Below are positions 1 to 31,817 of a stretch of DNA of 31,817 nucleotides, piece after piece. Origin of the DNA: a virus. The notes under the pieces were generated by a model. The model did not search any database. It saw only the letters and a program-made list of their open reading frames with translations, and was not told the origin of the DNA. Location: positions 1 to 31,817 of IMG/VR virus record IMGVR_UViG_3300020463_000077; one strand, 5' to 3'. Both the position numbers and the translations under genes were made by a program. Each line of letters starts with the position of its first letter. Position 1 is the stretch's first letter.

Positions 1-1086
1 ATACTTGAAAGTGCAGACAAACTTGAGAACAAAGAGTATGGAACAGTAGAAGGTATTATTAAAGCGGCAACAGAGATCGGACTTGCTAAAAACTTTGGTA
101 CAAACTATTGGGATGATCCTGCAGGACGTATTCAAGCAATTAAAGATAACAGAGGACAGAACAGTAGTGGTTGGGATACATTTGATAGAGTATTGTATGG
201 CGGATTTAATCCAGGCGAACTAAACATTTTTGCAGGTGGTAGTGGTAGTGGTAAGAGTTTGTTTATGCAAAACTTGGCATTGAACTGGGCATTGCAAGGA
301 AAGAATGTGGTGTATATTAGTTTAGAACTTAGTGAAGAACTGTGTGCTATGAGACTGGATGCTATGCTTACAGGTATGAGCACCAAAGACGTAATGAAGA
401 ATAGCAGTGATGTAGAATTGCGTGTCAAAATGGCTAGTAAAAAAGCAGGCAAATTGCAAGTAATACAAATGAAAAATGGTACTACTGTCAATGACATCAA
501 AGCATATATGAGAGAATACCAAATACAACACAACTTGCATGTTGATGCATTGCTGGTTGACTACTTGGATCTTATGATGCCAGTAACAGTAAAAGTTAAT
601 CCAAGTGATCAATTTATTAAGGACAAGTTTGTTAGTGAAGAATTGCGTAACCTAGCAACTGAGTTGGGTATATTGTTTGTAACAGCTTCGCAGTTGAATC
701 GTAGTGCAGTTGATGAAATTGAATTCGACCACAGCCATATTGCAGGCGGTATAAGTAAAATCAACACTGCTGATAACTTGATTGGTATATTCAGCAGTAG
801 GGCTATGCGAGAGCGTGGCAGAGTACAAATACAGTTTATGAAAACTAGAAGTAGTAGTGGAGTAGGCAGTAAGCTAGACTTGGCATTTAATATGGACAGT
901 TTAAAAATCGAAGACTTAGACGAAAGTGAACAAGATGATACAAATACAACTAGCATATATCAAAAATTAAAAACAAAAAGTAGTGTTGCGCCAGCAGGAG
1001 AAAATATTACAGAGAATAATATGGATGCAAACCCACAGGTTGATGCAACAGACAGACTTAAAAACTTATTGAGGAAAGCAGACTAA
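1..1086 (+). CDS. DnaB/gp41-type replicative DNA helicase, C-terminal part (open at window start)
   Basis: The frame is open from base 1, so the N-terminus lies outside the window. The visible part is the RecA-like motor domain of a hexameric DnaB-family helicase, as in T4 gp41, which unwinds DNA 5'-3' at the phage fork. The Walker A loop GGSGSGKS is at 235-258, the Walker B strand LLVDYLDLM is near 555, and the TASQLNR motif is near 682. The 60-70 C-terminal residues are polar and end in RLKNLLRKAD. The stop overlaps the next ATG (TAATG), so the two genes are probably co-translated. An ATG at 193 is internal, because the upstream frame also reads as helicase-like protein. The family call is confident; equivalence to gp41 rests on the T4-like context. 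Confidence 0.9.
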   Translation: MLESADKLENKEYGTVEGIIKAATEIGLAKNFGTNYWDDPAGRIQAIKDNRGQNSSGWDTFDRVLYGGFNPGELNIFAGGSGSGKSLFMQNLALNWALQGKNVVYISLELSEELCAMRLDAMLTGMSTKDVMKNSSDVELRVKMASKKAGKLQVIQMKNGTTVNDIKAYMREYQIQHNLHVDALLVDYLDLMMPVTVKVNPSDQFIKDKFVSEELRNLATELGILFVTASQLNRSAVDEIEFDHSHIAGGISKINTADNLIGIFSSRAMRERGRVQIQFMKTRSSSGVGSKLDLAFNMDSLKIEDLDESEQDDTNTTSIYQKLKTKSSVAPAGENITENNMDANPQVDATDRLKNLLRKAD

Positions 1087-1508
1087 TGAAGATCAGACAA
1101 GCAACAAAAAAAGAAATAAAAAAACATTTGCCAAATGATCCAGTTAGACCACATATTAAAAATGAGTGGCGTACTTCATTTGGAAGAGAAGTACTTGTAT
1201 TGGATAACGATGGAGAAGTAGATGCAGTTATCTGTGTTGCATATACTGATGAGATACCAAAATCAGAAAGAGATTTAAACACTCCTGGATTTGATGTAGC
1301 AGTTATGTATACTGTGTGGAGTTATAGAAAAGGTGCAGGTAGAGAACTAGTTAATCAAGCACTCACTATGTTAAAAGCAACTAAACCAATGGTTCAAAGA
1401 TATGTAACACTAAGTCCACTTACAGACGTAGCCACAAGATTCCATCAATCCAATGGTGCTTTCAACATTGGTAGACATGAGGATTGTCAAAATTTTGAAT
1501 ATTTTTAA
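1086..1508 (+). CDS. GNAT-like acetyltransferase (putative)
   Basis: This 140-residue protein starts at the ATG overlapping the helicase stop. Its second half carries a segment like GNAT motif A, YRKGAGRELVNQAL, where RxxGxG would bind the acetyl-CoA pyrophosphate. Further on, RFHQSNGAFNIG resembles the C-terminal GNAT motif around the xxNGF turn. Length fits a single GNAT domain. The substrate cannot be told; candidates are a host protein, a tRNA or a small molecule. The assignment is based on motif resemblance only, and an unrelated conserved phage protein remains possible. Confidence 0.5.
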   Translation: MKIRQATKKEIKKHLPNDPVRPHIKNEWRTSFGREVLVLDNDGEVDAVICVAYTDEIPKSERDLNTPGFDVAVMYTVWSYRKGAGRELVNQALTMLKATKPMVQRYVTLSPLTDVATRFHQSNGAFNIGRHEDCQNFEYF

Positions 1509-1608
1509 AAGTAAAACTGCTGAAGCAAAGGTGTCGTGTACCTTATCTTTTATTATTTTTGATTCTGAACTACAAACACTGTGTATTAAGAATGAGTCAT
1601 TATTATGA
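1477..1608 (+). CDS. Small ORF of 43 residues (uncertain)
   Basis: An ATG at 1477 inside the end of the GNAT-like gene opens a frame that continues without stops to TGA at 1606-1608. The predicted peptide begins MRIVKILNIFKSKTAEAKVS and ends CIKNESLL. Its stop overlaps the ATG of the next small ORF (ATGA), the typical arrangement in this genome and the main reason to consider it real. There is no good Shine-Dalgarno site. It could equally be untranslated sequence, and no family is recognised. Confidence 0.25.
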   Translation: MRIVKILNIFKSKTAEAKVSCTLSFIIFDSELQTLCIKNESLL

Positions 1609-1748
1609 GCCTATGTTTTGCCTGTAATTTGTGTTTGCATGCCATTGATGATTTTGCTCTTATTTTAAATGGATCCTATGTTCATTCTCAGGATTCTGCA
1701 ACTGCTATAAGTGCTGATCACCAATGCTCCAGCACAGATATTTACTAA
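1605..1748 (+). CDS. Small Cys-rich ORF of 47 residues (uncertain)
   Basis: This ORF runs from ATG 1605 to TAA 1746-1748 and fills most of the gap between the GNAT-like gene and the next conserved gene. The N-terminus MSLCFACNLCLHAIDDF contains C4, C7, C10 and H12, which could bind a metal ion. The start overlaps the preceding small ORF's stop (ATGA), and its stop lies inside a weak late-promoter-like sequence, as several phage stops do here. No family is recognised and the ribosome-binding site is poor. Confidence 0.35.
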   Translation: MSLCFACNLCLHAIDDFALILNGSYVHSQDSATAISADHQCSSTDIY

Positions 1749-1751
1749 ATA
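1744..1751 (+). promoter_or_regulatory. Weak T4-type late promoter, ACTAAATA
   Basis: The octamer shares the TAAATA core with the other late-promoter-like sites but differs at the first two positions. It lies 8 nt before ATG 1760, so predicted +1 is about three bases before the start codon. It overlaps the stop of the preceding small ORF. Confidence 0.4.
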
Positions 1752-1759
1752 CTATTGAT

Positions 1760-2002
1760 ATGAAGCGTAAAACACGATCAATTTTGGAAGAAATAAATGC
1801 AATGTCGCCTAAACGTGACACTAAGCATATTGTTGAATCCAATGGACAGCAAGTTATTGTTACTGCTATCAATTTAATAAATTTGATCAACGAAAGTTTT
1901 GATGTGGAAACTGCGGCTGATTTAAATAAGCGTTTAATAAATGCAATCAGAACTAAAGATCCAAAGAAGTTTCAAAGAGGTATTGGTAGAGTAGACAAAT
2001 GA
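1760..2002 (+). CDS. Conserved small phage protein, 80 residues
   Basis: ATG 1760 is preferred over an in-frame ATG at 1724, because a late-promoter-like TAAATA lies between them and the MKRKTRSILEEI start looks like a natural N-terminus. The protein is basic and helical, and its C-terminal half (LNKRLINAIRTKDPKKFQRG) recalls small conserved proteins of marine T4-like phages. No enzymatic motif is visible. Its stop overlaps the start of the nucleotidyltransferase gene (ATGA), suggesting coupled translation. Confidence 0.75.
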   Translation: MKRKTRSILEEINAMSPKRDTKHIVESNGQQVIVTAINLINLINESFDVETAADLNKRLINAIRTKDPKKFQRGIGRVDK

Positions 2003-2784
2003 AAATAAAAGAGATACTTAGTGGTACAAAAAAACGGCTCGAACGTGGTAGTCGTAAGTCACGTAAAAAAGGTAAAAGTCTAATTAAAAAACTTAGAGAA
2101 GGTGGAAAAATATTTCCCAATGCACTACCTTTTGACCATGCAAAAATTCCAGCACTAATGAAACAGATCAATAGTGTACTATCTAAGACAGGTGCTAAAG
2201 CTATTCCAATTGGATCAGGTGCAACACCTACTAAAGGAAAAATTAGTGGTGACTTAGATATGGTAGTTGATATGGATCAGCTAAAGCAACATTTCAATAT
2301 GGAAGATGCCGAAGATAAAATTATCAGACAAAAACTAGAACAGTTATTTGGACTAGCAGGATTTACTACAAAGAAGAGTGGTACTAGTGTACATGTTGAA
2401 GTTCCTGATGGTAATGAAACACATCAAATTGATATTATGGTTGTACCTAATGCAGAAACAGCTAGCAAGTTTCATACACACAGTATTCCACAAGGTAGCA
2501 AGTTTAAAGGTGCAAACAAAATGATAGCAATAGCTAAATTAGCTGGTTATCAAAATAAGTTATGGTCACCTTATCAAGGATTGTTTAGCAGAGATGAAAA
2601 TGGTAAAAAAGCTGATTTTATATCTAGTGACTTAGACGAAATAGCAAGAACATTAATAGGCCCTAATGCCTCAAGAAAAGATTTAGGCAGTGTCGAATCC
2701 ATTATGGCGGCATTGGGCAAAGAAAAAGGTGATGCATTGCTAGCAGACTTGCGTGGTGGAGCAAACTGGAAAGAGCTTGATTAA
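1999..2784 (+). CDS. Pol-beta-type nucleotidyltransferase
   Basis: This 261-residue protein begins with a very basic tail (about residues 10-35, many K and R), a plausible nucleic-acid-binding extension. It then shows the pol-beta superfamily signature: G72-S73 followed by D85-L-D87, with the third metal-binding acid at D145 in QIDIMVV. Such enzymes transfer a nucleotide from an NTP to a 3' end, a small molecule or a protein; the substrate here is unknown. It is coupled to its neighbours by ATGA at the start and TAATG at the end. The next gene is a ligase-like nucleotidyltransferase, so the pair may act together on nucleic-acid ends. Confidence 0.75.
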   Translation: MKIKEILSGTKKRLERGSRKSRKKGKSLIKKLREGGKIFPNALPFDHAKIPALMKQINSVLSKTGAKAIPIGSGATPTKGKISGDLDMVVDMDQLKQHFNMEDAEDKIIRQKLEQLFGLAGFTTKKSGTSVHVEVPDGNETHQIDIMVVPNAETASKFHTHSIPQGSKFKGANKMIAIAKLAGYQNKLWSPYQGLFSRDENGKKADFISSDLDEIARTLIGPNASRKDLGSVESIMAALGKEKGDALLADLRGGANWKELD

Positions 2785-3860
2785 TGAGAGCCAATCAATT
2801 TCTAACTGAAGCTACTACTAGTAAAGGTAGAGAGTACAATCATTTAGAAGACCTAGTTACATTTGAAGGTAGCAGAGGTGCGTTAAAAGCCGCAGAGATA
2901 CTAACACGACTAGGACAAGATTCCAAAGATGTTAGCATCAAGTGGGACGGAAATCCAACTATATTTTGGGGAAGAGAACCAAACGGTCAATTTGTAATGA
3001 CTGGTAAAAATGGCTGGGGCAAAAACAAAACAACCAGTAGTGGCGAACTACAAGACTTTATTTTGAATACAGGCAAAGGCGAAGATTGGCGTAAAGACTT
3101 CGCCGGAGAAATGGCAGGAGTGTTTGAGATACTAGAAGCTAATACACCCACTGACATGAAAGGATATGTATACGGAGATTTACTGTATACTCCACGCAAG
3201 CCAGTAACAAGCTCACAAGCAGGATTACAGTTTACACCTAACAAAGTTACATACACTGTTGACCCTACAAGTACGTTAGGTAAACGTATAGCGGGCAGTA
3301 CAGTGGGCGTAGTAGTACACACATACCATGATGCATTTGGAGATAAGACAGGTACTCCGATCAAAGATACTAAGAGTATCAATAGTAATGCGGTAGTGGT
3401 ACTAGGACAAACATATGTAACACATCAACCCAAAGTTGATACAAGTGCAGTTCAAGAGATAGTTAGTACGGCAAATGCGAACGCACAAATAATAGACAAT
3501 TGGTTAGCGCCGGAACAGGGACTGAGTAGAAAAGATGCAATACTCTATAACTATGTTAACCAAATGACCAAAACAGGTAAGTTAGACCAACTCAGGACAG
3601 GATTTTATGATTGGCTAAAAACCAGCAAGGTCAGCCAAGGACAGCAAGCAAAACTTATGGCAGGAGACGACAAAGGTCTTAATGCTATATTGGATCTTGT
3701 TGTGAAAATACAAAATATGAAAAATGATCTTATTGACCAACTAGATAACTCAGGTGCTGATGTTACTGCTAGTACAGGCGGTGAACGTGGCGGAGAAGGC
3801 TATGTCGCAACCAGGGATAAAATTAAATTAGTTCCTAGACATAGATGGACACCTAATTAA
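2784..3860 (+). CDS. KxDG ligase-like nucleotidyltransferase with capsid-targeting-like N-terminus
   Basis: This 358-residue protein shows the motif order of covalent nucleotidyltransferases (DNA/RNA ligases). Motif I is K53-W-D-G56, a GDLLYT segment at G131-D132 fits the motif III region, E338-G-Y-V fits motif IV, and KIKLV (K346, K348) fits motif V close to the C-terminus. K53 would be the adenylated lysine. It resembles a family of uncharacterised marine T4-like phage proteins with KWDGxPxxF motifs. The N-terminus MRANQFLTE matches the T4 capsid-targeting pattern with an LxE cleavage site, so the protein may be packaged in the head. Motifs IV and V are closer together than usual, so activity is unproven. 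Confidence 0.65.
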   Translation: MRANQFLTEATTSKGREYNHLEDLVTFEGSRGALKAAEILTRLGQDSKDVSIKWDGNPTIFWGREPNGQFVMTGKNGWGKNKTTSSGELQDFILNTGKGEDWRKDFAGEMAGVFEILEANTPTDMKGYVYGDLLYTPRKPVTSSQAGLQFTPNKVTYTVDPTSTLGKRIAGSTVGVVVHTYHDAFGDKTGTPIKDTKSINSNAVVVLGQTYVTHQPKVDTSAVQEIVSTANANAQIIDNWLAPEQGLSRKDAILYNYVNQMTKTGKLDQLRTGFYDWLKTSKVSQGQQAKLMAGDDKGLNAILDLVVKIQNMKNDLIDQLDNSGADVTASTGGERGGEGYVATRDKIKLVPRHRWTPN

Positions 3861-4350
3861 ATTAATACATAAAAAAGAATGGCGTGAAGTTTATGATGAT
3901 GGCAAGTACATTATCAAAAAAACTAAGCCTGATGCATTTAATTTTGAAAAATACAAGCGTTTTCAACTAGACAATCCTTGGTGTGTAAAAGTACACAGTT
4001 TCGAAGATGGTGTTATCGTAATGGATAAAGTAGAAGGTGTAGCTTGGCAACAATACAGAACACAATTAACACGGCACCAATTGTGGAATATCTGTGTAGT
4101 GCATAGAAACATAGTTGTAAAAAGTTTTTTTGATTTTATGGATAAAGATTACATAGATCCAAATCAACCTGTATTTTATCATAGAGATGCAACAAACGGT
4201 AATTTAATTATGCAAGGAGACAAGCCAATTTTTGTTGATCCTGACGGAACTGTAACTATGCCTTGGGATATGTTTTTGCAAAGGTGTGGAGAACAAACAC
4301 AACAATGGTTTAATGAATATTTGTACTGGGCTCATAGGAACGATAAATAA
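3856..4350 (+). CDS. Protein-kinase-fold phosphotransferase-like protein, apparent ATT start
   Basis: The first in-frame ATG (4021) would cut off a clearly coding N-terminal part. The frame is open back to 3832 and contains no ATG, GTG or TTG before it. ATT at 3856, overlapping the ligase-like gene's TAA (ATTAA) with GGA six bases upstream, gives a 164-residue protein starting (M)KLIHKKEWREVYDDGKYIIK. That segment looks like the ATP-binding beta strands with a lysine. The C-terminal part carries HRDATNGNLIM and FVDPDG, matching the catalytic loop (HxD...N) and metal-binding D of aminoglycoside-phosphotransferase or kinase folds. The substrate is unknown. The alternatives are a +1 frameshift from the upstream gene within 3832-3860, or a sequencing error. 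Confidence 0.6.
   Translation: MKLIHKKEWREVYDDGKYIIKKTKPDAFNFEKYKRFQLDNPWCVKVHSFEDGVIVMDKVEGVAWQQYRTQLTRHQLWNICVVHRNIVVKSFFDFMDKDYIDPNQPVFYHRDATNGNLIMQGDKPIFVDPDGTVTMPWDMFLQRCGEQTQQWFNEYLYWAHRNDK
4342..4349 (+). promoter_or_regulatory. T4-type late promoter GATAAATA, ATG at predicted +1
   Basis: The octamer overlaps the upstream TAA stop (4348-4350). The next ATG (4355) follows after exactly five bases, where T4 late promoters place +1. The only SD-like AGGAA lies upstream of the promoter, so a transcript from here would be leaderless. Confidence 0.75.
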
Positions 4351-4354
4351 TATT

Positions 4355-5209
4355 ATGGAACACAAGAAACAGTATACATTAGAACAATGGTCAGCAATAC
4401 AAGGTGGACATGAAATGCCAGAAACATCCAAGACGCAATATAGTTTTATAGGCGATATATTAGAAAGCAAAATGTTTAGAAGTAAAGGCAAAGTTGAAGG
4501 TAGTAATGCTAGAGACATGGCTGATTTTGCAATGATGAACATGTTGGCATTATACATATTAAGCAACGAATATGACTTTGCTCCAGCGGCACAAGATTAC
4601 GCAAAAAGAACTATGATGTATGGAAACTTTAATAGTTTTAGAGCAGGAGGCACTGATTTAAATATTGCACTAACTGCCGTAAGAAATGGTATGGCAGATA
4701 GCGGTGAAAAGAATAAGTTACAAAGTAGTAAACTTGAATTCAATGATGTTAAAATAAAAGCATTTTTGAATACTATGAAAGCAGGAAGGAAACCTGCTAG
4801 TATACAAAGTTTCTTTATGAGATTAGAAAAAGACTTGGATATACAGAATAGTAATTACCGTAGCATTAGGAGATTAGTCCAAGATTGGCCTCGTTTGAAT
4901 AAAATGCAAAAACAATTAGTTATAACTAGAATGATGCAATTCTTTAGAGCAAAAGCATTGCGTAGTGAATTGTACAGTTATATTAGAGACATGAGTAGAA
5001 GTCAAGGACTTGAAGCTAAAAACGCACACAATGCCGAACAGCCAAGAATGAGAGGTTCGGATACACTAGCTAAGATTGCAATGGCAACAGGAGCGATTGC
5101 AGGCGGGTATGCATTAGGTAAAAGTATAGGCAGTGGGATATCTGGAATGGATAAGTTTGCAGGTATGAGACAAAAGATAACAACGAAAGACTATAGCGGC
5201 TCGAACTAG
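4355..5209 (+). CDS. Late virion-associated protein of unknown function
   Basis: The ATG at 4355 is chosen because it sits at predicted +1 of a late promoter. An in-frame ATG at 4286 lies inside the upstream gene. The 284-residue product begins MEHKKQYTLEQWSAIQGG, is largely helical and basic, and has a glycine-rich hydrophobic stretch near the C-terminus (about residues 243-270, IAMATGAIAGGYALG) that could be a membrane-active segment. No enzymatic motif is seen. The late promoter and the company of structural genes suggest a virion or assembly protein, but this is inference. Confidence 0.7.
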   Translation: MEHKKQYTLEQWSAIQGGHEMPETSKTQYSFIGDILESKMFRSKGKVEGSNARDMADFAMMNMLALYILSNEYDFAPAAQDYAKRTMMYGNFNSFRAGGTDLNIALTAVRNGMADSGEKNKLQSSKLEFNDVKIKAFLNTMKAGRKPASIQSFFMRLEKDLDIQNSNYRSIRRLVQDWPRLNKMQKQLVITRMMQFFRAKALRSELYSYIRDMSRSQGLEAKNAHNAEQPRMRGSDTLAKIAMATGAIAGGYALGKSIGSGISGMDKFAGMRQKITTKDYSGSN

Positions 5210-5211
5210 TA

Positions 5212-5616
5212 ATGTTAAGTTTTGTAGCATATACGTTAGTTGATATTAGCAATACAAATGAATCAAGACACGATAGAAATAAAATTAAGTTCTTCCAACA
5301 ACAAAATCTAAACACACTAATACAAACAATAGGACTACGAAGTCAGCCATTAGAATCTTCTATTAGTGTATTAATGGCACAAGATATAGTTGATTATGGC
5401 TTCGGAAAACAGTATCATGGACTACATACAGTATGGCAATTAGTGTTTAGTATAGAGCATTACGAAGTATTAGACGATATGACTACTTTATTACAAGATT
5501 GTAATGGAATACCAATATATACAGGTTTAGAAGAGACAGCTGAGTTATACAGCAAGTGTTTTGAAACTACTGGACCCATTAACTTATGTTTTAAAAGATA
5601 CATCGATATTCGATAA
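5212..5616 (+). CDS. Hypothetical phage protein, 134 residues
   Basis: It starts two bases after the preceding stop and ends in a TAA that forms part of the next late promoter (GATAAATA). The product has no signal peptide or membrane segment and no motif I recognise. The middle part (HTVWQLVFSIEHYEVLDDM) is aromatic and hydrophobic, consistent with a globular fold. Translation is probably coupled to the upstream gene. The base composition and overlap habit match its neighbours. Confidence 0.65.
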   Translation: MLSFVAYTLVDISNTNESRHDRNKIKFFQQQNLNTLIQTIGLRSQPLESSISVLMAQDIVDYGFGKQYHGLHTVWQLVFSIEHYEVLDDMTTLLQDCNGIPIYTGLEETAELYSKCFETTGPINLCFKRYIDIR

Positions 5617-5619
5617 ATA
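5612..5619 (+). promoter_or_regulatory. T4-type late promoter GATAAATA
   Basis: It overlaps the stop of the upstream gene (TAA 5614-5616). Predicted +1 is near 5625, giving a leader of about 218 nt before ATG 5843, much longer than at most late promoters here. Confidence 0.65.
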
Positions 5620-5842
5620 TGTTTATAGAAAATAATATTTAGGCAAAAACTAAGGCTCCGTCAAAAATCTAACTATTTCTATCCGTCAAATTGATTCGAC
5701 CGTCAAAATTTTGACCGTATCAAAAACGAGAAAAAACAAGATAAGTAATAGTATAAGAACAAACATAAGGCAGAAACAACTGGCAAACATAAAATAGATA
5801 GCAAACAAACAATGTTACAGTAGTAACGAGAAAAGCTGAACT
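5620..5842 (+). repeat. Untranslated leader with repeated CCGTCAAA and a palindrome
   Basis: No ORF is visible in these 223 bases. CCGTCAAA occurs at 5658-5665, 5683-5690 and 5700-5707. The third copy forms the perfect 14-bp palindrome GTCAAAATTTTGAC at 5702-5715, which continues into an inverted copy (TTTTGACCG). The 3' part is A-rich and unstructured-looking, ending with AACGAGAAAAGC before ATG 5843. It could be a protein-binding site on DNA or RNA, or a leader hairpin. Confidence 0.6.
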
Positions 5843-6091
5843 ATGTCAACCACAGAACTCGAACGAACAAATTTGGAAGCCCATGTTGATCTTTGTGCAG
5901 AAAGGTACAAAGGATTGGAGACACGTTTGGAAAACGTCGAAAAGGCAGTAAAGGATCTCCACATGGAGATGCGCCGTATGCATGATGAAAATATTAAAAA
6001 TCATCAAAGCACTAATAAAATAATGTTGGGTGCCGCCGCTACCGTAACAGCAGGCATACTATCAACAATCATCGTATTGTTAATGAATTAA
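5843..6091 (+). CDS. Small coiled-coil protein with C-terminal membrane anchor
   Basis: This 82-residue protein has a charged heptad-like region (about residues 5-55, including RYKGLETRLENVEKAVKDL) followed by one strong transmembrane helix (about 60-80, IMLGAAATVTAGILSTIIVLL). It is therefore tail-anchored in the inner membrane with its coil in the cytoplasm. Similar short proteins are frequent in phages, and some are lysis-related, but nothing here proves that. It is the first gene behind a late promoter with a long repeat-containing leader. Confidence 0.7.
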   Translation: MSTTELERTNLEAHVDLCAERYKGLETRLENVEKAVKDLHMEMRRMHDENIKNHQSTNKIMLGAAATVTAGILSTIIVLLMN

Positions 6092-6097
6092 ATTTCA

Positions 6098-6105
6098 CAT
6101 AAATA
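6098..6105 (+). promoter_or_regulatory. T4-type late promoter CATAAATA, ATG at predicted +1
   Basis: The octamer is followed by exactly five bases (ACTGT) and then ATG 6111. No Shine-Dalgarno sequence precedes the ATG. Confidence 0.8.
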
Positions 6106-6110
6106 ACTGT

Positions 6111-6398
6111 ATGAACTTAAACGAACTTGATAACATAGATGTGGTCGAAGCACAACTGATATGGGCAAGAAAAGGTAACAATCTTACTCGTAAATATCGT
6201 TGTGTAGTAGGCAAACGTGCAGGAAGAATTGTTAGCAAACCTGGACAATGCAGTGCTCCTATTGATATTAAGAAACGTTTAGTGTTGAAGAAAACAAAAG
6301 CTCGCATGGGTAAACGTATGGCTCGTAAAGCTCAAAGGACCAAAAGATTCAATCCAGCAAGTAAAGCACTTAAAAGATTGAACAAGCGGAGAAAATAA
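6111..6398 (+). CDS. Very basic small late protein, 95 residues
   Basis: The product is extremely rich in lysine and arginine, above all from residue 50 on (KKRLVLKKTKARMGKRMARK), with a central segment KYRCVVGKRAGRIVSKPGQC holding two cysteines. Such a charge suggests binding to DNA or RNA, for example as an internal head protein, but no domain is recognised. It resembles small basic proteins I recall from other marine T4-like phages. Its ATG coincides with predicted +1 of the late promoter at 6098, so the mRNA is probably leaderless. Confidence 0.7.
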   Translation: MNLNELDNIDVVEAQLIWARKGNNLTRKYRCVVGKRAGRIVSKPGQCSAPIDIKKRLVLKKTKARMGKRMARKAQRTKRFNPASKALKRLNKRRK

Positions 6399-6399
6399 C

Positions 6400-6804
6400 A
6401 TGAAGATAATGGACATTATTGATAACAAGTACACAAAGAATGACACATGGATTAAAGACGGTGTTCTGATGTGCAATAAGGATTGCTGTGGAGCACCAGT
6501 AAGTGAATGTTCATGTGATTCAAGTTGTAAAAAATGTAACTGCTATAATCTTAAAGAGCAAGGTATAGAAGAACGTTATGGAATGCGTGGTGCACCTGTA
6601 GCACAAGGCAGGGATCAAGCAGATGATATGATGAATATGAATAAACGTGCAAATAATAAAATGCAAGATCAAAACAGAGAAATGAATATCAGAAATTCCA
6701 GTAAGAATCGTAGAAATGTAAGATTATCCAAAAAGATAGCTACTGGACTTCCGCAGAGAATACTTAATCCGCAACAACCACAAGCACCAGAAGGACAAGG
6801 CTAA
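6400..6804 (+). CDS. Cys-rich, possibly metal-binding phage protein, 134 residues
   Basis: The segment between about residues 25 and 49 has nine cysteines (CNKDCCGAPVSECSCDSSC, then KKCNC), suggesting one or more zinc sites. The rest is polar, Met/Asn/Arg-rich and probably disordered, ending in a Pro/Gln tail. GGAG about ten bases before ATG 6400 is a plausible ribosome-binding site. The stop overlaps the next start (TAATG). The N-terminus MKIMDIIDN loosely resembles the capsid-targeting-like N-termini of other genes here but lacks a clear (L/I)xE. Function unknown. Confidence 0.65.
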   Translation: MKIMDIIDNKYTKNDTWIKDGVLMCNKDCCGAPVSECSCDSSCKKCNCYNLKEQGIEERYGMRGAPVAQGRDQADDMMNMNKRANNKMQDQNREMNIRNSSKNRRNVRLSKKIATGLPQRILNPQQPQAPEGQG

Positions 6805-7028
6805 TGAGAGCAATGGTAACCAAAGGCGGATTGTATACTTGGCTTAATGTAAGAGAAAACAAGTTCATTGAAGAAAAATTTGAAAATGTTGAATTACTAG
6901 AGAAAAAAGATTTAAATGAGAGAGAACAATATATAGCACAGACACTTGTTGGCAGAGGTATACTCGAAAGAAGTACAAAAAATAAAAAAACAACATATAA
7001 ACTTAACACAAACAAATATGCGAGGTAA
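6804..7028 (+). CDS. Small protein with possible winged-helix end
   Basis: This 74-residue protein is coupled to the upstream gene by TAATG. The C-terminal half (NEREQYIAQTLVGRGILERS followed by a KKTTYKLN strand) has the helix, turn and beta-hairpin look of a winged helix, so nucleic-acid binding is possible. This is a weak structural guess. No cysteines or membrane segments are present. Confidence 0.6.
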   Translation: MRAMVTKGGLYTWLNVRENKFIEEKFENVELLEKKDLNEREQYIAQTLVGRGILERSTKNKKTTYKLNTNKYAR

Positions 7029-7030
7029 TT

Positions 7031-7510
7031 ATGGACCAACAAACAAAAGCTATGCACGATATTTTAACAAAACTTAAAGGTGTTGATAAAACTACACAAA
7101 TTGTAGCGGAACGTGCAGAACAGGATATTGATCTCAATATAGCTATTAATCAGAAAATCACCGAAAACAGTGTTAGCGTACAAAATTATCGTATTGATAT
7201 TGTACTACAAAAATTTGCAGACAAACAAAAAAGATTTTACAACATTTGTGAAAATAATAAAATTATTCACAAAGATATTGCGTTATTTGAAACAGCTATG
7301 GGAATTGTAAAAAACTTAATTCTTAATAAGCACAAAAAAGTAGAAGATCTACTTAAAGAAGACCTTAATTACAACAATGCATTGTACGAAGTTTATATGT
7401 ATAAAACTAAAGCTCGAAAGGCTATTAATGAAGATGTAATGTTGGCAAAAATGAGTGCCGCACAAAATAGACTGCACACAGCAAAATCAAAAATATTAGA
7501 AAAACTATAA
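7031..7510 (+). CDS. Helical hypothetical protein, 159 residues
   Basis: It starts two bases after the preceding stop with GAGG as ribosome-binding site. The product is almost entirely helical by eye, charged and without a hydrophobic core pattern typical of enzymes (for example VQNYRIDIVLQKFADKQKRF). A structural or scaffolding role would fit the position before the large acidic late protein, but this is inference. Its stop TAA is part of the next late promoter. Confidence 0.6.
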   Translation: MDQQTKAMHDILTKLKGVDKTTQIVAERAEQDIDLNIAINQKITENSVSVQNYRIDIVLQKFADKQKRFYNICENNKIIHKDIALFETAMGIVKNLILNKHKKVEDLLKEDLNYNNALYEVYMYKTKARKAINEDVMLAKMSAAQNRLHTAKSKILEKL

Positions 7511-7513
7511 ATA
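7506..7513 (+). promoter_or_regulatory. T4-type late promoter TATAAATA (perfect)
   Basis: The octamer overlaps the stop of the upstream gene. Predicted +1 near 7519 leaves a 20-nt leader containing AAGGA before ATG 7539, so this is a conventional leadered late mRNA. Confidence 0.85.
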
Positions 7514-7538
7514 CAATATAAGGAACGGGAATAGAAAC

Positions 7539-8834
7539 ATGTATCTAAACGATTTAAACTCAAGTCAACATAATGTAGATAAGTTGAACAAGATACTCGC
7601 TAATACATTTAAACACGATGTAAATTTGTCTGAGATGAGTACTGATTCGCTTAACAGAATGTTGAATACAACAAATGCCAAAATGATGGCAATTAAAGAA
7701 AGTGATCTCACATATTGGGAAAATGCACAGTATAATAAACTAGGGTTGATAGCACATCAACTAAAAACATATATTACTGAAATAGCTCCAACTAGGAATG
7801 ATGGTAAGAAAATGAAAAAAGAAAGCACAGTTATGGAAGCTGACTTGGATCAAGCAGAAGTATTGCTAGCCGCTCAGGAACTAGTCGATGAACTTCAAGG
7901 TATGGTTGAAGACGTAGCAGAAATGCAAGTGCAGAAACTTATGCCAATTGTAGACGCAATGAAAGAACAAGTAGGTTTTGAAGTTGCTGAAGCATACAAT
8001 AATGCCGCTGATGGCGCACTAGGTCAACTACTTGATGCAATGAAAACTGCTAAAGGTGCAGTTGAAAATGCAACACTAGCCGCTAGAGGTGAGCCAGTAG
8101 ATATGCCAGCACCGACAGACATGGGCATGGATGATGCCGATATGGATCCGGAAGCACCAATGGATGACGACATGGGACCAGACGAGTTTGGTGGAGATGA
8201 AGCAGAAGCTGGTGAAGACAATGCAGTAGGTAGAGAACTTAAAGGTGAAAGTGCTTTAGCTAATATGGAGCGAGGTGCGTTAGCTGAAAAAAAGTTTTTA
8301 GAGAGTAAAGACAAGCTCTTTAAAATGGTTGAGAGTGGCCAACTGTCTCAAACTGATTTTATCAATGTTATTAACGAATTAGACCTAGCTGAAATGAAAC
8401 CAGAAAAGTATTACACAGATCAAGGATATAAAGATCCTTATGCCAACGTTAGGAAATATCAGGATAGACCAATTCAAATGCAAACTGATAAAGGAATGGT
8501 AGACGTTACACCAGGTACAGGTAAAAAAGCTCCACAAGAGCCTAAGAAATTTGTACCTCTAGATCCTGTACCTGATGTAGGTAAAGATGCACCTGTTGTT
8601 AAGAAACCAAGAAGTGCCGGAGGATTACAAACTATGGATCTAAGAAAAGGTGATCAAGGTTATGATGCTATGCAGAGCTTTATAGGAAACATTTCTAATA
8701 AAAAACCAGATGCTAATCAAGGCGGCAGAGGCGGTATGTTTGGCGGTTTTATGCAAGGCGTTCGTGATAGAACTAAAATGTCACAGGAACTAGCAAGAAA
8801 AAATAGAGCAAGGCTGGCAGGAACGAGTACCTAA
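7539..8834 (+). CDS. Large acidic virion structural or scaffold-type protein
   Basis: This 431-residue protein has a helical N-terminal part with an LSE tripeptide near residue 30, a central helical block (about 100-185, DQAEVLLAAQELVDELQGMV) and a highly acidic Met/Asp/Pro-rich linker (about 190-230). The C-terminal region is basic and glycine-rich. It resembles virion proteins I recall from marine T4-like phages. It has a perfect late promoter and a good ribosome-binding site, so it is probably made in quantity. A head-core or scaffold role is possible; no T4 equivalent is assigned. Confidence 0.7.
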   Translation: MYLNDLNSSQHNVDKLNKILANTFKHDVNLSEMSTDSLNRMLNTTNAKMMAIKESDLTYWENAQYNKLGLIAHQLKTYITEIAPTRNDGKKMKKESTVMEADLDQAEVLLAAQELVDELQGMVEDVAEMQVQKLMPIVDAMKEQVGFEVAEAYNNAADGALGQLLDAMKTAKGAVENATLAARGEPVDMPAPTDMGMDDADMDPEAPMDDDMGPDEFGGDEAEAGEDNAVGRELKGESALANMERGALAEKKFLESKDKLFKMVESGQLSQTDFINVINELDLAEMKPEKYYTDQGYKDPYANVRKYQDRPIQMQTDKGMVDVTPGTGKKAPQEPKKFVPLDPVPDVGKDAPVVKKPRSAGGLQTMDLRKGDQGYDAMQSFIGNISNKKPDANQGGRGGMFGGFMQGVRDRTKMSQELARKNRARLAGTST

Positions 8835-9148
8835 TGCTTATTTGCGAAGTTTTGAATGAAGATCAAGGTGATATTTTAAATGACCTAGAAGAATTGCTTA
8901 CTAGGGCTAAAGCCAATATGAAAACAAAAGTGCCAACTAATATGGTACTTGCAAAACTTCGTGCAATGGGCTACAGCATAGACATTACTAGTTTAATTGA
9001 TATGCTAGCAACTATTACAATAGTTGGCTCAGCTAATAAAAAAGACATCACACTGGATACAGCATTACCCCGTTCCGATGCTGATCCAGAAGATGAAACT
9101 GTTAGCAAAATGGCACAAAAACAAATAGATAAGGACATGAACAAATGA
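8834..9148 (+). CDS. Small late protein with capsid-targeting-like N-terminus
   Basis: This 104-residue protein is coupled to the upstream virion gene by TAATG. It begins MLICEVLNEDQGD, where VLNE fits the (L/I)xE rule of the T4 prohead protease. The rest is helical and then acidic at the C-terminus. It follows the large acidic late protein, which also fits a head-associated role. No enzymatic motif is seen. Confidence 0.65.
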   Translation: MLICEVLNEDQGDILNDLEELLTRAKANMKTKVPTNMVLAKLRAMGYSIDITSLIDMLATITIVGSANKKDITLDTALPRSDADPEDETVSKMAQKQIDKDMNK

Positions 9149-9765
9149 GTTATAGTATAAATGCAACAAACGCTAGATTGATAGCAAGAGCGGATCTTAC
9201 TATATTCAATGAAACCCAAGCCCTTATGAAACAAGTAATTACAGATGCAGATAATGGTTTATATGAAACAACTGTTAGTGACGGCACTGAAATGACAGAA
9301 AGTACACCAACTATTACAATTACAGGTAGTGCAGTGGCACCAACTATTACTGCAACACCGACTGTAATACTAGGTGGACAAACAATTACACTAGGAACAA
9401 CTGGTCTAAGTTTAAATGCAGTCATAGCTGATATCAATGATGCTGGTGTAAGTGGACTAGTAGCTAGCAAAAATGCCGCCGATAATCTTGTACTAACATA
9501 TACTGCACCAGCGGCAACTACATGGACATTTGTTGTAGGAGCAGGCACTGCAAATGCTGACTTAGGTTTAACAGCCGCAACTAGTACAGCAACTAATCCA
9601 GCAAGTTTTGATTATTTTAACTGTTGGCAAGGCAATGTTGCTAGTAGACCAAAAACTGATCAAATGAATCAAGTTATTCTTTACTTCCAGCAACTTGGAT
9701 ACACTATCGAACGTTTAAAAAATGTTACCACAGGTAAAACATTTAAATGGAAGATAAACTATTAA
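9145..9765 (+). CDS. Virion structural protein with inserted beta-rich domain
   Basis: The 206-residue product has a conserved-looking frame, an N-terminal helix (LIARADLTIFNETQALMKQV) and a C-terminal part (FDYFNCWQGNVASRPKTDQ to WKINY). Between them is a Thr/Ala/Val-rich beta domain (about residues 50-150) similar in style to flagellar-hook or Ig-like insert domains. Such inserts decorate phage tails and heads. The start overlaps the upstream stop (ATGA). The exact virion location is unknown. Confidence 0.65.
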   Translation: MSYSINATNARLIARADLTIFNETQALMKQVITDADNGLYETTVSDGTEMTESTPTITITGSAVAPTITATPTVILGGQTITLGTTGLSLNAVIADINDAGVSGLVASKNAADNLVLTYTAPAATTWTFVVGAGTANADLGLTAATSTATNPASFDYFNCWQGNVASRPKTDQMNQVILYFQQLGYTIERLKNVTTGKTFKWKINY

Positions 9766-9877
9766 ATTAATAAAGATATGGGAATCGCTTGACGGCGATA
9801 ACAAAGCTGTAATATTCTGTATTGCACTATCTATTTTATTAGCTTATTTTGATCCAAGATGGCAAAGTTTTCATTGA
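9761..9877 (+). CDS. 38-residue single-span membrane protein, apparent ATT start
   Basis: The frame has no ATG, GTG or TTG, yet reads as a convincing small membrane protein: (M)KLIKIWESLDGDNKAVIF, then a hydrophobic helix (about residues 16-30) and a short FDPRWQSFH tail. ATT at 9761 overlaps the upstream TAA (ATTAA), with GGAAG seven bases before it. Exactly the same ATTAAATTAATA string and overlap occur at 3856. The TGA stop is part of the next sigma70-like -35 box. Without protein data it stays a prediction. Confidence 0.5.
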   Translation: MKLIKIWESLDGDNKAVIFCIALSILLAYFDPRWQSFH

Positions 9878-9902
9878 CATCAGTATAATTTTCTGTTACA
9901 TT
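9874..9902 (+). promoter_or_regulatory. Sigma70-like promoter TTGACA-17-TACATT
   Basis: The -35 is at 9874-9879, the spacer is 17 bp and the -10 is at 9897-9902. ATG 9908 follows the -10 by five bases, so the transcript for the exonuclease gene would have almost no leader. Confidence 0.75.
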
Positions 9903-9907
9903 TAACT

Positions 9908-10573
9908 ATGTTAAAAATTACTACACCCTACCCGTATAAAGAATTTAAACGTAAGAGTGTAGGCGGTAAACGTCTATACGAAAATCCTTATGGCGATCCT
10001 GTGCCTAGTGTAACAACTATACTCAGTAAGACCAAGGACATGACACATCTTAATGCTTGGAAAAAGCGTGTAGGTGAAAAGAAAGCACAAGAGATTGTAA
10101 CTGAAGCCGCTAATGTTGGTACAGTTATGCACGAAATGTTAGAGTCATGGAGTCTTAACGAACAGTATACAGGCAAGAACTTGTTACAAGCTAAAATGAT
10201 GGCTGAAACTGTTATTAAGAATGTAGAACCAGATATCAGTGAAGTGTGGGGTAGTGAAGTAAACTTGTGTTACCCAGGATTATATGCAGGCACTACAGAC
10301 CTAGTAGGCATATACAAAGGTAATCCTTGTATTATGGATTTTAAACAAACTAACAAACCTAAAAAACGTGAATGGATTGACGATTACTTTATGCAAGCCG
10401 CGGCTTATGGAATGGCACATAACGAAGTGTTTGAAACTAAAATTGAACATGCGGCAATTTTTATGTGTAGTAGAGATTGCGACTGGCAACTGTGGGAAGT
10501 AGGTCCGGAAGAATTTAAACAATGGGAAGAAAAATGGGCAAAGAGAGTAGAAGAGTTCTACAACTTGTCATAA
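9908..10573 (+). CDS. PD-(D/E)XK exonuclease (RecB/Cas4-like)
   Basis: This 221-residue protein shows the RecB-nuclease-like motif set in order: GTVMHEMLE with H75, GTTDLVG with D131, DFK (D144, K146), and QAAAY (Q163 to Y167). These residues bind the metal ion and the DNA end. Phage enzymes of this type serve in recombination, host DNA breakdown or end processing. It has its own sigma70-like promoter, unlike its structural neighbours, suggesting earlier expression. The stop is embedded in the next late promoter. No four-cysteine iron-sulfur cluster signature is seen. Confidence 0.8.
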   Translation: MLKITTPYPYKEFKRKSVGGKRLYENPYGDPVPSVTTILSKTKDMTHLNAWKKRVGEKKAQEIVTEAANVGTVMHEMLESWSLNEQYTGKNLLQAKMMAETVIKNVEPDISEVWGSEVNLCYPGLYAGTTDLVGIYKGNPCIMDFKQTNKPKKREWIDDYFMQAAAYGMAHNEVFETKIEHAAIFMCSRDCDWQLWEVGPEEFKQWEEKWAKRVEEFYNLS

Positions 10574-10576
10574 ATA
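10569..10576 (+). promoter_or_regulatory. T4-type late promoter CATAAATA
   Basis: It includes the stop TAA (10571-10573) of the exonuclease gene. Predicted +1 near 10582 leaves a 13-nt leader carrying AGGAG before ATG 10595. Confidence 0.8.
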
Positions 10577-10594
10577 CTGTATCAGGAGTAAACA

Positions 10595-11254
10595 ATGGCT
10601 ACAACAAGAATTAGTAAAATTAAAGTAAGACAAGGCAACTTTGCCGACTTACCTGTGTTAGATCCAGGTGAACTAGGATACGCAAAAGATAGTAGACGTT
10701 TGTTTATTGGTAATGACGTTGCTTCTATCGGAACTGGTAATGGTGTACTTACAGATTTTACAATTCCACTTGCGTTAAGCAAACCTAACATTACAACAGT
10801 ATTAGTTGCAGGTAGTGCAGTAAATGCATCTACTTATACTATCTCAGGTACAACATTAACTTTTGCTAGTGCTCCGACAGGTGAAATTACAGTAGGATTT
10901 AATAGTGAGATTGACATTGTAAGTGATGTAACATTACCTAGTGAAATTAGTTTGCCTGCAAATGGTAGTAATGCACCTACAGGTTTTTCGGTCGATACTA
11001 CATTGTATAATATTGTAGTAATGGATTATACTCTTGAAAGCACTAACGGTGTTAGAATTGGACAACTTCGTTTTGGCACAGATACTAGTGCAAGCACAAG
11101 CACTATTGCGGATAACAATACTGAAACAGCCGCAGTAGGAATTTCTTTTAGTGTAGATATTGGTACTGCTAATACAATGATACTAAAGTATACTGATGCA
11201 GATAACCTTATATCAAAATTTAAATATACATATCAATTGTGGAACAGCAACTAA
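10595..11254 (+). CDS. Fibre-like structural protein
   Basis: The N-terminus (IKVRQGNFADLPVLDPGELG, then AKDSRRLFIGN) matches the short attachment motif seen in many phage fibre and tropism-determinant proteins (xRrG...LxxGElgy..D...lyiGd). The remaining part of the 219 residues is beta-rich, with Thr, Ser and Val dominating. It is expressed from a late promoter with a strong AGGAG site. It is probably a minor fibre or decoration protein; the receptor is unknown. Confidence 0.7.
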   Translation: MATTRISKIKVRQGNFADLPVLDPGELGYAKDSRRLFIGNDVASIGTGNGVLTDFTIPLALSKPNITTVLVAGSAVNASTYTISGTTLTFASAPTGEITVGFNSEIDIVSDVTLPSEISLPANGSNAPTGFSVDTTLYNIVVMDYTLESTNGVRIGQLRFGTDTSASTSTIADNNTETAAVGISFSVDIGTANTMILKYTDADNLISKFKYTYQLWNSN

Positions 11255-11691
11255 AGAATCAAGCCTGGTATGAATCTCCAAGTATAAGACTTAGTTTATG
11301 GAGACAATTCCGTAAGGGGCTTGATACAAATAATACAGAACAGGTGTGCAAAACAGTAGTAGAATGGTGGAAGATGGCTCCTATAAGTAAAAGGACTATT
11401 GACCCTGTTGATAGTAACACATGGCCCACTCCTTGGGAAATGTTACACAGTGGAAATTTTTGTGATAACAGTATTGCATTAGGAATAAGTTATACTATAT
11501 ACTATGCCAATGAGAGCATACCTAATGAACTAATGTTTATTACAAGTAAGGAGAATAGCACACAGATTTTATGTGCATGGATTGACAATAAGTATCTGCT
11601 TAATTACGAACACGGATCGATAAGTACACTACCAACCGAAAACATATCGATCAGCTTCCGCAAGAAAATTGCGGATGTGATCAAATGCTGA
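11239..11691 (+). CDS. Hypothetical phage protein with WPTPWEML motif
   Basis: It starts with GTG at 11239, inside the end of the fibre-like gene. The 150-residue product has many tryptophans (WYESPSIRLSLWRQF, VVEWWKM, TWPTPWEML). The TWPTPWE motif recalls an uncharacterised family in cyanophages and pelagiphages. No catalytic signature can be named. The GTG start is supported by the coding look of the first residues (EQQLKNQAWYESP). Confidence 0.6.
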   Translation: MEQQLKNQAWYESPSIRLSLWRQFRKGLDTNNTEQVCKTVVEWWKMAPISKRTIDPVDSNTWPTPWEMLHSGNFCDNSIALGISYTIYYANESIPNELMFITSKENSTQILCAWIDNKYLLNYEHGSISTLPTENISISFRKKIADVIKC

Positions 11692-11754
11692 TACATAACT
11701 TGGTCCAAAAGAACAATAAGTACAGAGATACACAGATGAAAAGGAAAAACAATA

Positions 11755-14058
11755 ATGAGTGAAATTCAAGTAATCAAACGAAATGGTAATAAAGACACAT
11801 TAGATTTAGAAAAACTACACAAAGTAGTTTTTTATGCTTGCGAAAATATTAATGGTGTTAGTGCAAGCGAAGTAGAAATAAAAAGCAGTCTACAATTTTA
11901 TAGTGGTATTACCAGTAGCGAGATTCAAGAAACACTTATCAAAAGTGCGGCAGATTTGATTAGCGAAGAACAACCAAACTATCAGTGGGTAGCAGGAAGA
12001 TTAATTTGTTATCATTTGCGTAAAATGGTTTATGGGCAGTACGATCCATGGCATATATCAAAACTAATTAAAACTAATGTAGAGGAAGGATTTTATGATT
12101 CAAGTCTACTAGAAAAATACACCGACGAAGAGTGGAATGAATTAAATTCGCATCTTAGACACGACAGAGATGAAACTATGACCTATGCGGCTATGGAGCA
12201 ATGGCGTGGCAAGTATCTTGTGCAGAATCGTGTAACAAACATAATCAAAGAAACTCCGCAGATGGCATATATGCTGATCTCGGCAACATTGTTTGCTGAG
12301 TACCCGAGAGAAACAAGATTGCAATGGGTAAAGGATTATTATGACGCAGTTTCATTATTTTATATTAGCCTTCCTACTCCTGTCATGGCTGGCGTTAGAA
12401 CTCCACAACGCCAATTTTCGTCATGCGTACTTATTGAGACTGACGATAGTCTTGATAGCATCAATGCTACTACTAGTAGCATCGTTAAGTATGTTTCAGC
12501 AAAAGCAGGAATTGGAATCGGAGCAGGTAGCATTAGGGCTCTCGGAAGCCCCATTCGTAAGGGTGATGCTTATCACACAGGAGTAGTACCGTTCTACAAA
12601 ATGTTTCAAAGTGCTACAAGGAGTTGTAGCCAAGGTGGTGTGCGAAACGGAGCGGCAACACTATACTATCCCATATGGCACTACGAAGTAGAAGACCTAC
12701 TTGTACTCAAGAATAACAAAGGTACAGATGATAACCGTGTGCGTCATATGGATTATGGTGTACAGTTTAATAAACTATTTTATGAAAGACTTATCAGCAA
12801 CGGAGAGATAACATTGTTCTCACCTAGCGATGTTCCTGGTTTGTACGAAGCATTTTTTGCAGACCAAGACAAGTTCAAAGAACTATACGAACGTGCAGAA
12901 CGCAATACAAGACTACGCAAAAAAACAATTAGTGCAACAGAACTATTCAGTCAGTTTATGGAAGAGCGTAAAAACACAGGTAGAATTTATCTACAAAATG
13001 TTGACAATGCTAACAGTCACAGTAGTTTTATTGAGAGTGTAGCACCAATTAGACAAAGCAACTTGTGTGCAGAGATTGATTTGCCAACTAAACCACTTAA
13101 TGACTTCAATGACGAAGATGGTGAAATTGCATTGTGTACATTGAGTGCAATCAATTGGGGTAAAATTAAAACACCTGAAGATTTTGCAAAGCCATGTGAA
13201 CTAGCAGTTAGAGGACTTGATGCACTACTGACATATCAGGACTATCCGGTAAAAGCGGCTAAGACTGCTACAGAAGGTAGACGTCCTCTTGGTGTTGGTA
13301 TTATTAACTTGGCATTTTGGATGGCAAAAAATGGTATGACATATACACAACCAGACTTAGAAATAATTGACGAGTTTGCTGAAGCATGGAGTTACTATTT
13401 GATCAAAGCAAGTGCAGACCTAGCTGAAGAGCAAGGTGCATGTTTGTGGAGCGATCAAACCAAATATCATAACGGGCTTACACCTAATCAAACATACAAG
13501 CAAGATGTAGACGAACTAGTCAAACACAAAGAACGTATGCCTTGGAAAGAACTAAGAGATCAACTAAAACGTACTGGTATTAGAAACAGTACATTAATGG
13601 CACTAATGCCAGCTGAGACATCAGCACAAATTTCAAATGCTACAAACGGCATTGAACCACCTCGCAGTCTTGTGAGTGTCAAGCAAAGTAAACATGGTGT
13701 ACTAAAACAAGTGGTACCAAGTATACACAAGCTAAAGAACAAGTATGAATTACTTTGGGATCAATCAAGTCCTGAAGGTTATCTAAAAATTATGGCAGTA
13801 TTACAAAAGTATATTGACCAAGGCATCAGCGTAAACACAAGTTACAATCCAACATTTTACGAAGATGAAAAAATTAGCATGAGTGAAATGCTAAGACATT
13901 TGATGATCTTCTACAAGTACGGAGGTAAACAGTTATATTATTTCAACACCTATGATGGACAAGGTGAATTAGATATTGACAAATTAAATGAATCAAGTAA
14001 TATAACTGTAGACGAAGATGAATTTGAAGAAGAAGACTGCGAAAGCTGTGTAATTTAA
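11755..14058 (+). CDS. nrdA: Ribonucleotide reductase class Ia, large subunit
   Basis: NrdA reduces ribonucleoside diphosphates to deoxy forms for phage DNA synthesis. The 767-residue protein has an N-terminal ATP-cone (about residues 1-95), then the catalytic barrel. C224 and C461 form the redox pair and C438 with E440 the radical site, while Y728-Y729 carry the radical from NrdB. C762 and C765 in the terminal CESCVI accept electrons from glutaredoxin. The spacing matches the E. coli enzyme closely. It precedes nrdB and a glutaredoxin gene in one operon with AAAAGG as ribosome-binding site. The active site appears intact. Confidence 0.97.
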   Translation: MSEIQVIKRNGNKDTLDLEKLHKVVFYACENINGVSASEVEIKSSLQFYSGITSSEIQETLIKSAADLISEEQPNYQWVAGRLICYHLRKMVYGQYDPWHISKLIKTNVEEGFYDSSLLEKYTDEEWNELNSHLRHDRDETMTYAAMEQWRGKYLVQNRVTNIIKETPQMAYMLISATLFAEYPRETRLQWVKDYYDAVSLFYISLPTPVMAGVRTPQRQFSSCVLIETDDSLDSINATTSSIVKYVSAKAGIGIGAGSIRALGSPIRKGDAYHTGVVPFYKMFQSATRSCSQGGVRNGAATLYYPIWHYEVEDLLVLKNNKGTDDNRVRHMDYGVQFNKLFYERLISNGEITLFSPSDVPGLYEAFFADQDKFKELYERAERNTRLRKKTISATELFSQFMEERKNTGRIYLQNVDNANSHSSFIESVAPIRQSNLCAEIDLPTKPLNDFNDEDGEIALCTLSAINWGKIKTPEDFAKPCELAVRGLDALLTYQDYPVKAAKTATEGRRPLGVGIINLAFWMAKNGMTYTQPDLEIIDEFAEAWSYYLIKASADLAEEQGACLWSDQTKYHNGLTPNQTYKQDVDELVKHKERMPWKELRDQLKRTGIRNSTLMALMPAETSAQISNATNGIEPPRSLVSVKQSKHGVLKQVVPSIHKLKNKYELLWDQSSPEGYLKIMAVLQKYIDQGISVNTSYNPTFYEDEKISMSEMLRHLMIFYKYGGKQLYYFNTYDGQGELDIDKLNESSNITVDEDEFEEEDCESCVI

Positions 14059-14070
14059 GAAAGAGAGAAG

Positions 14071-15198
14071 ATGAGTGTACTAAATGAAAAGGCACGGAAC
14101 AAGCACCTCGAAAGTTTGATGTTCTTGGATCCTAATGGAGGCGTTGATATCCAACGTTATGATACATTAAAGTATCGTCAGTTTGATAAATTAACTGACA
14201 AACAGTTGGGTTTCTTTTGGAGACCTGAAGAAGTAGATGTGTTGCGTGATGCAAAAGACTTTAAAGAGTTGACAGAGCATGAACAACATATTTTTACTAG
14301 TAACTTGAAGAGACAAATACTACTGGATAGTGTGCAAGGTAGAGCGCCAGCCGACAGTTTTAATCCGCTTGTAAGTTTACCTGAGCTAGAGAATTGGGTA
14401 ACAACTTGGACGTTTAACGAAACTATCCACAGTCGCAGTTACACACATATTATTAGAAATGTGTACTCAAACCCAAGTATTGTATTTGACGAGATGATGG
14501 AGATTGCACCTATTATGGATTGTGCAAGTGATATTAGCAAGCACTATGATGACCTAATTGAAATGGGTCAATGGTACAATTTACTAGGTGAAGGTACACA
14601 CACTGTCAACGGTAAGAAGATTGTAGTTGACAAATACGAATTGAAAAAGTTAATATGGAAAGCTATGATGAGTGTAAACATTCTTGAAGGTGTTCGCTTT
14701 TATGTATCGTTTGCATGTAGCTGGGCATTTGCTGAACTTAAGAAGATGGAAGGCAATGCTAAGATTATTAAACTTATTTGTAGAGATGAGAATGTACATT
14801 TGGGCAGTACCCAAACATTACTAAAACTGATGCCCAAAGATGATCCCGACTTTGCTCGTATCCAAGAAGAAACTCGGGACGAAATGATCCAACTATTTGT
14901 AGATGCAGTAGACCAAGAGAAAGCCTGGGCAGACTATTTGTTTAAAGACGGATCAATGATTGGTCTAAATGCACAACTATTGGGTGAGTATGTTGAATGG
15001 ACTGCCAATAAACGTATGACGGCAGTAGGACTTGACAGCCCATACAAAGGTGTAAGTAATCCTTTGCCTTGGACACAAAAGTGGATTGCAGGTGCAGAAG
15101 TACAAGTTGCACCACAAGAAACAGAAATTTCAAGCTATGTAATTGGCGGTACTAAACAAGATGTTAACGGTAGCACCTTTGCTGGAATGAAATTGTGA
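14071..15198 (+). CDS. nrdB: Ribonucleotide reductase class Ia, small subunit
   Basis: NrdB holds the di-iron tyrosyl radical needed by NrdA. The 375-residue protein has the iron ligands D86, E117, H120, E240 and H243, with the radical tyrosine Y124 in ETIHSRSYTHI. This makes it class Ia rather than the tyrosine-free Ic type. It starts 12 bases after nrdA, and its stop overlaps the GTG of the glutaredoxin gene. The C-terminal tail, usually the docking site for NrdA, ends FAGMKL. Confidence 0.97.
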   Translation: MSVLNEKARNKHLESLMFLDPNGGVDIQRYDTLKYRQFDKLTDKQLGFFWRPEEVDVLRDAKDFKELTEHEQHIFTSNLKRQILLDSVQGRAPADSFNPLVSLPELENWVTTWTFNETIHSRSYTHIIRNVYSNPSIVFDEMMEIAPIMDCASDISKHYDDLIEMGQWYNLLGEGTHTVNGKKIVVDKYELKKLIWKAMMSVNILEGVRFYVSFACSWAFAELKKMEGNAKIIKLICRDENVHLGSTQTLLKLMPKDDPDFARIQEETRDEMIQLFVDAVDQEKAWADYLFKDGSMIGLNAQLLGEYVEWTANKRMTAVGLDSPYKGVSNPLPWTQKWIAGAEVQVAPQETEISSYVIGGTKQDVNGSTFAGMKL

Positions 15199-15467
15199 TT
15201 ACAGTATATAGTAAGCCATTGTGTCATTATTGCACAATGGCTAAACAATACCTTGAAACAAACGGATTCGAGTACGAAGAAATACGAGTGGATACTAATC
15301 CTGAAGCTAGAGAGTTTTTGATAAGTGAAGGGCATAGAACTATGCCTCAAATTTACAATAATGGAAAATTACTAGTAGCAGGAGGAGGGCAAGCACTTGT
15401 TCGTATGGATCCAAAAATGGTAAGAGAACTCATAGGAGAAATCGATGTTGGTGACATCCAATTATAA
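15195..15467 (+). CDS. Glutaredoxin
   Basis: This 90-residue thioredoxin-fold protein has the CxxC active site C10-H-Y-C13 and the conserved cis-Pro segment HRTMPQIYNNGKLLVAGG. It probably reduces the C-terminal cysteines of NrdA, with host glutathione as electron source. The start is GTG 15195, overlapping the nrdB stop. Gene order nrdA, nrdB, glutaredoxin is common in T4-like phages. Confidence 0.93.
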   Translation: MITVYSKPLCHYCTMAKQYLETNGFEYEEIRVDTNPEAREFLISEGHRTMPQIYNNGKLLVAGGGQALVRMDPKMVRELIGEIDVGDIQL

Positions 15468-15795
15468 AAAGAATGATATTATAGGTATCAAATTAAGCAC
15501 AGGTGAAGAAGTTGTAGCAAGATTCGAAAAATTTGATTCTGCTACTAATCAAAAAACACTTTACATTATCAAACCAACTGTACTAACACTAAATCCAGAG
15601 TCTGGACAAATAATGTTAATTCCTTGGTTAATGAGTATAGATGTACACAGTAGTGACCCTGTTACAGTTAGTCAAGAACAGATTGTTGCATTGTATAAAC
15701 CATCTAAAGGTATTTCTGATGTTTATATGCAAGGATCAAGCGGTATCAAAATTCCAAGTGTAACTGATACAGAAAAGCTCACTGGACTATTATAA
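15445..15795 (+). CDS. Sm/LSM-like small protein
   Basis: The 116-residue product opens with an Sm-like beta strand pair (YKKNDIIGIKLSTGEEVVAR followed by FEKFD), as in Hfq/LSM folds and in small proteins of marine T4-like phages. It could be RNA-binding or a tail component; the PAAR gene follows directly. The start is ATG 15445, or possibly GTG 15451, inside the glutaredoxin gene. The TAA stop forms part of the perfect late promoter TATAAATA. Confidence 0.65.
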   Translation: MLVTSNYKKNDIIGIKLSTGEEVVARFEKFDSATNQKTLYIIKPTVLTLNPESGQIMLIPWLMSIDVHSSDPVTVSQEQIVALYKPSKGISDVYMQGSSGIKIPSVTDTEKLTGLL

Positions 15796-15798
15796 ATA
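15791..15798 (+). promoter_or_regulatory. T4-type late promoter TATAAATA, ATG at predicted +1
   Basis: A perfect consensus octamer overlaps the upstream stop. Exactly five bases (CTTGC) separate it from ATG 15804, and no Shine-Dalgarno sequence is present. Confidence 0.88.
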
Positions 15799-15803
15799 CT
15801 TGC

Positions 15804-16115
15804 ATGGCAAGGTTTATTCACAGAAATGGCGATAGTAGAAGTTGTGGAGCAACTACGGTTGCACAACAAACAAATGTCAGAGCAAACAATCGACCAATTT
15901 CAATACAAGGCGATCCTAACACACACGGCGGCGGAGCTCTTAAAGCAACCGAAACTGTAGGTAAAGTCCGCATTGGCAGTATACCAGTTATATTAGAACA
16001 AGATCCTGCTAGTGCAGATGCATTGTGTCCTCCTTTGGGTGGCGCTCATTGTAGTCCAAATGCTAGTAGTGCTAGTCCAAATGTTAGAGCTGGAGGGGGT
16101 CAAACAGTACAATGA
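15804..16115 (+). CDS. PAAR-repeat tail spike tip protein
   Basis: PAAR proteins form the sharp metal-tipped cone on the spike of contractile tails. This 103-residue protein has short repeated beta turns with glycine and the expected His/Cys residues (RNGDSRSCG, DPNTHGGG, CPPLGGAHCSPNASSASPN). Length fits a single PAAR domain without effector extension. It appears to be leaderless, and its stop overlaps the fibre gene (ATGA), so spike tip and fibre would be made together. Confidence 0.85.
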   Translation: MARFIHRNGDSRSCGATTVAQQTNVRANNRPISIQGDPNTHGGGALKATETVGKVRIGSIPVILEQDPASADALCPPLGGAHCSPNASSASPNVRAGGGQTVQ

Positions 16116-18667
16116 GTTTTAAAGATTTTAAAGGTGGTCTGCAAAGTGCAAATGACTACTTGGATACAAAACATCATCTCAGCGGTACAAACGCCGCTGG
16201 CACTGATGCATTACGTGGTGTAGTAAGTGCAGAATACAGTTTTACCCTCAGAGAATTACTATGTGGACTGTTAGCAGGTAATGGATTAAAATTACCTAAT
16301 GTACAGTTATGCTTGCACAGTAACATTGGTGCCTTACTTGGTATTCAAGGTTTGCAAAGTGAACTCAATGATGCTTTAACAGAATTACAAGGTGATTTAG
16401 AAAAATTTATGGATCACACCAAGTTTGACCAAGTGTTGGGAAGACTTAATGGTGTGTTAGCAGAAGCACAAAATGTTGCTAATATGATTAACTTTTGTAG
16501 TGCTCCAGTGGATCCTATTGCTATTCCAAATATGTTAGAACGTGCAATGGGTAGTTTCCTTGGCGCAGGTAAATCAATTACTGATGCTATTGGTGCTATC
16601 TCAGATGCAGATATGTGTGCTTGTATTAGTACAAACGGTGGTTTTAATAGTAATGTGTTTAATGGTGGACTACTTGGTAATATCTCAAATAACCTAAGTA
16701 GAATTACTAGCGGATCACTAATACAAAGTGAACTTGATGCAATTCTTAATGATGTCAAAGGCATTGGTTCACAAATTACTGGACTAATTGATTTTGAAAA
16801 TACAATTGGTGGTAGCTATGCAAGAGGTGGTAGTCAGTTTGCTACACCTGATCCAGGTTGTAATGCACAAATTGGTGTTATGCATAATGGAGCAAGTGGC
16901 GGTATTGCAGGTAATGCCAGACTAACAAGCCAACTTAAAAGTTTATATGATAGACTAGGTGGATATCCAGTACAGTATTCAAAAGGTGCAAGTACAGGAC
17001 AACAACTTGCAGGTCATCAGTATGATTCAAATGGTGACAGAGTATTTGGTGAAGAAGTAATAGAATTTCCAAATATTTTCCATTTATTATTGGATCAAGA
17101 ATTATTAGCATTATTAGAAAGAGATGATAATCCAACACCTGACGTTGACACACAAACTCCTGTAATGGATTATTGTGGAAACATTATAGGATTTACACAA
17201 AATCATCAACAGCGTGAAGCTGAAAAAAGTGAAGGTAGTATACCGGTTACTCCACAAGATAGACCAGGATTTAATGCAGGTGGCTTTACTACAGATACTA
17301 GTAATATATCAGGTAGTGGTGCAACTGTAAGTGGTACAACTGTTATTAATAACTTTGCTGGTACTGGAAATACATTATTTGTAGTATCAAGTGAAGCGGC
17401 ACAAAATGCTCTAACAGCAAATGAGGATGATATTATTGTTAGAAGCGATATACTTACAGTATTCACTAGAAAAAATCCAACAACTTTTGCAACTGGTACA
17501 ATAAATGATTATCAACAAGCAACTAGTACACTATTTGACTTCTTAAATAATTTGAATATAGAACCTAGTAGTGGACTAATTGTTAAAGACGGAACTGTAA
17601 GCAGAGCAAGAAGTGTTGAAGGTTCAAGTGGACAACTTAAAGTCAGCAATGGAGATGGTATTGGTGGAAATATTAAAGTTGAACTAGAAGACAACCTAAG
17701 ACTACCAGGTACCGCGGCTGTTAAAATACCAACTGGTACAACTGCACAAAGACCACAAACTGAAGTAGGTGAAATACGTTATAATACTGATACACATTCA
17801 ATTGAAGCATACTTTGGTGATACTACTAGTTGGAAAAGTTTATTAACAACATCAAGCAGTGCTGGCATACAAAGTGGGTTAAATGTAGGATCTGGAAGTA
17901 ACGTATTCAAAGATGTAAGTGGATCTGATCTTAGGTTTAGAACTATTATTGGTGGAACAGGTATAACAGCCACACAGAATACAGATGATATTACACTTAC
18001 AGATAGTATTACAGCTAGTAACATAGGAACTGGAAGTGGTGTATTCAGTGCTAGAACAGGTGATAACTTTAGTTTCAAAAGTATCACTAGCACAGACGGC
18101 ACTGTACAAGTTACTAATGATGCTACCAGTGTAAACCTAACTAGTATGGGAGGCGTACCAAGTGACCCATTACAAACAACAGATGGTACTGCAACTGTAT
18201 TACAGTTTAATGGTGGTACACCAGAACCAGCAAGTGACAAAACTTGGTTCTTTGAAGTAAGAGCATTAGGTGTAGCAACTACTGGTGAAAAACAAGCATT
18301 TAAAATTGAAGGGCTTGTGACAAACGTAGCTGGCACATTAAGCATTATAGGTACAAATATTAAGATTGATTACCAAAGAACAGGTACAAGTGATGTCGGT
18401 GTTGCTAGTTGGGACGCGATATCAAGTTATAGTCAGGGCGATGTTGTTGAATATAATCTTAACACTTATACGGCTAATAATGCTATAAGTGGAGGAGGCG
18501 GCACTAATAATTTAAGTCCGGATCAGGATACTACAAACTGGACAGTATCTTATACAGGATGGAATATAAATGCAGAAGTTATTGCAAATCAATTCCGTGT
18601 AAGAGCCAAAGGATCTTCAGGTAAAACTGTTACTTGGAGTTCAGCAATCACATTCATTGAAGCATAA
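16112..18667 (+). CDS. Large tail fibre or baseplate-associated protein with repeats
   Basis: The 851-residue protein has a helical N-terminal part (about 1-230), a polar linker, and beta-rich repeats. Residues 591-632 and 637-678 are a recognisable tandem pair of about 42 residues (NVGSGSNVF... and NIGTGSGVF...). Before them, KIPTGTTAQRPQTEVGEIRY is the fibre motif that starts many phage distal domains. Near residues 768-812 a W...Y..GDVV.Y....Y.A...W pattern resembles small carbohydrate-binding (type 5/12) modules. It probably binds the host surface. It follows the PAAR gene with ATGA overlap. Confidence 0.75.
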   Translation: MSFKDFKGGLQSANDYLDTKHHLSGTNAAGTDALRGVVSAEYSFTLRELLCGLLAGNGLKLPNVQLCLHSNIGALLGIQGLQSELNDALTELQGDLEKFMDHTKFDQVLGRLNGVLAEAQNVANMINFCSAPVDPIAIPNMLERAMGSFLGAGKSITDAIGAISDADMCACISTNGGFNSNVFNGGLLGNISNNLSRITSGSLIQSELDAILNDVKGIGSQITGLIDFENTIGGSYARGGSQFATPDPGCNAQIGVMHNGASGGIAGNARLTSQLKSLYDRLGGYPVQYSKGASTGQQLAGHQYDSNGDRVFGEEVIEFPNIFHLLLDQELLALLERDDNPTPDVDTQTPVMDYCGNIIGFTQNHQQREAEKSEGSIPVTPQDRPGFNAGGFTTDTSNISGSGATVSGTTVINNFAGTGNTLFVVSSEAAQNALTANEDDIIVRSDILTVFTRKNPTTFATGTINDYQQATSTLFDFLNNLNIEPSSGLIVKDGTVSRARSVEGSSGQLKVSNGDGIGGNIKVELEDNLRLPGTAAVKIPTGTTAQRPQTEVGEIRYNTDTHSIEAYFGDTTSWKSLLTTSSSAGIQSGLNVGSGSNVFKDVSGSDLRFRTIIGGTGITATQNTDDITLTDSITASNIGTGSGVFSARTGDNFSFKSITSTDGTVQVTNDATSVNLTSMGGVPSDPLQTTDGTATVLQFNGGTPEPASDKTWFFEVRALGVATTGEKQAFKIEGLVTNVAGTLSIIGTNIKIDYQRTGTSDVGVASWDAISSYSQGDVVEYNLNTYTANNAISGGGGTNNLSPDQDTTNWTVSYTGWNINAEVIANQFRVRAKGSSGKTVTWSSAITFIEA

Positions 18668-18670
18668 ATA
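18663..18670 (+). promoter_or_regulatory. T4-type late promoter CATAAATA
   Basis: It includes the TAA stop of the fibre gene. No start codon follows closely; predicted transcripts would read through the sigma70-like promoter at 18711 into the gene at 18815. Confidence 0.65.
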
Positions 18671-18710
18671 CACTATCAAGCAGAAAATTTAATTTTTTTA
18701 TCTTTTTTGG

Positions 18711-18753
18711 TTGACAAGTAAGTCATCTTGCCATACAATCTTACTATAGTAAG
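18711..18753 (+). promoter_or_regulatory. Sigma70-like promoter TTGACA-17-TACAAT with palindromic operator
   Basis: The -35 is at 18711-18716 and the -10 at 18734-18739 with a 17-bp spacer. Immediately after the -10, CTTACTATAGTAAG (18740-18753) is a perfect 14-bp palindrome covering the expected start of transcription, well placed for a repressor. A 7-codon reading frame (ATG 18772, MAHRILT) with GGAGAG upstream lies in the leader. Confidence 0.75.
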
Positions 18754-18814
18754 AATGAATGGAGAGATGTCATGGCACATCGAATACTAACATAGGCAAT
18801 AGAAAGGCAAAACA

Positions 18815-19105
18815 ATGAGGTCAAAAGACACTGGCGATGGTAGAAAGATCTTGGCAAAGGTAGAGGTCCCATTAAGCGTAGAAGACATTGCAACATATGC
18901 ATTACGTTATCTAGATGAAATCGACGATGACGACCCCAAGGATACGCTCATAACTGCTAACAAGCGAGAAATATTTAATATGGCTAAAACTGCTATATTC
19001 AAATGGGGAACACAAGAACCTAAATTATATGTAGCTGAAAACATGAACGGACACTTTGAACCTATACATCAAGTGGTCAAAGCAAAGTTTCCGGAGTGCG
19101 ACTAA
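18815..19105 (+). CDS. Hypothetical early-type protein, 96 residues
   Basis: The first gene behind a strong sigma70-like promoter; AAAGG precedes the ATG. The product is acidic with a DEIDDDDPKDT stretch near residue 35 and no membrane segment. No family is recognised. Small acidic proteins early in phage operons often bind host enzymes, but nothing in the sequence shows that here. The stop overlaps the next ATG (TAATG). Confidence 0.6.
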   Translation: MRSKDTGDGRKILAKVEVPLSVEDIATYALRYLDEIDDDDPKDTLITANKREIFNMAKTAIFKWGTQEPKLYVAENMNGHFEPIHQVVKAKFPECD

Positions 19106-19455
19106 TGACAGCAGAAATATTTAATTTTAGTGTTGAACGAGCTAAACGTAAAAGTGGATTTAATGATACTGCACTATTAGAAGATATGGTAGCCGAAGGA
19201 TATGATCCTTGCGATCCAATTGAAATCCAAAATTATTATCAATGGAAAAACTTCCAAAACGTTATATATGATGATATTGATATTGGACATAACTGGACTG
19301 AAGAAGCATTAGATAGACTGTTTACAGATATAAAAAATATGGATCCAACACAAAATATCACTTATACAGTGGATATTTCAGATACAGATCTCAAAGATTT
19401 AGTTATTGAAACTGACAAAAACTTTGATTTTTCTCATCTTTTACCTAAAAAATAG
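19105..19455 (+). CDS. Hypothetical acidic protein, 116 residues
   Basis: ATG 19105 overlaps the upstream stop and is preferred over the in-frame GTG at 19096. The product is acidic and aromatic (IQNYYQWKNFQNVIYDDIDI) and ends FDFSHLLPKK. It has no signal peptide, membrane segment or known motif. It probably belongs to the same transcription unit as the gene at 18815; the next gene has its own promoter. Confidence 0.6.
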   Translation: MTAEIFNFSVERAKRKSGFNDTALLEDMVAEGYDPCDPIEIQNYYQWKNFQNVIYDDIDIGHNWTEEALDRLFTDIKNMDPTQNITYTVDISDTDLKDLVIETDKNFDFSHLLPKK

Positions 19456-19456
19456 C

Positions 19457-19485
19457 TTGACAGTATGACATCTTGGTGTTATAGT
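19457..19485 (+). promoter_or_regulatory. Sigma70-like promoter TTGACA-17-TATAGT
   Basis: The -35 is at 19457-19462, directly after the previous stop, and the -10 at 19480-19485. Expected start is about 19492. The spacer shares CATCTTG with the promoter at 18711, shifted by one base. Confidence 0.78.
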
Positions 19486-19510
19486 GTATGTAGTTAATAA
19501 GGAGAAAGAC

Positions 19511-19831
19511 ATGGGAATGAACGTAACAGTGATCCACAAAGCATTTGAAGATGCACCAATCAAAGTAGCAGAAGTTGAAACAACACTTACTAATGTTGAT
19601 GAAGCACTTGAATATGCTTATCGTTGGACAAACAACGTAATGGGCTCTTGGAGCCGACCTGAGAAGACTTTCTCAGATGGTGAAACAAACGGTGATTACA
19701 ATCCAGCAGTAACAACACTTGCTCCACTACATAATGGAATGGGACTTCGGTCAACTAGCATGGGAGATCAAATGATAGTTGAAGGTAAAACTTACGAAGT
19801 TGCAATGCTTGGTTTTGAAGAGGTTGCTTAA
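19511..19831 (+). CDS. Hypothetical phage protein, 106 residues
   Basis: ATG 19511 is chosen because AAGGAG lies seven bases upstream; an upstream in-frame ATG at 19484 falls in the promoter. The product begins MGMNVTVIHKAFEDAPIKVA and has a mixed alpha/beta look (EVETTLTNVDEALEYAYRWT), with a tail rich in Gly and Met. The sequence does not reveal a family. The combination of strong promoter and strong ribosome-binding site suggests high early expression. Confidence 0.65.
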   Translation: MGMNVTVIHKAFEDAPIKVAEVETTLTNVDEALEYAYRWTNNVMGSWSRPEKTFSDGETNGDYNPAVTTLAPLHNGMGLRSTSMGDQMIVEGKTYEVAMLGFEEVA

Positions 19832-19998
19832 TGTTTGATGTATTTCTTGTAAATTTTGGTTACACTCATAGCAGTCATAAAACACTAGAGGCGGCACAAA
19901 AAGCCGCCAAAAAGACTGGCTTTGTGTGTAGTATTTTTAACAGTAAAAACCCTTTTGAAGTAATAAAATGGGTATGCCCGGTAGGAGGTGGACGATAA
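19831..19998 (+). CDS. Small hypothetical protein, 55 residues
   Basis: It starts at the TAATG overlap with the preceding gene and ends at a TAATG overlap with the next. It begins MFDVFLVNFGYTHSSHKTLE, has an Ala/Lys helix (AAQKAAKKTG) and ends VCPVGGGR. Tight coupling on both sides and normal codon use support it as a real gene. GGAGG near its 3' end serves the following gene. Function unknown. Confidence 0.6.
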   Translation: MFDVFLVNFGYTHSSHKTLEAAQKAAKKTGFVCSIFNSKNPFEVIKWVCPVGGGR

Positions 19999-20279
19999 TG
20001 CAAGTTAATTTTGATTTAGAAGACATTGCCAAAGTACAACATGCAAAATCTTTTACTGAAGCAAAAAGTAACTTTATAAAAGTCTTAGAACGTTCCACAG
20101 TAGGAAAAAGCAAACGTCCTATTAGTCCAAATAAAATTTGTTACTATAAGAAAAGAATTACAGAGCTTGGCTCAAAATTAGAACTAGTGAGCTTGTTCTG
20201 GAATATGTACATGGCAGGTGAAGGGTTAGGAGTTCCTAATAGTTCATACCAGAAAAACTTTAACAGTTGGAGTCGATAA
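19998..20279 (+). CDS. Hypothetical helical protein, 93 residues
   Basis: The start is the ATG at 19998, which overlaps the previous stop and has GGAGGTGG upstream; an in-frame ATG at 19968 is less likely. The product is basic and helical (MQVNFDLEDIAKVQHAKSF, ICYYKKRITELGSKLELVSL). No motif is recognised. It is coupled by TAATG to the next small gene. Confidence 0.6.
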   Translation: MQVNFDLEDIAKVQHAKSFTEAKSNFIKVLERSTVGKSKRPISPNKICYYKKRITELGSKLELVSLFWNMYMAGEGLGVPNSSYQKNFNSWSR

Positions 20280-20464
20280 TGAACGAAATATTGCAAGATA
20301 TTGAAACACTTGAAAGTGCAATCATTAACTTGACAGAAGGTGCAAGTGATGAAAAGCGAATGGCTATATATTCGCTAGAACATATGATTGAACAAAAGAA
20401 ATCAATCGTAGAAAAGTTCGAAGCAGAAAATGCTCCGGACTATCAATTTACTCTTGACATATAG
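20279..20464 (+). CDS. Small acidic helical protein, 61 residues
   Basis: ATG 20279 overlaps the upstream stop and has GGAG before it. The product is one or two acidic helices (MNEILQDIETLESAIINLTE, EKKSIVEKFEAENA-like). The TTGACA of the next promoter lies within its last codons, so the two units are interlocked. No family is known. Confidence 0.6.
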   Translation: MNEILQDIETLESAIINLTEGASDEKRMAIYSLEHMIEQKKSIVEKFEAENAPDYQFTLDI

Positions 20465-20482
20465 TAGCTAAAGTATTATATT
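20454..20482 (+). promoter_or_regulatory. Sigma70-like promoter TTGACA-17-TATATT
   Basis: The -35 (20454-20459) lies in the end of the upstream gene and the -10 is at 20477-20482. AAAGG follows in a short leader before ATG 20505. Confidence 0.78.
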
Positions 20483-20504
20483 ATATACAAAGGATGGATA
20501 TATT

Positions 20505-20729
20505 ATGGCTACATATGAAGTTGAAAACATTTTTTATAATAATTATGGAGGCGTACAAACTAAGAGTTGTGACCTCTTTGGTACTAAGAACCAAGCCATG
20601 AAACATATGAAAAAAATTGCTAATCAAAGATATGGCTTGAATAAACAGGGCAAAGTTGAAGATGGAGTAGTTACTTTTATCGATGATTATGGAAAGGTAA
20701 AAGAACGCATTATTTTTGGCGAAGTGTAA
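20505..20729 (+). CDS. Hypothetical early-type protein, 74 residues
   Basis: The product begins MATYEVENIFYNNYGGVQTK and looks like a small alpha/beta fold, with a central helix (AMKHMKKIANQRYGL) and a final strand pair (VVTFIDDYGKVKERIIFGEV). It sits alone behind a sigma70-like promoter. Its TAA stop is part of a late-promoter-like TGTAAATA for the lysin gene. No family is recognised. Confidence 0.65.
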   Translation: MATYEVENIFYNNYGGVQTKSCDLFGTKNQAMKHMKKIANQRYGLNKQGKVEDGVVTFIDDYGKVKERIIFGEV

Positions 20730-20732
20730 ATA
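20725..20732 (+). promoter_or_regulatory. Late-promoter-like TGTAAATA
   Basis: One base differs from NATAAATA. Predicted +1 near 20738 leaves a 17-nt leader with GTGAGG before the lysin ATG, which would put lysis under late control. Confidence 0.5.
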
Positions 20733-20754
20733 ACAAAGTAAGTGAGGCAAAAAA

Positions 20755-21438
20755 ATGTATAGAGCAGTAAAGATACTTGCTGTATTTTTTAATACGGCAG
20801 TTTTAACCACGTTTGGGTTTATTGCATTTATGATGATTGAAGATGGTCAAGCTGGATCAGTGACGACAAGTACTCCACCTCCAACATTCATAAAAACATA
20901 TGTAAGTAATGAACCAGAGAGTGGAATAGAACTTATTAAATTAACTAAAGAAATACCCCCACATTTAATTAGTAAAGACCCAGAAGCAATATGCATGGCG
21001 CTGAATATCTATTACGAAAGTCGTAGTGATAATCTTGCAGGACAATATGCTGTCGCTGATGTGGTGCTTAATAGAATGCAAGACAATCGATATCCGAATA
21101 CTGTTTGTGAAGTTATCAAACAAGGACCTGTAAAAGAAAGTTGGAAAACTAAAAAGGATCCCGACTTGCCAGAAAGCGAACGGATGTTCAATCCAATTAG
21201 ACACATGTGTCAGTTCAGTTGGTGGTGTGATGGTAAAAGTGATGAACCCAGAGACGAAACAGGCTGGGCACAAGCACAATATGTTGCCGGCAACATAATG
21301 TATAACGCAAAATACAGAGGTATAACAGAAGGTGCAACACACTATCATGCAACATATGTAAAGCCTAAATGGCGTTTTGATAGGGGTATGAACCATATTG
21401 GACGTATAGGATCCCACATATTCTACAGATGGGATTGA
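20755..21438 (+). CDS. SleB-type cell-wall hydrolase with N-terminal membrane anchor (endolysin)
   Basis: The 227-residue protein has one hydrophobic helix at about residues 7-27, then a linker, then a SleB/hydrolase-2 domain. Its signature is ALNIYYESRSDNLAGQYAVA with E88 as likely catalytic glutamate, then VVLNRMQDNRYPNTVCEV and a CQFSWWCDGK segment. These enzymes cut peptidoglycan glycan strands. The helix could be a signal-anchor that is released when the membrane is depolarised, which would avoid a need for a classical holin; that is inference. The gene sits between early-type and late genes. Confidence 0.85.
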   Translation: MYRAVKILAVFFNTAVLTTFGFIAFMMIEDGQAGSVTTSTPPPTFIKTYVSNEPESGIELIKLTKEIPPHLISKDPEAICMALNIYYESRSDNLAGQYAVADVVLNRMQDNRYPNTVCEVIKQGPVKESWKTKKDPDLPESERMFNPIRHMCQFSWWCDGKSDEPRDETGWAQAQYVAGNIMYNAKYRGITEGATHYHATYVKPKWRFDRGMNHIGRIGSHIFYRWD

Positions 21439-21448
21439 CCTAATCTAG

Positions 21449-21456
21449 CATAAATA
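21449..21456 (+). promoter_or_regulatory. T4-type late promoter CATAAATA, ATG at predicted +1
   Basis: It is followed by exactly five bases (TATGT) and ATG 21462, with no Shine-Dalgarno sequence. Confidence 0.8.
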
Positions 21457-21461
21457 TATGT

Positions 21462-22163
21462 ATGTTAGTAAATGAAGTAATTAATAATGACATAAATGAG
21501 GGTCCTAACGATCCTCATATTTTCAAAGCAATATTCCTTGCAGGCGGTCCAGGTTCCGGCAAGGGTTTTGTTGTGAAAAACCTTATGGGTGGTTCTTCCA
21601 CTGGTTTACGAGTTGTAAACAGTGATGATGTATATGAAAAGCTGGCAAGTATAGCAAAGCCAGAGCCACTAGATTTAAAAGACCCAGAAGTGGTTGCAAG
21701 TCCACAAGGGCAGGAAACCAGAGAAAAAGCAAAAAGATTAACCAAAGCTAGACAAGGTAATTACTTGGATGGTAGATTAGGGGTAATCATTGATGGTACT
21801 GCTAAAGACGTAGAAAAAACACAACGTCAGAAAAACGAGTTAGAAGCATTAGGTTACGACACTATGATGGTGTTTGTTAACACTAATATGGAAGTAGCAC
21901 AACAAAGAAACAGAAAGCGAGCCCGTCAATTACCAGACGAAATGGTAATGAAGATGTGGCACTCGGTGCAAGATAATTTAATGAAGTTCCAACAGTTGTT
22001 TGGTAACGAAAATTTCTACTTAGTAGATAACAGTGGCGGTTTGGAAGATCCAAATCGTAAGGAAAACTTTGAGACGGTTGAAAAAGCTATAAAGAGATTC
22101 ATAACCAAACCGCCTCGTAAACCACAAGCAAAATCCTGGCTAGCGGACAAACGTCCGCAATAA
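21462..22163 (+). CDS. P-loop kinase (zeta-toxin-like) with capsid-targeting-like N-terminus
   Basis: The 233-residue protein has a Walker A loop GGPGSGKG (K34), then VVNSDDVYEKL, IIDGTAKD, a lid-like region with RNRKRARQLPDEMV, and YLVDNSG. This arrangement fits zeta-toxin or polynucleotide-kinase-like P-loop kinases; the substrate may be a nucleotide sugar or nucleic acid. The N-terminus MLVNEVINNDINEG carries an INE site like those cleaved by the T4 prohead protease, so the enzyme may be packaged. The mRNA from the adjacent late promoter would be leaderless. No antitoxin gene is seen. Confidence 0.75.
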   Translation: MLVNEVINNDINEGPNDPHIFKAIFLAGGPGSGKGFVVKNLMGGSSTGLRVVNSDDVYEKLASIAKPEPLDLKDPEVVASPQGQETREKAKRLTKARQGNYLDGRLGVIIDGTAKDVEKTQRQKNELEALGYDTMMVFVNTNMEVAQQRNRKRARQLPDEMVMKMWHSVQDNLMKFQQLFGNENFYLVDNSGGLEDPNRKENFETVEKAIKRFITKPPRKPQAKSWLADKRPQ

Positions 22164-22191
22164 GTATATGTAAGAGAAGGATTTTGCAATA

Positions 22192-22539
22192 ATGTATACA
22201 TATCAATGCAATACAATCAGAGTGATAGATGGAAATACTGTTGACGCTAACATTGACTTAGGTTTTAATGTGACTATTAGACAACGTATTAAACTGTATG
22301 GTGTAAATGTAAAAGACATCAGAAGCAGTGAAGAAACAGAAAGACAATCAGCTCTAGCTAGTAAAACAAAACTAACAGAGTTATTAGGTAACGAATTTGT
22401 ATGTGAAACTATAGTTAACAAAAGAGGAAAAGCAGGTCGAATAATGGGCAAGTTGAGTACAGTTAACGCAGATGGCACAAGTATTGATGTCAATCGGCAA
22501 CTTATTGAGTTAGGTTTTGCCGAACGCTTTGGAGAATAA
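22192..22539 (+). CDS. Staphylococcal-nuclease-like protein with altered catalytic residues
   Basis: The 115-residue protein matches the SNase fold from end to end (VIDGNTVDANIDLGF, RIKLYGVNVKDIR, KRGKAGRIMGKL, VNRQLIELGFAERF). The usual DGDTV has become DGN15TV and the usual GIDxPE has become G37-V-N39-V-K-D42, so two metal-binding aspartates are asparagines and the catalytic glutamate position holds D. R32 and the Arg in AGR remain. It may be a binding protein or a nuclease of altered metal use. AGAAGG precedes the ATG. Confidence 0.75.
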   Translation: MYTYQCNTIRVIDGNTVDANIDLGFNVTIRQRIKLYGVNVKDIRSSEETERQSALASKTKLTELLGNEFVCETIVNKRGKAGRIMGKLSTVNADGTSIDVNRQLIELGFAERFGE

Positions 22540-24435
22540 ATGTTTCTAGGATTATTAGTTTTTATAACAGCTCTATCCATTTCAGCAGTAGCAATTTACT
22601 ATAGTATTGCTGGTCTGGTAGCTATTTTTGCCGCCGCGGCTATACCTATTATGATTATGGGTGGTGCGTTAGAGATAGGCAAACTTGTAACCGCAGTATG
22701 GTTACACAAATATTGGCGCAGAACAGTTTGGTGGTTAAGGACCTATCTTGCAGTAGCAGTTGTTGTGCTAATGTTTATCACCAGTATGGGTATATTTGGT
22801 TTCCTTTCCAAAGCACATATTGAACAAACTTCTGCAAGCACAGAAAGTGTAGAACAAGTACAAAGAATAGAAACGGAACTTGCAAGATTTGAAAGTATTA
22901 TTACTCGGGCTGAACAAAAGATTGAAAAAGCTGAAAGCAGTACTGGTAATCGTAACGATGATATCAATGCACAAATTGAAAAAGAACAAAAGCGAATTGA
23001 CAATGCGTACACAAGAATCCAACCTGCAATAGACGAACAACAGAAAATTATATCTGATGCTAGAGATACAGACAGTAACAGAACCAAACCCTACGAAGAT
23101 CAGTTAACGAATATAAAAGATGAGATAGTTAGATTAGAAACAAGTGCAAAAGAATATGAAGAAAAAATAGCTGGTCTTAAAGTAGATAATAGTGCAGTGC
23201 AACCACTATTGGATCGCATTGCTAATATACAAGCAACGATAGTTAAAGTTGAAGGTCAAATTGCAAGCGGAGAACGTGAACAAGTAAAACAAGCACAAAC
23301 AACAATAGGAAGTGTAGCTGATGGTAGTGTAGGGCCGAGAACAAGAGCCAGTGCTAATGCATGGATTGAACAACAAAAATTAGTTATAAATGGGATCAAT
23401 GATGAAGTAAGTCGCTTAAGAGCAGAATCAAAAACAACAGTAGACGAAGAACGTGTTAGGTTAAGTGGTGTCGTAAAAGACATTAGAACCACACAAATAC
23501 CTGCACTAAAGAATCGTGAAATGGAAATGCTTGCTAAGATTGAAAATGTTCGTGCAACTGAGTCACCTATAATTGCTACAGCCAGAGACGAGATTGCTAG
23601 AATTAGAAAGAGTGCAGATGATCAGGTTAAAGCAAGTAACGAACTGATACAACAACTTAGAGAGAAAATTAAAGTAGATGGTGGTTCTGATGTTGATGCT
23701 ATTATCGATGAACAAAATGACAAAATAAAATCTGCAAATGCAGAAATAGATATACTTACTGAAGAGAAGTACAAGCTAGAAGCAGAGTATAGAAAACTTG
23801 AAGCTGAGGTAGGACCTATAAAATATATCGCAGAACTAATTTATGGTGAGAATGTAGAAAAAGACCTATTAGAAGATGCAGTTAGATGGGTTATAATTAC
23901 TATTATATTTGTATTTGATCCACTAGCAGTACTCTTGCTTATTGCAAGTCAATACACATTTGAATGGAGAAGAAATGACAAAAAACAACAGTTATCCAAT
24001 AAAGATGATGATCCAAAACCTATTGAAGAAGATTCCAATGATTCAGAGGAAGAAAGACAATACGAAGATGTCGACCAGGAAACATTGGACAAAGAGTTCG
24101 AAAATGAAGATGATGATGGAGTAAAAGGTCCACATCTTTTAAAAGACAAAGAAATAGAAGAACTTTTGGAAAAAGCAGATCCTGAAACACTTGAAGAAGT
24201 AGCTAAAGAACTCGGAGTTGAAAAAGAACTTGACAAAGATCCTTATAACCCTTATACTGATACTAGAGTTGATGAAGAGCTTACTGACGAAGAATTGGCT
24301 CAAAGACAGAAAAGAAAGTTATACGCACCAGACGGATCACTTGCCGCTAATCCAACTAAAAAAGTTAAAAGTGTTAAAATAAAAAGCATAGCAGAAAAAG
24401 CACAAGATAATGAGAAAAGCAAAGACGATGAGTAA
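22540..24435 (+). CDS. Large membrane protein with long coiled coil
   Basis: The 631-residue protein has three hydrophobic segments at about residues 3-25, 27-50 and 66-90, a long charged coiled coil (about 95-435), a further membrane helix near 448-470, and a very acidic Lys/Glu/Asp tail. Both ends would face the cytoplasm or periplasm depending on topology, with the coil between. Similar proteins are recalled from marine T4-like phages without known role. Candidates are superinfection exclusion or membrane remodelling. GGAG precedes the ATG, which directly follows the nuclease stop. Confidence 0.7.
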   Translation: MFLGLLVFITALSISAVAIYYSIAGLVAIFAAAAIPIMIMGGALEIGKLVTAVWLHKYWRRTVWWLRTYLAVAVVVLMFITSMGIFGFLSKAHIEQTSASTESVEQVQRIETELARFESIITRAEQKIEKAESSTGNRNDDINAQIEKEQKRIDNAYTRIQPAIDEQQKIISDARDTDSNRTKPYEDQLTNIKDEIVRLETSAKEYEEKIAGLKVDNSAVQPLLDRIANIQATIVKVEGQIASGEREQVKQAQTTIGSVADGSVGPRTRASANAWIEQQKLVINGINDEVSRLRAESKTTVDEERVRLSGVVKDIRTTQIPALKNREMEMLAKIENVRATESPIIATARDEIARIRKSADDQVKASNELIQQLREKIKVDGGSDVDAIIDEQNDKIKSANAEIDILTEEKYKLEAEYRKLEAEVGPIKYIAELIYGENVEKDLLEDAVRWVIITIIFVFDPLAVLLLIASQYTFEWRRNDKKQQLSNKDDDPKPIEEDSNDSEEERQYEDVDQETLDKEFENEDDDGVKGPHLLKDKEIEELLEKADPETLEEVAKELGVEKELDKDPYNPYTDTRVDEELTDEELAQRQKRKLYAPDGSLAANPTKKVKSVKIKSIAEKAQDNEKSKDDE

Positions 24436-24444
24436 ACCCACATT

Positions 24445-24870
24445 ATGAGGGAAAACCCAATTTATACCGTTACTCCGCCTGATATGCTCTTACCAGACAA
24501 TGGTCCGGTAATATCTGTGCTTAGTAAAGAACTTAATTTTATACATGACGTAGAACTGTTATATGAAAATTTATTTAAAACAGTTCCAATTACACTATGT
24601 CATCCAAATGGTCAAATAGATGATAAAAATTTAGCATGGATTGTAAGTATGATGAGATTCAGCGATACAGTGTATGTAGATTTAGATAATATAAGCGAAT
24701 TAGGTATTGCCTGTGTATTAACACAAGAATTAGATAACTTTGTACTAATTAGCAATACAAATAAGAGGAAAGGTATGAAACAACTTTTGAATACAATGAG
24801 AAAATTTAATATATATGAAAGTGTCGAAGACTACTCAGAAATAATGTTGGATAGTCTTGAGACAGTTTAG
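24445..24870 (+). CDS. Hypothetical alpha/beta protein, 141 residues
   Basis: The product begins MRENPIYTVTPPDMLLPDNG and alternates strands and helices (TVYVDLDNISELGIACVLTQ) in a Rossmann-like manner, resembling an uncharacterised family in cyanophages. No active site can be named. Its end overlaps the start of the IF-3 gene by up to 14 bases, so it belongs to the translation-factor operon. No good ribosome-binding site is visible. Confidence 0.6.
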   Translation: MRENPIYTVTPPDMLLPDNGPVISVLSKELNFIHDVELLYENLFKTVPITLCHPNGQIDDKNLAWIVSMMRFSDTVYVDLDNISELGIACVLTQELDNFVLISNTNKRKGMKQLLNTMRKFNIYESVEDYSEIMLDSLETV

Positions 24871-25393
24871 AAATAGGCGTCCTACCAATGAAAGTAGCAT
24901 GGTAAATGACGCAATCAGATTCCCACAGCTCAGAGTAGTAGGAGAATCTGGTCAAATGGGTGTGATGAGCAAGGATAAAGCTCTTGCACTAGCAGAACAA
25001 CACAGTACAGATTTAGTAGTTATTAGTCCTGACGGTGATCCACCAGTCGCTAAGTTATTAAATGCTAATAAATACTTCTACGAACAGAAACGCAAAGAAA
25101 AAGAAGCGGCTAAGAAACAACGTGAAAACCAAATTGTAATTAAAGAAATGCAATTTAGATTAGGTATTGATCAACACGACTTTGAAACCAAGTGTAAAAA
25201 CATACTAAAGTTTTTAGAAAAAAACAACAAAGTAAAATGTCAGATTCGTTACAAAGGCAGAGAAAATGCCAACAAGCAACAAGGTTTCGTTGTTATGGAT
25301 CGTATAGTTGAAACGATTGGAATCGCCCAATGGGAAACTAAGCCCGCAGTAAATGGAAACCGTATGATCGGTGTCTTAATGAGGAAAGAATGA
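24857..25393 (+). CDS. infC: Translation initiation factor IF-3
   Basis: IF-3 binds the 30S subunit, keeps 50S away and controls start-codon and initiator-tRNA choice. Both domains are present: the N-domain (AIRFPQLRVVGESGQMGVMS, then DLVVISPDGDPPVAKLLN), the lysine-rich linker (YFYEQKRKEKEAAKKQRENQ) and the C-domain (KEMQFRLGIDQHDFETK, IRYKGRENANKQQG, RMIGVL). Length (178 residues from TTG 24857) is that of a full IF-3. No ATG exists before 24899, which would remove 14 residues; TTG 24857 overlaps the upstream gene and has GGA nearby. It is coupled to bS21 by ATGA. A phage copy is unusual. Confidence 0.93.
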   Translation: MRQFRNRRPTNESSMVNDAIRFPQLRVVGESGQMGVMSKDKALALAEQHSTDLVVISPDGDPPVAKLLNANKYFYEQKRKEKEAAKKQRENQIVIKEMQFRLGIDQHDFETKCKNILKFLEKNNKVKCQIRYKGRENANKQQGFVVMDRIVETIGIAQWETKPAVNGNRMIGVLMRKE

Positions 25394-25632
25394 GAAGACC
25401 TAAAATGAGTTCTGATATCAACGACAGAGCAGGATTGTATGTAGAAGTACGCAACAATGATGTTACTCGAGCTCTCAGAAAATTAAAAAAGTTAATGAAC
25501 AACGAAGGCATGATTAAAGACATGCGTAAAAACGAGTACTACGAAAAGCCAAGTGCTAAAAAACGTAGAGAGAAACAACAAGCTCGTAAACGTTGGTTAA
25601 AATTACAAGAAAAAAATAAAGATAATTTGTAA
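25390..25632 (+). CDS. rpsU: Ribosomal protein bS21
   Basis: bS21 sits on the 30S platform near the 3' end of 16S rRNA and helps mRNA selection. The 80-residue protein has the family core VEVRNNDVTRALRKLKKLMN, the YYEKPSAKKRREK signature and a basic tail RKRWLKLQEKNKDN. A 14-residue N-terminal extension (MRRPKMSSDINDRA) precedes the usual start. The pattern is closer to alphaproteobacterial than to E. coli bS21. Its ATG overlaps the IF-3 stop (ATGA). Phage-encoded bS21 is known from pelagiphages; the pairing with IF-3 is the notable part. Confidence 0.92.
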   Translation: MRRPKMSSDINDRAGLYVEVRNNDVTRALRKLKKLMNNEGMIKDMRKNEYYEKPSAKKRREKQQARKRWLKLQEKNKDNL

Positions 25633-25636
25633 AAAA

Positions 25637-25668
25637 AGGTTGACATCGCAAGCAACCTATACTATATT
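25637..25668 (+). promoter_or_regulatory. Sigma70-like promoter TTGACA-17-TATATT with operator-like dyad
   Basis: The -35 is at 25640-25645 and the -10 at 25663-25668. The inverted repeat AGGTTG (25637-25642) and CAACCT (25653-25658) straddles the -35. The same GGTTGA-N9-CAACCT-N-TACTATAT layout recurs at 30237. Transcription would start about 25675, at the 5' end of the structured region. Confidence 0.78.
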
Positions 25669-25674
25669 AGTTAT

Positions 25675-26056
25675 TAATAAGGCGACGGTCTTGTTGGAGT
25701 AGTGCAAGGAAATGTGTCTGACCAAGAGGCATAACTTGATTGCTTAGGCGTGGTAGCCAGGTTCAAAGTCTAGCGACTGAGAATCACATCGCTCTCCCGA
25801 GCGGAAGTAAGTTCCAGAGGATTTTGAGAATGGTATCTCGGTCGATCTGGTTGGAGGTGAAACCCAAGTCCTCCCTACTCACTATAACTTGACAGTAATA
25901 AGATTACAGTCAGACAGATGCGATAAGAGATAAGGTGTCTAGAGATAAGAAATACACATAAGTACAAACAACCCGATAAGATACTTGGGAAACGATATAT
26001 AAGAATAGGGTAGCTACTTAATAAGCTCGTTGGGGATCATGGTTAATCCCCAAATT
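25675..26056 (+). ncRNA. Candidate structured non-coding RNA or long leader
   Basis: No ORF with coding character is present. The first 200 bases are visibly richer in G and C than the surrounding genes and rich in helices: AGCGA/TCGCT (near 25772-25793), CGCTC-TCCC-GAGCG (25790-25803), GGAA-GTAAG-TTCC (25803-25815), and GGAGG/CCTCC (25853-25874). Longer range, TGTCTGAC near 25714 can pair with GTCAGACA near 25909. Four GATAAG copies follow (25922, 25929, 25944, 25975), then TTGGGGAT/ATCCCCAA (26030-26053). It lacks tRNA, tmRNA, RNase P or group I intron cores. It may be a free RNA or the hsp20 leader. Confidence 0.55.
26030..26053 (+). terminator. Strong hairpin at end of the structured region
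   Basis: TTGGGGAT, an 8-base loop, then ATCCCCAA form a perfect 8-bp stem just upstream of a late promoter. No U-tract follows, so it may be a processing or stabilising 3' end rather than an intrinsic terminator. Confidence 0.45.
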
Positions 26057-26064
26057 GATAAATA
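26057..26064 (+). promoter_or_regulatory. T4-type late promoter GATAAATA
   Basis: Predicted +1 near 26070 gives a 58-nt leader with AAAGGAG before the hsp20 ATG at 26128. Confidence 0.7.
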
Positions 26065-26127
26065 AATGTGTAGATGCCAAGTATGGGTCTACTTAACATT
26101 AATCTTGCTTAATAAAGGAGATAGCAA

Positions 26128-26562
26128 ATGAATAGATTAACAACCCTCGACATTAATAAACTAACGCCTTATGCAGTAGGCTTCGATAGAGTATTTGACA
26201 ACATGTTTAACTACATCGAACACAATCAAAATAGCACAGGCGGATACCCTCCCTACAACATTGTAAAAGACGGTGAAAAATTCCAAATTGAAATTGCCCT
26301 AGCAGGCGTTGCAAAAGAGGATTTGACTATCACAGTTGCGGAAGGTGTACTTACTATTGAACACAAACCAGAAGGCGAAGTAGAGCCAAAAGGTTGGGAA
26401 TGGCTACATAAAGGCATTGCCCAAAGAAGTTTCAAACGTAACTTCACACTTACAGACGATATTGTAGTGCAAGGTTCTAGAATGGAAAATGGTATGCTTT
26501 ATATTGAACTAGAGCGAATCATTCCAGAGGAAAAGAAACCTAAAACAATCGCTATCAAATAA
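26128..26562 (+). CDS. Small heat-shock protein, Hsp20/IbpA family
   Basis: Hsp20 chaperones hold unfolding proteins and may assist phage morphogenesis. The 144-residue protein has the alpha-crystallin domain from about residue 45, with YNIVKDGEKFQIEIALAGV, then KEDLTITVAEGVLTIEH. A QRSFKRNFTL strand follows, then the GMLYIELERIIPEEKKPKTI end, which includes the A/G-x-L signature and an I-P motif at the C-terminus. AAAGGAG lies before the ATG, giving it one of the best ribosome-binding sites in the window. Hsp20 genes are common in marine T4-like phages. Confidence 0.93.
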   Translation: MNRLTTLDINKLTPYAVGFDRVFDNMFNYIEHNQNSTGGYPPYNIVKDGEKFQIEIALAGVAKEDLTITVAEGVLTIEHKPEGEVEPKGWEWLHKGIAQRSFKRNFTLTDDIVVQGSRMENGMLYIELERIIPEEKKPKTIAIK

Positions 26563-26567
26563 AGTAA

Positions 26568-26591
26568 AGTGGGGGTAGAAATGCCCCCACT
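26568..26591 (+). terminator. GC-rich hairpin between hsp20 and clpS
   Basis: AGTGGGGG, 8-base loop, CCCCCACT: a perfect 8-bp stem, unusually GC-rich for this genome. There is no U-tract, so it may attenuate or protect the hsp20 mRNA rather than fully terminate. The hairpin hides the in-frame ATG at 26581. Confidence 0.55.
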
Positions 26592-26597
26592 AACTTG

Positions 26598-26605
26598 GGT
26601 AAATA
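26598..26605 (+). promoter_or_regulatory. Late-promoter-like GGTAAATA, ATG at predicted +1
   Basis: One base differs from NATAAATA. Exactly five bases (CTAGT) separate it from ATG 26611, the same geometry as at four perfect sites. Confidence 0.6.
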
Positions 26606-26610
26606 CTAGT

Positions 26611-26910
26611 ATGGATACAGAAGTCGAAATTAAAAATACGGATAAGTTGGATATTTCAAAGCCAAAGAAATATAGTGTTATCATGTATAATGATGATAGT
26701 ACACCCATGGAATTTGTTATCGAATTGTTAGTTAATGTGTTTAATCATAGCGAAGAAGGTGCTAGAGATATTACAGTAAAAGTACACAGTGAAGGCAAAG
26801 GTGTTGCTGGAGTATACTATTATGAAATTGCAGAACAAAAAATGGCAGAAAGCGTTTCGGTAAGTCGAGTGGCAGGATACCCGCTGGCTTTGGATCTAGA
26901 AGAACTATAA
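26611..26910 (+). CDS. clpS: ClpS N-degron adaptor
   Basis: ClpS hands proteins with destabilising N-terminal residues to ClpAP protease and can redirect its activity. The 99-residue product from ATG 26611 has the core YSVIMYNDDSTPMEFVIELL, with N27-D28 and H59 at positions matching E. coli N34, D35 and H66, followed by GVAGVYYYEIAEQK. Earlier in-frame starts (GTG 26569, ATG 26581) lie in the hairpin and would add an unrelated tail. The start coincides with predicted +1 of a late promoter. Together with Hsp20 it suggests phage control of host proteostasis. Confidence 0.9.
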   Translation: MDTEVEIKNTDKLDISKPKKYSVIMYNDDSTPMEFVIELLVNVFNHSEEGARDITVKVHSEGKGVAGVYYYEIAEQKMAESVSVSRVAGYPLALDLEEL

Positions 26911-26927
26911 ACATATAGAGGTTCCCA

Positions 26928-28058
26928 ATGAGAATAGAAGATGAAGTTAAACTTGACTACAGTGATGTCTTGATTAGACCCAAGCGAAGCACACTAGGTA
27001 GTCGTAAACAAGTGCGGATGGATCGGCGCTTTGAATTTAGACACTATGGTAATCCATTAAACGAAGAAACCCATTATGAAGGTATTCCTATTATGGCTAG
27101 TAATATGGATGGAGTGGGTACATTTGAAATGGCTGACACATTAGGTGAAAAAGGTATCTTTACTTGTTTAGTTAAAACTTATAGTGTAGCTGAACTTGTA
27201 GGATATTTTGATGAGCAATCTGCACCTGCATGGAGGCGTGAACACGTTGCTATGAGCATTGGTGTAAAAGAAGAAGATGAACAAAAGTTTAGAAATGTAT
27301 ATGAACAAGTTGGTGACAAACTAAAATATGTTTGTATTGATGTAGCAAATGGATACAGTCAACGTTTTATAGAATATGTAAAAGAATTTAGACAAAACTA
27401 TCCTAACTTGGTCATTATTGCAGGTAATGTTGTTACCGCAGATCAAACACAGGAGTTAATACTAAATGGAGCAGACATCATCAAAGTCGGAATCGGACCA
27501 GGGTCGGTTTGTACGACTCGCATACAGACTGGGGTGGGCTATCCCCAACTTAGTGCGGTTATTGAGTGTGCCGATGCGGCGCATGGACTGGGAGGACATA
27601 TTATTGCTGACGGCGGTTGTACTTGCCCTGGTGATGTTGCAAAGGCTTTCGCTGGAGGTGCTGACTTTGTAATGCTTGGAGGTATGCTTGCAGGACATGA
27701 CGAAGGTGGTGGAGAAGTTATAGTTAAAAAATACATAACAGATGAAATAGTAGATCGTGTAGGCAATAGAGTAATTGAAGAAAAACAGTTTATACAATTT
27801 TATGGCATGAGTAGTACAACTGCTAATGACAAACATTTTGATGGACTAAAAGACTATAGAGCATCAGAAGGGCGTACAGTGCTTGTACCATACCGAGGTC
27901 CTGTTGCAAATACATTGCAAAACGTACTAGGTGGTGTAAGAAGCACACTGACTTATGTGGGTGCAATGAAACTTAAACAATTAGCTAAGTGTACGACATT
28001 TATTAAAGTAAACAATCAGTTCAACAAAACCTACGAGTCTACAACGACTGGAAACTAA
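26928..28058 (+). CDS. guaC: GMP reductase
   Basis: GMP reductase converts GMP to IMP and ammonia with NADPH, feeding guanine nucleotides from host RNA back to the purine branch point. The 376-residue barrel enzyme starts [20 protein letters not shown], has [23 protein letters not shown] with the catalytic cysteine C195, and the [17 protein letters not shown] segment. These match GuaC rather than the longer, CBS-containing IMP dehydrogenase. An insert near residue 265 ([20 protein letters not shown]) lengthens it. AGAGG precedes the ATG. Bases 27478-27640 use codons (GGG, CCC, CGC, TCG) rare in the neighbours. Confidence 0.9.
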
Positions 28059-28064
28059 TAAATA
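28057..28064 (+). promoter_or_regulatory. T4-type late promoter AATAAATA
   Basis: It overlaps the guaC stop. Predicted +1 near 28070 leaves a 16-nt leader with GAAGGA before ATG 28086. Confidence 0.7.
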
Positions 28065-28085
28065 ACTGTAACGAAGGAAATAGCT

Positions 28086-28331
28086 ATGAGTGATTTAGAT
28101 ATATTAAAACGTAACGCTGGTATTGTTAAAGAAGAACCAGAAACTATGAAGATCAAAGTTATAAACAGTGGTTATGGAACTGACATGGGCTATAAAGAAG
28201 CTACTGTTATAGGTCCTGAACTAGGTTTCAATAACATGCCAGTACTCAGAGTTCAAATTAAAGATGTTAACATGGGTGATCCTGTCATCGCTGACTGGAA
28301 AGACGGCGAGTGGGTCGTGGATATGGACTGA
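28086..28331 (+). CDS. Hypothetical beta-rich protein, 81 residues
   Basis: The product begins MSDLDILKRNAGIVKEEPET and then has strands such as MKIKVINSGYGTDM, KEATVIGPELGF and VLRVQIKDVNMGDPVIADW. It looks like a small beta barrel. No family is recognised. The stop overlaps the next start (TGATG), so it is coupled to the gene at 28331. Confidence 0.65.
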   Translation: MSDLDILKRNAGIVKEEPETMKIKVINSGYGTDMGYKEATVIGPELGFNNMPVLRVQIKDVNMGDPVIADWKDGEWVVDMD

Positions 28332-29425
28332 TGCGAGCTACACAGTTTTTACAAGAATACGAAGACCTCGATAAAGAGAAACAAAACATAATCTCTACTA
28401 TTAGTGGATTAGATGCCAACACTCCTGAGCAAGCGGCATTGCTAGATCGTATTTGGAAACTGTTGAATAGCGAAACATTTGGATCTAATATCAACAATGC
28501 ATTTGTTACTACAACAAAAGATGAGTACATGCAGGCTTCTACACTAGAAGCACATAGAAGAAATGTTGCAGAGATTATCAGTAGACTTGATAGTGATTAT
28601 GCGGCACTAGGCGGATTTCTTAAAAAACTAGAAGGCGGCGGTGCTATAGACATAGGAGCATTAAGCCAGCCTGTTAATACATTTAACAGTGTGTTTGGTG
28701 GAGATGCAGTTGCAATCAAAGCCTTTGATGCACTAAAAGGTTATGGTGTAGGTGAGAAACAAAAAGGTCCTGGTGAGTTTGCACTTGCTATGATGAGCAA
28801 CAAAATACGTTTAGCACAAGGCGAAGGCGATACTGAGATTGACGGTATCGGTAAAGTAGAAGTCAAAGCCGCAATGGGAGCCAAAGGCAGTGGCGGACGT
28901 TTAGGACATGGCGGTCCTAATAGTGAAGCACAAATGAAAACTATTGTGAACTACGAACAAGTACTTCCTAATATGGTTGCAGGTATTAAAGCAAAAGCTG
29001 GCGGCACTATTAGTTTAGGTGTGTTTATTGATGCTGTAAATGCTGAACTTCCGGTAGGCGGAAAAAATGCACTAGGTAATAACAATGATGTAAGATTTGA
29101 TTTGGGTAACAAACTTTGGTCGCCAATTTTTGGTAATGGTGGAAGTGCTATTGCTAGAGTGTTTTCACAAAACGAAGCCAGAGAAGCAACCGAAAACGAA
29201 TATGTTAAACAAAACTTCGAATGGTATAAAACAAGAGACAAATTTGATGCATACCTGTTACTAAGTTTTACTTACGGTAAAACTGCAATGGGAAGAACAG
29301 GAGATGACATTATTAAGATCAAACAAGCAGGAATGCTTGGAACGTTTGCTATTAGTGTTGTGCCAAGTAAAGCGGCACCAAGAGAAGTCTTTGCACAAAT
29401 TTCATTAAACAATTCAGGTGTGTAA
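28331..29425 (+). CDS. Possible PD-(D/E)XK-like protein with capsid-targeting-like N-terminus
   Basis: ATG 28331 overlaps the previous stop and exposes the N-terminus MRATQFLQEYEDLD, which matches the T4 capsid-targeting pattern with LQE as cleavage site. An in-frame ATG at 28310 would hide it. In the middle of the 364 residues, GEGDTEIDGIGKVEVKAAMG (from about residue 163) has the D...ExK arrangement of restriction-endonuclease-like folds, followed by a Gly-rich GRLGHGGP loop. Nuclease activity is only suggested by this motif. If packaged, it could enter the host with the phage DNA. Confidence 0.6.
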   Translation: MRATQFLQEYEDLDKEKQNIISTISGLDANTPEQAALLDRIWKLLNSETFGSNINNAFVTTTKDEYMQASTLEAHRRNVAEIISRLDSDYAALGGFLKKLEGGGAIDIGALSQPVNTFNSVFGGDAVAIKAFDALKGYGVGEKQKGPGEFALAMMSNKIRLAQGEGDTEIDGIGKVEVKAAMGAKGSGGRLGHGGPNSEAQMKTIVNYEQVLPNMVAGIKAKAGGTISLGVFIDAVNAELPVGGKNALGNNNDVRFDLGNKLWSPIFGNGGSAIARVFSQNEAREATENEYVKQNFEWYKTRDKFDAYLLLSFTYGKTAMGRTGDDIIKIKQAGMLGTFAISVVPSKAAPREVFAQISLNNSGV

Positions 29426-29477
29426 ATTTTACGCACACGATATGCATGTAACGCATAACTTAGGACAGTGATCCTTA
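29426..29477 (+). other. Intergenic segment with inverted repeats
   Basis: TTACGCA (from 29429) is complementary to TGCGTAA just after the late promoter (29488-29494), and ACGCAT (29451-29456) to the ATGCGT there. AGGA-N6-TCCT forms a small hairpin near 29463-29476. These could place the promoter in a cruciform or end the upstream mRNA; there is no U-tract. Confidence 0.4.
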
Positions 29478-29485
29478 CATAAATA
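29478..29485 (+). promoter_or_regulatory. T4-type late promoter CATAAATA
   Basis: Predicted +1 near 29491 gives a 120-nt structured leader ahead of the microprotein chain. Confidence 0.7.
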
Positions 29486-29490
29486 AATGC

Positions 29491-29610
29491 GTAAGACAAA
29501 GCGACCTCAGCTTGGAAAAAATGAGTGGCACTTGGGAAAGACTAAGTGACGCCGGAAACAGACCGGGGTATTGCTTCCCTCAAGCATCATAAAATTTAAA
29601 GGAGACCAAG
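29491..29610 (+). ncRNA. Structured 5' leader of the microprotein operon
   Basis: Four short hairpins follow one another: CTCA/TGAG (29506-29525), CACTT/AAGTG (29529-29548), CCGG/CCGG (29552-29566) and GCTT/AAGC (29573-29585). They are followed by an unpaired AAAGGAG before ATG 29611. The segment is richer in G and C than the genes around it. It could be a regulatory leader or a separate small RNA; no known riboswitch is recognised. Confidence 0.45.
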
Positions 29611-29763
29611 ATGGCAAAAAAGCTATTCGGAAGCCTTGTGAGCATGTTTGAGAGTAAGAAACTCAAAGATTCAGACATACTAATATGGGCAAAAACAGAA
29701 TACTCAAAAGATTGGGAATTCGCATTTAACCACATAAAATATTATAGCAAAGGACCGAAATAA
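29611..29763 (+). CDS. Microprotein, 50 residues
   Basis: AAAGGAG sits just before the ATG. The product begins MAKKLFGSLVSMFESKKLKD and ends YYSKGPK; the N-terminal part could form an amphipathic helix. It is the first of five tiny genes joined nearly without gaps. No family is recognised. Confidence 0.65.
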   Translation: MAKKLFGSLVSMFESKKLKDSDILIWAKTEYSKDWEFAFNHIKYYSKGPK

Positions 29764-29764
29764 T

Positions 29765-29923
29765 ATGAAGAACTTTATTTCAAAAATATTTAAATTCGGT
29801 TGGGAAAGACAAGACCCAATCGAAACTTACTTGGCAAATTCAGTAGATTTAGTAGACCTAGAACAAAGGCAAAAAGCACTTGTATATGGTACAGTCAATC
29901 CAAACTTGAGAGGATGGATATAA
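29765..29923 (+). CDS. Microprotein, 52 residues
   Basis: It starts one base after the preceding stop. The product begins MKNFISKIFKFGWERQDPIE, again with an amphipathic N-terminus similar in style to the first microprotein, followed by an acidic middle and a VNPNLRGWI end. Its stop overlaps the next start (TAATG). No family is recognised. Confidence 0.6.
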   Translation: MKNFISKIFKFGWERQDPIETYLANSVDLVDLEQRQKALVYGTVNPNLRGWI

Positions 29924-30114
29924 TGACAGCATTAGCTATGGAATATGTATTAAGTCCACTAGGACAATTTTTTGTAGATTTTGCAAACGGATTCAGAATA
30001 ACTTTTGAAGTCGCAGGCAGAGCCAGAGCCGCAAGTGAGCTAACTCGTTTAGGTTATCACAAAGAAGCTAAGAAGCTGATGCTCGAAGTAAAAAAACTTA
30101 GAGGTGAAGACTAA
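29923..30114 (+). CDS. Small protein, 63 residues, weakly DUF1127-like
   Basis: ATG 29923 at the TAATG overlap is preferred over a longer in-frame start at 29800 lying in the previous gene. The product begins MTALAMEYVLSPLGQFFVDF and then has RARAASELTRLGYHKEAKKL, which loosely recalls the Arg-rich helix of DUF1127 (YjiS) proteins. Those occur in alphaproteobacteria and have RNA- or phosphate-related roles. The resemblance is weak. Confidence 0.6.
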   Translation: MTALAMEYVLSPLGQFFVDFANGFRITFEVAGRARAASELTRLGYHKEAKKLMLEVKKLRGED

Positions 30115-30158
30115 TGTTAGATCCAGATCATTCATATCGTAAAAAGGTAGGAAAATAA
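30114..30158 (+). CDS. Tiny ORF, 14 residues (MLDPDHSYRKKVGK)
   Basis: It is joined to its neighbours by TAATG on both sides. The tight packing is the only evidence. It may serve to pass ribosomes to the next ORF rather than make a stable product; AAGGTAGG near its end suits the next ATG. Confidence 0.35.
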   Translation: MLDPDHSYRKKVGK

Positions 30159-30214
30159 TGTGGCCCTATACAGATGAAGAAGCAGACTTTTTAAATAAAC
30201 CTGCTACAAAATAA
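30158..30214 (+). CDS. Tiny ORF, 18 residues (MWPYTDEEADFLNKPATK)
   Basis: It has a good upstream AAGGTAGG and overlaps the previous stop. The MWPYTDEEADFL start has the look of a conserved small peptide, with aromatic and acidic residues in a helix. It is the last member of the chain before the next promoter. Confidence 0.45.
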   Translation: MWPYTDEEADFLNKPATK

Positions 30215-30233
30215 CACACTTAAAAGTAAAAAA

Positions 30234-30267
30234 ACAGGTTGATTTTCGAGTCAACCTGTACTATATA
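30234..30267 (+). promoter_or_regulatory. Sigma70-like promoter TTGATT-17-TATATA with perfect dyad
   Basis: The -35 is at 30239-30244 and the -10 at 30262-30267. A perfect 9-bp inverted repeat, ACAGGTTGA (30234-30242) and TCAACCTGT (30251-30259), straddles the -35, and TACTATATAGTA (12-bp palindrome) covers the -10. Layout matches the promoter at 25637. AAAGGAA precedes ATG 30300. Confidence 0.8.
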
Positions 30268-30299
30268 GTAATATATGTAAGAAAGAAAAGGAACCTTTA

Positions 30300-30740
30300 A
30301 TGAACAAATCTATCTTAATAACAATGGCACTTACCTTCTTAGGTACAATATTTCTTCAAGCCGCACAAGCTGAAGATATGACAATTGACATGTTAAACAA
30401 AAGAGATGACGGAGCAAAAATGGTTTACAGTGTAGACGTTGCTCGTATTGATGTAGGTGATACAATCACTTGGAACCCAAAATCAAAAGGACATAATGTA
30501 CATTTTATTGCAGGTCCAGATGGTTGGGACATTCCAAAGAAATCAAAAAATAACAAAGAAGTTGCTATTACATTTGATACACCAGGTGTATACTTGTACC
30601 AATGCACACCACATGCAAGTATGGGTATGATTGCTATGGTAGTTGTAGGTGATGATACATCTAACCTCGATGCTATTGCAGGTTACAAAGCAAGAGGCAA
30701 ATCAAAAAAGAAACTTAAAGTACTACTAGAAGACTTCTAA
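30300..30740 (+). CDS. Pseudoazurin-like periplasmic blue copper protein
   Basis: Pseudoazurins carry electrons in the periplasm, typically to copper nitrite reductase or nitrous oxide reductase and in some bacteria toward oxidases. The 146-residue protein has a signal peptide cleaved after AQA (residue 24), then DMTIDMLNKRDDGAKMVYS as in the family. The type 1 copper ligands are H65 in KGHNVHF, and C102, H105 and M110 in YQCTPHASMGM. All ligands are intact. It is the first gene of an operon with DoxX, behind a promoter with an operator-like dyad. Plastocyanin is known in cyanophages; a pseudoazurin in a phage is unusual. Confidence 0.9.
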   Translation: MNKSILITMALTFLGTIFLQAAQAEDMTIDMLNKRDDGAKMVYSVDVARIDVGDTITWNPKSKGHNVHFIAGPDGWDIPKKSKNNKEVAITFDTPGVYLYQCTPHASMGMIAMVVVGDDTSNLDAIAGYKARGKSKKKLKVLLEDF

Positions 30741-31150
30741 TGGTTAATAGTATTGTAAGTAGAATACCTGAGTTTTGTTTGAGCCACTGGCTACTGCGAA
30801 TCCCGCTAGCTATTGTGTTCATACAACAGGGTCTGAGCAAATTTCCAGTCACTGTTGAAGGGGCTGAAAGTTTTGATCTTCCATTCATAGTATGGTGGTT
30901 CGCATCATATGGAGAAGTAGGCGCAGGTGTAGGTTTACTAGTTGCTGGTTTATTAGCTGGTTGGGCATGGGGTCGTGACTATGGTGATATGCTAACACGT
31001 TTTTGTGGTATTACAATTTGTAGTATTATGACAGGTGTTATATGGGTAGGAGAACCAGCCAGTTTAATGGATGTAATTTTATATGATAATCTACATGTAC
31101 TGTTATGGGTAGGTGGATTATTTTTTGCACTAAGGGGAAATCGAACATGA
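30740..31150 (+). CDS. DoxX-family membrane protein
   Basis: The 136-residue protein has four hydrophobic helices (for example LLRIPLAIVFIQQGLSKF near residues 18-35, ASYGEVGAGVGLLVAGLL near 55-72) in the pattern of DoxX/quinol-oxidase-associated proteins. These are inner-membrane proteins linked to quinone or thiol metabolism. It overlaps the pseudoazurin stop (TAATG), so both are made together, suggesting a shared role in membrane electron transfer or redox balance. Confidence 0.8.
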   Translation: MVNSIVSRIPEFCLSHWLLRIPLAIVFIQQGLSKFPVTVEGAESFDLPFIVWWFASYGEVGAGVGLLVAGLLAGWAWGRDYGDMLTRFCGITICSIMTGVIWVGEPASLMDVILYDNLHVLLWVGGLFFALRGNRT

Positions 31151-31317
31151 GTGAAAACTATTGTACAACAAAAGGACTAGGCTGGGCTACTTTAATACTA
31201 GTAGGCTTTATTTTATTTGTGCCAATGGGCATGACCTATGCAAGTGTAGGACATGATGACTATGCACGTTATTGTAAAATGACTCCTATACTACCTTGTT
31301 TTGGAGTAGGCGAATGA
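31147..31317 (+). CDS. Small single-span membrane protein, 56 residues
   Basis: ATG 31147 (ATGA overlap with the DoxX stop) is preferred to an earlier in-frame ATG at 31105. The product has a helix at about residues 12-30 (WATLILVGFILFVPMGMTYA) and a tail with two cysteines (YARYCKMTPILPCFGVGE). No family is recognised; its position suggests a partner of DoxX. Confidence 0.65.
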   Translation: MSENYCTTKGLGWATLILVGFILFVPMGMTYASVGHDDYARYCKMTPILPCFGVGE

Positions 31318-31502
31318 CTTACACAATATTACACCAAACTACAGGAATTGCTTCTGAAATGTTTTTCGATTCAGATGAACAACGGAAGCAATGGCTAAAG
31401 AACAGCGAAGGCTGGGTATGCTTAGGGCCATTAGAATACAACTTGCCAACTCGTCACGTTAGAATGCAAAACAAAGAGGAGTTTGCTGGATGGGGGAGTT
31501 AG
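31314..31502 (+). CDS. Hypothetical protein, 62 residues
   Basis: It starts at the ATGA overlap (31314). The product begins MTYTILHQTTGIASEMFFDS and has an aromatic, charged middle (EQRKQWLKNSEGWVCLGPLE) without a membrane segment. The last 13 bases overlap the next gene. No family is recognised. Confidence 0.6.
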   Translation: MTYTILHQTTGIASEMFFDSDEQRKQWLKNSEGWVCLGPLEYNLPTRHVRMQNKEEFAGWGS

Positions 31503-31708
31503 ACGTAAGGCAAGCCGCACAAGAAGAAGCAGAACGTACATTTGAAATGTTTATGGTATGGACCAAACGAACATGTCTTGCGTTTGGTTTATTTGGTGCA
31601 GTTGTTGTTGTAGGTTGTAACAGTGGAGTTGAAACTGGGCCTAATGCAACTGGTTCTAAATATAACGGCGAGCAGTATGCTCCTATGAACTTGAATGTAA
31701 AGAAATGA
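31490..31708 (+). CDS. Small membrane protein resembling aa3-type oxidase subunit IV
   Basis: The 72-residue product starts MGELDVRQAAQEEAERTFEM, then FMVWTKRTCLAFGLFGAVVV leads into one transmembrane helix. An acidic start, a TF-x-x-F motif, TK and one helix is the pattern of the short bacterial cytochrome c oxidase subunit IV of alphaproteobacteria. The polar C-terminal tail after VGCNSG is not typical. The call is tentative but fits the respiratory theme of this operon. Confidence 0.4.
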   Translation: MGELDVRQAAQEEAERTFEMFMVWTKRTCLAFGLFGAVVVVGCNSGVETGPNATGSKYNGEQYAPMNLNVKK

Positions 31709-31803
31709 ATCCACAAAAGCGAACAGTTTACCTAATGCTTGGTATCTGTTTGCTTTTACATTTTATAGTTATACCTATATGGATGTGGAGTTTGGGATTA
31801 TGA
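31705..31803 (+). CDS. Tiny membrane protein, 32 residues
   Basis: It overlaps the upstream stop (ATGA) and the next start (ATGA). The product is MNPQKRTVYLMLGICLLLHF and a further hydrophobic stretch ending WMWSLGL, almost entirely one transmembrane helix. Such peptides often stabilise membrane complexes. No family is recognised. Confidence 0.55.
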   Translation: MNPQKRTVYLMLGICLLLHFIVIPIWMWSLGL

Positions 31804-31817
31804 TAGAAGCAATAATA
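31800..31817 (+). CDS. Start of a further gene (open at window end)
   Basis: ATG 31800 overlaps the preceding stop (ATGA) and reads MIEAII before the window ends. Nothing can be said about the product. Confidence 0.4.

Follow-up and report, generated by a model that had tools for sequence, protein, structure and literature searches.

The genes for a phage translation initiation factor IF-3 and a phage ribosomal protein bS21 form a conserved phage operon, not a chance adjacency. Judged from sequence, we put at roughly 0.6 the probability that this operon supplies two host-type 30S factors that would displace host IF-3 and bS21 and favour phage mRNAs. The stretch analysed, referred to here as the window, is a 31.8-kb IMG/VR virus record (31,817 nucleotides) and is probably a fragment. 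Phage translation genes are usually listed singly; the IF-3-bS21 operon differs, in that a diverse phage clade of mainly marine origin has kept two neighbouring 30S factors together in a single operon.

The earlier note had described a complete two-domain IF-3 gene overlapping a bS21 gene by ATGA, and the analysis confirmed this arrangement (Table 1). The window IF-3 scored 82.1 bits (3.2e-23) against PF05198 (IF3_N) and 87.8 bits (4.6e-25) against PF00707 (IF3_C), both over the Pfam cut-off, and matched a PHROG translation initiation factor at 1.4e-43. An AlphaFold model (mean pLDDT, 86.6; pTM, 0.53, with the relative placement of the domains uncertain) aligned in Foldseek to ribosome-bound IF-3 in 5lmn (5lmn_X) with TM scores of 0.82/0.87. 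The TTG start is credible because the codon is conserved as TTG in relatives L002-L010 and as ATG in most of the more distant L011-L023; it is followed directly by a conserved R/K-x-F. An AUU start for IF-3 itself was rejected, the start codon being TTG. The bS21 protein scored 66 bits (2.5e-18) against PF01165 (Ribosomal_S21), over the cut-off; it has an N-terminal extension of ~15 aa relative to E. coli bS21, and its C-terminal half is conserved. Both genes are under purifying selection, with dN/dS, where not saturated, of 0.07-0.17 for IF-3 and 0.09-0.21 for bS21. Relative to where the IF-3 stop ends, bS21 starts at -4, -8 or -11 nt in nearly all junctions compared; L083 is an exception. 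The two proteins are probably co-translated, given that the start codon of bS21 shares nucleotides with the IF-3 stop codon, downstream of a Shine-Dalgarno sequence that lies within IF-3.

Table 1. Features of the window, with positions counted from its first nucleotide
Feature	Position	Strand	Basis or remark
Variant GATAAATA + 5 nt + ATG	4342..4357	+	possible leaderless start inside GTG-started ORF 4286-5209
Late promoter CATAAATA + 5 nt + ATG	6098..6113	+	predicted leaderless start, ORF 6111-6398
Late promoter TATAAATA + 5 nt + ATG	15791..15806	+	predicted leaderless start, ORF 15804-16115
Late promoter CATAAATA + 5 nt + ATG	21449..21464	+	predicted leaderless start, kinase-like ORF 21462-22163
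Conserved 631-aa ORF, possibly membrane and coiled-coil protein	22540..24435	+	weak Pfam matches only
Conserved 141-aa ORF, overlaps IF-3 start	24445..24870	+	upstream of IF-3 in most loci
IF-3 (infC-like), 178 aa, TTG start, both domains	24857..25393	+	Pfam and PHROG matches, fold
Shine-Dalgarno-like GAGGAAAGA of bS21, inside IF-3 3' end	25380..25389	+	predicted anti-SD pairing, -6.3 kcal/mol
ATGA stop/start overlap of IF-3 and bS21	25390..25393	+	sequence, junction comparison
bS21 (rpsU-like), 80 aa	25390..25632	+	PF01165
manA RNA (RF01745), between bS21 and Hsp20	25678..25884	+	60.6 bits (gathering, 55.2)
Possible ROSE_3-like RNA thermometer over Hsp20 start	26068..26133	+	29.9 bits, below gathering (43)
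Hsp20 small heat-shock protein	26128..26562	+	PF00011, 5.8e-18
ClpS adaptor	26569..26910	+	PF02617, 3.4e-26
IMP dehydrogenase / GMP reductase family protein	26928..28058	+	PF00478, 2.4e-71

The earlier note had proposed looking for infC next to rpsU in viral contigs, and the two genes were found adjacent whichever of them led the search. Searching viral contigs with an IF-3 profile returned 74 loci, some of them near-identical, with bS21 directly downstream of IF-3 in 63 and IF-3 identity down to 36%. In the bS21-led search, IF-3 lay directly upstream of bS21 in 65/74 viral loci. Of the nine exceptions, two sit at a contig end, so that the locus starts with the match, and most of the remaining seven keep bS21-Hsp20-ClpS with IF-3 missing from its place. 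IF-3 was not found elsewhere on the same contig record in six bS21-Hsp20-ClpS contigs (G167-G172), where bS21 persists, and the pair is therefore not indispensable. These cassettes without IF-3 (L376, L382-L385, and L388) are natural variants in which IF-3 was lost or never gained, and, together with the conserved operon and the IF-1 and two-piece tmRNA of relatives, they make it directly testable whether viruses specialise host ribosomes. Every cassette contig searched had exactly one bS21, and in jumbo contigs G011, G012, and G016 both genes were present but unlinked. Among bacterial IF-3 loci (80 + 30 alphaproteobacterial loci, flanks up to 4 kb), none contained bS21; across 142 alphaproteobacterial genomes that were sampled, the nearest IF-3 and bS21 genes on one contig were ~32 kb apart (tables compared by eye). 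Inheritance of the cassette from a bacterial operon was rejected, as no bacterial locus examined holds the pair.

The surroundings of the pair are also conserved. Viral IF-3-bS21 loci mostly continue with Hsp20 and ClpS genes, often with an IMPDH-family gene too, and in most loci the cassette is accompanied by the 631-aa and 141-aa ORFs (22540-24870); the latter had no Pfam match. The score of the manA RNA in Table 1 comes from a search of a 621-base stretch, and the RNA was unlisted in the whole-window gathering scan, which uses faster filters. It was also detected in L037 and L050 and fell below threshold in L034, L035, and L038. A sigma-70-like promoter, identified by eye, stands just before it (TTGACA at 25640-25645, a 17-nt gap, TATATT at 25663-25668). 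Because this promoter-like sequence directly precedes the manA RNA, Hsp20-ClpS may be transcribed apart from IF-3-bS21, under a riboswitch-like leader. The ROSE_3-like candidate recurs at this position in L030 and L033. No tRNAs were found in the window.

Further translation genes occur in larger relatives. IF-1 is encoded in three contigs (G001, G005, and G006), and peptide deformylase in four contigs; IF-2 was found in none of the 11 phage records searched. In G001 (60197-64205), the genes downstream of IF-1 are a 161-aa ORF, then a DnaJ-family gene, then one for a Clp ATPase. An alphaproteobacterial permuted two-piece tmRNA (RF01849) was detected in 13 cassette contigs, at a distance of roughly 5-12 kb from the IF-3-bS21 pair, among them G001 at 27477-27780 (L187:7477-7780), where the tag is ANDNRAPEMALAA; none of the four jumbo IF-3 contigs tested had it. 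In the window, the tmRNA would probably lie beyond the window end. The type of this tmRNA indicates that the hosts of the cassette phages are probably alphaproteobacterial. The T4 capsid family gp23 was found in G004, G006, and G009, and G001 also has a match to the freshwater-2 RNA (RF02980; 71.5 bits) at 69317-69398 (L189:9317-9398). Collectively, the presence of IF-3, bS21, IF-1, two-piece tmRNA, and sometimes deformylase suggests a translation-takeover kit.

Under the simplest reading, which is also the one that we favour, IF-3 and bS21 would be made together via their overlapping stop and start. During infection of a host that is probably alphaproteobacterial, phage and host IF-3 would vie for free 30S subunits; on the platform, next to the anti-Shine-Dalgarno sequence, host bS21 would give way to the phage protein. 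Phage IF-1, the two-piece tmRNA, Hsp20, and ClpS would join in, with Clp ATPase, DnaJ, and deformylase genes added in relatives, so that the kit as a whole would sustain a high capacity for initiation and bias it towards phage mRNAs. The computed parts of this model are gene identity, operon geometry, conservation, purifying selection, and companion genes; co-translation, ribosome incorporation, competition, and bias to phage mRNA are the steps that it would add. Counting against it are the failure to find IF-2, the relatives that keep bS21 with no IF-3 detected, and the change of R168 to N in the cassette IF-3s.

A rival account is that the genes only supplement the initiation factors of the infected host and leave selectivity unchanged. 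IF-1, IF-3, bS21, tmRNA, and the chaperones all resemble capacity genes, and most functional IF-3 residues are conserved: the window protein is identical to the bacterial set at 28 of the 35 near-invariant positions (those at least 90% conserved in that set), and equivalents of K110, R133, E134, and R147 are retained. Against this account, the cassette IF-3s are a diverged phage lineage. In a tree with 33 cassette sequences left after thinning at 90%, they make up a single clade (100/99) separate from the IF-3s of bacteria and of other phages, save L096, a single long-branch row of unsure place, and the bacterial IF-3s among the matches returned reach at most ~45% identity to them. Recent capture of IF-3 from a host is ruled out by this tree, apart from L096. 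Furthermore, clade-specific substitutions are fixed or frequent (E. coli numbering: Y70A, G71N, M135N, H137N, Q138K, and R168N); R168, which bacteria almost never vary, is replaced by N in 32/32 cassette IF-3s examined, and in the window protein an R comes directly after this N. With such a lineage and such fixed changes, an effect of dosage only seems unlikely.

The same substitutions could instead point to altered start-site selectivity. The earlier note had held that this phage seems to use both leaderless and AUU-start genes, and that its IF-3 and bS21 variants may have altered discrimination. The T4 late promoter element is located at -13 to -6 (PMC1524935), and an ATG 5 nt past TATAAATA therefore begins at +1 and is predicted to be leaderless. 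Several window genes lacking a Shine-Dalgarno sequence are preceded by a T4-type late promoter at a distance of exactly 5 nt from the ATG. Across nine cassette contigs, 31/167 strict late-promoter motifs are followed, after exactly 5 nt, by the ATG of an ORF, a count that is partly dependent because several genes are homologous between contigs, though many different families appear. Permuted motifs gave 0-2 each at this spacing, and the controls gave 0/31 (T4), 1/15 (P-SSM4), and 6/29 (Pelagibacter phage HTVC008M). With a relaxed motif, the codon at the predicted +1 was ATG in 68 cases (3.75 expected), GTG in one, and TTG in none, in line with the preference for AUG that leaderless translation shows in both E. 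coli and Caulobacter (PMC9031893). The leaderless part of the claim thus stands as a prediction, late genes in the cassette clade being predicted to be partly leaderless; these genes are ready-made reporter mRNAs. The AUU part did not hold up, since ATT was seen at the predicted +1 only 7 times (3.25 expected), and a few such genes are possible at most.

Could the phage IF-3, with bS21, then permit efficient initiation on leaderless AUG mRNAs that host IF-3 disfavours? Leaderless-type late architecture is a strong feature of the clade and is absent from the T4 control, the IF-3 changes are clade specific, and in E. coli an excess of IF3 inhibits leaderless translation (PMC9031893). By the same token, however, extra IF-3 would by default harm leaderless mRNAs, and strong anti-SD pairing was found for about half of the window genes (48%, versus 10% of internal ATGs). 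HTVC008M and G171 combine leaderless-type late promoters and bS21 with no IF-3 detected, and altered IF-3 discrimination is therefore not needed for leaderless genes; jumbo contig G011 shows the reverse, with IF-3 present and leaderless-type late promoters absent. Since IF-3 presence does not track the leaderless pattern, we consider this idea quite unlikely. A broader version, in which a partly leaderless clade would rebuild host 30S initiation with its own IF-1, IF-3, and bS21 (plus tmRNA rescue), the IF-3 having evolved a different selectivity for mRNAs and start sites, is likewise doubtful; if true, the host ribosome would enter an initiation state specific to the virus. It is very improbable that phage IF-3 and bS21 bind 30S subunits to slow initiation on host mRNAs and shut down host synthesis: IF-3 overproduction in E. 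coli does inhibit re-initiation and leaderless translation (PMC2268962), but the Hsp20, ClpS, IMPDH-family, IF-1, and tmRNA genes point to supporting synthesis and proteostasis.

We found no description of an IF-3-bS21 operon in the open-access literature, which is not proof of novelty. Phage bS21 neighbours are known to include Hsp20 and Clp proteases (Mizuno et al. 2019, PMC6375957; Chen et al. 2022, PMC9723584). For the bS21-encoding phages of Chen et al., IF-3 is unmentioned in the main text, and in Mizuno et al. its sole mention is as a T7-like kinase substrate. HTVC008M (Kyanoviridae) resembles the cassette phages in having bS21, one gene, and then Hsp20, along with its leaderless-type late promoters, but its genome has no annotated IF-3 gene. 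The Sinorhizobium jumbo phages AP-J-162 and Phosso share IF-3, and AP-J-162 adds S21, Hsp20, DnaJ, and tmRNA; in both, however, IF-3 adjoins a clpX or Clp ATPase gene. The S21 (gp532) and IF-3 (gp547) of AP-J-162 are not adjacent, and the Phosso ORFs after IF-3 gave no match to bS21. In Escherichia phage 121Q (Asteriusvirus), IF-3 is likewise followed by ClpS and DnaJ-like genes, but with no bS21 in between. A two-piece tmRNA, as in the cassette clade, is carried by the marine T4-like methylophage Melnitz, where it is of alphaproteobacterial type, and by pelagiphage Mosig, in a paper that leaves S21 unmentioned (PMC9004378). The huge phages offer another parallel: passages of Al-Shayeb et al. 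(2020, PMC7162821) report IF1, IF3, and S21, as here, and S21 with N-terminal extensions, and propose hijacking of initiation; the passages found hold no IF-3-bS21 operon. Compared with the huge phages, the cassette described here is a tight pair in one mainly marine clade, on contigs of ~10 to 343 kb.
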